Shown here piece by piece: positions 1 to 64,000 of a stretch of DNA of 64,000 nucleotides. This DNA comes from Williamsia sp. DF01-3. Its GTDB lineage: Bacteria > Actinomycetota > Actinomycetes > Mycobacteriales > Mycobacteriaceae. Each line of letters opens with the position of its first letter. The stretch's first letter is position 1. A program made the translations under genes and the position numbers. The notes under the pieces were generated by a model that did no database searches, had not been told where the DNA came from, and saw nothing but the letters and a program-made list of their open reading frames with translations. The DNA lies in contig NZ_JALKFS010000005.1 in assembly GCF_023051145.1 (NCBI RefSeq), positions 4,853,733-4,917,732 of the forward strand, written 5' to 3'.

Positions 1-2
1 AT

Positions 3-302
3 GTTCCCGATAATCCACGACTACGACATGGCTTCACATTCGTCACCGGCGGACCCAGGGCCGCACTGGATGCCGCCCTGGAGTTGGCCGGCACGAAGGA
101 CATCGTCATCATGGGTGGCGCTGACGTCGCCGGCCAATTCCTGCGCGCAGCCTTGGTAGACGAGCTGCGCCTGCACATCGCGCCCGTGATACTAGGCGCG
201 GGCACCCCGTTGTGGAAGGACTTGCCACACGTCGAACTCGCGCAAACCGACGTGGTGTCGACTCCATATGGCATCCATACGACCTACTCGATGAAGAGCT
301 GA
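3..302 (+). CDS. RibD C-terminal / dihydrofolate reductase-like protein, 5'-truncated by window edge
   Basis: An open frame enters from the left edge and ends at a TGA at 300-302, giving 99 visible residues and no start codon. The segment VIMGGADVAGQFLRAALVDE followed by LHIAPVILGAG matches the nucleotide-binding GG..(A/S)..A.L.AGLVDE and P.(L/V)LG.G signatures of the RibD C-terminal / YyaP-type DHFR-like family. These proteins have the dihydrofolate reductase fold and are presumed NAD(P)H-dependent reductases, but most have no known substrate. What is seen is the last half of a roughly 190-residue protein. The family call is fairly secure; the substrate is not inferable. Confidence 0.75.
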   Translation, partial: VPDNPRLRHGFTFVTGGPRAALDAALELAGTKDIVIMGGADVAGQFLRAALVDELRLHIAPVILGAGTPLWKDLPHVELAQTDVVSTPYGIHTTYSMKS

Positions 303-393
303 ACCGCGGGCATGCCCTCAAAGCATTGGGCTGGAATGCAATTCGACAAACCGGCCTGACTCTCGAGCCCCGGCGAGAACACCAATCTTGGTT

Positions 394-434
394 TCGAACA
401 CATGTTCGACAAACGTCTGAAATCGAGGTAGACT
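394..434 (+). promoter_or_regulatory. LexA/SOS box overlapping the promoter of the first HNH gene
   Basis: TCGAACACATGTTCGA at 394-409 is a perfect match to the mycobacterial LexA palindrome TCGAAC-N4-GTTCGA. It overlaps a promoter with -35 TCGACA at 406-411 and -10 TAGACT at 429-434, spaced 17 bp. LexA bound here would cover the -35 element, so the downstream gene should be induced by DNA damage. Seen: the motifs. Known: 13E12-repeat genes of mycobacteria carry such boxes. Inferred: regulation. Confidence 0.8.
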
Positions 435-470
435 GACACCAGTTGATCGAGGCCCGGGGGGGACCAACCG

Positions 471-2024
471 ATGACCGACACCACTTCTCTTGATCCACCG
501 GCGCCGCCGGTGTTGATGGGCCTGTATCGAGACCTGAGTTCTGTCCTGGACCAAATAGCGGGTGCGTCTTCGTCAGATCTTGATGACGCGGCGGTGTGCG
601 AGCTGGTACGAATGAACGAGAAAGCTGTTCGCGCTCTTGGTTTTCAAGGTTTACAACGGCTACTCGAAGTGTCAGAGCGGGGCGCATTCCGCAAGGCCGG
701 GCACCCGACATTGCACCGCTTCGTGATGAGTGAGTTGCGGGTGACGCGCGGCGATGCGTCATCGCGGTTGAAGGCATTGGATGCCGTCGCCCGGCTTCAC
801 TCCCTGCAGGGCGAGGTGCTGCCGCCGAAGTGCCCTGCAGCAGCAAAGGCGATGGCAGACGGAGCAATTGGGTTAGCACACATGGATGTCATGCTTGATG
901 TGCGCAAACACATCCCCAACAAGGCCGCACCCGAGGTACTCGACGTTGTCGATGCATGGATGGTCGACAACGCGCGCACGATGAATCCGACTGACCTGAT
1001 CCAGTGTGGACGCGAGGTGCTGGCGCGGGTCGACCCCGACGGCGCACTGACCGATGAGCAGGACCGCAAACGCAATCGCGGGTTGAGTGTTGGCGACCAG
1101 GGCACTGACCTGATGGCCAAGATCACCGGCACCCTCGATCCCCAGACGCTGGCACTGTTCAAGACCGTCCTCGATGTGTGGGCTGCCCCAGGCATGAACA
1201 ACCCTGATGACCCCGATTCCCCGGCCGGAGCCGCCGACGATCCGGGCCACCACAAAGCACTGATCGAGTCGGCCGCCCACCGCGACACCCGCACCACCGC
1301 CCAGCGCCAACACGACGCGTTCAAAGCGATTCTGCGCACCGTCCTGGAATACAAACTTCTGGGCACGTCCCACCGCGGGTTGCCGGCCCAGGTGATCATC
1401 ACGATGACAAAGCAGCAACTCGACGACGTGGCAGGCATCGCAACCACCGCGTCGGGGGTGGATCTCCCAGTCAAAGACGCTCTCGAACTCGCCGCTCGCT
1501 CAGACAAGTCGTTGGCTGTGTTCGCACATCACTCAGCCGAGGTCCTGTACTTCGCCCGGGCGAAACGCGTTGCCCAGCAGGGTCAGCGGTTGGCGTTGTT
1601 CGCCGCCTACCGTGGCTGTTCGCACCCGGGCTGTCGCCAACCGGCCACCTGGGCCGAGATCCATCACGTGAACGCGTGGATTCTGGGCGGCCTCACCAAT
1701 GTCGATGAGCTGGTGCCGGCCTGCCCCGCCCATCACGCGATGATCGGCGACGATCCTGACCAGTGGCAGACCGTCATGATCACCGAAGGCGCCGACGCGG
1801 GCCGGGTTGCCTGGATCCCGCCGGCATGTGTCGATCCCGATCAAGTCCCGCGGGTCAACCGGGCCAACCACGTGGGCGAAACCGTTGATGCCGAGTGGAC
1901 CGAGGTCATCGCCACACGCGACGAAGCGCTCAGAGAACACGAACATCGGTCGATGCGGCAGAGCCATTCGCAGCCGCCAGACCTCCCTTCAGAAGACCCG
2001 GCCGCCGCAGACGACGGGGGCTGA
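471..2024 (+). CDS. 13E12-type DUF222 domain protein with C-terminal HNH endonuclease motif
   Basis: The 517-residue protein has an N-terminal DUF222 region (about residues 30-330) and a C-terminal HNH module beginning RGCSHPGCRQPATWAEIHHV and ending CPAHH, with the two CxxC-like zinc ligands and the catalytic histidine pair in place. It belongs to the 13E12 repeat family that is multicopy in mycobacteria and relatives. HNH proteins cut DNA, but the role of this family is unknown. The start is an ATG behind a G-rich stretch (455-462) that can act as a ribosome site. The tail after the HNH module is rich in charged and proline residues. An SOS box lies directly upstream, suggesting damage-inducible expression. 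A second, diverged copy lies at 33193-34512. Confidence 0.9.
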   Translation: MTDTTSLDPPAPPVLMGLYRDLSSVLDQIAGASSSDLDDAAVCELVRMNEKAVRALGFQGLQRLLEVSERGAFRKAGHPTLHRFVMSELRVTRGDASSRLKALDAVARLHSLQGEVLPPKCPAAAKAMADGAIGLAHMDVMLDVRKHIPNKAAPEVLDVVDAWMVDNARTMNPTDLIQCGREVLARVDPDGALTDEQDRKRNRGLSVGDQGTDLMAKITGTLDPQTLALFKTVLDVWAAPGMNNPDDPDSPAGAADDPGHHKALIESAAHRDTRTTAQRQHDAFKAILRTVLEYKLLGTSHRGLPAQVIITMTKQQLDDVAGIATTASGVDLPVKDALELAARSDKSLAVFAHHSAEVLYFARAKRVAQQGQRLALFAAYRGCSHPGCRQPATWAEIHHVNAWILGGLTNVDELVPACPAHHAMIGDDPDQWQTVMITEGADAGRVAWIPPACVDPDQVPRVNRANHVGETVDAEWTEVIATRDEALREHEHRSMRQSHSQPPDLPSEDPAAADDGG

Positions 2025-2125
2025 CGAGTCACAACAGGTGGGCAGGGTGTCGGCGGTTTGCGCCAGACACAAAGGGGTAGTCTCCGCAACGAGTTTCTCG
2101 CAGCGCAACGAGAGGGCAGACCATC

Positions 2126-2209
2126 ATGCCGACAGCAACCCCACTGCCTGTGTCGACACTCGCCGTCATCCTGCGGCACCAAAACGTCTGCACGGACGCT
2201 CAGTCGTGA
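2126..2209 (+). CDS. 27-codon upstream ORF, possible leader peptide of the permease gene
   Basis: An ATG at 2126 preceded by GAGGG (2112-2116, 9-nt spacing) opens a 27-codon frame ending in TGA at 2207-2209. The stop overlaps the GTG start of the permease as GTGA. The permease itself lacks a convincing ribosome site, so ribosomes finishing this peptide could re-initiate on it. The peptide (MPTATPLPVSTLAV... ending NVCTDAQS) has no recognisable domain. Seen: the frame, ribosome site and overlap. Inferred: translational coupling or attenuation, perhaps responsive to amino acid supply. Confidence 0.45.
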   Translation: MPTATPLPVSTLAVILRHQNVCTDAQS

Positions 2210-3642
2210 GCACCACCGAGAAGAACACCGGCGGATCGGCCACGTCGGCGACGTTGGGCACCAGCCTCAAACCCAGACACATCACGATGATCTCGATCGC
2301 GGGCGTCATCGGCGCCGGGTTGTTCGTCGGGTCAGCGAATGCGATCGAGAAGGCCGGGCCGGCAGTCATCATCTCGTACGCGCTTGCCGGGACACTTGTG
2401 GTGCTGGTGATGCGCATGCTCGGCGAGATGGCCACCGCCAACCCCAACACGGGTTCCTTCTCGGTCTATTCGCACCGGGCATTGGGGCGATGGGCGGGCT
2501 TCTCCGTCGGATGGCTCTACTGGTGGTTCTGGGTGCTGGTGATCCCTGTGGAGGCCACCGCGGCTGCGGAGATCTTCAGCAAACTGATCGGCGGCGACCA
2601 ATGGATCTGGGCCCTCGCCGTCACCCTGTTGCTCACCGCCACCAACCTCATCAGTGTCGGGAACTACGGCGAGTTCGAGTTCTGGTTCGCCTTGATCAAA
2701 GTTGTTGCCATCATTGCGTTCATCGCGATCGGCGTGGTGGCGATCCTCGGCTTGTTCCCGGGTTCGGAGACCAGCGGGGTCAGCCATCTCTGGGAGCCCG
2801 ACGGCTTCCTTCCGAACGGATACACCGCGATCATCTCGGCCATGCTGGTGACGATGTTCTCTTTCATGGGCACCGAGATCGTCACCATCGCCGCGGCCGA
2901 ATCACCCGACCCGGAAAAGGGCATCACACGCGCGGTGAACTCGGTGATCTGGCGCATCAGCATCTTCTACATCGGCTCGATCTTTGTCGTGGTGGCCCTC
3001 GTTCCGTACAACCAGCTCGACGACGGTTCATATCAGACCGTGCTGGAAACGATAGGCATCCCCGCGTCGGCACAGATCATGGACATCGTGGTGCTCACCG
3101 CGGTGGCATCGTGCCTGAACTCCGCCCTGTACACCGCATCGCGCATGCTGTATTCGCTCGGCGAACGGCACGAGGCTCCGGCTGCGGTCAAGAAACTGAC
3201 GGCCAACGGCGTCCCGTGGGTCTCGGTCCTGGCGTCCATGGTTCTCGGATTCCTTGCCGTCGTAGGCAACTACGTACTACCCGACAAGATCTTCGGCTAC
3301 CTGCTGGCAACCAGCGGCGCAGTCGCATTGTTCGTGTACCTGTCAATCGCGGTGAGCCAGCTGGTTCTCGGGAAGTCGATGCGCACCCGCCAAGAGACCC
3401 CTGCCGTGAGGATGTGGCTGTTCCCTTACCTGACCGGCCTTGTCATCGTCTTCATCGTGGCCGTTCTCGTCCTGATGGCTTTCGACTCGGCCCAGCGCGA
3501 GGCCATCACGTTGTCGACCATCTCAGCGGTCATCATCGTGGCCATCGGCGTCTGGATGCAGAAGCGGCACGGCGATCGCGGGTACGACGCCCCGGATGCA
3601 GCAAAGGCCGCCGCCCCTGGTGCCCCCGGACCCAAGAAGTAG
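2206..3642 (+). CDS. APC-family amino acid permease (GabP/AnsP-like)
   Basis: The GTG start gives 478 residues that begin VSTTEKNTGGSA. The frame stays open upstream into the preceding gene, but the family N-terminus fits this GTG. The protein has the amino acid-polyamine-organocation hallmark ISIAGVIGAGLFVGSA at TM1, then LGEMATANPNTGSFSVYSHR, with about 12 hydrophobic segments and a charged C-terminus. The length equals that of GabP, AnsP and PheP relatives, which import GABA, asparagine or aromatic amino acids with protons across the inner membrane. Substrate cannot be read from sequence. The start overlaps the stop of a small upstream ORF (GTGA), so expression may depend on its translation. 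It is separated from the iron-uptake gene downstream by an iron box, so it is a separate unit. Confidence 0.85.
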   Translation: MSTTEKNTGGSATSATLGTSLKPRHITMISIAGVIGAGLFVGSANAIEKAGPAVIISYALAGTLVVLVMRMLGEMATANPNTGSFSVYSHRALGRWAGFSVGWLYWWFWVLVIPVEATAAAEIFSKLIGGDQWIWALAVTLLLTATNLISVGNYGEFEFWFALIKVVAIIAFIAIGVVAILGLFPGSETSGVSHLWEPDGFLPNGYTAIISAMLVTMFSFMGTEIVTIAAAESPDPEKGITRAVNSVIWRISIFYIGSIFVVVALVPYNQLDDGSYQTVLETIGIPASAQIMDIVVLTAVASCLNSALYTASRMLYSLGERHEAPAAVKKLTANGVPWVSVLASMVLGFLAVVGNYVLPDKIFGYLLATSGAVALFVYLSIAVSQLVLGKSMRTRQETPAVRMWLFPYLTGLVIVFIVAVLVLMAFDSAQREAITLSTISAVIIVAIGVWMQKRHGDRGYDAPDAAKAAAPGAPGPKK

Positions 3643-3661
3643 TTGCCCTTCGACCCTACAC

Positions 3662-3680
3662 ATGGTTAGGCTCTCCTAAC
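3662..3680 (+). promoter_or_regulatory. IdeR/DtxR-type iron box
   Basis: atggttaggctctcctaac matches the IdeR/DtxR operator (TTAGGTTAGGCTAACCTAA) closely in the core GGTTAGGCT--CCTAA. It lies 28 bp before the start of a siderophore-binding lipoprotein gene, the expected place for iron-dependent repression. Seen: the motif. Inferred: binding by an IdeR orthologue encoded elsewhere. Confidence 0.75.
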
Positions 3681-3708
3681 TCAAGTTGGATTTGGTGAAG
3701 GGTGAAGC

Positions 3709-4689
3709 ATGCGCCGGGCGTTCGATCACGGAAAAATCATCGGCAGCGTGCTGGTTGCCTTGTCGCTACTGGCGGCAGGTTGTAGCTCCCCAGACGACGA
3801 ATCCTCCGACAACGGGGCTTACGAACCGGTGGTTGTCGAGCACCAGTTCGGTTCCACCACAATCGATTCTGACCCGATGACTGTGGTCACGTTGACGGGC
3901 AGCTGGACCGATTCCCTCCTCGCGCTCGACGAACCGATCAAAGCCCGGTACGTGACCGAGGGATACGCCGGTGAGAACAACCGATTCGAGTGGACGCCGG
4001 AGAACGACGCCGAGGTCATCACCTTTTTCGGCACGGAATCCATCAGCGTCCCTCAACTCGCTGCCCTCGCGCCAGATCTCATCCTCGCCGGCTATCTCGG
4101 CAGCGAGGACGAATACAAGCGGATCAGCCAGGTGGCCCCGACCATTCCGGTGATGGCCAAGGACGCGGTCATGGACTCCTGGCAAGACGTGACACTGACG
4201 GCGGGCCGGATCTTCGGCAAAGAAGACAAGGCCCAGTCACTGGTGGACGATGTGGAATCCCAGGTCGCCGACTTCAAGACGGATCATCCTGCAGCACAGG
4301 GCAAGACATTCTCGTTCGGACAGCTGACCCAGGAAGGTCAGGTCGGTGTGGTCGCCGATGACACCGATCCGGTCAGCAAGTTGATGTCGTCGATGGGCAT
4401 GGTTCTCGACCCCAAGGTCAAAGAGGTCGCCGAAGGCCAGACACGCGTACTGATCTCGCGTGAACGCACCGATCTGCTGAACTCCGACTTGCTCATACTC
4501 TGGCCACTAGGCGGCGATCCGGCGGCGTTCGAATCGCTACCGGGCTGGTCGAATCGGACAGCCGTCAAGAGCGGTGCGGTGGTGTACGTGAACAACAACA
4601 ACGCGGCGGCACTGAGTGAGCCGACGATCTACTCCGTTCCCTACGCCTTGAACCTCATCGGGGCGGCGGCGGACAAGATCCCCGCCTGA
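3709..4689 (+). CDS. Iron-siderophore ABC transporter substrate-binding lipoprotein (FepB/FecB type)
   Basis: The 326-residue protein starts with a lipoprotein signal peptide ending LSLLAAGC, so residue 25 should be the lipidated cysteine. A periplasmic-binding fold of the class III (FecB/BtuF) type follows, with the PQLAALAPDLILAG segment typical of siderophore binders. It would capture a ferric siderophore outside the membrane and deliver it to an ABC permease. No permease or ATPase lies next to it, so it must use one encoded elsewhere. The start is supported by GAAGGG upstream and an IdeR-type box at 3662-3680, indicating expression in low iron. A second such lipoprotein with its own iron box lies at 23003-24019. 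The siderophore itself cannot be named. Confidence 0.88.
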   Translation: MRRAFDHGKIIGSVLVALSLLAAGCSSPDDESSDNGAYEPVVVEHQFGSTTIDSDPMTVVTLTGSWTDSLLALDEPIKARYVTEGYAGENNRFEWTPENDAEVITFFGTESISVPQLAALAPDLILAGYLGSEDEYKRISQVAPTIPVMAKDAVMDSWQDVTLTAGRIFGKEDKAQSLVDDVESQVADFKTDHPAAQGKTFSFGQLTQEGQVGVVADDTDPVSKLMSSMGMVLDPKVKEVAEGQTRVLISRERTDLLNSDLLILWPLGGDPAAFESLPGWSNRTAVKSGAVVYVNNNNAAALSEPTIYSVPYALNLIGAAADKIPA

Positions 4690-5862
4690 TCACATCCCGC
4701 GCGCCGCGAGCTCCTTCGACGTCGCCCAGGCCGCGATGTCGCCGCGACCGATGGCCACCGCAAGGAGTTCTGGGAACGCGTCGGGTGTGCATGCAAAAGC
4801 GGGTATCCCCATGGCGGACAGAGCCGTTGCGATGTCCCGATCAAATGCCGGCGCACCCTCATCGGACAGCGCCAGCAGCACGATGACCTGCACCCCGGCC
4901 GCTGTCATGGCAGCGACCCGGGCCAGCATCTTCTCTCGGAGGCCACCCTCGTAGAGATCGGAGATGAGGACGAAGATCGACTCGGCAGGCCGGGTGATAA
5001 GGCCCTGGCAGTACGCGATCGCTTGGTTGATGTCGGTACCACCGCCGAGGGTTGCGCCGAACAAGACGTCCACCGGATCTTCCAGTTCGTCTGTGAGATC
5101 CACGATTTCGGTGTCGAACAGCACCAGGGAGGTCTTCACCGAGCGCATCGACGCCAGCACCGAACCGAAGATCGACGCGTACACAATCGACGACGCCATC
5201 GATGCCGACTGGTCGATGGCGACGATGACGTCGCGACCCAGATGTTGGGCCCGCCGACCATGCCCCACCAGGTGCTCGGGGACCACCGTTCGGTAGTCCG
5301 GTTGATAGTGCTTGAGGTTCCTGGCGATCGTGCGATTCCAGTCGATGTCACCCGGCCGCGGGCGATGCGTGGTTGCCGCCCGGTTCAGCGCACCGGTGAC
5401 GGCCGCACGCGTCTGGTCGGCCACTCGGCGCTCGACGTCGTCCACCACCTTGCGGACCAGAGCACGCGCCGATGCCCTCGACGTCTCCGGGATGGCCTTG
5501 CCGAGCCCGATCAGTGTGCTCACCATCTCGATGTTCGCCTCGACGGTATCCATCAACTCCGGCTCGGCGAGCAGCTTGGTGATACCCAGACGTTCGACGG
5601 CGTCTCGCTGCATCACTTGAACCACGTTCGAGGGGAAGTACTTTCGGATGTCACCCAGCCAGCGGGCCACCGACGGCGCTGACCCGCCCAAGCCGCCTCT
5701 GCGCGAACGGTCCGACTCATAGAGGGCGGCCAGCGATCGATCCATCCCCTGCATGTGTCCGGGATCGGGCGTCCCGAGCGGCTCATCCGCCGCAGTGCCC
5801 ACCACCATTCGCCACCGTCGGAGCCTGGTGTCTTCCACTGGGTCTGATTCATCAGGAGACAT
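4690..5862 (-). CDS. VWA domain protein of the YehL-type MoxR cluster (YehP-like)
   Basis: The 390-residue protein begins MSPDESDPVEDT at an ATG that overlaps the end of the upstream DUF5682 gene by 11 bases. After a helical region (about residues 60-190) comes a von Willebrand A domain with the MIDAS motif DQSAS (IVAIDQSASM), the threonine in GGGTDI and the later acidic residue in LISDLYEGG, so metal binding should be intact. VWA proteins of this type act as partners or adaptors of MoxR AAA+ ATPases. It is the last gene of a five-gene minus-strand operon and converges directly on the lipoprotein gene with no spacer. In E. coli the counterpart is YehP. The target complex is unknown. Confidence 0.85.
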   Translation of the reverse strand: MSPDESDPVEDTRLRRWRMVVGTAADEPLGTPDPGHMQGMDRSLAALYESDRSRRGGLGGSAPSVARWLGDIRKYFPSNVVQVMQRDAVERLGITKLLAEPELMDTVEANIEMVSTLIGLGKAIPETSRASARALVRKVVDDVERRVADQTRAAVTGALNRAATTHRPRPGDIDWNRTIARNLKHYQPDYRTVVPEHLVGHGRRAQHLGRDVIVAIDQSASMASSIVYASIFGSVLASMRSVKTSLVLFDTEIVDLTDELEDPVDVLFGATLGGGTDINQAIAYCQGLITRPAESIFVLISDLYEGGLREKMLARVAAMTAAGVQVIVLLALSDEGAPAFDRDIATALSAMGIPAFACTPDAFPELLAVAIGRGDIAAWATSKELAARGM

Positions 5863-8239
5863 CAGTGCCCTCCTTCGCCGCCGGCGGCGTGGACTGTGGA
5901 GCAGACAGCCCGAGCAGCGCCGCGACAACTGCGACAGCGGGCGCCGCACGCTCTGCGTCGACCGACGACGGAGCCGCCACCTGCACCACACCTCCGCCGA
6001 TGCCCTTCACCGACTCGGCGATGTTGCGACGGATTCCGGCCTCGAACACACTGAACGTGCGCCGCAGCAACGGGACCAGCTCGGTGAACTGCTCGTCGGG
6101 CAGTCCGGCCAGCCAATGGTCGATGACGGCCAGCAGCGACCGATCGTGCACCAGCAGCAGACCTCCCCCACCGATGAAGCCGTCGATCCAGGCAGCCTTG
6201 TCCGCGGGCACGGCACCCACCGAGAGCGCACGATGCAACCGCGTTGCCGCCTCATCGCCGTCGATCTCTCTGGAGTCGAGCAGGATTCGGACAATGCGAC
6301 CGACCAGAGAACCGTGCAGATCCCGACGATCGGCAAGTCCGCGGAGCACGCCACGCCAGTTCGCTGCTTCTTCTCTGGCGACCCCGCCCTGTTCGAGCAG
6401 GGCAGTCACCTCGTGCACCTGATCGATCAACGTGCGGAACTCGGCGGCAGCGTCCGCGCCGAGACCGGTGATCGCAGCGGGCAGTCCCGCAGAGACCCGG
6501 ACCAGCAACGATGTTGTGACGTCGGCAAGGGCGCTGGTGTCGGTGCCTCGCACATCGCCGTAGCGCAAGGCCCGCGACAGGGCAGGCAGAGCACTCATCA
6601 GATGCTCCACATCGCGGTCGAGCGCAGCGCGGTCTCGTAAAGCGTTCAGCACCTGGCTCACCGCGGCGGGGAGGTCGGCAAGAAGCGCCTGCTCGAGCAC
6701 AGCGGTGACCCCGGACAACCGCGACGCCTTGACCGCGCGCTCGATCAGCCTGTTGGTCGCGGCGGCCTCCACCGTGGTCCCCCACGCCGATGCGACCACG
6801 ATGTCGACCGCGAAATCGGGCTTCCACGCCACGAGCCAGCCCTCCTTGAAGGTGCCCGAACCGCTCACGTCTTCCGGAACGCCCCAGTCGATCGACAAGG
6901 CCGCAAGTCGATGCAGCAGAACCGACTTCGCCAGATCAGGAGGTCTGCGCAAGTCCAACACGAGCTCGCGCACCATGGGTTCGATCTTGAGCCGGGCCGA
7001 ACGGGCAACAGCCCGCAGATCCGCCTCCAGAGGTACCGTCGGGGCGTCCTTGGGCGTGGACCCCAACTGCTCCCCGATCACCAGCTCGTCGGTGATCAGT
7101 CGCATCACCGTGTCGTCGCCGTCGCACATCACCGCCTCGGTCGCCTCGCTCACCTCCGCGAGCCCCGGGAGTGGTCGCCGCCGGAGCGTCGACAGACTCT
7201 CGGCGAGCCGGGCGGCCTCGATGATGTGCGCCGACGAGATCGCGATGTCTTTGGCGCGCAACAGGTGTGCGACCTTGATCAGCCACCGGGTGATCACGTC
7301 CTGATGCTGCGTGAACAGGTGGTGGTACCAACCGGGCGACACCACCCCCGCGCCGTAGCCCGAGGTGAACGCCAGTCGCGAGTGTGTCCACGGCACCCAC
7401 GCCAGTTTCACCCGGACCTTGGGAGTGCCGCGCAGCACTTTCGCATCCGCTGTTGCGGACGGCAACTTTCCCATCAACGCCGGGGCGTGCCACGCTCCGC
7501 AGATCACCGCAACCTTCTGCACGCCTGGCTCTTTGAGCGCTTTGCGCAGAACCTGACGCATATGCGCCTCGCGGCGTTCCTCGTGCAGTCGTTCATCGAG
7601 ATCGCCCACCGCCGGAAGTTCATCACGCAACGCGGTCATCGCCTCGGCAATGGCATCAAAACCTCCACCATCCGAGCGCGTTTCGATGACGTCATCCCAC
7701 CATCGTTCCGGGTCGTCGTACCCGGCCGCGTCGGCGAGCACTCCGATGGGATCGGTCCGTACGGGGGCACCCGCGTCGAGACCACCCGGTTCGGCCAGGT
7801 CGAGCGTGAGTTCATCGTCCGCCGGCTCGGTCCCGCTCCGGTCACCATCACCGCTGTGGGCCAACACCATCGAAGCAGGGAGGTCGCAGAACCGGACCGG
7901 CCGGGCATTGTCGACGGCCCAGCACATGGCCTGCCACTCAGGAGAGAACGCGGCGAAGGGCCAGAATGCCGCGACTGCAGGTTTGGTCACCGCATACGCG
8001 AGGATGGCGACAGGCGGCGACATCTCGTCCGACCCGACGAAGCCCACAAGTGGGTCGGCATCCGCCGGTCCTTCGATCAGCACGATGTCCGGGTCGATGC
8101 GCCTCAACTCGGCCAGTACCCCACGGGCCGAACCCGGCCCGTGGTGCCGTATCCCGAGCACGTAGGTGCCCGGACCAACATCTTCGGGACGCACGGTGTC
8201 GAACGCCTGCGATGTGGTGTCGATTTTCTGCTCGGACAC
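5852..8239 (-). CDS. DUF5682 family protein (YehM-like)
   Basis: The chosen GTG start lies 5 bases after the stop of the MoxR gene and yields 795 residues. The N-terminal part carries YVLGIRHHGPGSARGVL, VLIEGP and later VAVICGAWHAPAL, the conserved stations of DUF5682; these resemble the GxxH...E...H pattern of the TraB/TIKI-like fold, an inference from motif spacing only. The remaining 500 residues are helical without a recognised domain. The family is found almost exclusively beside MoxR-type AAA+, VWA and SWIM genes, as here, so it is probably a structural or enzymatic member of that complex. No signal peptide or membrane segment is visible, so it is cytoplasmic. Confidence 0.82.
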   Translation of the reverse strand: MSEQKIDTTSQAFDTVRPEDVGPGTYVLGIRHHGPGSARGVLAELRRIDPDIVLIEGPADADPLVGFVGSDEMSPPVAILAYAVTKPAVAAFWPFAAFSPEWQAMCWAVDNARPVRFCDLPASMVLAHSGDGDRSGTEPADDELTLDLAEPGGLDAGAPVRTDPIGVLADAAGYDDPERWWDDVIETRSDGGGFDAIAEAMTALRDELPAVGDLDERLHEERREAHMRQVLRKALKEPGVQKVAVICGAWHAPALMGKLPSATADAKVLRGTPKVRVKLAWVPWTHSRLAFTSGYGAGVVSPGWYHHLFTQHQDVITRWLIKVAHLLRAKDIAISSAHIIEAARLAESLSTLRRRPLPGLAEVSEATEAVMCDGDDTVMRLITDELVIGEQLGSTPKDAPTVPLEADLRAVARSARLKIEPMVRELVLDLRRPPDLAKSVLLHRLAALSIDWGVPEDVSGSGTFKEGWLVAWKPDFAVDIVVASAWGTTVEAAATNRLIERAVKASRLSGVTAVLEQALLADLPAAVSQVLNALRDRAALDRDVEHLMSALPALSRALRYGDVRGTDTSALADVTTSLLVRVSAGLPAAITGLGADAAAEFRTLIDQVHEVTALLEQGGVAREEAANWRGVLRGLADRRDLHGSLVGRIVRILLDSREIDGDEAATRLHRALSVGAVPADKAAWIDGFIGGGGLLLVHDRSLLAVIDHWLAGLPDEQFTELVPLLRRTFSVFEAGIRRNIAESVKGIGGGVVQVAAPSSVDAERAAPAVAVVAALLGLSAPQSTPPAAKEGTDVS

Positions 8240-8244
8240 CGCCG

Positions 8245-9354
8245 TCAAGATCCGACCTCTCGGCACGCCCGGTAGAAGTCGGCCCAATCCTTGCGTTCGC
8301 GCACAACGGCTTCCAGGTACTCTGTCCACACCACCGCATCGGCGACCGGGTCTTTGACCACGGCGCCCAGGATGCCTGCGGCAGTGTCGGAAGGCCGGAG
8401 CACCCCGTCGCCGAAGTGGGCCGACATCACCGCACCGTGCGTGATCACCGAGATCGCCTCGGCCGTCGACAAGGTGCCGGACGGCTGCTTCACCCGGGTC
8501 CGGCCGTCAGCCGTGAGTCCCGACCGCAGTTCGCGGAACACCGTGACCACCCGGCGGATCTCGTCGGACGCACTCGGGATCTCCGGCAGTTCCAGCGTCT
8601 GCCCGAGGGCTTGGACGCGCTGCGTCACGATCGCGACCTCCTCGTCGGCGGTCGCGGGCAGCGGCAGGACCACCGTGTTGAAACGACGACGAAGAGCCGA
8701 CGACAGATCGTTCACACCGCGGTCCCGGTTGTTCGCGGTGGCGATCACCGAGAACCCCTTGGCCGCTTGCACTTCGGTGTCGAGTTCGGGTATCGGGAGC
8801 GACTTCTCCGACAACACCGTGATGAGCGCATCCTGTACATCGGAGGGGATGCGGGTGAGCTCCTCGATGCGTGCGATCTTCCCTTCACGCATCGCGGTCA
8901 TGATCGGTGATGGAACCAGTGCCTGCTCACTCGGGCCCTCGGCCAGCAGTCGGGCATAGTTCCATCCGTAGCGAATCGCTTCCTCCGGAGTACCGGCAGT
9001 GCCCTGGATCAACAGGGTGGAGCGGCCACTGATGGCGGCTGTGAGGTGCTCGGACATCCACGTCTTGGCTGTACCGGGTACCCCGAGCAGCAGCAGCGCC
9101 CGGTCGGTCGCAAGTGTCGCGACCGCCACCTCGACCAGGCGCCGGGGCCCGATGTACTTGGGAGAGATCGTCGTCCCGTCGTCCAGCGTGCCGCCCAACA
9201 TATAGGTCACCACCGCTGCTGGGGACAGATTCCAGTGTGGCGGCCGGGGCCGGTCGTCGGTGTCGGCGAGCGCCGCCAGCTCGTGCGCATACAGTTGCTC
9301 TGCATGTGGTCGCAGGATGTCTGTGTTCACCGTGGACGCATCGGGGTCTGTCAC
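8245..9354 (-). CDS. MoxR-family AAA+ ATPase (YehL-like)
   Basis: The 369-residue protein starts at a GTG overlapping the TGA of the DUF5691 gene (GTGA). It has a Walker A motif LLLGVPGTAKT near residue 90, a Walker B region in GKIARIEELTRIP, sensor 1 in FSVIATANNRDRG and the following arginine cluster ALRRRF, so the ATPase looks complete. MoxR ATPases remodel or activate partner proteins with VWA-domain cofactors. The neighbouring VWA, SWIM and DUF5682 genes place it in the YehL subfamily, whose physiological substrate is undefined. Walker B reads IEEL rather than the usual DE, worth noting but compatible with hydrolysis. Confidence 0.88.
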   Translation of the reverse strand: MTDPDASTVNTDILRPHAEQLYAHELAALADTDDRPRPPHWNLSPAAVVTYMLGGTLDDGTTISPKYIGPRRLVEVAVATLATDRALLLLGVPGTAKTWMSEHLTAAISGRSTLLIQGTAGTPEEAIRYGWNYARLLAEGPSEQALVPSPIMTAMREGKIARIEELTRIPSDVQDALITVLSEKSLPIPELDTEVQAAKGFSVIATANNRDRGVNDLSSALRRRFNTVVLPLPATADEEVAIVTQRVQALGQTLELPEIPSASDEIRRVVTVFRELRSGLTADGRTRVKQPSGTLSTAEAISVITHGAVMSAHFGDGVLRPSDTAAGILGAVVKDPVADAVVWTEYLEAVVRERKDWADFYRACREVGS

Positions 9355-10838
9355 TTCATCTCCTCGGTGATCGCGGCGCGCAAGATCAGCGCCCACTTGA
9401 GTGGTTCGAGCAGCTGGGGCCAGCCGCCCTTCATCCGGTCGGTAACCGCGTCGATCTGCTCGATCCACCGGTGACCTGGTCCGACGGGGAGGCCGGTACG
9501 CAGGTGGTCGACCAGCCCACGCCAATGCCAGAGTTGTGTTCCAGAACCCGCGATCGCTTCCCGCAGAACGAGGTTGAGGGCCGTCGCGGCGACCTCGTCC
9601 GGCCACGGCACCGGTAGGTGTGGCAGCACTGCTCCGGGCGGGCGCCGGTTGCGTAACCACCACACAGCCGCCTCACCCCTCTCTGCCTCGTCGAGCACTC
9701 CGACAAGGCCGGGTTCGGCGCCTTTCCATCGGTACAGAGCCCGGGCCCACGTCGCGCTGTGTTGCGCGACGGCGGCAGCACTCCATGCGCCGAGGACGAT
9801 GTCGGCGTCGTCATCGGCGACCGCCTCGACCAAGGAGCCAGGATCTTTGCCGAAGATGCCCTCCCACAACGACAGTGGTGTTCTCTCGAGAACCTGACGG
9901 GCAAGCCATGCGCCCGCCCCGGTTCCCCGTGGCGGTGTGGGATCGATGCCGTCACGGCGAGCGGACTGGTCGGCACCCTCCGGTAGTACCAGTGCGATAC
10001 GCCACCGGCGGCCACCACCGGAACCCACCAGGACAGCGCGGGCTCGATCGATCATCCGTTTCTGCAACCCGGAGTCGGGAATCTTGGTGAGCAGACCTGC
10101 GGCACCGGCCCGCACCGATCCCTTGCGGTCGTCCAGCGCCATCACGAGAAATTCCTCGTCGATGGGCGACAGCCCGACCGCGAGCGCGCCGAGCAACGCC
10201 GCCCTGACGTCGCCGGGCTCCGATGCCCAGGTCTCCTGAAGCCGGCGCAGGGCTTCGGCCGAATCCGCTGTACGCCAACGACGCAACACCTCCACCCGCG
10301 CCGGCGTGTCCCCGAGAGACCACACCTCCTCGACATCGACATCGGGCTCGGCGGCGAGATCACGGGCCGGAAGAGTGCCGGGGATGTCACTGACATCGCT
10401 GAGCCACCGCCCCCGTTCACCGACCAGGACCGCGACTGCAGGTCTGATGCGGACCTGTCTGGCGGTGCGTTGCAGCAGTGCCGGGATCATCGCCGGTGGC
10501 ACTCGCAGGTCGCGGGCCGCCATGGATTCGATGGCCCAGGTGGCCAGCTCGTCACCGGAATCGAGTGCCTGACCGAGCAGTCCGGCAAGCCGGTCGTTCA
10601 TCAGCGGACGGTCCTCGTCCGGTGCGGGCGCCATCGCGTCAACCTGAGGTCCGGCCGGCATCCCGGCCCGGACGGCCACCGTCTCGAGTGCCGCGATCGA
10701 GTAGACCGCTGCGACGGCGTCTCTGCGGTCGACCCGGCCCACCGGTTCGGCGATGGCCGGGTCGAAGTCGGTCATCTCGAGCGCTTTGCCACCCACCCCC
10801 ACCGTGGCCGCGGACACCAATTCGTCCCAGGCGTTCAC
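9351..10838 (-). CDS. DUF5691 family protein, second gene of the YehL-type cluster
   Basis: The 495-residue protein begins MNAWDELVSAATVGVGGK, a typical DUF5691 N-terminus, and is predicted largely alpha-helical with repeated ALxGLL-like helices in the C-terminal half that suggest a HEAT-like scaffold. It has no membrane segment. The ATG overlaps the stop of the SWIM gene (ATGA), and its own stop overlaps the MoxR start (GTGA), so the three are translationally coupled. DUF5691 proteins occur in actinobacterial and other clusters with SWIM, MoxR, DUF5682 and VWA genes. No biochemical role is known. Confidence 0.8.
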   Translation of the reverse strand: MNAWDELVSAATVGVGGKALEMTDFDPAIAEPVGRVDRRDAVAAVYSIAALETVAVRAGMPAGPQVDAMAPAPDEDRPLMNDRLAGLLGQALDSGDELATWAIESMAARDLRVPPAMIPALLQRTARQVRIRPAVAVLVGERGRWLSDVSDIPGTLPARDLAAEPDVDVEEVWSLGDTPARVEVLRRWRTADSAEALRRLQETWASEPGDVRAALLGALAVGLSPIDEEFLVMALDDRKGSVRAGAAGLLTKIPDSGLQKRMIDRARAVLVGSGGGRRWRIALVLPEGADQSARRDGIDPTPPRGTGAGAWLARQVLERTPLSLWEGIFGKDPGSLVEAVADDDADIVLGAWSAAAVAQHSATWARALYRWKGAEPGLVGVLDEAERGEAAVWWLRNRRPPGAVLPHLPVPWPDEVAATALNLVLREAIAGSGTQLWHWRGLVDHLRTGLPVGPGHRWIEQIDAVTDRMKGGWPQLLEPLKWALILRAAITEEMK

Positions 10839-12165
10839 GCCGCACCTATCTGCTGTACCGAAAGTGGTTCGGTTGCAATCGGATCAAGCCCTTCTGGTCC
10901 CAGTTCGCCGAACACCTGTACGGCACGGCCGCCGGAGATGGCCAGCAGGGTGTACCAGCGGTCGTCGGAGGTGTCGAGGCTCACCGACGCGCCGTCATCG
11001 TCGACGAGCAACCTGACGCCGTCAGCGACGGCGGGGCGCCCGACAATCGCCACCGGAAACGTCTGCAGCCAGGGATCTTTCGCTATTGCGTCGGCCCGAT
11101 CGGCGAGTGCGGCCGAGACGGTGTCCCCGAAGAGGGTTGACTCTGAACCGGCCAGATCCGGCGGCCTCATCCCGAGGTCGCCGTCGGCAACCAGCGCGCG
11201 CAGCGGGGCGACCCCGGGTAGAAGTACAGCGGGCCGTCGAACACCATGCCTGCGAGGAACCGACCGTCGAGCCCGGCCGTGGTGGGCGCGAACGACAACA
11301 CCACCGCGCGTCGTCCGGTACCGCTGCCCCACAACCAGATCCGGCGGGTGACCAGCTGCTCATCATCCCGGTCACGGACGGCCACGATCTTCCAGGTGTC
11401 GCTCACTGGTGCGCTCGCCAACACGTCGGCCCGGGCAACCGGGTAACCGACATGCCTGCGTACGTTGGCGGCCATCGCCGGCTCGAGGTCACGCAAAGAT
11501 CGATGCGCCTGCACCAACAACCGAAGCATCGCCAGTTCTCGGAGCAGCCGCTCGGGCCAGCGGGTACCCGTCACCATCGCAGGCAGCTCGCGCACCCGGC
11601 GGGCCAGACCAGGCGCCTGCGCATCCACGAGTCGCGCCGCCACCGGATCGAAACGCCGGTAAGGATCCGCCTCCGCACCGGCCAAGCCGCTGCGCACCTG
11701 GTCATCGAGCCACATCTCGAACTCGTCCAGACCGCCGGCGACGCGGAGTTCTCGCTGCTGTGCAGTGCGGGCCGCACGTTCGGGATCTTTCGGTTCCGCT
11801 CGGACCGGACGGGACGGCGCCGCGGCGGCTTTCGCTATGCGCTCGTCTATCCACGGTCTGGCAAAGTCTGCGACCTGCGGTTCTTCGGGCACACCGCCCG
11901 CAGTCCAGAGCAACATCAGCCCGAGCGCATGTTTGCAGGGGAACTTCCGCGAAGGACAGGAGCACTTGTAGGCAGGACCGCTCAGATCGACGATCGTCTG
12001 GTACGGATTTCTGCCGCTGCCTCGGCAGAGCCCCCACACCACCTGGTCGGCGCAGCCCTGCGAGGACCACGGCGCCGATACGGAGAGTTTCCGACCCGCG
12101 GCCTGCGAACCCGGATCAGGGGCGAGCGCCAGTACCTGCTCGGCCCGCCATCGCTGTGTGCCCAC
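10835..12165 (-). CDS. SWIM zinc finger protein (YehQ-like), interrupted by a one-base frameshift
   Basis: Two overlapping frames together encode one protein: the N-terminal part carries the SWIM motif YKCSCPSRKFPCKHALGL (CxCxnCxH) and runs to about 11216, and the C-terminal part continues from VAPLRALVADGDLG to 10835. Restoring one G in the run at 11212-11215 joins them into about 443 residues. SWIM fingers bind DNA or protein. This is the first gene of the YehL-type operon. The start is uncertain: I use the GTG at 12165, just before GTQRWRAEQVLALAP; an in-frame GTG at 12234 would overlap the upstream tetR stop. The break is probably a sequencing error, because all downstream genes are intact and coupled. 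Confidence 0.7.
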
Positions 12166-12211
12166 ACTTCCAACCAACCACAGAGCCCGGACAACCGCAT
12201 CGACCGGGAGT

Positions 12212-12865
12212 TCAGAGGTTCTTGGCGACCTCACGGAACGTCTGGTACGTGGCCTTCAGCGTGTCCGCCGCCACCGTCGAATCGGCCATCGAGCCGACCT
12301 GTCCGCAGCGCCAGGTGTCGAGCGAGATGTGCATGAGCGACATGAACACCGACACGATCACCCGCACTCGCGCGTCGTCGGCCGGCACTTCCATCCGCTC
12401 GGCGACCTTGTCGCTGATGCTGCGGAACTTTCTGTCGCTGAGCTCCATTCCGCGCGCATTCACCGCCGGCGCGTTCTGGATGATCCGGTTCATCGTCTCG
12501 AACCGGGAAAGGTCCACCGAGCCGACGGGGCAACGTCCACCGAGGATCTGCACCTGCGCGTTGATCAGCGCTTCGATCTCGTTACCGGTGCGCGGTTGCG
12601 CGTCGAGGGAATCGGCCATGGCCACGATCATGTCCTCGGCCGGCGCGAGCACAACATCCTCTTTGGTCGCGAAGTAGCGGTTGAAGGTACGGGGCGAGAT
12701 GTCCGCGGCGTCCGAGATCTGGTCGACCGTGGTGGCCTCGAAGCCTTGTTCGTCACACAACTTCAGGGCAGCCGCGATCAGCCGATCACGGGTCTGCACC
12801 TTCTTGCGTTCCCGAAGACCGGCCCTGACCTGGCCAGTTGCGGCTTGTACGAGTGTCACGTCCAC
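12212..12865 (-). CDS. TetR family transcriptional regulator, divergent from an MFS exporter
   Basis: The 217-residue protein starts at one of two GTG codons at 12865/12859, followed by VQAATGQVRAGLRERKK. The TetR HTH lies at about residues 25-70 (RDRLIAAALKLCDEQGFEATTVDQISDAADISPRTFNRYFATKED), matching the AcrR/TetR consensus; the ligand domain follows and is unassigned. It is transcribed away from the DHA2 efflux gene at 13003, the usual layout for a drug-pump repressor. The perfect palindrome at 12902-12913 in the shared spacer is the best operator candidate. Its stop lies close to the start of the SWIM operon. Confidence 0.85.
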   Translation of the reverse strand: MDVTLVQAATGQVRAGLRERKKVQTRDRLIAAALKLCDEQGFEATTVDQISDAADISPRTFNRYFATKEDVVLAPAEDMIVAMADSLDAQPRTGNEIEALINAQVQILGGRCPVGSVDLSRFETMNRIIQNAPAVNARGMELSDRKFRSISDKVAERMEVPADDARVRVIVSVFMSLMHISLDTWRCGQVGSMADSTVAADTLKATYQTFREVAKNL

Positions 12866-12901
12866 ATGATAACCCGACAGCTCAGAAATTGCTGCGGAGC
12901 G

Positions 12902-12961
12902 CGCCAATTGGCGATGTCCGTATTTTGTCCCTTGACGACTTCTGTCTGACTCTGCCACTAT
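12902..12961 (+). promoter_or_regulatory. Palindrome and promoter between tetR and the MFS gene
   Basis: CGCCAATTGGCG at 12902-12913 is a perfect 12-bp palindrome in the 137-bp divergent spacer. Downstream lies TTGACG at 12932-12937 with a weak -10 CACTAT at 12956-12961 (18-bp spacing), pointing at the MFS gene. The palindrome is a likely TetR operator or part of one. Seen: the motifs. Inferred: their use. Confidence 0.45.
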
Positions 12962-13002
12962 TGCCCAGGACCCAATCACCCCTCTTCAGATATGAGGATC
13001 TC

Positions 13003-14562
13003 GTGGCTTCACCCGACACCGTCATCTCACAGGATTCACCTGACAGCGGCCTCGCGAAAGACAGCGCGGCCGCACCGAAGTCGACCGGCGACTCGCGCCG
13101 ATGGTGGGCGCTGGGAATCATCGCCCTCGCCCAGCTGATGGTGGTACTCGACGCCAGCATCATCACGATCGCCTTGCCCTATGCGCAGGTCGACCTGGAC
13201 ATCTCCGATGCCAACAGACAGTGGGCGCTCACCGCCTACACCCTGATGTTCGGCGGTCTACTACTACTGGGTGGCCGGATGGCCGACTACCTGGGCCGCC
13301 GCCGGATGTTCCTGATCGGCCTGGCCGGTTTCGCCGCATCGTCGGCGATGGCCGGATTCGCCTGGGACGCAATGTCCTTCTTCGCCGGACGCGCACTGCA
13401 GGGCGTGTTCGCAGCCATTCTCGCCCCCGCAGCCCTGTCCCTGATCACCGTCACATTCACCGAACACCGTGAACGTGCACGCGCTTTTGCCGTCTACGCG
13501 GCAGTGTCCGGCGGTGGCGCCGCGATCGGCCTCATCGCAGGAGGCGCGCTCACCGAGTACCTGTCGTGGCGCTGGACCATGCTGGTCAACACCCCGATCG
13601 CGATCATCGCGGCCATCGGCGGACTGTGGCTGGTGATCCGGGACATTCCCACCAAACGAACCGGTGGTTACGACCTTCCCGGCGCGATCACGGTGACCCT
13701 CGGCCTGATCAGCATCGTCTACGCGTTCACCAAGGCAGCTGAATCCGGCTGGGGCGCATCATCGACCATTTTCTTCTTCGTCGCCGGCGCAGTGTTGCTC
13801 GCCGTGTTCGTGGCAATCGAGATGCGCACGTCGAATCCGCTGCTGCCGCTCCGTATTCCTGGCGAACTCAACCGCGGTGGCGCCTACCTGGTCGCCTTCA
13901 TCATCCCGACGGCGATGTTCGCGATGTTCCTCTTCCTCAGCTACTACTTCCAGAACACGCTCGGGGAGACACCGCTGCGGGCCGGAGTCCTGTTCCTTCC
14001 GTTCCCGATCGCTTTGATCGTGTCAGCGGGGGCCGCCAGCTCCCTGCTGCCACGGTTCGGCCCGCGTCCGTTGATGATCGCCGGCACCATCTCCGGTGTC
14101 CTGGGCTATCTCTACCTCGCCCAGCTCGACTCGGACTCGTCATGGGTGGCGCATGTCCTGCCCAGCGAGCTCCTGATCGCCCTCGGCATGGGCCTGGTGT
14201 TCGTGTCCATGCAGGCGGTGGCGCTGCATCGCATCGACGTCAAAGACTCCGGCGTGGCCAGCGCCCTGGTGAACACCGCGCAGCAGGTCGGCGGTTCGGT
14301 GGGCGTCGCGCTCCTGAGTACGATTGTGGCGCAGGTCTTCTCGAACGATTCCGGCAGCGCAACGAGGATCGGTGAAGACGGGAACCCGGTTCCCGTCGAT
14401 CCAGAGGCGTTCATCTCGGCCAGCATCCACAGCTATGACGTGGCGTTCTACTGGGGAGCCGGGTTCATGGCGCTGGCTCTTGCGGTCACCGTCTTCATGA
14501 TCCGCATGAATCGGCACGCCCTGGGCGACGAAACCCAGAATGCCGCGGCGGTCGCCGCCTGA
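13003..14562 (+). CDS. DHA2-type MFS drug efflux transporter (EmrB/QacA-like)
   Basis: The GTG at 13003 follows GAGGA and gives 519 residues. After a hydrophilic N-terminus, TM1 reads LMVVLDASIITIALP, the DHA2 motif D1 signature, then GRMADYLGRRRMFLIG is motif A; the hydrophobic pattern and length fit 14 membrane segments. Such proteins export cationic or lipophilic drugs by proton antiport. The divergent TetR (12212-12865) presumably represses it until a substrate binds. An intrinsic terminator follows at 14579-14615. The substrate is not inferable. Confidence 0.88.
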   Translation: MASPDTVISQDSPDSGLAKDSAAAPKSTGDSRRWWALGIIALAQLMVVLDASIITIALPYAQVDLDISDANRQWALTAYTLMFGGLLLLGGRMADYLGRRRMFLIGLAGFAASSAMAGFAWDAMSFFAGRALQGVFAAILAPAALSLITVTFTEHRERARAFAVYAAVSGGGAAIGLIAGGALTEYLSWRWTMLVNTPIAIIAAIGGLWLVIRDIPTKRTGGYDLPGAITVTLGLISIVYAFTKAAESGWGASSTIFFFVAGAVLLAVFVAIEMRTSNPLLPLRIPGELNRGGAYLVAFIIPTAMFAMFLFLSYYFQNTLGETPLRAGVLFLPFPIALIVSAGAASSLLPRFGPRPLMIAGTISGVLGYLYLAQLDSDSSWVAHVLPSELLIALGMGLVFVSMQAVALHRIDVKDSGVASALVNTAQQVGGSVGVALLSTIVAQVFSNDSGSATRIGEDGNPVPVDPEAFISASIHSYDVAFYWGAGFMALALAVTVFMIRMNRHALGDETQNAAAVAA

Positions 14563-14578
14563 TCTTCATCGGCCGGAG

Positions 14579-14615
14579 AACCGGGTCGTGCCCTCGCGGG
14601 CGCGGCCCGGTTTTT
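14579..14615 (+). terminator. Intrinsic terminator after the MFS gene
   Basis: A 15-bp stem (14579-14593 with 14598-14612, two G-U pairs) closes a TCGC loop and is followed by a T run to 14615. It ends the efflux transcript before the merR promoter. Confidence 0.85.
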
Positions 14616-14660
14616 GCTGTCGGCGAACCCGGCGAGCCGACAAGCTGTTGTGCGTCACCC

Positions 14661-14691
14661 TTGACCCTGACACCGTGTCAGCCTGCAACGT
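14661..14691 (+). promoter_or_regulatory. MerR-type promoter with operator in a long spacer
   Basis: A -35 TTGACC at 14661-14666 is followed by the perfect inverted repeat CTGACACCGTGTCAG at 14667-14681. The candidate -10 CAACGT sits at 14686-14691, a 19-bp spacing. An over-long spacer with the dyad between -35 and -10 is the defining layout of MerR-activated promoters. The downstream gene is a MerR regulator, so it probably controls itself. Confidence 0.7.
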
Positions 14692-14701
14692 GGGGACCGC
14701 C

Positions 14702-15517
14702 ATGAAAACCATCGGAGAATTCGCCAAACTCGGCCGGGTGTCGGTGCGGATGCTGCGGCATTACGACTCGATCGGTCTGCTCACACCGCAGGTCATCGAC
14801 CCCCACAGTGGATACCGGTTCTATGAGGTGTCCCAGCTGGAACGGCTCAACCGAATCGTCGCGCTCAAGGACCTCGGTCTACGACTCGAGCAGGTCCGCC
14901 GCATTCTCGACGGCGAGCTGACCGGCGCGGATCTACGCGCCATGCTGCGGTTGCGTCAGGTCGAACTCGAGTCGCAGATCCGCCAGGATCAGCACCGGCT
15001 CGCCCGGGTGGAGGCGAGGCTTCGACTCATCGAATCGGAGGACAGCATGTCAGAACCCAACATCACCACCAAGACGGTTGAACCGGCCACCACAATCGGT
15101 CTGCGGGCCCTGGCCGACAGTGTCACCAGCGAGGACATCGGTCCAGTGATCCAGCCGCTGTACCCGCGGATCATCGAAGCCCTGGGCGCCGCCGGGCAGA
15201 CGCCCGTCGGACCGAGCATCGCGTACTACGCTCCGGCACCGGAACACTCGCCCGACGCGGTGTGGGTGCACGCCACCTTCCCGGTGGCCGCCGACGCCGT
15301 TGCCGGGCTGGAGACGTTCGACATCCCCGGCGGCGAGGTGGCCTCGATGATCCACCTCGGGTCGATGGATCAGATCGACAGCACCTACCAGACACTCAAC
15401 CGGTGGGTCGGCGAGCAGGGTTACAGACTGACCGGTCAAGGTCGAGAGATCTACCTCGAGATGTCAGATGACCAGAGCCAGTGGGTCACCGAGGTGCAGG
15501 TCGACTTCGTTCGCTGA
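14702..15517 (+). CDS. MerR family regulator with GyrI-like effector-binding domain
   Basis: The ATG at 14702 gives 271 residues. Residues 1-70 are the winged-helix MerR domain (MKTIGEFAKLGRVSVRMLRHYDSIGLL), then a dimerisation coiled coil to about residue 115, then a GyrI-like small-molecule domain from EPNITTKTVEP onward, ending DDQSQWVTEVQVDF. This matches BltR/BmrR-type multidrug sensors that bind hydrophobic cations and untwist their promoter. No target gene is directly downstream except the convergent clpB, so the regulator may act on itself or on the adjacent efflux gene. A dyad inside a 19-bp promoter spacer lies 21 bp upstream. Confidence 0.88.
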   Translation: MKTIGEFAKLGRVSVRMLRHYDSIGLLTPQVIDPHSGYRFYEVSQLERLNRIVALKDLGLRLEQVRRILDGELTGADLRAMLRLRQVELESQIRQDQHRLARVEARLRLIESEDSMSEPNITTKTVEPATTIGLRALADSVTSEDIGPVIQPLYPRIIEALGAAGQTPVGPSIAYYAPAPEHSPDAVWVHATFPVAADAVAGLETFDIPGGEVASMIHLGSMDQIDSTYQTLNRWVGEQGYRLTGQGREIYLEMSDDQSQWVTEVQVDFVR

Positions 15518-15586
15518 CTTTGATCCCTGCGCGTACGTGCGCAGGTGTTTCGTCCAGCTGCAGGTGTTGCAACATCTGCGGACAGC

Positions 15587-15621
15587 AAGAACCCCTGCAC
15601 CTGTGGGGTGCAGGGGTTCTT
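15587..15621. terminator. Bidirectional terminator between merR-like gene and clpB
   Basis: AAGAACCCCTGCAC (15587-15600) pairs perfectly with GTGCAGGGGTTCTT (15608-15621) around a 7-nt loop. The A-rich and T-rich stem ends suit termination in both directions between these convergent genes. Confidence 0.85.
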
Positions 15622-15641
15622 GTGTCATCTGGCGGACCAGA

Positions 15642-18191
15642 TCAGCCCAGGACCAACGTCTCGCCGTCGGCGCTGGTGTTCACGGGCACCACATCGCCGT
15701 CGGTGATGTCGCCGGAGAGCAGCGCCCTCGCGAGCTGGTCGCCGATGGCCTGCTGAACCAGCCGGCGCAGTGGCCGGGCCCCGTACAGGGGATCGAAACC
15801 GCGTGTGCCGAGCCACTTCTTGGCGTTGTCCGAGACCTCGAGGTGCAGTCGACGCTGTGCGAGCCGCTTCTGCAACTGGCCCAGCTGGATGTCGACGATG
15901 GACACCAGTTGCTCCTCGGTGAGCGAGTCGAACACCACCACGTCATCGAGCCGGTTGATGAACTCGGGCTTGAACGCCGAGCGCACGGCCGCCATGACCT
16001 GGTCCTTGTTCCCGCCTGCACCGAGGTTCGACGTGAGGACCAAGATGGTGTTCCGGAAGTCGACCGTACGGCCTTGACCGTCCGTCAACCGTCCTTCGTC
16101 TAGCACCTGCAGCAACACGTCGAACACGTCGGGGTGGGCCTTCTCGACCTCGTCGAACAGCACCACTGTGTACGGGCGACGCCGAACCGCTTCGGTCAAC
16201 TGGCCGCCGGACTCGTAGCCGACATATCCCGGAGGCGCACCCACGAGCCGTGCGACACTGTGCTTTTCGCCGTATTCACTCATGTCGATGCGGACCATCG
16301 CGCGTTCGTCGTCGAACAAGAACTCTGCCAGTGCCTTGGCGAGCTCGGTCTTGCCGACACCCGTGGGGCCGAGGAACAGGAACGATCCGAGCGGACGGTT
16401 CGGGTCTGCCACACCGGCCCGAGCGCGACGAACCGCGTCCGACACCGCCTCGATGGCCTGCTTCTGGCCGACGACCCGCGAGCCCAGTTCGTCTTCCATC
16501 CGCAGCAACTTGGCGGTCTCGCCTTCGAGCATGCGACCGGCCGGAATACCGGTCCACGCTGAGACGACCTGCGCCACATCGTCGGGACCGACCTCTTCCT
16601 GCAACATCACGTCGCCGTTGACCGCACCCGACTTGGCGGCAGCCGCGTCGAGTTCCTTTTCCAGGACAGGGATCTGGCCGTATCGCAGTTCTGCCGCACG
16701 TCCCAGATCTCCGTCTCGTTCGGCGCGCTCGGATTCACCACGGAGGTGCTCCAAACGTTCCTTGAGATCTCGCACCGCGTCGATGGCCTGCTTCTCGCCC
16801 TGCCAACGTGCGGAGAGCTCGTTCAGCTTTTCGCGGTGGTCGGCGAGTTCCTGACGCAGTTTGTCCAGGCGCACCTTGGAAGCCTCATCGGTTTCCTTGG
16901 CGAGCGCGACCTCCTCGACCTCGAGCCGTCGCACCACCCGCTCGACTTCGTCGATCTCGACCGGACGGGAGTCGATCTCCATGCGCAGACGCGATGCCGC
17001 TTCGTCCACGAGGTCGATTGCCTTGTCGGGCAGGAACCTTGCGGTGATGTAGCGGTCACTCAGGGTGGCGGCGGCAACCAGTGCGGAGTCCGTGATCCGG
17101 ACACCGTGGTGCACCTCGTAGCGCTCCTTGAGCCCACGCAAGATACCGATGGCGTCCTCCACCGAGGGTTCTCCCACGTACACCTGCTGGAACCGGCGTT
17201 CGAGAGCGGCGTCCTTCTCGATGTACTGGCGATACTCGCTCAGCGTGGTGGCACCCACGAGCCGCAGTTCACCGCGTGCCAGCATCGGCTTGATCATGTT
17301 GCCGGCGTCCATGGCGCCCTCACCGGTGGCACCGGCGCCGACGATGGTGTGCAGCTCATCGATGAACGTGATGACCTGGCCCGCAGAACCTTTGATCTCC
17401 TCCAGAACGGCCTTCAGCCGCTCTTCGAACTCGCCGCGATACTTCGCACCGGCGACCATCGACCCCATGTCCAGGGACACAACGGTTTTGCCGCGGAGAC
17501 TCTCGGGGACGTCGCCGGCGATGATGCGCTGGGCGAGCCCCTCGACGATGGCGGTCTTGCCCACGCCGGGCTCACCGATCAGAACAGGGTTGTTCTTGGT
17601 GCGGCGGCTGAGGACCTGCACCACACGTCGGATCTCGGTGTCGCGGCCGATGACCGGATCGAGCTTGCCTTCGCGTGCGGCGGCGGTCAGGTCGGTGGAG
17701 TACTTCTCCAGCGCCTGGTACGTGCCTTCCGGATCGGCGGTGGTGACGCGGGCGTTGCCGCGCACGGCCACAAACGCATCGCGCAGCGATTGCGGAGTGG
17801 CGCCCAGGTTGGCGAGCAACTTCGCGACGTCGGAGTCGCCGGTCGCCAGCCCGACGACCAGATGTTCGGTGGAGACGTACTCATCGCTCAATTCGCCGGC
17901 GAGCTGCTGGGCCGCCGAGACAGCCGCGATCGATTCGCGACTGAGTTGCGGGGTTGAGCTGGCGCCGGATGCCTTCGGCAGTCGGTCGACCAGCTGTTGG
18001 GCGGCAGTGCGCGCCTGAGCGGGATCAACGCCGACCGCCTTGAGCAGCGGCGCGGCGATCCCGTCGGACTGATCGAGCAGCGCGACGAGCACGTGTGCCG
18101 GTCGGACATCGGGGTTGCCTGCGGCGGCTGCCGCCTGCACCGCGGCCGACAATGCGGCCTGCGTCTTGGTGGTGGGGTTGAAACTGTCCAC
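15642..18191 (-). CDS. clpB: ClpB protein disaggregase
   Basis: The GTG start after GAAGGAAGG gives 849 residues beginning [19 protein letters not shown], nearly identical to mycobacterial ClpB. Domains in order: N-domain (1-145), AAA-1 with Walker A GEPGVGKT and Walker B TFIDELHT, the coiled-coil middle domain (about 400-530), AAA-2 with GPTGVGKT, the pore loop APPGYVGYE and Walker [10 protein letters not shown]. All catalytic motifs are intact. ClpB hexamers thread aggregated proteins and hand them to DnaK, whose operon ends this window. Its promoter carries both a SigH-like element and an HspR operator, matching that partnership. Confidence 0.98.
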
Positions 18192-18255
18192 TCGTGCACC
18201 TTCCTTCGGTATTAACAAGCAGGTACGGGCTCCTAGTGTGCCCGTTCAGAAGGTG

Positions 18256-18282
18256 TAACGCACCGAGAGTTGAGTCTGTTCC
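18256..18282 (-). promoter_or_regulatory. SigH-like promoter of clpB
   Basis: On the minus strand GGAACA (18282-18277), 17 bp, then GTTA (18259-18256) match the SigH consensus GGAAYA-N16/17-GTTR. The same element with the same spacing and the same GTTACACC extension stands before dnaK. Its -35 lies inside the HspR operator. Confidence 0.75.
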
Positions 18283-18290
18283 GCTCAACT
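18268..18290. promoter_or_regulatory. HAIR operator for HspR at clpB
   Basis: AGTTGAGT, 7 bp, GCTCAACT is a near-perfect HAIR inverted repeat (consensus CTTGAGT-N7-ACTCAAG). It straddles the SigH-like -35, so HspR bound here should exclude polymerase. Only the arms vary by one base from the dnaK copy. Confidence 0.85.
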
Positions 18291-18324
18291 AGAAAATTTG
18301 CACCGGCTCTTCGCCGGCACCGAC

Positions 18325-18966
18325 TTACGCGGTCGTCGCGAGTTTCTCCACGCCCGGCCCCACCAACGCGCCTGGTGGAACCGGACGACCCGACACCGCC
18401 AGGAGTAGATCGATCGCCCGCCCACGCACCTCAACGGCGCCAGCACCCCCGAGCACAACATCCGAGTCGGTGACGGTCAGACGCAGCCCGACCACCCGTT
18501 CCCGTCCCCCGCCGAACCCCACCGCGGTTTTCACCTGATAACTCAGCGCCTCGACCACCGGATCCACCGGATAGCCCACATCGTTGCCCAACGGCCGCCG
18601 AATGTCTTCACCGTGGACGAACATCTCGACGAGCCGCGTCTTCGAGTTGGCCGGCGGCGTCCTCGTCGACGTGATCACCTCGCCCAACGCTTCTAGCGTC
18701 TGTCGGGGATCAGCACGCTTTTGCTGGGCTATCCCGGCCGAGTTGTCGCGATCGAAGTCGAACCGATTGGCCATCATCCGACGCGCGAAACCGAGACGGG
18801 TGGTCATCGCCCCATCGATCAGGTGGGCCAGAACGTCGTGCACATCCCAACCCGGACACAGTGATGGCTTCGCCCAAGCATCTGCAGGTAGGTCGCTCAG
18901 ATCTCTCACCAAACGCTCGCGCTCGGCGTGGACAACCGGCCAGACCGCAGAAAAATTGCTTCCCAT
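18325..18966 (-). CDS. Maleylpyruvate isomerase-family mycothiol-dependent enzyme (DinB fold)
   Basis: The 213-residue protein begins with an N-terminal DinB-2 helical bundle containing the metal histidine in HDVLAHLIDGA and the second in FVHGEDIRRPLG, the signature of the mycothiol maleylpyruvate isomerase superfamily. A short C-terminal MDMPI-C-like domain follows. Family members use mycothiol in isomerisation or thiol transfer, but most, including this one, have no assigned substrate. It is a single gene upstream of clpB on the same strand, separated from it by the clpB promoter. No recognisable regulatory site precedes it. Confidence 0.82.
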   Translation of the reverse strand: MGSNFSAVWPVVHAERERLVRDLSDLPADAWAKPSLCPGWDVHDVLAHLIDGAMTTRLGFARRMMANRFDFDRDNSAGIAQQKRADPRQTLEALGEVITSTRTPPANSKTRLVEMFVHGEDIRRPLGNDVGYPVDPVVEALSYQVKTAVGFGGGRERVVGLRLTVTDSDVVLGGAGAVEVRGRAIDLLLAVSGRPVPPGALVGPGVEKLATTA

Positions 18967-19071
18967 GCTGAGACAGACCTGGCCGGGCGATGGAAGTCAT
19001 CGTGCGAAAGTTGTCCACCCCGCGATGCATAACCCAACCCCTTGTGATTGCCGACACACTCGTGATATTCA

Positions 19072-19098
19072 TGAAACAGAGATATTAATCTCGTTTCA
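19072..19098. promoter_or_regulatory. A+T-rich palindrome upstream of a tiny peptide gene
   Basis: TGAAAC-A-GAGAT-ATTA-ATCTC-GTTTCA forms an almost perfect 27-bp palindrome with one unpaired A, standing 46 bp before the peptide start in otherwise G+C-rich DNA. It looks like an operator, perhaps for a Fur/Zur-type or other metal regulator. The protein that binds is unknown. Confidence 0.5.
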
Positions 19099-19144
19099 TT
19101 GCATCACAGGGCAACGAACAAATCCGGGTCGGGAAAGGACCATA

Positions 19145-19234
19145 ATGCTGTCTGCAATTTTTTACTTCATCGAATCCATCGACAACGCACTGTGGGATTT
19201 CGCGGAGGTCATCGTCACCGGTAGCGACGCTTAG
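19145..19234 (+). CDS. Tiny acidic amphipathic peptide, 29 residues
   Basis: ATG at 19145 follows a strong ribosome site (GGAAAGGA, 5-nt spacing) and encodes MLSAIFYFIESIDNALWDFA plus EVIVTGSDA before TAG. The peptide is rich in aromatic and aliphatic residues with regularly spaced acids, so a helix would be amphipathic. There is no signal peptide. It resembles in size and character the signal-less small porins (PorA/PorH) of corynebacteria, but no homology can be shown by eye. A hairpin follows at 19276 and a palindrome precedes it, so it has the parts of a real monocistronic gene. A similar peptide is encoded at 29664-29750. Confidence 0.5.
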   Translation: MLSAIFYFIESIDNALWDFAEVIVTGSDA

Positions 19235-19275
19235 GCCGATTTCCGCGTCTGACCATCGGGCGCTGACCAACTGAT

Positions 19276-19313
19276 CACTGGCCGTGTGCAGCAATCGCTG
19301 GACGCGGCCAGTG
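19276..19313 (+). terminator. Hairpin, probable terminator of the tiny peptide gene
   Basis: CACTGGCCG (19276-19284) pairs with CGGCCAGTG (19305-19313), with further pairing inside, about 40 bases after the peptide stop. No long T tract follows. From here to 19700 I see no convincing gene; the short open frames there have atypical composition. Confidence 0.5.
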
Positions 19314-19700
19314 TGTTCAGTGAGACAACAGCCATAGCGACGACCAATCCCGCTACCAGACAGTTCATCTACGAAATGAAATCCACGCCCGCTGCGTTGT
19401 CGCTTGCACCCAGCACCCGAATTGCTGGCGATACGATTTCGTCACTCCCCCACAGGAACCTTGTTCCCAATCGCGGGCATACGAGGCGACGCCGTCAATG
19501 AACCCAGCCGCATTGTCAATTCTCGCGATGGCGCAATTCTCGAGATCCGCCCGCCGATTCAACCTTGTTTGCAACCTCTGCCGCCCAAACCGATGTTGCC
19601 GCAGCCTGCTCGAACGACCTCGATTCTGCCGGCGGCAATCCCGCATCTTCGCGCGCCTCCGTCGACCATGGCATTGTCGACGTGGCCATCGACAGCACCG

Positions 19701-20303
19701 TCACATGATTCCGCGTAGGTAAGCAGCCAACGCTCCGACCGCTTCTCGTCGAGCCGCGGGAGACGGGGTCGCGATCTGGGTGAAGACAAGGGAGTCGATG
19801 AGCCGCACGAGTTCGCTTGTACGTTCCCCGGGGTCGCTCACACCGAAGCGGGTCAGGACCAGTTCGGCGGCGGCGCCCGCGCCCGCCTGCACAGCGGAGA
19901 ATGACGAAAGTGCTTGATGCAGAGCGTCGTCGGCGGGTAACTCGATCAGCAGCGCATAGCGGGCGCGCATGTCCACCGGCCGACCGACGAGTGAGTCCAT
20001 CAGCGCGACGGCGGCGGCGGTGAGCGAACCGATCCGTTCACCGGCGTCGTCAGGCACGGACGTCCCGAGGTCGAGCAGAATGTTGTCGGCATTGTCCGCA
20101 CTGCGTTGCGCGAGCCGCCTCGCGGCGAGGCCGAGAAGCGCCTGCCGCGTCGGCGCGTAGTACGACGTGGAGCCCTGAGGAATTCCTGCAGTCGAGTCCA
20201 CAGCGCGATGGGTCAGCCCGCGCAATCCCTGCCCCGCGATCAAGCCGATGGCCGTATCGGCGATGACGTCAGCCCGCGATTGACCGGTCGTTCTGGATGT
20301 CAT
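19701..20303 (-). CDS. TetR family regulator of the monooxygenase/MFS cassette
   Basis: The 200-residue protein has its HTH at about residues 10-55 (ADVIADTAIGLIAGQGLRGLTHRAVDSTAGIPQGSTSYYAPTRQALL), the type in which the recognition helix reads GIPQGSTSYY, followed by a ligand domain. It is divergent from an FAD monooxygenase and an MFS gene, which it probably represses. The spacer contains repeated CTACAGGTGT elements, including a palindrome at 20366-20377. The inducing molecule is probably an aromatic or drug-like substrate of the monooxygenase, by inference only. Confidence 0.85.
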   Translation of the reverse strand: MTSRTTGQSRADVIADTAIGLIAGQGLRGLTHRAVDSTAGIPQGSTSYYAPTRQALLGLAARRLAQRSADNADNILLDLGTSVPDDAGERIGSLTAAAVALMDSLVGRPVDMRARYALLIELPADDALHQALSSFSAVQAGAGAAAELVLTRFGVSDPGERTSELVRLIDSLVFTQIATPSPAARREAVGALAAYLRGIM

Positions 20304-20321
20304 TCGACAACTCTACAGGTG

Positions 20322-20377
20322 TTGCATCTCTTCTCTACGCCTGTAAAGTCGAACAGGCAGTGGCACTACAGGTGTAG
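20322..20377 (+). promoter_or_regulatory. Promoter and TetR operator candidates for the monooxygenase gene
   Basis: TTGCAT (20322-20327), 16 bp, TAAAGT (20344-20349) form a promoter. CTACAGGTGTAG at 20366-20377 is a palindrome (CTACA-GG-TGTAG), and the half CTACAGGTGT recurs at 20313-20322, so two regulator sites could flank the promoter. Confidence 0.55.
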
Positions 20378-20389
20378 TAGGAGGGCAGC

Positions 20390-21643
20390 ATGAAGGTCGC
20401 AGTGGTGGGGGCTGGTATCGGCGGATTGTGCGTGGCCGTCGGACTACAGCGCAACGGTGCCGACGTCACCGTGTTCGAACGCTCGGACCGGGTTCGTGCA
20501 GGCGGGTCGGGACTGTCGATCTTCGGCAACGGACTTCGAGCACTTGAATCTCTTGGGCTCAGGGAACAGTTCGAGGCGATCACATCGCCGGAGGCTGCGA
20601 CCTATCGCAGCGGACAACGGCGGCCCGACGGCCGATGGTTGGCCACGATCCCGCCTGATGCAGTCTCCGACTTACGCATTGTGCATCGCACCGATCTGCA
20701 CCACATGCTGCTTGCCCAATTGCAGCCTGGAACCCTCCGATGTTCGATGGAGGTGATCGGTGCTCATTCCGACGGAATCGTACGCATTCGCCACACGCCC
20801 GGTTCGGCGAGCGAGCAAGACTTCGACCTCGTCGTCGCAGCCGACGGCCTTCACAGCGGCTTCCGCGCTCGATGGGGCCGAGACCCCGGCGTTCGGTACG
20901 CCGGATACAGCGCTTGGCGCGGTATCACCTCCACGCCGGTCGACCTACAGGGCGAGGCAGGCGAAACCTGGGGTGAGCAAATGCGATTCGGTGTCGCGCC
21001 GTTGGCCGACGGTCGTGTCTACTGGTTCGGTGTGGCCACCATGCCAAGGCGCCGACCTCTGTCTGCGCCGTACGAATACGCCGAACTGAATCGGATGTTC
21101 GGCACCTGGCACTCCCCCATTCCCGAGTTGATCCGCACCACGGAGCCCGAAGCGGTCTCATTTCTTCCCATCGATGAACTCGCCGGCGACCTTCCGTCGT
21201 ACCGACATGGCCGCTGCGTCCTACTAGGCGATGCTGCGCATGCCATGACACCCAATCTCGGCCAGGGAGGCGGTCAGGCGATGGAAGACGCCGCAACGCT
21301 CGCCGCACTCCTGTCCCCCATTGCCGCGGGCGTCAATCCTGATGAGCGCACCATCGATTCGATTCTCAACAGCTATGACAAAGCGCGCCGACCACGGACC
21401 CAGGCTCTCGCCAGACGATCCCGACGGCTCGGGACACTCGCACACGTCCGCGGACGTAGCCGCACGGCCGTTCGGGACCTGCTACTACAGACCACGCCAC
21501 CGTCGGCGCTTCGGTCACAACTCAAACGAACGCAGGACTGGCACCCACCCGAGGTCGCGGCGGTTCCTCGCCGCATGTCATCGCCGTCTGGTCGGTGCGA
21601 ACCGGCCCTGTTGCACAGACACAAAAGCAGATTGGGAGGATAG
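20390..21643 (+). CDS. FAD-dependent aromatic-type monooxygenase (PHBH family)
   Basis: The 417-residue protein starts at an ATG after AGGAGGG. It has the FAD dinucleotide motif VVGAGIGGLCVAVGLQRNG at the N-terminus, the mid-protein VVAADGLHSGFR (DG motif) and the GD motif GRCVLLGDAAHAMTPNLGQGG. These are the three signatures of class A flavin monooxygenases such as salicylate and p-hydroxybenzoate hydroxylases, which hydroxylate aromatic rings with NAD(P)H and O2. The substrate is unknown. It is followed by an MFS transporter and controlled by a divergent TetR, a layout common in drug-modification and aromatic detoxification loci. Confidence 0.88.
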   Translation: MKVAVVGAGIGGLCVAVGLQRNGADVTVFERSDRVRAGGSGLSIFGNGLRALESLGLREQFEAITSPEAATYRSGQRRPDGRWLATIPPDAVSDLRIVHRTDLHHMLLAQLQPGTLRCSMEVIGAHSDGIVRIRHTPGSASEQDFDLVVAADGLHSGFRARWGRDPGVRYAGYSAWRGITSTPVDLQGEAGETWGEQMRFGVAPLADGRVYWFGVATMPRRRPLSAPYEYAELNRMFGTWHSPIPELIRTTEPEAVSFLPIDELAGDLPSYRHGRCVLLGDAAHAMTPNLGQGGGQAMEDAATLAALLSPIAAGVNPDERTIDSILNSYDKARRPRTQALARRSRRLGTLAHVRGRSRTAVRDLLLQTTPPSALRSQLKRTQDWHPPEVAAVPRRMSSPSGRCEPALLHRHKSRLGG

Positions 21644-21714
21644 ATCCCGGCGCGTCGGCACCCGCTGGGCGTTTCTCATACCGGCGTCAGGGAGCGCGAG
21701 ATGCAGGTGCATTG

Positions 21715-23006
21715 GTGATTGGTGTGCCGGTAGGCCTGCGACAGGTTGCTGCTCTGCCGGCTCCCGTGCGTTTGATGTTGGCATCGATGACCTTGTTCAA
21801 CATCGGCTTTTATCTCGTGGTGCCCTTTCTCGCCGTCCACCTTTCTGAGGGTCTCGGCTTTGCGGCGTGGGTGGTCGGCCTGGTTCTCGGTCTGCGCATG
21901 GCTTCCCAGCAGGGGATGTTCTTCGTCGGTGGCAGCCTTGCCGACCGGTTCGGTGTCAGGCGGATCGTCCTCATCGGAATCGCCGCGCGAATCGTCGGGT
22001 TCATCGCCGTCGGTTTCGCCGAATCCCTTGTCGGAGTTGTTGGCGGCGTGCTGCTCATCGGGTTGGCGGCCGCCCTGTTCGCACCTGCGGTCGAAGCGGC
22101 AAATGCCAGCTATGGTGCGCTGCTCGAGCGACAGAACATCATGCGCCGCACCGAATTGTTCGGCCTCGAACAGATGTGCAGCCGCACCGGAACCGTTCTT
22201 GGCCCGCTCCTGGGCGCAGCTTTGCTCGGCGTTCCATTCGCGTGGACCACCTGCTCGGCCGCGGTGCTCTTCGCCGGGTTGTGGATTGCGTTCTTTCGGT
22301 GGTTCCCCGCGACCGTGACAACGTCGGCAATGCAGCCGGGATCGGTCGCCCCAGCCGACCGCCGGATCTGGGCGGTGTGGCGGTCAGTGTTGTCGCACAA
22401 GGTGTTTCTTGCCTACGCCGCACTGTGCGCGGCGCAGCTGTCGGCGTACAGCCTGTTGTATCTGATGCTGCCCGCTGAACTCGAGTGCATCGCCGGGAAC
22501 CAGAGCGCATTGGGATGGTTCTATGCGGCGCTGCGTTGATGGTCATCCTGTGGCAACGACCGGTGGTTCGGCTTGTCCATCGCATCGGCCATCGCGAGGC
22601 GGTGATCGGTGGACTCTCGGTGATGGCCGTGTCGTTCCTCGTGCCTGCCGCCGCAGACGGGCTCACCCACAAGACCGCATGGCAATACGCCGCGGTCGCC
22701 GGATGGGTCGCACTGCTCCACATCGGCCAGATGCTGATGGTGCCCCCGATGCGCGACACCGTCGCAGCCCTTGCGGGCGAACACAATCTGGGCGCGCACT
22801 TCGGAATGCTCAACAGTATCGCCGGACTCGGGTGCCTGATCGCCTCCGTCGGAGTCGGAGGCCTGTACGACCTGACATCAGAGGCCGACCTCGCGACGGC
22901 GCTGGTGTGGTGCGCCGTGACGGCGGCGGTGGCCGGCGCTGTCGGCGGCCTCATGCTGTGGTACCGGCGTCACCCTGACGCCGGACCGGTAGCGATTGCC
23001 GTCTAG
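21715..23006 (+). CDS. MFS transporter, interrupted by a one-base frameshift
   Basis: Two adjacent frames encode one transporter: the first runs from the GTG at 21715 (VIGVPVGLRQV, then NIGFYLVVPFLAVHL) through motif A-like GGSLADRFGVRRIVLIG to GWFYAALR, and the second from AALMVILWQRPVVRL to 23006. Adding one G in the GG at 22527-22528 restores about 430 residues and 12 membrane segments. It probably exports the product or substrate of the upstream monooxygenase. The start is not certain, since AGGTG upstream is only a fair ribosome site and the frame is open to 21595. It ends 4 bases inside the convergent lipoprotein gene. Confidence 0.7.
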
Positions 23007-24019
23007 CTCCAGATCGGCGCCTCGTTGATCTGGTCGACGAAGGCGTCGAGAACAAACGGGATTGTCAGCGGGTTCGGCATCGACACTGCATCGGAGACAA
23101 TCGGATCCAGCTTGACGAGCCCACCCGAGCGCACCACATCCAGTCCCATGAACAGCGGCGATGCCTCCATCTGAACCCTTGCCCGTTCCCAGTTGTCGAA
23201 CAACAGCAGGTCACACTCGAGCAACGAGACGTTCTCCGCGGAGATGTCGACATAGAGATTGTCACCGAACTTGTCGGCGATCCCGACGGGTGGCACAAAC
23301 CCCAATCCCGTCAGCAATTGGGCACGCGCGGACGAAGGGCTGTACGCACGAAGGTTGCCATCGGCCCACCGAGCGACCACGGTGGCGGTGCGGCCGACGA
23401 ACTGCGGATTCTGTTCGCGCCGTTCGACGATGAGGTTCTCGGTGTCCTCGACAGCCTGCGCGGCAGCCCCGGGCAGCCCGACGGCGGCGCCGATCCGGTT
23501 GGTGACGTCTTGCCACGGCAACACCCAGTCGGTCTGATCGGCCGCATGCAACACCGTCGGAGCTATACCGGACAACTGCCCGTAGGTCGATGCGTCGATC
23601 GCATTGTTCACTGCCACAATGAGATCGGGTTGCGCAGCTGCCACTGCGGAGATACTGAAATCAGAGGTCGCGTTCTCCAACGCTTCGGGATCTGCGCCGG
23701 CCACGCGAGGCTCGGCCCACCGCCCGATTCCGTCATCGGTGGATCCGGTCCACACCGGGACCAACACAGGAATGACACCCAGCGACAAGAGCACGTCCGC
23801 GTCGCCGATTCCGACCACCGCGATGCGTTTGGGTGCTTGTTCGATGGTCGTCGAGCCGTGAACGTGGTCGATCGTCACCGGGAATGCGCCGGGCTCGGCG
23901 GACACGGCGACGTCCGAATCGGTTGAACCGCTGCTCGACGAACATCCGGCAGCCACAACGCCTGCTGCCGCGGTCAAGGTCAACGTCAACATCTGCCGAC
24001 GATTCATCACATACATCAC
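23003..24019 (-). CDS. Siderophore ABC transporter substrate-binding lipoprotein
   Basis: The 338-residue protein starts at an ATG behind GGAGAAGGTGG. Its signal peptide has twin arginines (MNRRQMLTLTLTAA) and ends VVAAGCSSS, so it may be exported by the Tat system and then lipidated. The mature part is the FecB/BtuF-type binding fold with RIAVVGIGDADVLLSLG and AAAQPDLIVAVNN. An IdeR-type box lies at 24046-24064, indicating iron repression. No transporter genes adjoin it. It differs clearly from the binding protein at 3709 and so probably binds another siderophore. Confidence 0.87.
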   Translation of the reverse strand: MMYVMNRRQMLTLTLTAAAGVVAAGCSSSSGSTDSDVAVSAEPGAFPVTIDHVHGSTTIEQAPKRIAVVGIGDADVLLSLGVIPVLVPVWTGSTDDGIGRWAEPRVAGADPEALENATSDFSISAVAAAQPDLIVAVNNAIDASTYGQLSGIAPTVLHAADQTDWVLPWQDVTNRIGAAVGLPGAAAQAVEDTENLIVERREQNPQFVGRTATVVARWADGNLRAYSPSSARAQLLTGLGFVPPVGIADKFGDNLYVDISAENVSLLECDLLLFDNWERARVQMEASPLFMGLDVVRSGGLVKLDPIVSDAVSMPNPLTIPFVLDAFVDQINEAPIWS

Positions 24020-24045
24020 AAAGCCACCTTCTCCAGCCAGATAAG

Positions 24046-24064
24046 TATGGTCACCCTAACTTAT
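24046..24064 (-). promoter_or_regulatory. IdeR/DtxR-type iron box
   Basis: On the minus strand ATAAGTTAGGGTGACCATA matches 13 of 19 positions of the IdeR consensus, including the GTTAGG core. It stands 27 bp before the lipoprotein start at 24019. Confidence 0.68.
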
Positions 24065-24088
24065 CGACCGACTATCCGGTCAACGTCT

Positions 24089-24733
24089 CTATGACCGCAG
24101 GTGGGCCAGCACCGCGAGCACTCGGCGATGTCCGGTGTCAGAGGTGGTCAGTCCGAGCTTGGCAAAGATGTTGCCGATGTGTTTGCTCACGGCGGTGTCG
24201 CTGACCACCAGCTTGCGAGCGATGTCGGCGTTTCCGAGGCCTTCGGCCATCAACCGCAACACCTCCGATTCGCGAGGTGTGAGCGATCGGATCGGGTCGT
24301 CGGCTCGGCGACGGCTCATCAACTGCGACACCACTTCCGGGTCCATCACCGTTCCGCCCGCGACCACGCGTTCGAGCGCGTCGACGAACTCTTCGACTTT
24401 GCCAACCCGTTCCTTGAGCAGGTAGCCCACCCCCGATGCACTGCCCGCCAGCAGTTCGCCGGCGTATCTGTCCTCGACGTAGGCGGACAGGACCAGCACG
24501 GGGAAGTTGGGGACCCGGCGGCGTGCCTCGATGGCCGCCTTTAATCCCTCATTGGTGAACGTCGGCGGCATGCGGACGTCGAGCACTGCGCCGTCGGGCG
24601 GGTCCGCGTCGAACGACTCGAGGAACTGCTCGGCATCTGCGACCGCGGCGGTCACCTCGATACCGACGCTACGCAGCAGCAGCGCGAGCCCCTCCCGCAG
24701 CAGGGAGTCGTCCTCGGCGATCAAAATCCGCAT
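24089..24733 (-). CDS. NarL/FixJ-type response regulator
   Basis: The 214-residue protein has a receiver domain (MRILIAEDDSLLREGLALLL) with the acidic pair EDD, the phosphoacceptor Asp in AVLDVRMPP and Lys in YLLKERVG, then a LuxR-type HTH (LTPRESEVLRLMAEGLGNADIARKL). Its start overlaps the end of the histidine kinase gene by 13 bases, so kinase and regulator are made together. The likely target is the divergent ABC exporter at 26081-29354. Confidence 0.92.
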   Translation of the reverse strand: MRILIAEDDSLLREGLALLLRSVGIEVTAAVADAEQFLESFDADPPDGAVLDVRMPPTFTNEGLKAAIEARRRVPNFPVLVLSAYVEDRYAGELLAGSASGVGYLLKERVGKVEEFVDALERVVAGGTVMDPEVVSQLMSRRRADDPIRSLTPRESEVLRLMAEGLGNADIARKLVVSDTAVSKHIGNIFAKLGLTTSDTGHRRVLAVLAHLRS

Positions 24734-25971
24734 GGGAGCTCCACTTCGAGTTCTGTCGGCCCGCCTGCAGGGCTGTTCAACGTCATCGTTCCCTCGAATG
24801 CTGCCACCCGGCGGCGGATTCCCGACAGCCCACTGCCCGCGGTCTCCTCGGCCCCGCCGCGGCCGTCATCGACAACAGTGATGACCATCGTGTTCCCGTT
24901 GTCGTCGCCGCGAGTGCTGATGGTCAGGTGCACGGTCTCGGCGCCGCTGTGCTTGGCCACGTTGGTCAGCGCTTCGGCCACCACGAAGTAGGCGGCAGCT
25001 TCCACAGCGGCTGGTGCACGCAGCAGGTTCCGCACATCCAGGACGCAGGTGATGGAGGAGCGCCCGGCAAGAGCTGCGACTGCTCCTTCGAGGCCTAGCT
25101 CGTCGAGGATCGGCGGATAGATGTCGTGCACCAGGGTCCGCAGTTCCGACAGGGCATCGGATGCGGCGTCTTGCGCCCGAAGAAGCTGCGGCAGAGCTTG
25201 TTCGGGGTCGACACGCAGTGAACGTTCGGCCAGACCGAGCATCATCACCACCGCGACCAAGCGATTCTGGGCACCGTCGTGCAGATCGCGTTCGATGCGC
25301 CGCAATTCGGCGGCGTGTGCATCGAGCGCTGCGGCCCGACTTTCGGTCAGCGCCGTAACCCGTTGCGTCAGTTCGGTTTCACGCCTGGGTGCAAGGAGTT
25401 TGGTGGCCATGCCCGCGATTGCACGTGCCAGCGCAGGGATCAGCCACCACGCGATCACCGCGTAGGCGAGCGCGATGAACGGCATGGTTGCGGCCAAGGG
25501 CCACGACGTGACCAGATAGATGTTCCCCACCGGCTCGTCGGCGGGCATCGCCCACCAGTACGCCGGTATCAACATCGAGTTGATGGCCGCCAGCGGCAGC
25601 ACCACGGCAACGAACCCCGCGACGAGCGCAGCAAACGCATGGCCGGTGACCCACGCCACGTCGCGGCGAAACGGCGATGACCACAACATGGTTCGTAGGT
25701 CGCTGAATCCGAGGCGATCCTCCATCGGAGGGTATCGCTCCGGAATCACGACGCCGGTGTAACGCCCGGTGCGACGACGCGCCTCGCCGGCCCAGAATCG
25801 CAGCACCCGCACGTAACCGGGCACCAGCAGCCATCCGACGAAGAGGATCAGCAACGGTGCGATGATCAGTGCGCCGAACACGAACACGAACGACACCAGT
25901 GCCGCGGCGCCTTCGACCATCAAGAAGCGACATGCCCGCCACCACTTCGCGGCCTGTTCGCTTCGACTCAT
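24721..25971 (-). CDS. NarL-family sensor histidine kinase (HisKA_3)
   Basis: The 416-residue protein has an N-terminal hydrophobic region with about four membrane segments (roughly residues 15-55 and 105-185) and little extracytoplasmic sequence, so it is an intramembrane-type sensor. The dimerisation domain carries the phospho-histidine in RIERDLHDGAQNRL, and the ATPase domain has NVAKHSGA (N box) and DDGRGG with GSGLSGIRRRV. It signals to the overlapping response regulator. With the divergent ABC transporter the set resembles antimicrobial-peptide or cell-envelope stress modules, in which the exporter itself is often part of sensing. Confidence 0.92.
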   Translation of the reverse strand: MSRSEQAAKWWRACRFLMVEGAAALVSFVFVFGALIIAPLLILFVGWLLVPGYVRVLRFWAGEARRRTGRYTGVVIPERYPPMEDRLGFSDLRTMLWSSPFRRDVAWVTGHAFAALVAGFVAVVLPLAAINSMLIPAYWWAMPADEPVGNIYLVTSWPLAATMPFIALAYAVIAWWLIPALARAIAGMATKLLAPRRETELTQRVTALTESRAAALDAHAAELRRIERDLHDGAQNRLVAVVMMLGLAERSLRVDPEQALPQLLRAQDAASDALSELRTLVHDIYPPILDELGLEGAVAALAGRSSITCVLDVRNLLRAPAAVEAAAYFVVAEALTNVAKHSGAETVHLTISTRGDDNGNTMVITVVDDGRGGAEETAGSGLSGIRRRVAAFEGTMTLNSPAGGPTELEVELPCGF

Positions 25972-26080
25972 CGCTCCAGGATGCCGTAATCATCGCGCGA
26001 AAACGGTATAGCGGGCTACACCATTGGTTGGGTGGCCAGCGGGATGGTCCGGTGGCTCGCCGATTCATAGCGTTGCTGAC

Positions 26081-26850
26081 ATGACTTCAACAGCACCCGT
26101 TCAACCCCTGAGATCCTTGTCGCCGACACCCGCGCTGCGCCTGGACAACGTCACCAAATCCTATTCGTCAGGCCGTGGCCAGATCACCGCACTGGACTCC
26201 GTCAGTCTCGCGTTGCCGCCGCAGGGATTCACCGCGATCATGGGCCCCTCCGGCTCGGGCAAGAGCACGTTCCTGCACTGTGCTGCCGGACTCGACCAAC
26301 CCACCAGCGGCTCGATCTGGCTGGGAGACAACGAGATCAGCGCCCTCAAGCAAAAGGCACGCACCACATTCCGACGCGACCACATCGGCTTCGTGTTCCA
26401 GGCCTACAACCTGCTGTCGTCGCTGACCGTGGAGCAGAACGTCACATTGCCGCTCCTGCTGGCGGCCGAACCGCCGATCACGCGCGCGTGGAGCACGCGC
26501 TGGCGTCGGTGGGGCTCGCGAAGATGAGCCGACGTCGTCCCGCCGAACTCTCCGGCGGGCAGCAACAGCGGGTCGCCATCGCGCGTGCGCTCATCACCCG
26601 GCCGCGCGTCATCTTCGCCGACGAACCCACCGGAGCGCTCGACAGCCGGACCGGTCATCAAATCCTCGGGCTCTTGCGCGGTGCGTCGACCGAACTTGGA
26701 CAGACGGTGGTGATGGTCACCCACGATCCGATCGCGGCGGCGCAAGCCGACCGCGTCTTGTTCCTCGCCGACGGCCGCCTGGCCGGCCACCTCGAAGGAC
26801 CGACCGCCGAGACCATCGCTCGGTCACTCACCGACCTCGGGCAGTGGTGA
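26081..26850 (+). CDS. ABC transporter ATP-binding protein (MacB/LolD type), one-base frameshift
   Basis: The N-terminal frame from ATG 26081 has Walker [11 protein letters not shown] and Q-loop FVFQAYNLL; the C-terminal frame carries the signature [15 protein letters not shown], Walker [14 protein letters not shown] and the switch histidine MVTHD. Restoring one C in the CC at 26474-26475 joins them into 256 residues ([19 protein letters not shown]), the normal length. It energises the downstream FtsX-type permease, whose start overlaps this stop. It is divergent from the two-component system, which probably controls it. No clear ribosome site precedes the ATG, so a leaderless transcript is possible. 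Confidence 0.8.
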
Positions 26851-29354
26851 TGATGCAACGTTCACGCATCGGCAGCATCGCTGCCGCGAACCTGAGAGAA
26901 CATCGCAACAGCTTCACGGCCGTATTCGTCACGGTCTTCTCCGCCGCCCTCTTGGTGTGCGCACTCGGAGTGCTGTTCGAGTCCGGGATTCGCGGAGGCG
27001 TCACACCACACCGCCTTTCCGGCGCCGACGTGGTGGTCGGGGCTCCGCAATCGCTCGATATCACCGAGGACGTCGACCAGCCCTACATCGAACGCGCGCG
27101 GCTTCCCGAGTCGACGGTCGCCGAACTCTCGGCGCTACCCGACGTCCGGTCGGCGGTCGGCGACATCAGCGCTCCCCTGACCGACGACAGCGGGCGCGCG
27201 TTCGATGCGCACGGATGGTCGTCGGCGGTTCTCGCGCCGTACAGCATCACAGCCGGCCACCCACCGGCCGGGCCGGACGAGGTGGTGATGACGGGTACAG
27301 CTGACCTGGGCCAGAAGGTGACGCTGCGTCACGGCGGAGTCGCCCACGCGTACACCGTTGTCGGTGTGGCCGGCACATCCAAGTCCGAACCCGGTGGCCG
27401 CCCGGCGACGGTGTTCCTGGACGACGTTCGGATGCAACAACTCTGGCCGCATACCGGCACGGTGGCGGCGATCGGTCTGATCGCACAGGACGGGGTGGAC
27501 GCCGAGACGCTCGCCTCCCGAGTTCGTGATCACCTGCCCGGAGTGGAGGTGGACACCTACACCGGTCCGGCACGTGCGGACGCCGAGTACGTCGACATCG
27601 GCGCGGCGCGCGGCGAGCTGGTGGCGCTCAGCTCGGCACTTGCCGGGGTGGCCTTGATGATCGCTGTGTTCGTCGTGTCGAGCACGCTGTCGTTGTCGGT
27701 CCAGCAGCGCCGCCACGACTTCGCGCTGCTACGGGCGACCGGCGCCACACCGCGTCAGATACACAAACTGATCGGCGCCGAGACGTGGGCCATCGCCTGT
27801 GTGGCGGCACTTCTGGGAGTGGCACCCGGTTATCTGCTGGCCGGTGTCCTGCGGGGCCGATTCGCCGACGCCGGCATCGTGCCGCCGGACTTCGCACTTG
27901 CCTACGGACCGGTCCCGGCTCTTGTCGCAGTCGCCGCCGCGGTCGCGACCGCCCGGCTCGCAGCGGCTGTCTCCGCTCGACGACCGGCTCGCCTCGATCC
28001 CATCGATGCGCTGCGCGAGTCAGCGGTCGAGCCGGAGAAGCTGAGCCGGACCCGGTTGATCCTCGGACTGTCGGTCGGGGTGAGCGGGCTGGTGACGGCA
28101 ACCCTGCCCGCCTTCATCCCTGGACCTGCGGCGATGGCCGGTGCCGGGGGGTCTGCGGTGCTCCTCGTCATCGCTCTCGCCCTTCTGGGTCCGGCCCTCG
28201 TCTCGGGCGCCATGCGCGTGGTCTCCGGCCCGATGCTTCGCACCGGTTCGGCCGGGCCGGTGTTGGCGGCCGCCAACCTCAACGCCCATGGACGCCGCCT
28301 TGCCGCGGCGATCACACCGCTGGCGTTGGCGATCGCGATCGGGGCGGTGCAACTGTTCAGCCAGAGCACGGTGACCGCAGCAGCCGAACACCAATCCGAG
28401 AGTGGCACCAGCGCCGATCTCGTCGTGACCGGCCCCGGCGGCATCAGCCCCCAACTCGCCGCGACGATCGCGTCGATGGATGCGGTGGCCGCGGTCAATC
28501 CGATCACCCGCACCAAGGCCCTGTTCACCACGGACAGTTCCGAGGCCCCGACCACCGAGGCGTATCCCGTGCAAGGCATCGACGCCGCGGGCGCCACTGC
28601 CACGATGGATCTCGATGTCCGGGAAGGCGACCTTCAGCAGCTCGCCGACGGCTCGGTGGCGCTGAGCCGCGACGCGTCGTCGGCGATGAGCGCCGATGTC
28701 GGGGACACCGTCACGCTGCGGATGGGCGATGGCGCTGTGATCACCCCACGGGTTGTCGCCACCTACAACCGTGGTCTCGGCTTCGGCGATGTGACCCTCC
28801 CGGCAGCGCAGGTACGAGAGCACACGACAACCGGACTGGTCGACCAGGTGTTGGTGTCGGCGGCACCGGGACGGGTCGACGAGGCGCAGCGGGCCATCGA
28901 AGCCGCTGGGGGCATGGCGGTGATGAGGAGCGACGGATTCGCCGAGGCCATCCGGCAGGATCAGCGGGCGCAGGACTCGGTGAACGTCGTGGCGCTCGCG
29001 GTGTTGCTGGGATTCCTCGGCATCGCGGTGGTCAACACCCTGGTGCTGATGACCTCGGCTCGGCGCCGCGAGTTCGCATTGCTGCAACTGCTCGGTGCGG
29101 GTCCGCGGCAGGTGCGCGGCATGATCCGTCTGGAGTCCCTGATCGCGGTGGCGGTCGCGGCAATCGCGGGCACGGTGATCGCCTACCCACCTCTGGCCGG
29201 CATCGCGATCGCAGTGTCGGGCGTGCCGTTCCCCGTCTTCTCGCCATCGGCCTTCGGGGTCGTCGTCGGCGCCACGACCGTGCTGGGCTTCGCCGCCATC
29301 ACTCTGACGGCCCGCCGGGCGATACGTCTCGAACGCCAGGTCAGAGGCCTTTAG
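26850..29354 (+). CDS. ABC transporter permease, FtsX-like (MacB type)
   Basis: The start is in a TGATG overlap with the ATPase stop (an in-frame GTG at 26844 is an alternative), giving about 834 residues. A first TM segment (residues 15-40) is followed by a large extracytoplasmic MacB-PCD-like domain, three TM segments around 260-370 with the FtsX motif ALLRATGATPRQI, a second extracytoplasmic domain, and a final FtsX group with LLQLLGAGPRQVRGMI. Two FtsX repeats in one chain are typical of actinobacterial lipoprotein- or peptide-exporting ABC systems. The cargo is unknown. Confidence 0.9.
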   Translation: MMQRSRIGSIAAANLREHRNSFTAVFVTVFSAALLVCALGVLFESGIRGGVTPHRLSGADVVVGAPQSLDITEDVDQPYIERARLPESTVAELSALPDVRSAVGDISAPLTDDSGRAFDAHGWSSAVLAPYSITAGHPPAGPDEVVMTGTADLGQKVTLRHGGVAHAYTVVGVAGTSKSEPGGRPATVFLDDVRMQQLWPHTGTVAAIGLIAQDGVDAETLASRVRDHLPGVEVDTYTGPARADAEYVDIGAARGELVALSSALAGVALMIAVFVVSSTLSLSVQQRRHDFALLRATGATPRQIHKLIGAETWAIACVAALLGVAPGYLLAGVLRGRFADAGIVPPDFALAYGPVPALVAVAAAVATARLAAAVSARRPARLDPIDALRESAVEPEKLSRTRLILGLSVGVSGLVTATLPAFIPGPAAMAGAGGSAVLLVIALALLGPALVSGAMRVVSGPMLRTGSAGPVLAAANLNAHGRRLAAAITPLALAIAIGAVQLFSQSTVTAAAEHQSESGTSADLVVTGPGGISPQLAATIASMDAVAAVNPITRTKALFTTDSSEAPTTEAYPVQGIDAAGATATMDLDVREGDLQQLADGSVALSRDASSAMSADVGDTVTLRMGDGAVITPRVVATYNRGLGFGDVTLPAAQVREHTTTGLVDQVLVSAAPGRVDEAQRAIEAAGGMAVMRSDGFAEAIRQDQRAQDSVNVVALAVLLGFLGIAVVNTLVLMTSARRREFALLQLLGAGPRQVRGMIRLESLIAVAVAAIAGTVIAYPPLAGIAIAVSGVPFPVFSPSAFGVVVGATTVLGFAAITLTARRAIRLERQVRGL

Positions 29355-29483
29355 CTCGTGTCACGATCGATAACAATGGGTTAAAACAATGTGCACAACA
29401 GGTGACACGGGGGCCGCCGACAAGGGACAAACTGGCGACGTTCGCATTACCACGAACTTCGGACGGCGCGACTTATGTTGCGG

Positions 29484-29503
29484 GAGAATGTTATTAGATT
29501 CTC
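29484..29503. promoter_or_regulatory. A+T-rich inverted repeat upstream of the second tiny peptide gene
   Basis: GAGAAT-N8-ATTCTC is a perfect inverted repeat 160 bp before the peptide start. It resembles the GAGAT-N4-ATCTC core found before the first peptide gene. Apart from this, bases 29355-29663 contain no gene that I can support. Confidence 0.4.
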
Positions 29504-29663
29504 ATGCTCATTCGAGAGCGTTGACGGCCAACGGCTGCCCTCGTCGTGCGGTGGCTCGTAGAAGCTGCCACAATGTCATCCGGGTTCACACTCTAGAACT
29601 GCAGCGGTGTAATCCGACCGTGGTCAACCCGTCCACGGTCCAACTGAACACGAAAGGAAAGTC

Positions 29664-29750
29664 ATGACCTCGACTTTCGAACTTGCATTGCTTGACGTCT
29701 TCCAGTTCCTCATCGACAACGCTGATTTCCTCGGCGGCCTCGCAGGCTGA
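29664..29750 (+). CDS. Tiny amphipathic peptide, 28 residues
   Basis: ATG at 29664 follows CGAAAGGAAAG, an excellent ribosome site, and encodes MTSTFELALLDVFQFLIDNA then DFLGGLAG and a TGA. It shares with the peptide at 19145 the pattern F.FI(E).IDNA, small size, acidic character and lack of a signal peptide. A strong hairpin at 29828-29861 can end its transcript. It could be a porin-like cell-wall peptide, a small membrane protein or a toxin-like peptide; none can be shown here. Confidence 0.5.
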   Translation: MTSTFELALLDVFQFLIDNADFLGGLAG

Positions 29751-29827
29751 TTCGGTTCTCGTAACCGACGCTTGCTCCGATCCGCGTCCGCGGGTTCCAC
29801 CCGTCAGGGCCGGATCGAACGGTTTGC

Positions 29828-29861
29828 ATCATGCCCCGCTCTGCACAGAGCGGGGCATGAT
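29828..29861. terminator. Strong hairpin terminator
   Basis: ATCATGCCCCGCTCTG (29828-29843) pairs perfectly with CAGAGCGGGGCATGAT (29846-29861). The A and T ends allow termination on either strand. There is no gene between here and 30155. Confidence 0.7.
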
Positions 29862-30154
29862 TGCCTCTGGGGGTCAAGACCTTGTCGATTCTGAACTGAC
29901 CGCCCCGCGGCATCCGCGGTCGCCGAGCTCAGATGGTCGTGGGCACGAGAATCTGACGATGCCATCGGTCCATGGGGTGGTGAACGTGGTTTCACCACCG
30001 CAGTCAGGTCGTGGACCGACGACCCCCATCGCACCGTCTGGGTTGCGCACACACCGAACCAGGCCGTCGGGATGGTGTGCCTGACTGGCTTTTCCTTCAC
30101 GCCGGTGGTAATGCCGCGAACCGGACAGTCGCATCCGTCGCCTAATCTGACCCG

Positions 30155-30562
30155 GTGACCCGTCCTCCATCCGGCCTTCGGCGTTGTCCGTGTACCAGTG
30201 GACTGATCTGGGACGACTGCTGCGGACCTCTGGTGTCCCGGGACCGTAAGCCGCCGACCGCCGAGGCGCTGATGCGTTCTCGGTTCAGTGCGTTCGCCGT
30301 GGGTGACGCGGACTTCCTGTTGTACAGCTGGCATCCCCGTACCCGGCCCGACGTGGTGAACCTCGACGCCGCGATGCGGTGGTACCGACTCGACATCGAG
30401 TCCACATTGCACGGGTCGCTGTTCGATTCCGTTGGCGAGGTGGAGTTCACCGCGTTCTACCGGATCAAGGGTTCAAGCTCGGGGACGTTGCACGAACGCA
30501 GCCGGTTCGAGAAACACGAAGGTCGCTGGGTGTACGTCGACGGTGTGGTCGCGCCCGACTGA
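30155..30562 (+). CDS. YchJ/UPF0225 family protein with N-terminal zinc-type cysteine motif
   Basis: The GTG-started 135-residue protein has the SEC-C-like cysteine motif CPCTSGLIWDDCCGP at the N-terminus and the NTF2-like YchJ domain with ALMRSRFSAFAVGDADFLLYSWHPRTRP, which is strongly conserved in UPF0225. The family is widespread, small and cytoplasmic, with no known reaction. Its length equals that of family members without the C-terminal second SEC-C motif. Confidence 0.88.
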   Translation: MTRPPSGLRRCPCTSGLIWDDCCGPLVSRDRKPPTAEALMRSRFSAFAVGDADFLLYSWHPRTRPDVVNLDAAMRWYRLDIESTLHGSLFDSVGEVEFTAFYRIKGSSSGTLHERSRFEKHEGRWVYVDGVVAPD

Positions 30563-30575
30563 CCACCTGATCGCG

Positions 30576-31691
30576 TCAGTGGGTCTGTTCGGCGTCGTGG
30601 TCGGGGGAGACGTGTCGTCCGGCCAGGTCGTGCAGTGCGACGAACACGCGCTTGGATGCCTCGGCCCACGGCATGAGGATCGGGAACACGTGGAACATGC
30701 CGCGCTCTTCCATCGCGTGCACCTTGACCCCGGCTTTGTCCAAGCCGCCGGCGAACTTCCTGATCCCGTCGCGAAACATCTCGTCGCCGCCCCAGCACAC
30801 GAAGGTCGGTGGAAACCACTCCGGATCTGCCATGGCGTACACCGCAGACACACGCTCGTCGTTCGGCTGGACGCCCTGCAGGTACGGGGTCACCGGAATG
30901 TTCCAGGGCAGGATGTCGTACTGGGCGTTGTCGGTGATCGACGGGTGATCGAGCTCGAGATCGATCTCCGGGGAGAACAGGGCCAACGCGGCCGGGACGG
31001 GCAGTGATTGGGCATGGAGATACGAGATGAGGGATGTCGCGAGGCCGCCACCACCGGAGTCACCGGCGACCACGAGATGCTCCGGGTCGACTCCGCGGTC
31101 GAGGAGACCTTGGAAGACGTCTGCCGCGTCGTGCACACCGGCGGGGAACGGGAACTCCGGTGCCATCCGGTAGTCGGCGATGAACACCTCATAACCAGTG
31201 GTCTTCACCAGTGATGCGGCGAATGCGGCGTACATGATCGGGGACGTGCCGATGTATCCACCGCCGTGCAGGTAGAGGATCGTGGCGCCGATCGTCTGCT
31301 TGTCGTCGGAATTGTCCACGTAGGCATCCGAACTGGCCTTTGCACGACACCAGATGCCGTCGACTCCGCCGATCGTGTCGTTTGTGATCTCGACGCTGTC
31401 GGTGAGTTCGATGAACGGCGGCATGACGACGCGGCAGATGTCGTCGAGGATCTTCTCCATCGACCTGAACTCCTCGATGGGCAGCCCCATCGAGTAACCC
31501 ATGAACGATCGGACGACCTGCCGGGTGACCGACTGCCCCAGGTTGTCCAGCAGTCCGCCGGGTCCCTGCCACGGACGTCGAAAGGGCACTCTGGCAAGGC
31601 CGTTCAGCAAGCTCTCCGCCAGCCCGACGACAGTCAGGGCAGTAACCGGCATGGACGCCGTCTGGACCTCGGGCCGGTCAGCCATCACCAT
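30576..31691 (-). CDS. Alpha/beta hydrolase, hormone-sensitive lipase (HSL) family esterase
   Basis: The start at 31691 (MVMADRPEV) follows AGGA with 8-nt spacing; an ATG 9 bases earlier is possible. The protein has the HSL oxyanion motif LYLHGGGYIG, the nucleophile elbow GDSGGGG, and probable acid and base residues in the C-terminal quarter (GGDEMFRDG and HVFPILMPW). It belongs to the LipN/LipW/LipY-like esterases of mycolate bacteria, which cleave short- to medium-chain esters. It is a single gene, convergent with the YchJ gene and divergent from a short open frame. The natural substrate is unknown. Confidence 0.88.
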   Translation of the reverse strand: MVMADRPEVQTASMPVTALTVVGLAESLLNGLARVPFRRPWQGPGGLLDNLGQSVTRQVVRSFMGYSMGLPIEEFRSMEKILDDICRVVMPPFIELTDSVEITNDTIGGVDGIWCRAKASSDAYVDNSDDKQTIGATILYLHGGGYIGTSPIMYAAFAASLVKTTGYEVFIADYRMAPEFPFPAGVHDAADVFQGLLDRGVDPEHLVVAGDSGGGGLATSLISYLHAQSLPVPAALALFSPEIDLELDHPSITDNAQYDILPWNIPVTPYLQGVQPNDERVSAVYAMADPEWFPPTFVCWGGDEMFRDGIRKFAGGLDKAGVKVHAMEERGMFHVFPILMPWAEASKRVFVALHDLAGRHVSPDHDAEQTH

Positions 31692-31872
31692 GACGCCCAT
31701 CCTAAGGCCGGCCGGGGATCGGGGCCGAAGTCGGCCGAGACCTCAGTTCATCGAGCATGCGGACAACCTCCTCATTCTCGACGGGTCGGATGGCGTATTG
31801 ATCGATGTCATCACCCCCATTCCGCCCGCCGACGATTTCGTGGACGAGTTCGCCGCGGCCGAGGCGGAGTGA
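31690..31872 (+). CDS. Short open frame or gene remnant, about 60 codons
   Basis: An ATG at 31690 opens a 60-codon frame ending FIEHADNLLILDGSDGVLID followed by VITPIPPADDFVDEFAAAEAE. The last 45 residues read like genuine acidic protein sequence, with strong third-position C bias, whereas the first 15 lie in the promoter region of the esterase. No family is recognised. It may be a short real gene or the 3' remnant of a larger one. Confidence 0.3.
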   Translation: MTPILRPAGDRGRSRPRPQFIEHADNLLILDGSDGVLIDVITPIPPADDFVDEFAAAEAE

Positions 31873-31876
31873 CCCA

Positions 31877-32761
31877 TCACCCGTCCACCGCGATCAAGGC
31901 CGGCCGCAGTACTGAATATGCCCACGACTCCAGCGTGGTCGGGGTGGTGCTGATGACGTCGCGAGAGTTCTCGGGCGAGAAGTTGCCACGGAAGCCGCGC
32001 AACATGCCGACAACCCCGTCCACCTGGGCGGCCGTCATCCCGAAACCCGCGAGTTGCTGTGCCACAACATCATCCGATACCCGCTGGGCGACGATCTCGC
32101 GGCCCGACGCGGCGGAGAGAATGTCTGCAACCTCGCTGAACGACAAGTCGGCCGGACCCAGGACGCCTTGCGTGTGGCGCCCCGCCCAATCAACCGACAG
32201 GAGTCGAGCGACAGCCACCTCGCCGACATCTCGGGGGTCGACAAACGAAATCCGTTCGTCGAGAGGCAGCGTGGTGACGAGAAACCCACTCCGGAGGCTC
32301 TCCAGATCCATCAACAGGTTCGTGAAGAAGTACCCACATCGCAAGTGAGTGACAGCAGCGCCGGTGCTGTCGAGGCGGTCCTCGGTCTTCCCCAGCCCGT
32401 CGATCTCACCGAAACCATGCCTTGCCTCTGCCCCGACGCTGCTCTGGAACACCACGCGCTCGATGCCGCATTCCACGACGGCGCGGGCGGCGCTGGCACC
32501 CATGCGGTCATATCCCGCAACCGGGTCATCGTCGTCGGTCGGTGGATCGATCCAGTAGAGAGCCCGCGCCCCTGAGCAGGCCCGCGCGACCGCGGGGGCG
32601 TCGCCGAGGTCCACCTCGACGATGTCCGCCTTTGTACGTACCGTGGCCGGGACTTTCGCGGCCTCCCGCACCAGCAATCTCGGACGCACCCCAGCCTGGA
32701 TGAGCAGTTGCGTCACCCGCGACCCGACCCGACCGGTTGCGGTCGTCACCACGATCGTCAT
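31877..32761 (-). CDS. NmrA-like NAD(P)-binding protein (atypical SDR)
   Basis: The 294-residue protein starts at an ATG after GAAGGAAGG. The N-terminal nucleotide motif is VVTTATGRVGSRV, with the GATGxxG glycine pattern shifted to TTATGRVG, as in NmrA/QOR2-type proteins. The SDR catalytic Tyr-Lys pair is absent; the closest to it is GLGKTED. It continues with the family DPRDVGEVA segment. Members sense redox state or reduce quinones. It lies alone upstream of the second HNH gene. From 32762 to 33149 I see no gene. Confidence 0.82.
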   Translation of the reverse strand: MTIVVTTATGRVGSRVTQLLIQAGVRPRLLVREAAKVPATVRTKADIVEVDLGDAPAVARACSGARALYWIDPPTDDDDPVAGYDRMGASAARAVVECGIERVVFQSSVGAEARHGFGEIDGLGKTEDRLDSTGAAVTHLRCGYFFTNLLMDLESLRSGFLVTTLPLDERISFVDPRDVGEVAVARLLSVDWAGRHTQGVLGPADLSFSEVADILSAASGREIVAQRVSDDVVAQQLAGFGMTAAQVDGVVGMLRGFRGNFSPENSRDVISTTPTTLESWAYSVLRPALIAVDG

Positions 32762-33149
32762 GACGTCACCTTCCTTCTACACTCGCGTGTCGACATGATG
32801 CAACACAGCACCGACAAAACAGGTTCTCCAGCAAATAGGTAGCAGGCTGGGCGTTGACAGACGGTTCGAATGTTTGCTTCTGCCAATGTCTTCCGACGAA
32901 GCGTTTGGCCGGTGTGGGCCGCACGGGCACGATTTGAGAGGGCCACCGGACAATCGATCCGCCCGACCGATGAGCGCGGAGGCGTCCGCAGCGGCTTTCC
33001 GGCCACAAGTGGCGAGGCCCCCTCGACGCCTTGATGCCGCACGGTCAGGCACCGCTGGCCCGGCATGATGTCAGACCCGGTCGTTAAACTGAATGGTTCG
33101 GTGAAGTCCATTCCCTCAAAGACGTTGAGCTGCAACAGAATAAATTCAT

Positions 33150-33186
33150 TCGAACACTTGTGCGAAAGGTTTGTTTGTTCTATCGT
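33150..33186 (+). promoter_or_regulatory. LexA/SOS box and leaderless promoter of the second HNH gene
   Basis: TCGAACACTTGTGCGA at 33150-33165 matches TCGAAC-N4-GTTCGA with one mismatch. It overlaps -35 TTGTGC (33158-33163), 17 bp from -10 TATCGT (33181-33186). The start codon lies 7 bp after the -10, so the mRNA is probably leaderless. Confidence 0.72.
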
Positions 33187-33192
33187 TGCGTC

Positions 33193-34512
33193 ATGGATAT
33201 CGGGGGAATCCGCACAGCGCTGGCTGTGGTCGCGCAGGGGTCACCACCTGAGGCCGATGATGAGTTGGCTGAACACGTGGTGGCGTTGATCAAGACTCGC
33301 CATCTCGTCGATCACGTCTTGTCGGTCTGGGTAGGCGCACTGGACCGGCGGGGCGTGGCCAAGAGATCCGGCGAGTCGTCTACCGCTTCGTTGCTGATGG
33401 CCGGCGGGCTGGCGCCGGGGTGCGCGCACCGGATGGTGCGGGTCGGCCGGGCGTTGGTGTCGTTGCCCCGGGTGGCCGATCACGCTGCGGACGGTGATTT
33501 CTCAGGCGAACAGGTCGATGCGATCGTGCGGGGTATCGCACATGTTGAACGTGCTGTGGCGCAGTTGCCTGGCCCTGCGCGTGAAGCCTGCGTGGGTCGT
33601 CTGTTGGGGCAGGCGTGGTCGGGTGCCACGCCTGCCGAGATCGGGGAACGAGCCCGGGGAGACGCGTTCGCCCTGGCTGTTGATTCCGGTGGCGTGCCGG
33701 TGGCGGAGAACACCGAGCTGAACACTCTGTCGCTAGGCAAGAGTCCCGATGGTCGGATGCGCGGCAGGTTCGATGTCGATGCGATCCTCGGCGAGAAGCT
33801 CATGACGGGCCTCGACCCCCTGGCTCGGCCGATTCCGGGCGAGGATGGCACACCTGACCATCGATCGACGGCGCAACGGATGGCGGAGGGGCTCGAGCGG
33901 TTGATCGATGCGTACCTGCAGACCGAAAATCGGCCCACGGTGGGTGGGGTGCGTCCTCATCTGACGATGACCGTCGATGCCCGAGAGTTGGCTGGGGAAG
34001 GTGCAGCGCCACCTGATCCGGCCGCGCCGACCGACGAGTACACCCGGTTCCTCGACGACAAGGGGTTTCGGTCCGCGTTCCGGTTGCAGTGGATGGGTCC
34101 GGTCAGTGGCCAAGCGGCGCGGATGCTGGCCTGCGATGCGACGTTGACGTCGATGATCTTGAACGGTGAGCGGGTACCGCTTGATGTCGGCCGAGAGCAT
34201 CGTACGGTCACCCCGGCAATCCGTAAGGCGTTGCTGGCGCGCGACTGCGGGTGCGCGTTCCCCGGCTGCGGTCGGCCCGCCGGATGGACCGACGCCCACC
34301 ACATCGAGCACTGGTCAGCCGGTGGGAGCACCAGCCTCAGCAACACCGTCCTACTGTGCCGCCACCATCACCGGATGATCCACCACCACGGATGGTCCGT
34401 CGCCATAGGCAACGACGGACATCCCTGGTTCACGCCGCCCAAAAGCGTTGACCGCGAGCAAAATCCGATTCCTGCACATCACCGGACCTCCAACACGCCG
34501 GCAGCAGCCTAG
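33193..34512 (+). CDS. 13E12-type DUF222/HNH endonuclease-domain protein
   Basis: The 439-residue protein from ATG 33193 has the DUF222 region (residues 30-300, with AHRMVRVGRALVSLPRVADH) and a C-terminal HNH module RDCGCAFPGCGRPAGWTDAH followed by HIEHW and LLCRHHHRMIHHHGW, with both CxxC ligands and the histidines present. It is a diverged relative of the gene at 471. The promoter is SOS-boxed and apparently leaderless; no ribosome site is seen. The cellular role of the family is unknown; a DNA-damage-linked nuclease is the reasonable guess. Confidence 0.9.
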   Translation: MDIGGIRTALAVVAQGSPPEADDELAEHVVALIKTRHLVDHVLSVWVGALDRRGVAKRSGESSTASLLMAGGLAPGCAHRMVRVGRALVSLPRVADHAADGDFSGEQVDAIVRGIAHVERAVAQLPGPAREACVGRLLGQAWSGATPAEIGERARGDAFALAVDSGGVPVAENTELNTLSLGKSPDGRMRGRFDVDAILGEKLMTGLDPLARPIPGEDGTPDHRSTAQRMAEGLERLIDAYLQTENRPTVGGVRPHLTMTVDARELAGEGAAPPDPAAPTDEYTRFLDDKGFRSAFRLQWMGPVSGQAARMLACDATLTSMILNGERVPLDVGREHRTVTPAIRKALLARDCGCAFPGCGRPAGWTDAHHIEHWSAGGSTSLSNTVLLCRHHHRMIHHHGWSVAIGNDGHPWFTPPKSVDREQNPIPAHHRTSNTPAAA

Positions 34513-34589
34513 AACGCTCTCCTACACCGTCACCAAGTGACCTGGATCTGCTCTTTGACAACTCCATAGTGTGAAGGCGAGTTGGGTGC

Positions 34590-35507
34590 TCAGGTTTGCA
34601 AGGGCAGCAGTTCGTCGACCATCTGGTCGAGGAACTCGCCGATCGACTCGACGGGCACCACCGGGCGCACCACGAACTTGGTGATACCGGCGTCGACGAA
34701 ACGGCCGAGTTCGGAACGGGCCTCGTCCCAGCCCCGGCACACCAGCCGCTGCGGGTCTGCGAGGTCCTTTCGCCGACGTGCAACAACGGAGATCACGGTG
34801 TCGACGGCGGTGTCGTCGGAACCCTGCGGTGCGACGATGAGATTCGTGCCGTAGTGATCGGGCTCCACCTCCCGGCCGGCTTCTGAGGCAGCGGCTTCGA
34901 TCTGCCGTCGGCAGTCGGCGGCCTCATCGGGAGTGACGAAGCTGCCCAGCCACCCGTCGGCCAGTCGCCCGATCCGGTTCATGCTGACCGGGAGGCGCCC
35001 GCCGAGCCACAAGTCGAGTGGTTTTGCTGGGCGCGGCCCCACAGTTGCCTCGTCAAGGTGAAAGAAGCTGCCTTCGAAGGTTACTGACGGTTCGGTGAGC
35101 AACGCTCTCACCACGGAGAGCGCCTCCTCGAAGACCGCGCCGCGTTGACCGGCAGGTACGGGGTACATCGTCCGGTCGGACACCGTCGCCGGTTGAACGC
35201 CGAACGCCGGGAGAACCCGGCCCGGAGCGGTCGCTGCGAGGCCGGCCAACTGCGCGGCGACCAGCGCAGGGTTGCGGCCGGGCAGGACCAGCACCCCGGT
35301 GCCGAGTTTCAACTTCTCGGTCCGGCCCGCGGCGTAGGCCAATCCGATCAGCGGATCGACGTGGTGTGCAGATGAGGCTTGATCCGACAGCCACAGCGAG
35401 TCGATGCCACGTCGTTCGGACTCGTCGATGAGCTCCGCCAGGGCGGGACCTGCTGCGAGCGACCGATCCGTGGACGAGACAACTCCGACTCCGATGCGAA
35501 CCTTCAT
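34590..35507 (-). CDS. LLM-class flavin-dependent (F420-type) oxidoreductase
   Basis: The 305-residue TIM-barrel protein begins MKVRIGVGVVSSTDRSL and carries family signatures LIDESERRGIDSLWLSDQ, LGTGVLVLPGRNPALVAAQLA and DLWLGGR. It belongs to the luciferase-like/F420 group abundant in mycolate bacteria, which transfer hydride from F420H2 or FMNH2 to varied substrates. The gene lies 40 bases downstream of the flavin monooxygenase of the nitrilase cluster on the same strand and may be cotranscribed with it. Cofactor choice and substrate are open. Confidence 0.86.
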   Translation of the reverse strand: MKVRIGVGVVSSTDRSLAAGPALAELIDESERRGIDSLWLSDQASSAHHVDPLIGLAYAAGRTEKLKLGTGVLVLPGRNPALVAAQLAGLAATAPGRVLPAFGVQPATVSDRTMYPVPAGQRGAVFEEALSVVRALLTEPSVTFEGSFFHLDEATVGPRPAKPLDLWLGGRLPVSMNRIGRLADGWLGSFVTPDEAADCRRQIEAAASEAGREVEPDHYGTNLIVAPQGSDDTAVDTVISVVARRRKDLADPQRLVCRGWDEARSELGRFVDAGITKFVVRPVVPVESIGEFLDQMVDELLPLQT

Positions 35508-35547
35508 CCGTCAACGGTCGCACACTGCCGCGGGCACAAGGCAACGG

Positions 35548-36861
35548 TCAGGGCGTGGTGGCGAGTGTTGCCCCGTCGGTTACCGGCCGGCTGCCGTTCG
35601 TGTCGGGACGGGTCCGGTCGATGATCGCGGCGGCGACATGCGCCGCATCTCGGTCGATCCCGTGGAATCGACCCGAACCCCACGTGTACATCCAGGGCAA
35701 TCCGATGAACGAGAGCCCGGGAACGGCGGTGATCCCCCGCGTCTGCATCGGGCGACCGGCACCGTCGAACACGCTGGCCTCGATCCACCGGTAGTCGGGC
35801 CGGTAGCCGATCGCCCAGATGATGCTGGTGACACCCGCCTCGGTCAGATCGAGCGAGGTGGGCTCGGAGTCCGGTTCCCAGACCGGTTCGTACCGAGTGG
35901 CCGGCGGTGCGTCGATGCCCTCGCGTTCGATGTGCCGATCGATGTCCTGGCAGATCGAGTTGTATACGGCGTCAGCCGAATCGAGCGATGCACGAAGGGT
36001 CGGCGCGAACTCGAGCCTTGCGTCTTTGCCGTTCTCCAGCAGCCCGTACAACTTCATCCCCTGCGACGCGAACTCGCGCAGGTCGATGTCGCGGCCACCA
36101 TCGCGCCCGGTGACGTAGTGATTGGTCTTCTCGCGCGCCGCCTGGCCGCCGGGATACTCCTGCACACCGATGTCGTAGACGCCCATCTCGGCGAGCCATG
36201 TCATGCAATCCCGGCCTCGGTAGAAGCGCGCAACGCGGGGCGCTTTGCCCATCGCCAGGTGCACCCGACGCCCGGCCAGGTGCAGGTCTTCCGCGATCTG
36301 CGCACCGGATTGGCCGGTGCCGACAACCAGTACGGCGCCGCCGGGAAGTTGCTCCGGATTGCGGTATTGCTCCGAATGGAGCTGCACCACAGCGGGGTCC
36401 AGAGAAGGGGCATACGGCGGCACCACCGGCACGGGGTAGCCGCCGGTTGCGACCACCACGTCGTCACACGTCACCGTCTCCGTCTCCGATCCGGCCTCCG
36501 ACAACAGGGTCAGCTCGAAACCGCCGCTGTGGGCCTGACGAAGCCGGGTCACGCGGGTGTTGGTGCGCAGCGGAGGAGCGAAGGTGTCGAGCCAGCCGTT
36601 CAGCCACTCGACCACCTCGTCACGCTTCATGAAGCCATCGGGATCCGTACCCGCATATGGGTAACCCGGAAGTCGGCAGTGCCAGTTGGGTGTCACAAGC
36701 GTGAAGTTGTCCCAGCGGGTGTCGGACCACGCATGCACGGGGGTCTCGGCCTCGACGACGAGGTGCTCGATGGCCTGGCGCCCCAGATACCAGCTGACCG
36801 ACAGACCGGCCTGCCCGCCGCCGACGATCACCACCGGAATGTGTCTTGCCGCCTCAGGCAT
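35548..36861 (-). CDS. MSMEG_0569-type flavin-dependent oxidoreductase of the Nit1C cluster
   Basis: The 437-residue protein has an N-terminal FAD motif VVIVGGGQAGLSVSWYLG, a second NAD(P) motif VLVVGTGQSGAQIAEDL, and FMO-like WDNFTLVTPNWHCRLPG. It matches the flavoprotein found in Nit1C nitrilase clusters (MSMEG_0569 in M. smegmatis). Its ATG overlaps the nitrilase stop by 8 bases, so the two are coupled. Nit1C clusters have been linked to nitrogen-starvation response and to cyanide assimilation in other bacteria. The reaction of this enzyme is not settled. Confidence 0.84.
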   Translation of the reverse strand: MPEAARHIPVVIVGGGQAGLSVSWYLGRQAIEHLVVEAETPVHAWSDTRWDNFTLVTPNWHCRLPGYPYAGTDPDGFMKRDEVVEWLNGWLDTFAPPLRTNTRVTRLRQAHSGGFELTLLSEAGSETETVTCDDVVVATGGYPVPVVPPYAPSLDPAVVQLHSEQYRNPEQLPGGAVLVVGTGQSGAQIAEDLHLAGRRVHLAMGKAPRVARFYRGRDCMTWLAEMGVYDIGVQEYPGGQAAREKTNHYVTGRDGGRDIDLREFASQGMKLYGLLENGKDARLEFAPTLRASLDSADAVYNSICQDIDRHIEREGIDAPPATRYEPVWEPDSEPTSLDLTEAGVTSIIWAIGYRPDYRWIEASVFDGAGRPMQTRGITAVPGLSFIGLPWMYTWGSGRFHGIDRDAAHVAAAIIDRTRPDTNGSRPVTDGATLATTP

Positions 36862-37753
36862 GTGCCAACTCCCGCCAGGTCGCGGTGCGGGCTTCGTCGA
36901 GTTCGGTCACCCGGGAGTACACGTCTGGTCGGCGATCACGGAGATGGAACATACCGCCCCGCATCTGCTCGAACGCGGCCGTGATGTCCACTTCGGCCAC
37001 CGCCATACCGCTGCCGAGCAGAGTGGTCGCCAGGATGTTCCCGCCGGGGTCGACAACCTTGGCGTTACCCACGTAATCAAGCGACCCGAACGTGCCCGAC
37101 TGGTTGGACGCCACCCAGAACACCTGGTTGTCCAGGGCTCGAGCGATGTCGAATTGGTTGAACCGGTAGGTCCACCGGTCCTCCTGCAGGTTGTCGGCGC
37201 GGGCGGTACGGGCGGCCGGCCAGGCAGACAGACTAGCGATGATCTCGGCACCGTCGAGCGCCATCACGCGTGCGGCTTCAGGAAATGCCTTGTCGTAACA
37301 GATCTGCAGCCCGATGCGGCCTACGGGCGTCTCGAAAACGGGATACACGTCTCCGGCGGAGTACGACATGTTCTCGCCGAGTGGCTGATGCACCTTGCGG
37401 TAGGTGCCGTAGATCTGACCACCGTCGAGCAGCGCCGCGGCGTTGTACCTCGTTTCCCCGTCGTCTGCCAGCTCGCAGAAGCCGATCGCCACCACGAGGT
37501 CGCCGACGATGCTCTGCACCTTCTGCAGTTCGGGCCCATTCACCGAGATGGCCGGCGGCAGTGACCGATTGGTGTTCTTGACGGTGTCGCCGTGATTGCC
37601 CAACGACGACAGGTAGCCACCGAGCGCCGCCTCGGGCAGGGCCAAGAAATCGACGCCTTGCTGCCTCGCCTCGTCGGCAAGCGTGGCGATCAGGGCGTAG
37701 TTCTGGTCCAGATCACGGGTGAAGTTTGCGGAAACGCCTGCGAGGATGGTCAT
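36854..37753 (-). CDS. Carbon-nitrogen hydrolase, Nit1C-type nitrilase
   Basis: The 299-residue protein begins MTILAGVSANFTRDLDQNY and has the nitrilase triad: Glu in LALPEAALGGY, Lys in YRKVHQPLGE and Cys in IGLQICYDKAFPE. These are intact. It is the Nit6803/NitC-type nitrilase (Sll0784-like), which converts nitriles to acids and ammonia. It lies between the Sll0783-like gene and the flavoprotein gene, with its stop inside the latter. Its codon use is ordinary for the window, unlike that of its upstream neighbour. Confidence 0.88.
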   Translation of the reverse strand: MTILAGVSANFTRDLDQNYALIATLADEARQQGVDFLALPEAALGGYLSSLGNHGDTVKNTNRSLPPAISVNGPELQKVQSIVGDLVVAIGFCELADDGETRYNAAALLDGGQIYGTYRKVHQPLGENMSYSAGDVYPVFETPVGRIGLQICYDKAFPEAARVMALDGAEIIASLSAWPAARTARADNLQEDRWTYRFNQFDIARALDNQVFWVASNQSGTFGSLDYVGNAKVVDPGGNILATTLLGSGMAVAEVDITAAFEQMRGGMFHLRDRRPDVYSRVTELDEARTATWRELAHA

Positions 37754-37763
37754 TTCGACGTCC

Positions 37764-38288
37764 TCAGACCATGTACGTGGAGTTGATGATGGCACCCTTA
37801 CGGGCGTAATGAATCAACGCATCCTGCACATCAAGCGGATGAGCCGGAATCACACCCTCGATCAAATCCTCCTCACGACCACCATGCAACGCCAACCCGA
37901 ACCGACAGCAATACACCGTCCCACCCTCACCGATGAACGTCCCCAACGAATCATTGATGTTCTGCTCCCCCGGAAAACCCGAATCACCCGTCGTCGGAAA
38001 ACCACGCGTGGCCAGGCAATTGATCGCACCCGGACCATAAAAATACAACGCCGACTCAAACCCCTTACGCAACGCCCGCGTCGCCTGCAACACCGCCACA
38101 AAACTCACCGACGACTCATGAGCAATCCCATGAACCAACGTGAAATACGACTCCCCACCCTCAGCCTGATAATCCGGAAACAACTTCGTCCCCCCATAAA
38201 TGTTGCTGCCCTTCGGCAACGACGGATGCGGGATCTCAGCCAACGACTTCTTGATATTCTCGGCAATCAACTGATCGATATCGGACAT
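37764..38288 (-). CDS. MSMEG_0572/Sll0783-family nitrogen starvation response protein
   Basis: ATG 38288 follows AGGAG with 5-nt spacing and gives 174 residues beginning MSDIDQLIAENIKKSLAEIP; GESYFTLVHGIAHESSVSFV, RALRKGFESALYFYGPGAIN and VYCCRFGLALHGGREEDLIE are the conserved segments of this DsrE-like family. The Synechocystis member Sll0783 is needed for polyhydroxybutyrate formation under nitrogen starvation. It is the first gene of the nitrilase cluster, 10 bp before the nitrilase. Its codons end overwhelmingly in G or T (GTG, TTG, GGT, TTT, TAT), unlike the C-ending codons of its neighbours, so transfer or special selection is likely. Confidence 0.87.
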   Translation of the reverse strand: MSDIDQLIAENIKKSLAEIPHPSLPKGSNIYGGTKLFPDYQAEGGESYFTLVHGIAHESSVSFVAVLQATRALRKGFESALYFYGPGAINCLATRGFPTTGDSGFPGEQNINDSLGTFIGEGGTVYCCRFGLALHGGREEDLIEGVIPAHPLDVQDALIHYARKGAIINSTYMV

Positions 38289-38601
38289 GATGTCTCCTGA
38301 CATGGTGCGATCAAAGGCAGTGCGGGACTTGGGTTTCACAAGGCGCGCGGCACGTCGATGTGCTGCGTTCGGCCTTGGACCAAGTACAGGCCCGATCCGT
38401 TTCGGGATGGTCACGCCGGGACTAACAGGTTGTTTCGTGGTGCTCTCAGCCCGGCCGGGCATGAATCTGACCACAGGCGTTTCCGGTTCTGACGGATTCG
38501 CGGCACTCACCTTGATTCATCAGTAAGGTGGCATAGGTCACAGTAAGTGCATGGTCAGGGACTGGGTCACAGTGCCAGGCCGCGAGCAGAGAGTCACCGC
38601 G

Positions 38602-39729
38602 ATGAAAACGAAGGCCGCAATCCTGACCGAGTTGAACACCGACTGGAAGATCGATGAGATCGATCTCGGTGACCCGGTCGCCGGAGAGGTCCAGGTACGC
38701 CTGGCCGCATCCGGGCTCTGCCACTCCGACGCCCACGTCGTCGACGGGTCCAGTCCGATCCCGATCCTTCCGGTCCTCGGCGGCCACGAGGGCGCCGGCG
38801 TCATCACCAAGGTCGGGCCGGGTGTGTCCGGCCTCGAAGAGGGTGACCACGTCGTGCTCGCGTTCATCCCCGCCTGCGGCACGTGTCCGTCGTGCGCCAA
38901 GGGTCTGCAGAACATCTGCGACCTCGGTGCCGGACTGCTCACCGGCCAGGCGATCTCCGACGGCACGTTCCGTGTCACCAAGGACGGCGCTCCTGTGGTC
39001 CAGATGTGCCTGCTCGGCACCTTTGCCCCCTACGTCACGGTTCATCAGGCGTCGGTCGTGAAGATCGAGAAGGACATCCCCCTCGACAAGGCAGCATTGC
39101 TCGGTTGTGGTGTCTCCACGGGCTGGGGATCAGCAGTCGACATCGGCAACACCCGGCCCGGTGACACCGTGGTGGTCGCCGGTATCGGCGGCGTGGGTAT
39201 CAACTCGGTCCAGGGTGCCGCCCACGCGGGCGCGCGGTTCGTCGTGGCGATCGACCCGGTGGAGGACAAACGGAAGACCGCGCTGGACTTCGGCGCCACC
39301 CACACCTACGCGTCGATGGAAGAAGCCGCCGCCGACATCGCCGACCTCACCTGGGGCGCCATGGCCAACACGGTCATCCTCACGATGGGTGTGGTCAAGG
39401 GCGAGTACGTCCAGCAGGGTCTGTCCCTCACCGGCAAGGGCGGCCAGGTCATCGTCACCGCGATGGGACCGTACGACCAGGTCGCCACCGACCTCAACCT
39501 GTTCGAACTCACCCTGTTGCAGAAGCGGGTGCAGGGCGCGATCTTCGGTGGTGTCGGTCCTCGCACGCAGATCCCGAAGCTGCTCAACCTCTACCGCAGC
39601 GGTGCCCTCAAGCTCGACGAGCTGGTGACCAGAACTTACAAGCTCGAGGACATCAACCAGGGCTACCGCGACATGGCCGAGGGCAAGAACCTCCGCGGCG
39701 TCATCATCTACGGCGACGACGACTACTGA
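38602..39729 (+). CDS. NDMA-dependent (nicotinoprotein-type) zinc alcohol dehydrogenase
   Basis: The ATG at 38602 (MKTKAAILTELNTDWKIDEI) gives 375 residues. Catalytic zinc ligands are in GLCHSDAHV and GGHEGAG, structural zinc cysteines in CGTCPSCAKGLQNICDLG, and the cofactor motif is AGIGGVGINSVQGA. The sequence matches the NDMA-dependent alcohol dehydrogenases of actinobacteria, in which NAD is bound tightly and reoxidised by another carrier instead of being released; mycofactocin-associated members are known elsewhere, but no mft genes are visible here. It converges with an aldo/keto reductase gene, overlapping it by 7 bases. Confidence 0.87.
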   Translation: MKTKAAILTELNTDWKIDEIDLGDPVAGEVQVRLAASGLCHSDAHVVDGSSPIPILPVLGGHEGAGVITKVGPGVSGLEEGDHVVLAFIPACGTCPSCAKGLQNICDLGAGLLTGQAISDGTFRVTKDGAPVVQMCLLGTFAPYVTVHQASVVKIEKDIPLDKAALLGCGVSTGWGSAVDIGNTRPGDTVVVAGIGGVGINSVQGAAHAGARFVVAIDPVEDKRKTALDFGATHTYASMEEAAADIADLTWGAMANTVILTMGVVKGEYVQQGLSLTGKGGQVIVTAMGPYDQVATDLNLFELTLLQKRVQGAIFGGVGPRTQIPKLLNLYRSGALKLDELVTRTYKLEDINQGYRDMAEGKNLRGVIIYGDDDY

Positions 39730-40676
39730 CCGGCAGGAACCTTCGCCGACACATCGTCGAGTCGGGCCAGTTCGTCGGTGGTCAGCGTCAGGTCGACAGA
39801 CCCGAGCAGAGCTTCGAGCTGCTCGGGTGACCTGGCGCTGACGATCGGGGCGACCACTGTCGGCTGCTGGCGGGTCCATGCCAGCGCAACGGTCGCGATC
39901 TGCACGCCGCGAGATCGGGCGATGCGATCGAGCTCATCGACCACCGCCAACCCTTCGGGATTGAAATACCGTTCCACGATCTTGCTGCGTGCGACACCTG
40001 CGACATCTCCCGCGGTGCGGTATTTGCCGGTGAGGAACCCGCTCGCCAATGCCCAGTACGGGAATACTCCGAGGTCGAACTTCTCGGCAAGTGGACGCAG
40101 TTCGTCCTCGAAAGGCTGGCGCGCCACCAGGCTGTAATGAGGCTGCAGGGCAACCGGTTTGGCGAACCGGTTGGCCTCGGCGACGTCGATCCACTCCTGG
40201 ATCCGCACGGCTGAATAGTTCGAGATACCGACGTGGCGCACCTTTCCCGCCTTCACCAAAGCGTCGAAAGCACCCAGGGTGTCGGCCAGCGGCACATCCG
40301 GGTCGTCGTAGTGCGCGTAGTACAGATCGATGTGGTCGGTCTTCAGGCGCCGCAGAGATGCCTCGGCCGCACGCGCGATGTTGTCGGGTGCCAGGCCCAG
40401 GAACTCGGGGTGACGGCTCACCTTGGTGGCCAGGACGATGTCGTCGCGCCGGCCACGTTTGGTGAACCATTCGCCGAGAATCGTCTCCGACTCTCCACCG
40501 ACGTTTCCAGGCGCCGACGCCATGTAGCTGTCGGAGGTGTCGATGAAGTTGCCGCCGGCGGACACGAACGCGTCGAGCACCGCGAACGACTCGGCCGCGT
40601 CACTGGTCCAGCCGAAGGTGTTGCCACCGAGGTTGAGCGGGTAGACATCCAGGTCAGAACTTCCGATACGTGACAT
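39723..40676 (-). CDS. Aldo/keto reductase
   Basis: The 317-residue TIM-barrel protein has the catalytic tetrad of the family: Asp and Tyr in NFIDTSDSYMAS, Lys in IVLATKVSRHP and His in LYYAHYDDPDVP. NADPH-binding segments lie in the C-terminal half (QLEALLGSVDLTL preceded by VVAPIVSARS). It reduces carbonyls with NADPH. The gene converges on and slightly overlaps the alcohol dehydrogenase gene and is followed upstream by the gamma-glutamyltransferase gene on the same strand after 14 bp, so the two may be one transcript. Confidence 0.9.
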   Translation of the reverse strand: MSRIGSSDLDVYPLNLGGNTFGWTSDAAESFAVLDAFVSAGGNFIDTSDSYMASAPGNVGGESETILGEWFTKRGRRDDIVLATKVSRHPEFLGLAPDNIARAAEASLRRLKTDHIDLYYAHYDDPDVPLADTLGAFDALVKAGKVRHVGISNYSAVRIQEWIDVAEANRFAKPVALQPHYSLVARQPFEDELRPLAEKFDLGVFPYWALASGFLTGKYRTAGDVAGVARSKIVERYFNPEGLAVVDELDRIARSRGVQIATVALAWTRQQPTVVAPIVSARSPEQLEALLGSVDLTLTTDELARLDDVSAKVPAGQ

Positions 40677-40690
40677 GCGATGTTCAACCG

Positions 40691-42631
40691 TCAGTCGCCG
40701 AGGACGATTCCCTCACGTCGGGGATCCGCGCCTCCCGACCATCCCGTCTCCGTCCGCAGGAGTGCACTCAGGCCGCTGGACTGATCGGCGAGTTCGACGG
40801 TGTGACCCAGGTTCTGTAACCCCGTCACCAGGGGGTCGTCGGGCCCCGAGATGTTCGGGTGCTCCCCACCCACATTGGTCTTCGGGGAGTTCGCGGCTCC
40901 GAAGTCGACCATCGAGACCGCCTGCTGGGGATCCATCCCCCAATCGATGAGTCCCACCAGGGTTTTCACGACGAACTGGATGATCACCGAGCCGCCGGGG
41001 GAACCGACCACCATCTTCAGCTGCCCGAGACCGTTGTCGGCGGCCTCGAAGACCAGCGTCGGGGCCATGGAACTGCGTGGTCGTTTGCCTGGCTCGACCC
41101 GGTTGGCCAGTGGCGCGCCCTGAGGGTCGGTGGGTACGGCAGAGAAGTCGGTCATCTGGTTGTTCAGCAGAAAGCCATCGACCATGTGGAACGACCCGAA
41201 CGACGACTCGACGGTTGTTGTCATCGACGCCGCGTCGCCCTCGGAGTCGACGACAGAGATGTGGCTGGTGCCGTGTTCCACTCCGGCGAACCAGCCCATC
41301 GGGCCGGTGTCGAACGTCCCGGCTGTTGCCGTACCCATCGAGCGGTCGGGATTGATCAGTGCGGCCCGGCCTTTGAGATAGGTGGGGTCGAGCAACGCCT
41401 CGGAGCTGCCACCGGGCAACGGCACGAAGTCGGAGTCGGCGACGTACTTGTCCCGGTCTGCGTAGGCAAGCCGCTCCGCCTCGGAGATCAGGTGCACACC
41501 GTTGACCGAAGGCTTTCCGCCATTGAGATCAAGAGCGGTCGGCGGATACTGATCCATCGGGAAGTTCGACAAGACGCCGAGCGTCGAGGCCACCGCGATC
41601 CCACCGGACGACGGGGTGGGCATGCCGCAGACCTGGTTGTCCCGATACGGCACGCAGATCGGCTCGCGCACCTTTGCCTCGTAGTTCGCCAGGTCGGTGA
41701 CCGTCATCTGCGACGGCGTCATCCCGTTCGCCGTCGACCCCGCTTCGGCGACGATCGCTTGCGCGATGTCGCCACTGTAGAACGCCTCCGCACCGTCGGA
41801 TGCGATGGCACCCAACGTTTTCGAGTACGCCGGGTTCGTGAGCCTCTCCCCCGCAGGCTTGGGCGAACCATCTGGCTGCAGGAAGTAGCTTCTGGCCTCT
41901 GGATCTGCACCGAGATCCGGGGCCGAATCGTCGATCGCCGCTGCCAGTCGCGGGCTGATGGAGAACCCGGCGTCGGCAAGGGCGACAGCCGGTTCGAACA
42001 GTTTGCGCCACTCGGCATTTCCGTGCTCGGACTGCATCGTCTCGAGCATGCGCAGGACGCCGGGCACACCGATGGACCGGCCACTCGCGCGCGCGTCGGG
42101 TACGGGCTCGGTCCGATTGACGTCATCGATCCAGCGCAGGTAGTTCTCGGTTGCCGCGGCCGGGGCCACCTCGCGGCCGTCGAACGCCTGCACCGACCGG
42201 TCGTCTACGTCGTAGTACAACGCGAACGCACCTCCGCCGATCCCGGAGCTCTGCGGTTCGACCAGGCCCAACACCATTTGCGCGGCGACCAGGGCATCGG
42301 CGGCGTCGCCACCGTCTGCCAGTACCTCACAAGCAGCCTGGGTCGCCAGCGGATTGGCGGTGGCCGCCGCGAACGAAGTGGTCTGCACGGCAGTCATGTC
42401 CGAGCGATATCCCGTCGCGACCTCAGGATTCGTCGACAAGTTCTCGGTGGTGTCGGGGGTTGCCGCCGTCGCAACAGGTGCGGCCGAGCCACCGTTCGGG
42501 CCCGACGGGAGCGCGCACACGTCTGATGCCGCCTCGTCGTTCGAGCACGACACCACCATCGACATCCCGATGATCGCGGCCGCACCGACACACATCAGGC
42601 GCAGGCGGGTGCGCCGAACCCGTTCAGCCAC
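40691..42631 (-). CDS. ggt: Gamma-glutamyltransferase lipoprotein
   Basis: The 646-residue protein has a signal peptide ending GMSMVVSC, so it is anchored as a lipoprotein on the outer face of the membrane. The nucleophile threonine of the autoprocessed small subunit is in HGTSHISVVDSEGDAA, and the GGT signatures AFDGREVAP, GIPGVLRM-like GVPGVLRML, and PSSGGIAV are present. GGT cleaves gamma-glutamyl bonds, for example of glutathione or related peptides; in mycothiol producers the natural substrate is less clear. It overlaps the WS/DGAT stop by 8 bases, indicating cotranscription with lipid storage. Confidence 0.92.
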   Translation of the reverse strand: MAERVRRTRLRLMCVGAAAIIGMSMVVSCSNDEAASDVCALPSGPNGGSAAPVATAATPDTTENLSTNPEVATGYRSDMTAVQTTSFAAATANPLATQAACEVLADGGDAADALVAAQMVLGLVEPQSSGIGGGAFALYYDVDDRSVQAFDGREVAPAAATENYLRWIDDVNRTEPVPDARASGRSIGVPGVLRMLETMQSEHGNAEWRKLFEPAVALADAGFSISPRLAAAIDDSAPDLGADPEARSYFLQPDGSPKPAGERLTNPAYSKTLGAIASDGAEAFYSGDIAQAIVAEAGSTANGMTPSQMTVTDLANYEAKVREPICVPYRDNQVCGMPTPSSGGIAVASTLGVLSNFPMDQYPPTALDLNGGKPSVNGVHLISEAERLAYADRDKYVADSDFVPLPGGSSEALLDPTYLKGRAALINPDRSMGTATAGTFDTGPMGWFAGVEHGTSHISVVDSEGDAASMTTTVESSFGSFHMVDGFLLNNQMTDFSAVPTDPQGAPLANRVEPGKRPRSSMAPTLVFEAADNGLGQLKMVVGSPGGSVIIQFVVKTLVGLIDWGMDPQQAVSMVDFGAANSPKTNVGGEHPNISGPDDPLVTGLQNLGHTVELADQSSGLSALLRTETGWSGGADPRREGIVLGD

Positions 42632-44003
42632 CGAGCTTCTCCAGTTCGGTCAGCGCGTTCTCGAGATGGACCAGCAGTCTCTGTAGGTGGGGAATGGAAC
42701 TGCGAGCTCCGATCAGTCCGAAGTTCACCTTCCCTGCCGTCATGGTGACGGTGATGTTCAGGGCCTGCCCGTCCAACGCGATCGATACCGGATACACCCC
42801 GTCCAGACGGGCCCCGTTCCAGTACAACCGCCGCGACGACCCCGGCACGTTGGAGATGACGATGTTGAACGGCGGTGGTGTGTAACGGACGAAGCCGGGA
42901 ACGGTGGAGAACAACAGCGGCGCCATGGTCACACCACCAAACCCCAGCGCCTGCATCGGCGTCAGGTCCTTGATCATCCGTTTGCCCTGACGCGTCGATC
43001 CCGTCACCACGGCCAGCCGACGTGCCGGATCGGCCTCGTTGGTGCCGAGGTTGCAGAGCATCGTGGTGACGGCGTTGCCTTCCGAGTAGTCCGCACCGGC
43101 CTCGCGCATCGACACCGGAACCATCGCGATCAGGGGCGCGCTCGGCAGCGCGTTCCGGTCGAGGAGGTACGACCGCAAGGCGCCCGCACACATCGCGATG
43201 ATGACGTCGTTGGTGGAGATCTCGAGAATCTTTGCCACCGAACGTATCCGGGTCTTCGGCCACTGCTGGGCAGCAAATCGTCGGGCCCCTCCGATCGGCA
43301 CGTTCAGCATCGTCTTGGGTGCACCGGTCGGCAACACCAGGTTCGGATCGCGCAGACCGTGCATGCCGATCCGCAGACCCGCCGGGGCCAGACTCGCGAT
43401 GTCACCGGCGAGCTTCACGCCGTCGGACACCAGATGCAGTGGGTTCAGCCCGCCGCGGGATCCGCCGTCCTTCTTCGGCCGACGGAACAGGGCCGGGTCC
43501 CACGGCACTTTGCAGTCACGGGCCTCGGGATCAGGACTCAGTGCTCGTTCAAGTAGGCGTAGTGCCGAAACCCCGTCGACGAGAGAGTGATGCACCTTGG
43601 TGTAGAGGGCGAGCCGACCATCGGCGAGCCCTTCGATGACGTGGACCTCCCACATCGGCCGATGGCGGTCCATCAGCCCGCCGTGTTGTGCAGACACATA
43701 TTTGAGCAGTTCACGGATACGGCCGGGACGCGGCAGCACCGCACGTCTCACGTGGTAGTCGAAGTCGAGCTCTTTGTCATGAGTCCACCGCAGGGTGCCC
43801 ATCACGTTCACGGGCGAAGCGGGTCGTTTGCGGAACAGCCGCGCCACATCGGTCTGCTTGCAGAAGGTTTCGTAGACGAACTCGCCGAAATCCTCGGCCT
43901 CTCCGTCTGGCGGTACAAACAGCTGCAGTCCGCCGACATGCATCGGATGCTCACGCGTTTCGGCCAGCAGGAACATCGATTCGGTGATCGGCATCAAAGG
44001 CAT
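42624..44003 (-). CDS. Wax ester synthase / acyl-CoA:diacylglycerol acyltransferase (WS/DGAT)
   Basis: The 459-residue protein begins MPLMPITESMFLLAETREHP and carries the active-site HHxxxDG as KVHHSLVDGVSALRLL, then the family segments NDVIIAMCAGALRSYLL and PFNIVISNVPGS near the C-terminus. It makes triacylglycerol or wax ester from acyl-CoA, as in the many Tgs proteins of mycobacteria. The HHxxxDG motif is intact. It precedes the GGT lipoprotein and lies beside an SRPBCC protein and a lipase, a small lipid-metabolism neighbourhood. Confidence 0.93.
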   Translation of the reverse strand: MPLMPITESMFLLAETREHPMHVGGLQLFVPPDGEAEDFGEFVYETFCKQTDVARLFRKRPASPVNVMGTLRWTHDKELDFDYHVRRAVLPRPGRIRELLKYVSAQHGGLMDRHRPMWEVHVIEGLADGRLALYTKVHHSLVDGVSALRLLERALSPDPEARDCKVPWDPALFRRPKKDGGSRGGLNPLHLVSDGVKLAGDIASLAPAGLRIGMHGLRDPNLVLPTGAPKTMLNVPIGGARRFAAQQWPKTRIRSVAKILEISTNDVIIAMCAGALRSYLLDRNALPSAPLIAMVPVSMREAGADYSEGNAVTTMLCNLGTNEADPARRLAVVTGSTRQGKRMIKDLTPMQALGFGGVTMAPLLFSTVPGFVRYTPPPFNIVISNVPGSSRRLYWNGARLDGVYPVSIALDGQALNITVTMTAGKVNFGLIGARSSIPHLQRLLVHLENALTELEKLGG

Positions 44004-44153
44004 CAGCAGCCCCCTTCTCGCGCACAGCGCTAGCGGCGGTGGCCCCCTTCTCGAGACACGTCAGAAGTATGCCGCGTCTCGCGTTCTTGCATCGCCAAAC
44101 GAACTTACCCATATCCGATGTCACATAGCCGATGGATCCGTTACGGTTTTCTC

Positions 44154-44582
44154 ATGGCAGTTAGCGGAAGCAAGAGCATTGACATCGACGCGACACCGGC
44201 ACAAATTCTGGATGCGATCGCCGACGTGGAATCGATGCCGTCCTGGTCATCGATCCACAAGAGCGTGGAGGTCATCGACCGGCATCCCGACGGGCGGCCC
44301 AAGCGGGTCAAGATGAAGGCGTCGCTCCTCGGCATCTCCGACGACCAGGTCCTCGACTACACCTGGTCGGACACAGGAGTCACGTGGGATCTCGTCGAGA
44401 GTTCGCAGCAGAAGGCACAGCACGCCGAATACCGGCTGACCGAGACCGACAAGGGCACCCACGTCGAGTTCGAGATGATGCTCGACCCGAAGGCGCCGGT
44501 CCCCGGCTTCATCATCAAGCGTGGTCAGAAGACAATTCTCGAAATGGCCACCAAGGGATTGCGCGACCAGGTCAAGAGCTGA
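44154..44582 (+). CDS. SRPBCC (polyketide cyclase/START-like) family protein
   Basis: ATG 44154 gives 142 residues beginning MAVSGSKSIDIDATPAQILD, a helix-grip fold protein with the characteristic IADVESMPSWSSIHKSVEVI and the closing helix KRGQKTILEMATKGLRDQV. Such proteins bind hydrophobic ligands. There is no ribosome site; a TACGGT -10-like element at 44142-44147 lies so that transcription would start at the ATG, so the mRNA may be leaderless. It is divergent from the WS/DGAT gene and convergent with the lipase, so a lipid-binding role is attractive but unproven. A related protein lies at 48273. Confidence 0.82.
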   Translation: MAVSGSKSIDIDATPAQILDAIADVESMPSWSSIHKSVEVIDRHPDGRPKRVKMKASLLGISDDQVLDYTWSDTGVTWDLVESSQQKAQHAEYRLTETDKGTHVEFEMMLDPKAPVPGFIIKRGQKTILEMATKGLRDQVKS

Positions 44583-44592
44583 GGGACATCGG

Positions 44593-45902
44593 TCAAAGGC
44601 GGCGGGAGAGAAGCGCTTTCGCCGCCGCCCTACCGACGCCGAGGAATCCGGACAGCGACGCTATCCGGAAAGCAGTCGACCACACCGTACTGCGGGCCGA
44701 CTCCGGAAGTGGCGCGTTGTCGAACCGATCCGACAACCAGTCGAGCACCACGGGTGCTGACAGCACCATCAACGAAAGGTGTTCACTGAGGCGGTCGCGC
44801 ACGTAGGTGACGTGCGCTCCGCCCTTTTCGTACCGCTCAACCTGGCCGTCGATGTCCTCCACGGCGATGATCTGGTCGTGCACGGGATGCAATACCAGCA
44901 GCGGACAGTCCGGGATGCGGTCACCGAGTCTGATGTCGTCGAACAGTTCGAGGAGTTCGGGTTTGCCTAGCACATCGGCGAGCGGAATCTTGGTGTAGTT
45001 GTCGAAATCGTCCTTGGCAAAACGGATCACGGCTTCCACCGTCGACATCGACTCGATCATGTCCAGCCGGTTGCGGCCCTCGTCGTCGACGTGGGCCTCG
45101 ATCACCTGCTCCAGGCCCGGGTAGACGTGTCGCAGACCGGCGACCACAAGAGCGGGCAGACCTGCGTACAAGGTGCTGTTGAGACGGATGTACGTCTCAC
45201 CGGGATCTCCGACGGGCGCACCGAGTGCTGCACCGACGATGTTGATCTCCGGCGCGTACTCCGGCGCCATCTCCGCGACCCACGATGACGCCATGCCGCC
45301 GCCCGAATATCCCCACACCCCAACAGGTGTCGACGCGTCCAGACCCAGCGGAGCAAACGTCATCGCGGCACGAACGCCGTCGAGTACGCGATAACCGGGT
45401 TCCCGAGGGGCGCCGAAGTAGCCGTTCATCCCCTCGTGATCGGCGATGCTCACGGCCCAACCACGTTGCAGCGCATTGGCGATGATGAACATCTCGAAGG
45501 GCGGAACACTCCCTGGCGACCACGCGCCCTGCTGGAAGACATAAGACGGAAAACACTTCGCCGACACCGCATCGATGGCGCACTGGTACGCAAGCAACGG
45601 CCGGGGTTCGGCCGGGTCCGCCTCGGCCGGCAACAGCACCGTCGTCACCGCGACCTCGGCGTTCCGGTGCAGATCGCTGCTCCGGTAGAGCAACTGCCAT
45701 GCCTTGGCTTTCTGCGGGATGATCCCGAGCAACGCCAACCGGATCTCCCGACTTCGAAGCAGCGTGCCTTCGGGGAGGGCATCGAGCCGGCCGGTGGCAC
45801 ATAGAACGGGTCGTCCCCGGGTAGGGATGGCCTGCTCCACCGTGACGGTATCGGCGCTGTCGCCTCGGGGGTCCAATCGTCGTCGATCAGGAGTTGTGTC
45901 AT
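44593..45902 (-). CDS. Secretory-lipase (LIP) family triacylglycerol lipase, one-base frameshift
   Basis: The N-terminal frame (ATG 45902 after AAGGA, MTQLLIDDDWTPEATAP, then LPGDDPFYVPPAG) continues in another frame as LDALPEGTLLRSREIRLALLG and runs to 44593. One G restored at 45787-45788 joins them into 436 residues, the usual length. The nucleophile elbow is VWGYSGGGMASSW, and Asp and His follow in LLVLHPVHDQI and DRLSEHL. It has no signal peptide despite the family name. Such lipases hydrolyse triacylglycerol or other esters. It converges on the SRPBCC gene and may serve the same lipid pool as the WS/DGAT. Confidence 0.82.
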
Positions 45903-45926
45903 CGGGATCCTTGGTGAGAAAACAAA

Positions 45927-45954
45927 CCGGCGCGGACCGTGTGGCCCGCGCCGG
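45927..45954 (-). terminator. Hairpin terminator between GlsB-like gene and lipase
   Basis: CCGGCGCGG (45927-45935) pairs with CCGCGCCGG (45946-45954). On the minus strand it is followed by a TTTGTTTTC stretch, so it terminates the GlsB-like transcript just before the lipase start. Confidence 0.75.
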
Positions 45955-45969
45955 GTAGAAGTGTGCCCT

Positions 45970-46281
45970 CTAACGGCGTTTGGTGACTGCCTTGACGATC
46001 GCGAGCAGGATAACTGCTCCGAGCAGTGCCGTCAGGAAGGTGAAGAACCAACCACCGCTGGCCGTGTCGAAGGCGAAGCTGAGCAGGAAGCCACCGAGGA
46101 ACGCGCCGAGCACGCCAACCACGATGTTGAGCAAAATGCCCATCTGCTTGTCGGTGCCCATGAACTTGCTGGCAATCCAACCGGCGAGGCCGCCGATGAT
46201 GATGTAGCCGATGATGCCCACCGATGTGGTGGTGGTGGAGCGTTCCGCCAGGATTTCAACAGCCGCAGCAGTAGTACTCAC
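45970..46281 (-). CDS. GlsB/YeaQ/YmgE-family stress response membrane protein
   Basis: The 103-residue protein starts at a GTG after AGGAAA. A hydrophilic N-terminus of about 20 residues precedes three membrane segments with IIGGLAGWIASKFMGTD and LLNIVVGVLGAFLGGFLL, the standard transglycosylase-associated YeaQ signature. The family is induced by general, osmotic and acid stress in many bacteria, function unknown. The preceding region to 46426 contains an inverted repeat at 46345-46360. Confidence 0.9.
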   Translation of the reverse strand: MSTTAAAVEILAERSTTTTSVGIIGYIIIGGLAGWIASKFMGTDKQMGILLNIVVGVLGAFLGGFLLSFAFDTASGGWFFTFLTALLGAVILLAIVKAVTKRR

Positions 46282-46344
46282 AGTAATTTCCTATCGTCGG
46301 TTGTCTTTGCCGACCGCAGCAGAGCGGCCAGACGCTCAGTAAAG

Positions 46345-46360
46345 GTTCCCAATGTGGAAC
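46345..46360. promoter_or_regulatory. Inverted repeat in the divergent stress-gene spacer
   Basis: GTTCC-CAATGT-GGAAC, flanked symmetrically by AAAG and TTT, sits between the GlsB-like gene and the operon of the small acidic protein and YihY. Further on, GTTT (46392-46395), 15 bp, GGGCTAT (46411-46417) is close to the general-stress SigB/SigF consensus GTTT-N15-GGGTAT with one extra base. Confidence 0.4.
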
Positions 46361-46426
46361 TTTGCAAACGTACAGATTTTGATGCTTCAGCGTTTCAACC
46401 CTCCCCCACCGGGCTATCCCCCGTCC

Positions 46427-46603
46427 ATGAGTTCAGCAAAAGATGACCCCACCTTGGACAACGTCATGATTCCGACCGAGACGGTCAATCCGGATCACCA
46501 CGAGCACGCGAAGACGCCGGCACATCTCGACGACGACGAGCTGGCCAAGCGGGCCGAGCACGAGCAAGCCCTCGTCGACGACGCCAAGAACGGCGACAAC
46601 TGA
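46427..46603 (+). CDS. Small hydrophilic His/Asp/Glu-rich protein, 58 residues
   Basis: ATG 46427 gives MSSAKDDPTLDNVMIPTETV, then NPDHHEHAKTPAHLDDDELA and a lysine- and acid-rich end. It has no hydrophobic core and is probably intrinsically disordered. It lies 2 bases before the YihY gene, so they are cotranscribed. No family is recognised. A SigB/SigF-like promoter element lies just upstream, so a stress role is possible. Confidence 0.6.
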   Translation: MSSAKDDPTLDNVMIPTETVNPDHHEHAKTPAHLDDDELAKRAEHEQALVDDAKNGDN

Positions 46604-46605
46604 TC

Positions 46606-47676
46606 ATGAGCAAGCAGCGCGAGGATGTACGGGACGACCCGGAGTCACCCGATCCGGAGGACCCGCGGAAGCCCGAATCCCCGACTCAGCTGACCAAGCA
46701 CTCCTTCATGTTCGTGCTCCGGAAGACGCTGCGGGAGTTCTCTCGCGATCAGTGCACCGACATCGCGGCAGCACTCACGTACTACTCGGTGCTGTCGCTG
46801 TTTCCCGCGCTGCTTGCCCTGGTGTCGCTGCTCGGCGTCTTCGGGCAAGGCCAGAAGACCACTGACGCGGTATTGAAGATGGTCGATGACCTCGGCCCCT
46901 CGTCCGCGGTCGACACCCTGCGTGGACCTGTCGAGCAACTCGTTGCCGCACCCAGCGCCGGGTTCGCCCTGGTGCTCGGTCTTGTTGGCGCCCTGTGGTC
47001 GGCGTCCGGTTACGTCGGGGCCTTCGGCCGGGCGATGAATCGGATGTACGAGATCGACGAAGGGCGTCCGATCTGGAAGTTGCGTCCGATCATGCTGCTC
47101 GTCACTCTGATCGCGCTCATCATGGCCGCAGCGGTTGCCTTCATGCTTGCTGTGAGCGGTCCGGTTGCGAAGTCCATCGGTGACGCCATCGGCCTGGGCG
47201 ACTCGGCTCTGACCATCTGGAACATCGCACGGTGGCCCGTGGTCTTGATCTTCGTGATCTTGGTTGTCGCGATCCTCTACTGGGCTACCCCGAACGTGAA
47301 ACAGCCGAAGTTCCGCTGGGTGAGCGCCGGTGCCATCCTCGCCATCGTCACCTGGATCGTCGCCTCGGCTCTGTTCGCTCTGTACGTCGCGAACTTCAGC
47401 AACTACAACAAGACCTATGGTGCCCTCGCCGGTGTCATCGTGTTCTTGCTGTGGCTCTGGCTCACCAACCTCGCATTGTTGTTCGGTGCCGAGTTCGACT
47501 CCGAGCTCGAGCGCGGTCGCCAGCTCCAGGCAGGGCTGCCGGCCGAAGAGCGCCTGCAACTCCCGCCGCGTGACACCAAGGCGTCGGACAAGAACGAAGC
47601 AACCGATCAGAAGTTCGTCGAGAGAGGTCGGGCCCTACGCGAATCCCAGGGCCAGACGATGACGCCTGACAAGTAG
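46606..47676 (+). CDS. YihY/BrkB family inner membrane protein
   Basis: The 356-residue protein has a disordered acidic N-terminus, then DIAAALTYYSVLSLFPALLA, the YihY/RNase BN-type signature, and about six membrane segments to residue 300, ending in a long charged cytoplasmic tail. The old assignment as ribonuclease BN is wrong for this family. Its role is unsettled, with proposals including lipid transport or envelope function. It forms an operon with the preceding 58-residue gene and is closed by a strong terminator. Confidence 0.9.
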   Translation: MSKQREDVRDDPESPDPEDPRKPESPTQLTKHSFMFVLRKTLREFSRDQCTDIAAALTYYSVLSLFPALLALVSLLGVFGQGQKTTDAVLKMVDDLGPSSAVDTLRGPVEQLVAAPSAGFALVLGLVGALWSASGYVGAFGRAMNRMYEIDEGRPIWKLRPIMLLVTLIALIMAAAVAFMLAVSGPVAKSIGDAIGLGDSALTIWNIARWPVVLIFVILVVAILYWATPNVKQPKFRWVSAGAILAIVTWIVASALFALYVANFSNYNKTYGALAGVIVFLLWLWLTNLALLFGAEFDSELERGRQLQAGLPAEERLQLPPRDTKASDKNEATDQKFVERGRALRESQGQTMTPDK

Positions 47677-47691
47677 GCAAGTTTTACCGAA

Positions 47692-47725
47692 GCCCCCGTA
47701 CTGGTTTGCCCGGTGCGGGGGTTTT
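47692..47725 (+). terminator. Intrinsic terminator after the YihY gene
   Basis: CCCCCG (47693-47698) pairs with CGGGGG (47716-47721), with weaker pairing inside, followed by TTTTGTT. Confidence 0.82.
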
Positions 47726-47730
47726 GTTGT

Positions 47731-48262
47731 GGGAGCGTGCAAACGCTCGCGCCGCAGGGCGAGCGGCGCCGGGGTCGCGGGGCGCTCGAAAAACCCGCAC
47801 ACGCTCGGACTACAGACCGAGCAACAACCAGGAAAGCTAGCGCGGGTTCGAGTCGGCTCGAGAAACCCGCAAACGCTCGCGCTGCAGGGCGAGCAACGAC
47901 TAGGTAAGCGAGCGCGGGTTCGGGTCGGCTCGAGAAACCCGCAAACGCTCGCGCCGCAGGGCGAGCGGGTGACTAGACGAGCGAGCGCGGGTTCCGGGGC
48001 GGCTCGGGAAACCCGCAAACGCTCGAGCTACAGACCGAGCAACGACTAGGTAAGCGAGCGCGGGTTCGAGTCGGCTCGAGAAACCCGCAAACGCTCGCGC
48101 TGCAGGGCGAGCAACGACTAGGTAAGCGAGCGTGGTCGCGGGTCAGCTCGGGACACCGGCAAACGCTCGGGCTACAGACCGAGCGTCGGCCGGTTAAGCG
48201 AGCGGAGGTTCAGTCCAGCTCGGAAAACCGGCGCACGCTCCTACTACAGAGCGAGCAACCCC
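47731..48262. repeat. 72-bp tandem repeat, about 7.5 copies, with internal dyads
   Basis: The element GCTCG(A/G)(G/A)AAACC(C/G)GCAA recurs at 47784, 47856, 47928, 48002, 48074, 48146 and 48218, that is every 72 bp with one 74-bp step. Copies at 47856 and 48074 are nearly identical; the outer copies have diverged. Each unit contains two dyads: GCTCGC...GCGAGC and GCGGGTT...AAACCCGC. Because 72 is a multiple of 3, both strands stay open as repetitive frames, but their arginine- or cysteine-rich composition argues against real proteins. No gene is called between the YihY terminator and 48273. Confidence 0.85.
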
Positions 48263-48272
48263 TTACCGACGA

Positions 48273-48701
48273 TCAGCGCAGAGCGACCAGATTCTCAACG
48301 GAGTTGCGGACGTCGGAGTCGATGACCTTCGCGACGATGTTACCGACAGGGCCGTTCAAGACGCTGCCACTGAGGGTGGCATCGAGGTCGAAGATCGAGC
48401 CGTTTCCTTCCGGCGTGACCTTCAGCGCGATCTCGATCCGCACACCGCCGCGACCTTTGCCCGACAACTCGAGCAGGCGGGGCTCGTCGTAGCGCGTCAC
48501 GGTCCAGTGGATCGTGTTGCGGAAACCCTTCACCTTGATCAGCGACGACACCTCGGTGCCCTCTTCGATCTGCGCGGGCAACGGACTCTTCCATCCCGCG
48601 AAGATCGTCATCCACTCGTCGAAGCGACTCAGATCCGACGCCATGTTCCAGGCCGCAGCAGGTTCGAGCTCCGACGTGACGGACACATTCACACCAGCCA
48701 T
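48273..48701 (-). CDS. SRPBCC family protein
   Basis: ATG 48701 gives 142 residues beginning MAGVNVSVTSELEPAAAWNM, with DLSRFDEWMTIFAGWKSPLP and the closing helix VIDSDVRNSVENLVAL of the type II START/polyketide-cyclase-like fold seen in Rv2185c-type mycobacterial proteins. It binds an unknown hydrophobic ligand. The coding region ends only about 10 bases before the 72-bp repeat array, so the array lies directly in its 3' untranslated region. Confidence 0.82.
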   Translation of the reverse strand: MAGVNVSVTSELEPAAAWNMASDLSRFDEWMTIFAGWKSPLPAQIEEGTEVSSLIKVKGFRNTIHWTVTRYDEPRLLELSGKGRGGVRIEIALKVTPEGNGSIFDLDATLSGSVLNGPVGNIVAKVIDSDVRNSVENLVALR

Positions 48702-48753
48702 TTGGATATCTACTTTCGTTGTTTTGTGCGGCCTTCGCGCCGAGCGGCTCGGG

Positions 48754-49458
48754 TCAGAACAGCGGAGGCAGAGCGAAGACCATGATGATCGTCCACGAGA
48801 TGTGCGTACCCATCGATGCGACGATGCCGCCCGTGGCACGACGTTCGAGCGCGCTCACCGCTCCGAGCAGAATGGCCGCGAAGCCAAGCATCGGGTTGCC
48901 GCTGGCAAGGGTGGCGACGATGTAGATGAGCGTGGAGAAGATGACGGGCGCATGGCCTTTGAGAGCCGAGTACACCGCGCCTCGGAAGAACATCTCCTCT
49001 GCCACCCCGTTGACGAGGGCGGTGGCGAGAATCAGGGAGAAAGTGCCTTGGTCGGCGTGGTCGAGCACATCGGAGACGAAATCGGCGATGGGTGGAATCT
49101 CCCGGACCACCAACGCCCCGACAACAAACACCGCACCCAGCGCCAGCCCCACAGCGACACCGATCGCGCCGGCACGCACGGGTCCGCCGCGCGGCGGCGG
49201 AAATGCTCCGAGGTGTAGCGGCCCGGACAGCACCGCGCCGATGGCCCAGACCGCCGCAAGGGCGAAGGTCATCGGGTAGAACGACGAGTCACCGGGATCG
49301 ATCGACAACGAGATGCTCAGCAGCACGCTGCCCACGAGCAACGTGACCACCACGACGATCCTGCGGCGCAACATCTGGGCGCGTGTCTCGGGCGGGTCGT
49401 TGGAGTCGTCCTCCATCGTGCCGATGAGGAACTGGACCTTCTCGGGCAGTGTGATCAT
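48754..49458 (-). CDS. CPBP-family intramembrane glutamic protease
   Basis: ATG 49458 overlaps the stop of the upstream reductase (ATGA) and gives 234 residues with about six membrane segments. The catalytic motif EExxxR is AEEMFFRGAVY, and the second conserved His is in SMGTHISWTIIM, as in Rce1/CAAX-like proteases. Substrates could be small membrane proteins or peptides. Coupling to an SDR-type gene suggests joint expression in envelope or lipid modification. Confidence 0.86.
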   Translation of the reverse strand: MITLPEKVQFLIGTMEDDSNDPPETRAQMLRRRIVVVVTLLVGSVLLSISLSIDPGDSSFYPMTFALAAVWAIGAVLSGPLHLGAFPPPRGGPVRAGAIGVAVGLALGAVFVVGALVVREIPPIADFVSDVLDHADQGTFSLILATALVNGVAEEMFFRGAVYSALKGHAPVIFSTLIYIVATLASGNPMLGFAAILLGAVSALERRATGGIVASMGTHISWTIIMVFALPPLF

Positions 49459-50531
49459 TTGGGCCGCCCTGTCACCGCGCCGACGACCCCGGTCAGGAGG
49501 TTCCACGCCGGACCGAGGCGGTCTCGTACCCCGATCTTCACCCGCATCAGGTCGCCGCCGGCCCAGTCGGGGTCAGTATCGGCCAGATGATGGATGTCGC
49601 GAAGTTTGTCGACCGGCTTCGGAAGTGGACTCTCGGCGGATCTGCGAACTGCATCCCGGATGGTCAACAATCCTCCCGGCGGATCGGGGACGTGGTCTCG
49701 GATCGAATGTTCTGACGCCTTCATCGGGTAGTCAAGTGATCTCACCAGATCGGACGCGAGCCCGCTGGGCACCGGGACGATGAAACCGCTGACAAAACCG
49801 GCCAGTCGCACGTCGATGCTCGGGAGCAGCACACCGACCCTGGGCTGACCGATCTCCCGTAGGTAGGCGAACAGCAGCGAGTTGTACGACGACCGCTCCG
49901 GCCCGCTGATGTCGTAGTCACCCGGAGGCACCGAGTCGGTGGCGGCCGCAGCAAGATAGTGCACGGCGTCGCGCACCGAAATCGGATCCATCGGATTGTC
50001 CATCCACGCCGGCAGCGGGATCACGGCCAGGCGGTCGGCCATGTAGCGCACCATCTCGAACGATGTGGATCCGGCGCCGATCACCACGGCGGCGCGTAAC
50101 CACACCAGGTCCGCTCCTCCGTCGACCGACAGTGCGGTTCCGACCTCGGCCCGGCTCTCGAGATGTTCGGAGAGTTCGGCGTCGTCGGGGACAAAGCCTC
50201 CGAGGTAGACGATGCGTCCGACGTCCGCGTCGCGCGCTGCGGCGGCCACGTTGTCCGCGGCCCGACGGTCGTCGTCGCGGAAATTGGGTTGTCCGATGCC
50301 GTGGACGAGGTAGTAGATGACGTCGATGTCGCCGCCCGAGCTGATGCCGTTGCGGACCGACTCCGCGTCGAGGGCGTCGAACTCGATGGTCTTCACCCGG
50401 TCGAACCACCCGAAGCGCTCGAGACTGCTGCGGTTACGCGATGCGGCAACAACCTCGTGTCCCTTCGACAACAGAGCTGGGACCAATCGAGACCCGATGT
50501 AACCGGTCGCTCCCAGAACAAGAACCCGCAT
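49455..50531 (-). CDS. NAD(P)H-binding atypical SDR/epimerase-like protein
   Basis: ATG 50531 gives 358 residues starting MRVLVLGATGYIGSRLVPAL, the classical GATGxxG motif, followed by DVIYYLVHGIG and VGRIVYLGGFVP. The SDR active-site YxxxK is not obvious, so the protein resembles the NmrA/YwnB/DUF2867-like class rather than a true epimerase. The C-terminal 130 residues are unassigned. It is the first gene of a two-gene unit with the CPBP protease. Confidence 0.82.
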   Translation of the reverse strand: MRVLVLGATGYIGSRLVPALLSKGHEVVAASRNRSSLERFGWFDRVKTIEFDALDAESVRNGISSGGDIDVIYYLVHGIGQPNFRDDDRRAADNVAAAARDADVGRIVYLGGFVPDDAELSEHLESRAEVGTALSVDGGADLVWLRAAVVIGAGSTSFEMVRYMADRLAVIPLPAWMDNPMDPISVRDAVHYLAAAATDSVPPGDYDISGPERSSYNSLLFAYLREIGQPRVGVLLPSIDVRLAGFVSGFIVPVPSGLASDLVRSLDYPMKASEHSIRDHVPDPPGGLLTIRDAVRRSAESPLPKPVDKLRDIHHLADTDPDWAGGDLMRVKIGVRDRLGPAWNLLTGVVGAVTGRPK

Positions 50532-50760
50532 GTGATCACCGTTCGTCAAGACCGTGAATGCCACGATCGATGTGGTCGGCCTGCGTCTGTAGTCATTCCC
50601 CGGAACCCGCGACACCGGCAGCACGTGCTCTGCGGCGGCTCACCCCGGTGTTGGAGCGTCTGAATCGCCGGTTCCCTACATCCTTAACACGCAAGTACCC
50701 CAGATGCGGTCGGCGGCAATCGTGACATCACTCGCATTTGCGACGGGGATGTAATGGTTT

Positions 50761-50790
50761 TTGACAGCCTATCCATTTCATCGGCACGAT
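50761..50790 (+). promoter_or_regulatory. Consensus -35 promoter of the CGNR gene, probably leaderless
   Basis: A perfect TTGACA at 50761-50766 is spaced 18 bp from CACGAT at 50785-50790, whose expected start point is the ATG at 50798. There is no ribosome site, so the transcript is probably leaderless. Between 50532 and 50760 I see only this divergent regulatory region. Confidence 0.55.
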
Positions 50791-50797
50791 CTGAGAC

Positions 50798-51370
50798 ATG
50801 GATGACACGCTGCAGCGGAAGTGGCCATGGCTCGGGGATCACCTGGCCCTCGACGTGGCCAACACCGTCCGCGTCGAGGACGGCCGGCGAGTCGAGCTGC
50901 TCACGACGCCGGCCGACCTTGCCGGGTGGCTCGACGTGGAGCCCGCACCGATGCCCCGACCCGACGTCGTCGACGAACACTGCCTGGAACGGTTCCGTTC
51001 TGTTCGCGACGCCGCCCTGCTCATCCTGCACAGCGCCGCGTCCGGTGAGTCCCTGCCGGCCGATGCCGTGGACGACATCAACAACGCGGTGCAGGCAGCA
51101 TCCGTTCACCGATTGCTCACCGCAAACGCACGCGAAGCAGAACATGTTGTGGCGCAAACCGATTCGACGATCGCGCTGACGGGCCACGCGGCCGCCGCCG
51201 TGGTCGACCTCATCGCGCGCGACGACCTCGCCAACCTCGCGGTCTGTCATGCGCCCGCCTGCGGTCAGTTCTTTCACCGGGCGCGGCCCAACCAACGCTG
51301 GTGCAGTCCCGGATGCGGCAATCGGGCGCGGGTCGATCGGCACCGTCATCGCCGCAACAACCCACGGTGA
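50798..51370 (+). CDS. CGNR zinc finger regulator with ABATE-like N-terminal domain
   Basis: The 190-residue protein has an N-terminal ABATE-like domain (LGDHLALDVANTVRVEDGRR) thought to bind a small molecule, and a C-terminal zinc finger CHAPACGQFFHRARPNQRWC then SPGCGNRARVDRH, with the CGNR signature and four cysteines intact. It probably regulates transcription in response to an imported or excess metabolite. Its stop overlaps the GTG of a LysE exporter, which is the obvious target. The promoter seems leaderless. Confidence 0.87.
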   Translation: MDDTLQRKWPWLGDHLALDVANTVRVEDGRRVELLTTPADLAGWLDVEPAPMPRPDVVDEHCLERFRSVRDAALLILHSAASGESLPADAVDDINNAVQAASVHRLLTANAREAEHVVAQTDSTIALTGHAAAAVVDLIARDDLANLAVCHAPACGQFFHRARPNQRWCSPGCGNRARVDRHRHRRNNPR

Positions 51371-51966
51371 CGATCGACTGGCTGGGTTATTTCGCGGTAC
51401 TGACTGTCGCCTACGTGGTGCCAGGGCCCGACTTCCTACTGATCCTGCGGTGGTCCACAGAGAACCGCCGCGACGGACTGCTCGCACTCGCCGGAGCTCA
51501 GACGGGTCTATCCGTACACATCGTCCTCGCGGTGACCGGGGTCAGCTTTCTTGTCGCGCGTGCACCCGCGGCACTCACCATCATCCAGATACTCGGTGCC
51601 ATCTACCTGTGCTATCTCGGAGTCGGTCTGATCGTTCGCCGCAACTCGCGCGACCACGAGTCGGCGGCACCGGCGACGGCGTTTCGCAATGCCCTTGGGA
51701 CCAATTTGCTCAATCCGAAAGCGATCGTCTTCGTCACCGGTGTGCTGCCCCAATTCGCCACCGGGACGGCATCACTGCCACTTGAACTCGCCATTCTGGG
51801 GCTGGTCGACGTCGTCTTCGGAATCGTCGTCTATGTGGGGGTCGTGATGGCCGGAAGGCGTCTGTCGGGGCCCTTGCGGCGCGACGTGGTCCGGCGGCGT
51901 TGGAATTGCGCGAACGGCGCGCTCCTGATCATGCTCGGTATAGGACTCGGTGTCGCCAACCCCTGA
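51367..51966 (+). CDS. LysE family translocator (amino acid or metabolite exporter)
   Basis: The GTG start overlaps the CGNR stop (GTGA) and gives 199 residues with about six membrane segments and the LysE/RhtB signature VVPGPDFLLILRW and GTNLLNPKAIVFVTG. Such proteins export amino acids or related compounds. The paired regulator suggests feedback control of export by the substrate. The earlier part of the open frame, inside the CGNR gene, is not part of this protein. Confidence 0.88.
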   Translation: MTIDWLGYFAVLTVAYVVPGPDFLLILRWSTENRRDGLLALAGAQTGLSVHIVLAVTGVSFLVARAPAALTIIQILGAIYLCYLGVGLIVRRNSRDHESAAPATAFRNALGTNLLNPKAIVFVTGVLPQFATGTASLPLELAILGLVDVVFGIVVYVGVVMAGRRLSGPLRRDVVRRRWNCANGALLIMLGIGLGVANP

Positions 51967-51995
51967 CGACACCGAACCCTACGTCGGCCCCGGGA

Positions 51996-52379
51996 TTACG
52001 AACTGAGCGCTTTGGTCTTCAGCTGCTCGAACTCGTTCTGGTCGATGGTGCCATCAGCCAGAAGCGCCTTGGCCTGGGCGATCTGATCTGCCGGTGACGT
52101 ACCCGCCGCCTGCCTGATGTAGTCGTCCGCCTGCTTCCTGGCAGCTTCATGCGACGCTGCTGCGCGTTCTGCCATTCCCCGACCACGAGCGATCAAGTAG
52201 ACGAACACGGTGATGTACGGCAGCAGGATCAAGAAGATGATCCAGACGGCTTTGACCAATCCAGATGTTTTGTGATCACGGAACAAATCCGCGAGAACGT
52301 TGAAGAGAATCATCAGATACGCGATGAACGCGAAAATCACCACGGTGTACCAGATGAAGTCCCAGAATGAATCCCACAT
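51996..52379 (-). CDS. PLDc_N / SHOCT domain membrane protein
   Basis: ATG 52379 after AAGGAG gives 127 residues. Two N-terminal membrane segments (FIWYTVVIFAFIAYLMILF and LVKAVWIIFLILLPYITVFV) form a PLDc_N-like (phospholipase D nuclease N-terminal) domain with the DHKTSGLVKAVW signature. The C-terminal SHOCT motif reads ADQIAQAKALLADGTIDQNE. The architecture is frequent and unstudied in actinobacteria. It converges with the LysE gene. Confidence 0.86.
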   Translation of the reverse strand: MWDSFWDFIWYTVVIFAFIAYLMILFNVLADLFRDHKTSGLVKAVWIIFLILLPYITVFVYLIARGRGMAERAAASHEAARKQADDYIRQAAGTSPADQIAQAKALLADGTIDQNEFEQLKTKALSS

Positions 52380-52513
52380 GACCAACCACTCCTTGCTTGA
52401 TGGTGTCTCGCCGAAATCGGCGACCTCTTCGGAATCATGGCATGTGCAAGCACATTCCGGGTGCGGTTGACGTTCAGCTCCTGGCCACTCGAGCAATAGG
52501 CCGCCTGCGTTTG

Positions 52514-53935
52514 TCAGGCAGGTGCGACAGCTCCGAAACGCAGAGAGTCGTCCACCGTGGAGTTGACGCCACCCACCCGGAAGCTCGCACCTCGGTGATG
52601 GTCCGGAAGCAGATCTCCCTTGCCGAACAGCTTGTGCCGCAACGTGCCCGGCACGTACTCGCGGTCGTAGGCCCCACGTGCCTCCAGTGCAGGGACCACG
52701 TGCTCGATGACGTCGGTGAACGTTCCGGGGGTGACCGCATAGGCCAGATTGAATCCGTCGACATCGGTGTAGTTTGCCCACTCGAGCAACTGATCGGCGA
52801 TGCTCTCGCCCGACCCGACCAGCAGCGGGCCCATCCCGCCGATGCCGCCCCACGCCGCGATGTCGCGGATGGTCCACTCCTTGCCGGTGTCGGACGCCTG
52901 GCTGAACGCGGCCACCGCCGACTGGATGGCGTTGCTGTGCACGTTCCCGATCGGCTCGTCGAGGTCGTACTGCGACAGGTCGATGCCCATCCAGCCCGAC
53001 ATGAACACCAAGGCGCCCTCGTCGCTGGCGTAGCGCCGGTACTCCGCGGCCTTGGCCTGGGCTGCTTCCTCGGTCTCGTCGGTGATGATCGTCAGGAGTG
53101 TGTAGATCCTGGCGTCGTAGGCATCGCGACCTGCCGCCACCAGCTGTCCGCGGATGTTCTCCACGAGGGTCCGCAAGATGTCCTTGGTGGGCGCCCCGAC
53201 GAAGATGGCCTCGGCGTTCTCTGCTGCGAACTTGACCCCGCGGGGAGATGCGCCTGCCTGATAAATGACCGGTGAACCCTGCGGCGACGGCTCGTGGAGG
53301 TGGATACCGGGAACGTTGAAATGCGTTCCACGGTGGCCGATGTGGTGGACCTTCGCCGGGTCGGCGAACACACCGTGCTCCTTGTCGCGGCGCACCGCGT
53401 CCCGCTCCCACGAGCCTTCCCACAGTTTGTAGAGCACGGTGAGGTATTCGTCGGCGTGGTCGTAGCGGGCGTCGTGTTCGAGTTGGTCGACCTCCCCCAT
53501 GTTGCGAGCCGCGGCGGGCAGGTACCCGGTGACGACATTCCACCCGATCCGGCCACGCGTCAGATGATCGAGCGTCGACAGCCGACGGGCGAACGGGTAC
53601 GGATGCTCGAACCCGGTGCCCGCCGTGATCCCGAACCCGAGATGTTCGGTGGCGTGGGCCATCGCCGAGACGAGCAACAGCGGATCGGCCACCGGGATCT
53701 GGGCGCCCTGGCGAATCGCCGCCTCGTCGGTGCCGGCGTACACGTCGTAGGTGCCCAGGACGTCGGCGATGAACAGCCCGTCGAAACCGCCACCCTCGAG
53801 CGCCTTCGCCAGATCAACCCAGTAGTCGAGGGTGTTGTAGTCCCACGACCGGTCGTCGGGATGACGCCACATACCTGGCGATTGATGGGCTACGCAGTTC
53901 ATGTCGAACGCGTTGAACCGGATCTTGCGGGTCAT
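52514..53935 (-). CDS. NtaA/SnaA/DszA-family FMN-dependent monooxygenase
   Basis: ATG 53935 gives 473 residues with the family segments MNCVAHQSPGMWRHPDDRS, GLFIADVLGTYDVY and GRIGWNVVTGYLPAAARNMG. Members oxidise nitrilotriacetate, EDTA, pristinamycin or dibenzothiophene sulfone and need FMNH2 from a separate reductase; no such reductase gene is adjacent. It is divergent from the response-regulator/thioredoxin-reductase fusion. The actual substrate, possibly a sulfonated or polyamino-carboxylate compound, cannot be told from sequence. Confidence 0.87.
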   Translation of the reverse strand: MTRKIRFNAFDMNCVAHQSPGMWRHPDDRSWDYNTLDYWVDLAKALEGGGFDGLFIADVLGTYDVYAGTDEAAIRQGAQIPVADPLLLVSAMAHATEHLGFGITAGTGFEHPYPFARRLSTLDHLTRGRIGWNVVTGYLPAAARNMGEVDQLEHDARYDHADEYLTVLYKLWEGSWERDAVRRDKEHGVFADPAKVHHIGHRGTHFNVPGIHLHEPSPQGSPVIYQAGASPRGVKFAAENAEAIFVGAPTKDILRTLVENIRGQLVAAGRDAYDARIYTLLTIITDETEEAAQAKAAEYRRYASDEGALVFMSGWMGIDLSQYDLDEPIGNVHSNAIQSAVAAFSQASDTGKEWTIRDIAAWGGIGGMGPLLVGSGESIADQLLEWANYTDVDGFNLAYAVTPGTFTDVIEHVVPALEARGAYDREYVPGTLRHKLFGKGDLLPDHHRGASFRVGGVNSTVDDSLRFGAVAPA

Positions 53936-54039
53936 TCGGTACACCTTCCACGGGCAGTTGCAGGCCAATTCTTGGCAGCGCACGGCCCGCGGGAAACACT
54001 TGGAATCACGCTGGACCGAATGACCAACTAAATTGACCG

Positions 54040-55799
54040 GTGAGCGTATTTGCATCTGAAGAAGAACTGGGTCCAGAAGAGTTGGGCACGGATGAGTTGG
54101 GACCGGGCGAACGACTGACCCCCGCCATCGTGCTGGTGGTCACCGAAGACAACCGCAACACCATCGTCGACGAGATCCGCAGCCGCTATGGCCGCGACTA
54201 CTCCGTCGTCTTCACCGAAACAGCCGCCGCTGCCATCGACACCGTCAAGACGCTGCTCGCGCAAGAGGTTCCGGTGGCACTCATCGTCTCCGAACTGTCC
54301 GCCTTCGAAGAGGACTGGGACGGGTCCCGGCTGCTGCACAAGATGCGGTACCTGGTGCCCACCGCGCGGCGCATCGCCCTGATCCCGGCCAGCAAGTTCG
54401 GCACCTCCTTCGACGACCTGCGCGGCGAGATCTCCGCCGGCAAGTACGACACGTACCTCGCCATCCCGCAGGGACAGCGCGACGAGGAGTTCCACACCGC
54501 GATCGTCGAATACCTGTCCGACTGGGGCTGGTCGGTGGCCGCACCCGAGGTCGCCTTCATCCAGATCGTCACCGACGGACCATCATCCGAACTCTCCGCG
54601 ATCCGCGACTTCCTGGACCGGATGGGTATGCCCGTGCAGATCCACAGCCCCGAATCGCTTGCGGGACGGGCCCTGCTCGCTTCGGTCGAAGGCAAGGCCG
54701 AGTTTCCCATCCTCTCCCGCGCCGGGCGCCCACCACTGTCGCGGCCGACTCTCGCGCAGGTGGCCGAATCGGTCTACGGCTCGGCGGACAGCATTCCCGA
54801 GGGAACCGTCTCAGACGTCGTGGTGCTGGGTGCAGGGCCGGCCGGGCTTGCCGCTGCCGTGTACGGCGCATCCGAAGGTCTGTCCACCACAGTGCTCGAA
54901 TCCGGCGCGATCGGTGGTCAGGCCGGAACCAGCTCGATGATCAAGAACTATCTCGGCTTCCCCGGGGCATCTCCGGTATGCGACTGGCCCAGCGTGCCCG
55001 CATCCAGGCGAGCCGGTTCGGGGCCCAGTTCTTCAGCGGTCGCGGCGCCACCAGCATCGAGGTGGGTACCGACCATCACCACGTCCGGGTGGATGACGCC
55101 AAGATCTGCGCCCGCACCATCGTGATCGCTACGGGTGTGGCCTATCGCCGATTCGGCGTGCGTGGCATCGAAGATCTTGTCGGCGCCGGCGTCTACTACG
55201 GCGCGGCCACCAGCGCAGCCCGCGAGATGACCGGCAAGCACGTCGTGGTGGTCGGTGGCGGCAACTCGGCGGGGCAGGCGGCCATGCACCTGTCACGGTT
55301 CGCCGATGCGGTCACCATAGCGGTGCGGCGCGACGGTCTCGCAGAAACCATGTCGGACTACCTGATCCGTGAGATCCAGGCCAACCCGCGCATCACCGTC
55401 CGCGGATACACCGAGGTGATCGACGGCGGTGGCGACGGTCATCTGGAATGGCTCACGCTGTGCGACAACAGAACCCGCACACCCGAACGTGTCGAGGCGG
55501 CCGGCCTGTTCCTGCTGCTCGGCGCCGCCCCCACCTGCGACTGGATCCCCGCGCAGGTCGCCCGCGACGACCACGGCTTCCTGCTGACCGGACGGTCCGT
55601 GCCGAAAGAGCTCTGGGTGGACGGCGTGCCCCCGGCATTCCTCGAAACCAGTGTGCCCGGCATCTTCGCGGTCGGTGACGTTCGCAGCGGATCCATGAAA
55701 CGCGTGGCCTCGGCCAGCGGCGAAGGGGCGTCGTCGGTGCCGTTGGTGCACGACAGGTTGTCGCAGCTACGGCTGGCCGACCTGCCGCCCAGTCACTGA
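54040..55799 (+). CDS. Fused receiver-like / thioredoxin reductase-like FAD oxidoreductase, one-base frameshift
   Basis: The protein has an N-terminal receiver-like domain (residues 25-160), a linker and thioredoxin-like segment, and an FAD/NAD oxidoreductase of TrxB fold with VVVLGAGPAGLAAAVYGASE and VVVVGGGNSAGQAAMHLSR, ending GIFAVGDVRSGSMKRVASAS. The break lies at NYLGFP, and one more C in the run at 54960-54963 restores 586 residues (...ISGMRLAQRA). The receiver phospho-Asp site reads VALIVSE, with Glu, and the redox CxxC of TrxB is missing: the equivalent segment is VYYGAATSAAR. It is therefore neither a normal response regulator nor a normal thioredoxin reductase. The reaction is unknown. 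Confidence 0.8.
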
Positions 55800-56954
55800 T
55801 CAGTCGATCGAGTACACCCGGCGGGCATTGTCGCGGAACACCTTGCGCAGCAAGTCTTCCCCGTAGGGGGCGAGCACGTCGAGTTGGGTGCCGACGATGG
55901 TCGCCATCGATGCGTTGGGTTTGTCGGCCGGGAAGTTGGACCCGAACATGAGGCGATCCGGGCCGAACACCGACACCGCATGTTCGAGGAGCGGTCCGGT
56001 CATGTTCGTCAGTGTCTGCTGGGTGCCGATGTTGCCCGACCGCTGGTGTCCGTAACCGAGCAACGGGAAAGCGATGCCCGACAGCTTGGCGATAACGTTG
56101 CGGCACTGGGCAACCGCGCTGATGTCCTCACGCCACGCACGCATCAGCTCGTGACGCTGGGCGGCCGTGTGGCCGGTGCTCTGGCCCATCGGCCCGAACA
56201 GGCCCACCGGGGTGCCCAGATGGTTCAGCACGATGGTGGTGTCCGGGTACTCGCGCGCCAGAGTCCGCACGTCGCGTAGTTGATGGGAGTACACCCACGC
56301 CTCGAAGACCAGGTTACGGTCGGCGAGGGCGCCGAACCCTTCGAGGAAGTCTGCCGACGCGAACAGCCCGTCGGTGTCGGCCCAGCTGCGCACCTTGGGG
56401 TCGGGATGCCACGCTGCCATGCACCGGATGCCGCGAACCAGCCCACTGATCTCCAGATGCATGTCCAGCAGCTGGGAGAAGTCGGGGCCACGAGGATCAC
56501 CTCTGGCGATCACCGCACCAAGCTCTGGAGCACCTTCCTGACCGAACGGCAGGCTGGTGACCCAGCGGGTCTCGGCAGCGGCCGCCATCGGATCGTCCGT
56601 GCGCCAGTCGGCCTGCATGTGCACCACGGACTCCACCGGAACACCGGTCAGCGGCACCACCTTGGCAGCATCGGCGTAGTAGTGCTTGGGCAGATACGGC
56701 CGGGTGACGAACTTGGGGTCGAGCACGAGTTCGCGGTCGCGCTGGGCAACGGCGTACCGGAAGATGGCCTTGCCCAATATCGGCGCTGCCCGGTAGATGC
56801 GGGTGCGCTTCGCTGCCTCACGCGGGGTCCGAAGGGGATCCCACTGGTGGATGTGCGTGTCGATGACGCCGGGGACGATCCCCAGCAGTGCCCCACCGGA
56901 CAAACGCGTATCCCCTTCGGATCGCGCAGAGTCCTCTGCCCGTCCTTTTGCCAT
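55800..56954 (-). CDS. Amidohydrolase family 2 (TIM-barrel) protein
   Basis: ATG 56954 gives 384 residues with the metal-binding GVIDTHIHQWDPL at the N-terminus, DTTIVLNHLGTPVGLFGP (third His) and GPDRLMFGSNFPADKPN near the C-terminus, the order of the amidohydrolase-2 subgroup that includes decarboxylases and lactonases. The Asp ligand in the last motif is replaced or shifted (GSNFP), as in other members of this branch. It converges directly on the reductase fusion. Substrate unknown; aromatic acid or lactone metabolism is likely. Confidence 0.85.
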   Translation of the reverse strand: MAKGRAEDSARSEGDTRLSGGALLGIVPGVIDTHIHQWDPLRTPREAAKRTRIYRAAPILGKAIFRYAVAQRDRELVLDPKFVTRPYLPKHYYADAAKVVPLTGVPVESVVHMQADWRTDDPMAAAAETRWVTSLPFGQEGAPELGAVIARGDPRGPDFSQLLDMHLEISGLVRGIRCMAAWHPDPKVRSWADTDGLFASADFLEGFGALADRNLVFEAWVYSHQLRDVRTLAREYPDTTIVLNHLGTPVGLFGPMGQSTGHTAAQRHELMRAWREDISAVAQCRNVIAKLSGIAFPLLGYGHQRSGNIGTQQTLTNMTGPLLEHAVSVFGPDRLMFGSNFPADKPNASMATIVGTQLDVLAPYGEDLLRKVFRDNARRVYSID

Positions 56955-57070
56955 GGAATGACTGTACCCAGCGTTGTACGCACTCTGATCGCAAGTTCGC
57001 GACCGATTGCGACAGTCCATTCCGGCGCGGAACGCGGGACAATAAAATACGGTCTGTCGCGGAAGTATCT

Positions 57071-58270
57071 ATGCTGACAGGCGTTGTTCGCAGCGCGATG
57101 AGGGAAGGCCGACGCGGCGTGGGTACCCATACACGGCATGTGCTGTTGCAGGTGCGCGATGTGCTGGGACGAGATGCCGACCGGTTCACCGCGAACTTCT
57201 ATCTGCGCCTTTTCGCGATGAACCCCGAACTACGCGACCTCTTCCCGGCGAACATGGCCCATCAGCGAGCGACCCTGTTCCGGGTCATCGACTACGTGCT
57301 CGAAACGGTCCCCGACACCAGCAGCCATCCCCATCTGCTGGACTTCCTCGGGCAGCTCGGCCGCGACCACCGCAAGTTCGGGGTCACCGAGGAGCACTAC
57401 CAGCAGTTCCTCGTGGCGCTGACCCGTGAGATCGCTGCGACGATGGGCCCCCAATGGGATGAGGAGTCCGCCAATGTGGTGTCACAGGCGCTGTTGCTCA
57501 CCACGGGGGTGATGCGGGGCGCCGCACATTCGGCGAAAGGTCCTGCCACATGGCAGGCGACGGTCGCCGAGAAGTACCGGTTGTCCCGCGACCTGGCCGT
57601 CGTGCGGCTGCTCAGCCGTACACCGCTGACCTACTCGGCCGGCCAGTACCTCGAGGTGCAGATACCCCAATGGCCGCGGATATGGCGCCATCTCTCGCCA
57701 TCCATTCCCGCCAACCCCGCCGGTGAGCTGGAGTTCCACGTCCGAGCGGTTCCGGGCGGCTCGGTGAGCAACTCGATCGTCACCGAAACCCAGGTCGGCG
57801 ACGTGTGGACGTTCGCGCAGAACCACGGGACCTTGCACCTGCTGCCCGATCGCGACGTGTTGATGATCGCGGGCGGAACCGGGCTCGCACCCCTGCGGGC
57901 CATGATCATCGAACTCGCACGGCGGGTCGACGCGCCGAATGTGCACCTGTTCTACGGTGCGCGATACCCGGCCGATCTCTACGATCTGTTCTTCTTGTGG
58001 CAGATCGCCGCGACCAACCCGTGGCTCACCATCACCACCGTGGTGGAGGACGAAACCGATCCCTGGTGGAGCACCCCGAGCGAGCACGACCAGACCATCG
58101 AACTGGAACGGGTGCAGGGCCAACTCGCCGACGCAGTACTCGGCTATGACCGCGATTGGACCGATCATCAAGTGCTGCTCGCGGGTTCACCGGAGATGCT
58201 GGCCACCACGCGCAGACGGCTGCTCATCGCGGGCATCCGAGCGAGTTTGATGCAGCACGACCCGGTTTAG
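57071..58270 (+). CDS. Flavohaemoglobin-type globin / FAD reductase
   Basis: ATG 57071 after GGAAG gives 399 residues: a globin domain (residues 1-145) with the proximal His in GRDHRKFGVTEEHY and Tyr in TANFYLRLF, then an FNR-like module with FAD-binding region and the NAD motif IAGGTGLAPLRAM. The usual RxYS flavin motif is RHLS here, as in the type II flavohaemoglobins of mycobacteria, in which FAD and haem environment differ and NO dioxygenase activity has been questioned. It is divergent from the amidohydrolase, with TAAAAT at 57043-57048 as -10 candidate. Confidence 0.87.
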   Translation: MLTGVVRSAMREGRRGVGTHTRHVLLQVRDVLGRDADRFTANFYLRLFAMNPELRDLFPANMAHQRATLFRVIDYVLETVPDTSSHPHLLDFLGQLGRDHRKFGVTEEHYQQFLVALTREIAATMGPQWDEESANVVSQALLLTTGVMRGAAHSAKGPATWQATVAEKYRLSRDLAVVRLLSRTPLTYSAGQYLEVQIPQWPRIWRHLSPSIPANPAGELEFHVRAVPGGSVSNSIVTETQVGDVWTFAQNHGTLHLLPDRDVLMIAGGTGLAPLRAMIIELARRVDAPNVHLFYGARYPADLYDLFFLWQIAATNPWLTITTVVEDETDPWWSTPSEHDQTIELERVQGQLADAVLGYDRDWTDHQVLLAGSPEMLATTRRRLLIAGIRASLMQHDPV

Positions 58271-58272
58271 GG

Positions 58273-59484
58273 CTACGGCGGCCCGTCACCTGGAATGTTC
58301 GCGTCCGATGGTGAGCTTGGAACGCTCACCGAACCAGACGGGTCTGTCGGAGGATCCGGATCCGGCTCTTCGCTGCTCTCCTCTGGCGGCTCAGACGTCG
58401 TGGTGGTGGTTGTCACCGGCGGCGGTGGCTGGGTGACTGTGATCGACGGCGGCGCCTGGCTGATCGTGGACGGCGGCGCCGGTGGCGGAGCCGGGATCGT
58501 CTGAGTGCTGCTTGCGGGCACCGAGATCGTCGGAGACGAGATGCGCGACAACCCCTTCGACGTGGTCGGAGGGGCGGTGGTGCTGGTGCTCGAGAACTTG
58601 GCGGTGACGGAGTTGTCGTCGCTCACGGTCTCGGGGTTGTCGCTGCCACCGGTCATCACAACCGCGATGATCACCCCGACGGCCAGCAGCAGCGCGGCAC
58701 CCGCGCTCGCCGAGAGCAGCACCCATCGGTTGTTGTCGCGACTGTGTCCGACCGCCGCGGCGGCGACCATGGCCGCGCCACTGGCGGCCGCGTATTGAGG
58801 GTCGTCCACCAGTTGCACGGGCAGCTGCAGGGCGTATTCGAGCGACGGTGCGACGCCGGGAACCTGAGCGCCCGGGCCCACCACCACAACTCCGTGGACG
58901 GCGTTGCTGGGGTTGGGGATGACCGCGATCGCGTCGGCGAGGGTCTGCGCACCCTCGGGCTCGGTGACCGGGAGCCGTTCGCCGAATCCGGACACCGCAC
59001 TGGCCCCCACGACGGTGCGGGCCGAGGTGTCGATGAGGGCGACGGACTGGCCGGTGAACAGGGCCCCGGTGGTGTCGAGGTCGGCAACCACCACAACACC
59101 GCGTGAACCGAACTGAGTGGTCGCGAGCTCGGCGAACGCGAGTGGGGTCCCGACGACGGTCGTGCGCGCGAACCATGCGGGTTTGATGGGCGCGACCGAG
59201 GAATCGGCTGCCGGGTTCGGCGGCAGGATGAAGTCGGGTACAACTTTCGCGGCGAGGATGTCGTCGATCGCCAACTGCATTCCGCTGTCGGAGCAGGCGA
59301 TGGTGATCGCCGATGGCGTGATGGGTGCGGACTCGACCAACTGATAGATCGCGTCGAAGGCGATCTCAGGAGAAGGGCCCGTCAACTCAACGAAGTTGCG
59401 GGCCAATACCTCACCGGTGCCGGAATCGACGACCACCGAGGCGATCTCCAGGTCGGTGATCGAAATCCCGAGTACCTGGCTCAT
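58273..59484 (-). CDS. Hsp70/actin-fold-like membrane protein with Pro/Thr-rich tail
   Basis: The 403-residue protein starts MSQVLGISITDLEIASVVVD and has repeated beta-hairpin segments (VVVVADLDTTGALFTG, HGVVVVGPGAQVPGVAPSLE) reminiscent of an actin/Hsp70 nucleotide-binding domain, though the classical phosphate loops are degenerate. Near residue 255 a membrane segment (LSASAGAALLLAVGVIIAVV) precedes about 120 residues rich in Ser, Thr and Pro, ending in an acidic tail, so the tail is probably outside the cell. Relatives with similar layout exist in mycobacteria as uncharacterised proline- and threonine-rich proteins. It lies just after hspR on the same strand. Confidence 0.65.
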   Translation of the reverse strand: MSQVLGISITDLEIASVVVDSGTGEVLARNFVELTGPSPEIAFDAIYQLVESAPITPSAITIACSDSGMQLAIDDILAAKVVPDFILPPNPAADSSVAPIKPAWFARTTVVGTPLAFAELATTQFGSRGVVVVADLDTTGALFTGQSVALIDTSARTVVGASAVSGFGERLPVTEPEGAQTLADAIAVIPNPSNAVHGVVVVGPGAQVPGVAPSLEYALQLPVQLVDDPQYAAASGAAMVAAAAVGHSRDNNRWVLLSASAGAALLLAVGVIIAVVMTGGSDNPETVSDDNSVTAKFSSTSTTAPPTTSKGLSRISSPTISVPASSTQTIPAPPPAPPSTISQAPPSITVTQPPPPVTTTTTTSEPPEESSEEPDPDPPTDPSGSVSVPSSPSDANIPGDGPP

Positions 59485-59566
59485 ACCTGAGTATCGCTCT
59501 CATCCAAGGCGCTGTTACCGAAACTCACGAAATGCGAGGCGGAATCGACTCCTGCCGATACCGTGC

Positions 59567-59980
59567 TCATCTGTCGCCGCGCTCGCGGCGCGGCTTCCAC
59601 ACGACCAACGCGCTGGTTCGCGGCATCGGGACGAGCTCGCCGCGACTGCTCGCGCGATGGGCGGCGACCTCTGCCTCCAGCTCACGGATCCGGCTCTGCA
59701 GCGCGTCGACCTGGTTGGTCAACTCGATCACGCGCTTGATGCCGGCCAGGTTCACACCCTCGTCCTGCGACAGTCGCTGCACCTCGCGGAGCAGTTCGAC
59801 GTCGCGACTGGAGTACCGCCGCCCGCCACCCGCCGCGCGCTGGGGGGTGACGAGCCCGAGGCGGTCGTAGGTGCGCAGTGTCTGCGCATGCATGCCGGCC
59901 AGTTCGGCGGCCACCGAGATCACGAACATCCGCGCCGATTGTTCTGCGGATTCACGTTCTTCACGGCGGGAGCTCATCAC
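59567..59980 (-). CDS. hspR: HspR, MerR-type heat shock repressor
   Basis: The 137-residue protein has the [23 protein letters not shown] with [19 protein letters not shown], the signature of HspR, and a C-terminal helix for dimerisation. HspR binds HAIR palindromes and represses the dnaK operon and clpB; DnaK itself acts as corepressor in Streptomyces. The start overlaps the dnaJ stop (GTGATG). HAIR sites at 18268, 63840 and 63917 in this window fit its known targets. Confidence 0.95.
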
Positions 59981-61160
59981 TTACCCCAATTCGCACGCGG
60001 GTCGAAACCGCTGGCCTTTTCTGCCGCGGCGTACTTGCCAAGAGCTTCGATGGCCGCGTCGTCGAGCTTCGGCGGCACTGCAACCTTCACGGTCACCAAC
60101 AGATCGCCGGCGCCGCCTGCCCGTTTGGCGACACCGCGGCCGCGAACCCGCAGGGTGCGTCCGTCGACGGTGTTCGGCGGGATCTTCAACCCGACGCTGC
60201 CGTCGAGTGTCGGTACCGACACCGTGGTGCCGAGGACCAGTTCGGCGAAGGTCACCGGGAGGGTCACCTTCACGTCGTCGCCGCTGCGGGTGAAGGTGCG
60301 GTCGGGCGAGACGTGGACGCTGACGTACAGGTCGCCCGACGGTGCGCCGCGCAGGCCCGCTTCGCCCTGCCCGGCCAGCCGGATCCGGCCACCGTCGGAC
60401 ACACCGGGCGGGATGCGCACGGTGATCGGGCGGGTACGGACCGTGGCGCCGTCGCCCTCACACACCGGGCACGGATCGTCGATCTTGGATCCGGTGCCGC
60501 GGCAGTCCGAACACGGTTCGCTGAATCCGAATGCGCCCTGATTGCGGCTGACGACGCCGGCGCCGTTGCAGGTGGGGCACACCCGAGGACTGGTGCCGGG
60601 CTTCGCGCCACTGCCATGACAGTTCGTGCACGGCGCCGAGCTGGTGATGGTGATGGTCTTCGAGGTACCCAGCGCCGCCTCTTTGAAGGTCAGCGTGGTC
60701 TCGGTTTCCAGGTCGTTGCCGCGACGACTGCGGGTCTGGGTGCCACGGGGGTGGCGGTGCGGTTGAACAGGCCACCGAACAGGTCGCTGAATCCACCTGC
60801 GCCGCCGGCCGGTCCGCCCGCCGCGTCGCCGAACAGATCGTTGAGGTTGAACTCCTGACCACCGGCCGTGGTGCCGTAGCCGCCGGGGAATCCGGCAGCA
60901 CCACCGCGACCGCGCGCGCCGGCGAACATGCGCCGGGTGTCGTCGTACTCCTTGCGCTTGGCGGGGTCGGACAGCACGCTGTGCGCCTCGGAAACCAGCT
61001 TGAAGCGTTCTTCGGCAGCCGGGTCGTTCGGGTTCGCATCTGGATGCAGTTCGCGCGCCAGCTTGCGGTAGGCCCGCTTGATGTCGTCGGCGGACGCATC
61101 GGATGCAACGCCCAGCGCTTTGTAGAAGTCCTGTTCGAGCCACTCACGTTGAGGAGCCAC
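59977..61160 (-). CDS. dnaJ: DnaJ co-chaperone, one-base frameshift
   Basis: The GTG start after AAGGAGGTGA gives the J domain (HPD in [12 protein letters not shown]) and the G/F linker [20 protein letters not shown] in one frame; the four CxxCxGxG zinc repeats ([14 protein letters not shown] and others) and the C-terminal substrate domain follow in another. One C restored in the run at 60747-60751 (minus-strand CCCCC) joins them into 394 residues, the length of mycobacterial DnaJ1. As this chaperone is normally essential, a sequencing error is more likely than a mutation. It is cotranscribed with grpE, dnaK and hspR. Confidence 0.93.
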
Positions 61161-61220
61161 CAGGCGTCACCTCCTTCTCTTTCTCAAATCTCGTTCTCTG
61201 CAAAAGTCTTGGTAGCGATC

Positions 61221-61249
61221 CCGGCCCAGGCGCGGTGCGCCTGGGCCGG
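61221..61249 (-). promoter_or_regulatory. Perfect hairpin in the grpE-dnaJ intercistronic gap
   Basis: CCGGCCCAGGCGC (61221-61233) pairs perfectly with GCGCCTGGGCCGG (61237-61249) around GGT, a 13-bp stem in the 94-base gap between grpE and dnaJ. On the minus-strand transcript no U tract follows, so it is more likely a partial attenuator or an RNA-stability or processing element than a full terminator. Confidence 0.6.
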
Positions 61250-61254
61250 AATGC

Positions 61255-61869
61255 TCATTCTTCGTCGGTCTGACCCGTAGGGGTCTGTACTGCCGGTTCC
61301 GGACCGTCGACCACCACGACCATGGCGGTGCGCAGTACCCGGTCGCCGAGACGGAAACCTTGCCGGTACACCGTTCCGATCACCGGATTCGATCCCTGAC
61401 CTTCATGTTGCACCGCTTCGTGCAACGCCGGGTCGAACTCGTCGCCCTCGGCCCCGAACGAGGCGAGACCGGCCGCGGTGAGTGTCTCGGTGATCTTATC
61501 GGCCACCGCACGTAGCGGGCCCGCTTCGAGGTCACCGTGCGCACGGGCGCGGTCCAGGTCGTCGAGAACGGGCAGCAGCGACTTGATGAGATCACCCTTG
61601 CCGTACTGCTGCGCGCTGACCTTCTCGCGCTCGGCGCGACGCCGGTAGTTGGCGTACTCCGCGTGCACACGCTGCAGGTCGGCGAGCAACTCGGACTCTT
61701 TGTCCGAGCCCGTGACATCGGCGACTGCGTCGTCGATCGCCGCATCCACCGTGTCATCCGATTCCGGAGCGGGTGCTGCGTCTGCGCCGTCTACGGGCGC
61801 GTCCGCGGCATCCGTGGCCGGAGGAGCTTCCTCCGTGGCGGTCGCCGGATCGGTTTCCGGACCCGTCAC
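61255..61869 (-). CDS. grpE: GrpE nucleotide exchange factor
   Basis: The 204-residue protein starts at a GTG overlapping the dnaK stop (GTGA). A disordered acidic N-terminus of about 55 residues precedes the coiled coil [20 protein letters not shown], then [20 protein letters not shown] and [12 protein letters not shown], the GrpE signature region. It releases ADP from DnaK. A hairpin separates it from dnaJ. Confidence 0.95.
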
Positions 61870-63710
61870 TTGGTCTCTCCGGCGGCGTTGTCAGCACCTT
61901 CGTCCACAACCTCGGCATCGACGACATCGTCGGCGCCGCCGGCTGCGGCTGCTCCTTCGCCTTCGGCGGCAGCGTTGGCGTAGATGGCCTGACCCAGTTC
62001 CTGCGACTCGGTGGTCAACTTCTCGACCGCCGACTTCACGGCACCGAGATCACTGCCCTTGAGAGCCTCGCGCACGCCCTCGATCGAGCCTTCGACCTTG
62101 GTCTTGAGCTCGGCCGGGACCTTGTCGTCCGACTCCTTGAGGAACTTCTCGGTCTGGTTGACCAGCGACTCCGCCTGATTGCGGGTCTCGGCCTCTTCGC
62201 GACGCTTCCGGTCTTCGTCAGCGTGCGCTTCGGCGTCCTTGATCATCCGATCGATCTCGTCCTTGGACAGGCCCGAGCCGTCCTGGATCCGGATGGTGTT
62301 CTCCTTGCCGGTTCCCTTGTCCTTGGCGGTGACGTGCACGATGCCGTTGGCGTCGATGTCGAAGGTCACCTCGATCTGCGGGACACCCTGCGGTGCAGGA
62401 GCGATACCGGCCAGTTCGAACGAACCGAGCAGCTTGTTGTGCGAGGCGATCTCACGCTCACCCTGATACACCTGGATCTGCACCGACGGCTGGTTGTCCT
62501 CTGCCGTGGTGTAGGTCTCCGACCGCTTGGTCGGGATGGTGGTGTTGCGTTCGATCAGCTTGTGCATCACGCCGCCCTTGGTCTCGATACCGAGCGAGAG
62601 CGGGGTGACGTCGAGGAGCAGGACGTCCTTGACCTCACCGCGGAGCACACCGGCCTGCAGTGCGGCACCGACGGCCACGACCTCATCAGGGTTGACACCC
62701 TTGTTGGGCTCACGGCCACCGGTCAGTTCGCGAACCAGGTCGCTGACGGCGGGCATACGAGTGGAGCCACCGACCAGCACGACGTGGTCGATGTCGCCGA
62801 CTGCGATGCCGGCGTCCTTGACCACGGCCTGGAACGGCGCACGGGTGCGCTCGAGCAAGTCGTTCGTGATCTTCTGGAACTCGCTGCGGGTGAGCTGCTC
62901 ATCGAGGAACAGCGGGTTCTTGTCCGCATCGACCGTGATGTAGGGCAGGTTGATCGAAGTGCTCTGTCCCGAGGACAGTTCGATCTTCGCCTTCTCTGCG
63001 GCCTCACGCAGACGCTGCAGGGCCATCTTGTCCTTGGTCAGGTCGATGCCGTTCTGCGCCTTGAACTTGTCGACGAGCCAGTCGACGACACGCTGATCCC
63101 AGTCGTCACCACCGAGGTGGTTGTCGCCGGAGGTCGCCCGGACCTCGACGACACCGTCGCCGATTTCCAGCAACGAGACGTCGAAGGTGCCGCCACCGAG
63201 GTCGAACACCAGGATGGTCTGTTCCTTCTCGCCCTTGTCCAGGCCGTACGCCAATGCGGCGGCGGTGGGCTCGTTGACGATGCGGAGCACGTTGAGGCCG
63301 GCGATCTGGCCGGCTTCCTTGGTGGCCTGACGCTGGGCGTCGTTGAAGTACGCCGGGACGGTGATGACCGCGTCGACGACCTCGTCGCCCAGGTAGCTCT
63401 CGGCGTCGCGCTTGAGCTTCATCAGCGTGCGAGCGCTGATCTCCTGTGGCGTGTAGTTTTTGTCGTCGATGGACGTGGTCCAGTCCTCGCCCATGTGGCG
63501 CTTGACCGAACGGATGGTGCGGTCGACGTTGGTGACTGCCTGGTTCTTGGCCGGCTGTCCGACCAGAACCTCGCCGTTGCGGGCGAATGCAACCACCGAC
63601 GGGGTGGTGCGGGCGCCCTCGGCGTTGGCGATAACGGTGGGTTCGCCACCCTCGAGCACAGAGACCACCGAGTTGGTGGTACCCAGGTCGATTCCAACAG
63701 CACGAGCCAT
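61866..63710 (-). CDS. dnaK: DnaK (Hsp70) chaperone
   Basis: ATG 63710 after GGAGG (6-nt spacing) gives 614 residues starting [20 protein letters not shown]. The ATPase domain has the phosphate loops GIDLGTTNS and [28 protein letters not shown], then the linker [12 protein letters not shown] and the peptide-binding and lid domains; the end is [15 protein letters not shown]. All motifs are intact. It is the first gene of dnaK-grpE-dnaJ-hspR, controlled by a SigH-like promoter and HAIR sites upstream. Confidence 0.98.
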
Positions 63711-63839
63711 TTGTTGCCTCCTATAAGCAGTGCGGCGCAACCGTGCGCGCACAATCTGTTCACGTTTGTGGTTCTCGGTCTGAAACCTCAGCGCGATCGA
63801 CTCAACTGTTACCGGTCGATGCCATTCACGTCAAACCGG

Positions 63840-63860
63840 GTTGAGTCTTCGCGGCTCAGG
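63840..63860. promoter_or_regulatory. Second, weaker HAIR-like site in the dnaK leader
   Basis: GTTGAGT-CTTCGCG-GCTCAGG shares the left arm and spacing of the HAIR consensus, with two mismatches in the right arm. It lies just downstream of the SigH-like -10, so a second HspR dimer could block the start region. Confidence 0.5.
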
Positions 63861-63874
63861 TCTCTCGAGAGGTG

Positions 63875-63901
63875 TAACGGACCAAGTGCGCAAACTGTTC
63901 C
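63875..63901 (-). promoter_or_regulatory. SigH-like promoter of the dnaK operon
   Basis: On the minus strand GGAACA (63901-63896), 17 bp, GTTA (63878-63875) followed by CACC match the SigH consensus and the clpB promoter exactly in both motifs and spacing. Confidence 0.75.
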
Positions 63902-63916
63902 CGATTATCTCAAATA

Positions 63917-63937
63917 GTTGAGTCGAACCGACTCAAG
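63917..63937. promoter_or_regulatory. HAIR operator for HspR at dnaK
   Basis: GTTGAGT-CGAACCG-ACTCAAG is a near-perfect HAIR inverted repeat (consensus CTTGAGT-N7-ACTCAAG), 15 bp upstream of the SigH-like -35. From here to the window end at 64000 no further gene is visible except a possible leaderless GTG at 63996. Confidence 0.9.
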
Positions 63938-64000
63938 GTCGGCCATTGCCTCCGGAAGTCCACGGTGGGGGCGGCAGGCTCGTTACGCTCAGACCGTGAC

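Follow-up and report, generated by a model that had tools for sequence, protein, structure and literature searches.

A 72-bp tandem array in Williamsia sp. DF01-3 is probably built from copies of a mobile palindromic element linked to a gene for an AbiEi-type, nuclease-like protein

What is the tandem repeat that fills a gap between two genes of Williamsia sp. DF01-3? The array lies in a stretch of 64,000 nucleotides (the window; positions 4853733-4917732 of contig C5 in the genome that we call G000), and the original prediction was of a 72-bp repeat with paired hairpins that could be a protein-binding array, a structured RNA or a chromosome-organisation site. The repeat is real: Tandem Repeats Finder reported 47784-48259 with a period of 72, 6.6 copies and a score of 526, and the units lie between convergent genes. 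On the left is a gene for a BrkB/YihY-family membrane protein (46606..47676, + strand; gene call and Pfam PF03631, E 6.6e-70) and on the right one for an SRPBCC-type protein (Polyketide_cyc2; 48273..48701, - strand; gene call and Pfam PF10604, E 4.4e-17). A terminator-like G+C-rich stem-loop followed by a T-rich run, seen in the sequence and with its stem in the fold, follows the left gene (47690..47727, + strand), and the array starts directly after it.

The array comprises seven units, the last of them partial, and a leading partial unit, in steps of 72 bp with one of 74. Units 1 to 7 are counted from their outer word. The leading partial unit (47739..47783) has the inner words GCTCG at 47745 and CGAGC at 47760. 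Unit 1 (47784..47855, 72 bp) has words at 47784, 47803 and 47818 and a degenerate fourth, whereas all four are intact in unit 2 (47856..47927, 72 bp). Unit 3 (47928..48001) is the one of 74 bp; units 4 (48002..48073), 5 (48074..48145) and 6 (48146..48217) are again of 72 bp, the last being the region with the window's top score against the sequence model R1 described below, and unit 7 (48218..48262) is partial and degenerate. The core pattern, allowing up to three mismatches, matched 13 times on the two strands of the window, always inside the array, compared with an expectation of 0.40 and a maximum of 4 in shuffled windows. The inner units had been described as nearly identical, which held in part: pairwise identities among six units ranged from 0.54 to 0.94, but the most divergent of the six was the 74-bp unit in mid-array, its value being understated since identities were computed ungapped.

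To define the unit, we picked 80 windows of 72 bp from those in register, each with a model match at its centre, and aligned them. They aligned without any gap, and this is the result, since their common length follows from how they were picked. The unit is a 58-bp dyad, centred at column 36.5, with four copies of the word GCTCG. The word occupies columns 8 and 27 and its complement columns 42 and 61; with variants counted (GCTCA, GCGCG and their complements), these four positions were filled in 64, 78, 73 and 66 of the 80 units, respectively. Word columns carried 1.62 bits of information compared with 0.81 elsewhere. The predicted GCTCGC/GCGAGC dyads are present as GCTCG/CGAGC, whereas the second predicted dyad, AAACCCGC/GCGGGTT, occurs in the window array but falls in columns that vary in the family consensus. 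The period is indeed near seven helical turns, as had been pointed out, but the regularity observed is one of word spacing: successive words are 19, 15 and 19 bp apart, then 19 bp to the first word of the next unit, and 19+15+19+19 = 72. This spacing may correspond to a lattice of equal protein contacts.

We then asked how far the element extends. A sequence-only model from 80 units (R1) gave 111 matches on both strands of G000, grouping into 16 places (from the best 150 of 7411 candidates), and arrays were also present in related species. The array is thus not found only here, the outcome that the original prediction had named as telling against it. G003, G004 and G006 among the other Williamsia genomes (G001-G008) have element sets comparable to that of G000. 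Neighbouring genes, predicted with a simple codon-usage script and compared among these four array genomes, defined 11 array groups with at least one common flanking gene in three or four of them; ten of the groups were present in all four, with differing copy numbers. Copy-number comparison had been proposed as a check, and at one locus four species have 2, 4, 13 and 4 units. In G002, G005 and G007, the element occurs singly, as a palindrome that is nearly perfect and has its words at the same positions (10, 5 and 6 places listed with a second model, R2). A pattern scan of named genomes matched Williamsia muralis BULT 1.1 and NBRC 105860. It also matched a record titled Kitasatospora arboriphila NRRL B-24581, whose genus is Williamsia and whose title looks wrong, and a Nonomuraea contig (L037) that we rejected as there was no model match there.

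Taken together, the arrays gave 161 spacings shorter than 100 bp, and 140 of these were exactly 72 bp; 17 larger spacings, mostly reflecting one missed unit, were excluded from the 161. Off-register spacings of 70, 71 and 73 bp also occur and, since in addition no single frame is consistent through the arrays, we rejected a coding repeat (72 = 24 codons). A CRISPR array, in which constant repeats would alternate with unrelated spacers, was rejected as well, because the whole 72-bp unit is related within the array and the words form a dyad. Another possibility is a neutral minisatellite, i.e. a chance palindrome expanded by slippage and kept by mutation alone. Units are more alike within one array (mean 0.70) than between arrays (0.58), as in concerted evolution. 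However, period and words are common to arrays that are only 0.58 alike, and among 124 neighbouring unit pairs, 109 were exactly 72 bp apart despite 2089 substitutions among them (the other 15 were off by 1-2 bp). Retention beside the same genes, and the link to a gene in seven of nine genomes described below, also argue against mutation alone, and we regard this explanation as very unlikely.

The hairpins raised the possibility of a structured RNA or an array of transcription terminators. Compared with shuffled sequences, the array folds much better (z -7.9 and -5.0), and of the 16 places in G000, seven are in convergent gaps (the others being five tandem and four divergent), both of which would suit this explanation. 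However, palindromes fold by construction, and base pairing across the dyad was lower than expected: dyad columns paired in 66.5% of cases, compared with 68.4 +/- 0.5% after shuffling, and 500 of 500 shuffles were at least as high. Compensatory base changes were absent from the arrays, in which paired columns vary independently or against pairing, and showed no clear excess over shuffles in 11 single-copy elements. In the window, Rfam gave six weak matches, every one below its gathering score. Since pairing across the dyad is below chance, we read the unit as a two-fold DNA site and not as an RNA stem, and an RNA or terminator function is hardly tenable. Among the three functions originally proposed, a protein-binding array fits best. 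In alignment A1, the dyad partners at columns 20/53, 32/41 and 33/40 avoid complementary bases (C facing C or G facing G, for example), as though a single good half-site sufficed or selection acted against perfect palindromes.

One gene is bordered by the element on either side in seven genomes (G000, G003, G004, G006, G002, G005 and G007). Its orthologues (54-100% identical) are flanked by elements in seven of nine Williamsia genomes, which are precisely those with at least five element places. G001 and G008 have no orthologue, their best matches being paralogues of ∼45% identity, and are also element-poor, with no and two R2 places listed, respectively; G001 has one weak R1 place (L089, E 2.9e-4) without the four-word form or the nuclease gene. 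The G000 copy is at C5:4602033-4602958 (L198), about 300 kb from the window array; in G003 the two flanking sides are on two contigs, C2 and C4. Since the original prediction was made from the sequence of the window alone, this tie to a nuclease-like gene in a genus-wide family was invisible to it. Scanned neighbours of the GCTCG-family gene included luciferase-like, MpaB/Lcp and ABC-transporter genes, and no AbiEii toxin gene was among them.

The Williamsia muralis protein (P0001) has 309 amino acids. PADLOC AbiEi models matched 17 of 17 aligned members (E up to 0.1) and Pfam AbiEi_4 matched 14 (E up to 1), with P0001 itself below the Pfam cut-off. In the C-terminal third, D233, E243, D245, K249, E268 and R271 are invariant in all 17, forming a D..ExD..K pattern that we take, by eye, to be PD-(D/E)XK-like. 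The protein thus looks like an AbiEi-type winged-helix N-terminus joined to a PD-(D/E)XK-like C-terminus, the latter assigned from conserved residues and not from a database match or fold. A sequence search of the PDB returned no relative, and a single-sequence structure model had a low mean pLDDT of 38. Y1 transposase models did not match the flanked gene's protein or 16 relatives, and the phage collection and IMG/VR contained no relatives. To our knowledge, AbiEi-type genes of this kind have no known role.

We consider it probable that the window array arose by tandem amplification of a mobile palindromic element, and that this element is paired with a dedicated gene located elsewhere in G000. 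Some features of the gene count against this reading. The G000 gene is frameshifted near codon 226, before the catalytic pattern, and its flanking arrays are kept; the G007 gene is split and contains a stop, and its elements remain. In G005, the gene is matched only up to residue 280, and its end overlaps with the downstream element. The assignment of the nuclease from residues, the missing PDB relative and the low pLDDT likewise weigh against it.

If the element belongs with the gene, paralogues might have elements of their own. The nuclease-like gene had 56 protein matches in Williamsia genomes, four to nine per genome. Loci were obtained for 30, of which four were the array-flanked gene itself and the other 26 were tested (L222 and L223 among these are GCTCG-family orthologues) for a word that recurs at 19 bp and is found in inverted form on the opposite side. 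Such a four-word palindrome was present within 450 bp of the gene at 25 of 26 loci, on both sides at 16, and 22 loci reached two stricter test levels; because orthologues are included, the 26 loci are not independent cases. The sole locus that failed, L230, is at a contig end. In a control of 240 kb of G000, three of 20 stretches were positive: the one with the window's own array, and two more that passed only at the loosest level. Scoring large palindromes without the word rule pointed in the same direction, the 240-kb control having two at a score of at least 16. In agreement, a count of repeated 6-mers at lags of 6-44, which did not assume a spacing of 19 bp, peaked at lag 19 in the 52 flanks: lag 19 totalled 312, from 25 of 26 loci, and the next lag 24, whereas 520 random segments gave a lag-19 total of 105.

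The palindromes, mostly of 60-90 bp, fall into about eight word families: GCTCG, CGCTCC, GCTCCA, CGCGCC, CCTCCG, CAAACC, GCACAC and GCAGGC. With words assigned by hand from the palindrome test, the nearest relative had the same word for 16 of 17 aligned proteins, and the remaining protein is the only member of its word. Protein identity was 0.60-0.98 between proteins with the same word (11 pairs) and averaged 0.47, reaching 0.74, between those with different words (125 pairs). CCTCCG-family palindromes (L235, L234, L240 and L242) are tandem beside the gene, often at ∼140-142 bp with a partial word between; lattice spacing is not supported for these copies.

Evidence bearing on mobility came from the paralogues. 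The L232 unit in G005, consisting of palindrome, gene and palindrome (about 1.2 kb), is missing from the orthologous place in G000, G001, G003, G004 and G006, where the flanks are 17 to 69 bp apart. This empty site covers one paralogue unit. Solo TGCACAC palindromes were found, among the matches listed, at 9, 12, 14 and 9 places in G002, G005, G007 and G008, respectively, and none was among those listed in the five genomes without the gene (33 candidates were scored per genome, and gene flanks were left out of the counts). All 20 of the 44 listed solos that were examined had the four-word form at some level, and 16 of the 20 lay between convergent genes by our own gene calls, a share that has no genome-wide baseline for convergent gaps. 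Against mobility, no target-site duplication was evident at the L232 site, where the flanks have diverged, and the window locus gave no clean empty site: in G001, G002, G005, G007 and G008, the BrkB and SRPBCC matches were either widely separated or located on separate contigs.

The places in G000 are unevenly distributed. With dnaA at 401 kb on C5, all 16 places found lie within 1.61 Mb of it (the maximum possible distance is 2.63 Mb), leaving 2.01-4.28 Mb empty; the GC skew, noisy over 20 sampled stretches, turns negative at about 2.8-3.1 Mb. Tests chosen post hoc on 15 places, with C5 taken as a circle, gave P = 0.0006 for all lying within this distance; for the largest gap P was 0.006, and for the mean distance it was 0.017. 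This position is what could be expected of a domesticated chromosome-organisation or regulatory array, in which a host nucleoid or partition-type protein would bind the 72-bp lattice and a mobile origin would be history. The arrays are also kept beside the same genes in four species, though the G000 nuclease gene is broken. However, the unit number at one locus varies freely (from 2 to 13, as above), single copies suffice in other Williamsia, and the paralogue groups have their own words, one of them traced to its own solos, which fits mobility. The chromosome-organisation site originally suggested accords with the position, but a protein-binding array fits better, and we judge domestication to be unlikely.

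We also searched outside the genus. Using the protein, a plasmid-collection search returned four loci, three from Tsukamurella and one from Collinsella aerofaciens. At the first of the Tsukamurella loci, the gene lies between four-word palindromes with the word CGCTGC. At another, L300, direct repeats of GGGGGA, mostly at 19 bp, flank the gene on either side, and the third locus has neither four-word palindromes nor direct word repeats. One of the Tsukamurella relatives is annotated as a 'type IV toxin-antitoxin system AbiEi family antitoxin domain-containing protein'. The GGGGGA arrays of L300, with spacings mostly of 19-21 bp, are long downstream and short upstream. Collinsella belongs to another class, and its gene has four palindromes on one side and two on the other, spaced by 80-81 bp; its record has at least 29 palindrome places, a 49-kb stretch around the gene contains one single copy and two more arrays, the latter with spacings of 78-83 bp, and another 49-kb stretch contains no copies. 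Judged by its sequence, Collinsella is an independent case of a gene with fixed-period palindrome arrays, without the 19-bp lag. Against the mobile-element reading, the four-word palindrome occurs in only one of three Tsukamurella relatives, and the Collinsella match covers residues 125-302 of the query only, with palindromes that lack the 19-bp lag. Model R1 gave one weak match each in 13 of 142 other genomes of the family; at the loci in 12 of these (L083-L088 and L090-L095), we found no four-word element and no nuclease gene, and rejected them. Model R2 gave one match in 397 genomes of the order under strict filters; the same search missed G000, weakly R2-positive elsewhere, and is therefore insensitive as evidence of absence. 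The matching locus (L177, in G189 of another family of the order) has a perfect four-word palindrome built from GCGCAC; this 3-kb locus lacks a nuclease gene within 1.5 kb of it.

A mechanism can be proposed that would connect what the sequences contain directly (the element, its four-word anatomy, the flanked gene, the co-occurrence of gene and element, the family-specific words, one empty site and dispersed solos), with binding, cutting and mobility being the steps that we infer. The winged helix would bind the words, predicting four protomers per palindrome and a string of protomers on an array. Support for this step comes by analogy, from the description of AbiEi of Streptococcus agalactiae as binding a pair of inverted repeats (PMC3985639). 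The nuclease-like domain may then nick or cut at or beside the element, repair from another copy would spread it, often to gaps between convergent genes, and unequal repair would make tandem arrays, whose period would be held at 72 bp by the 19-bp word-spacing requirement. More broadly, we lean towards an undescribed class of mobile system in Actinomycetota, in which proteins with AbiEi-type winged-helix and PD-(D/E)XK-like parts would each recognise their own word and spread the cognate palindrome as solos and fixed-period arrays.

The association ties genes of this AbiEi/nuclease-like kind to palindromes that resemble target sites, with a different word per group, and two questions become testable at once: the function of the protein and the origin of actinobacterial palindromic repeat arrays. 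If the domain cuts DNA, an enzyme not related to RAYT transposases would here be driving mobile palindromes, and the match between protein group and word, if true, would be a readable DNA-recognition code.

In the open-access PMC literature, we recognised no description of nuclease-linked palindromes of this kind, and several known systems share part of the pattern. MIRU-type minisatellites of mycobacteria, a related group, are intergenic tandem arrays with units of 40-100 bp; the Williamsia arrays are likewise intergenic and tandem, but their unit is a four-word dyad with a cognate gene. Empty sites in relatives, here for the L232 unit, are a likeness to MITEs and insertion sequences. With AbiE type IV toxin-antitoxin systems, the Williamsia protein has in common the AbiEi-type N-terminal part. 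In contrast, it has an extra nuclease-like C-terminus, the system has no AbiEii gene among the neighbours examined, and its sites lie on both sides of the gene and are dispersed over the genome. The closest resemblance is to REPtrons: REP/BIME sequences with RAYT are described as dispersed intergenic palindromes, also in clusters, with a dedicated gene flanked by them (PMC3733652), and the Williamsia element similarly has dispersed intergenic solos and a gene flanked on both sides. However, RAYT is a Y1 HUH tyrosine transposase, whereas the Williamsia gene encodes an AbiEi-type winged-helix, PD-(D/E)XK-like protein. REP sequences are 20-40 bp with a GTAG or CGTC tag, whereas the palindromes here are ∼58-90 bp, mostly with four words at 19 bp, and no such end tag was seen by eye on the GCTCG element. 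Together, these likenesses and differences suggest that the Williamsia system is best read as a REPtron-like mobile-palindrome system with an unrelated enzyme.
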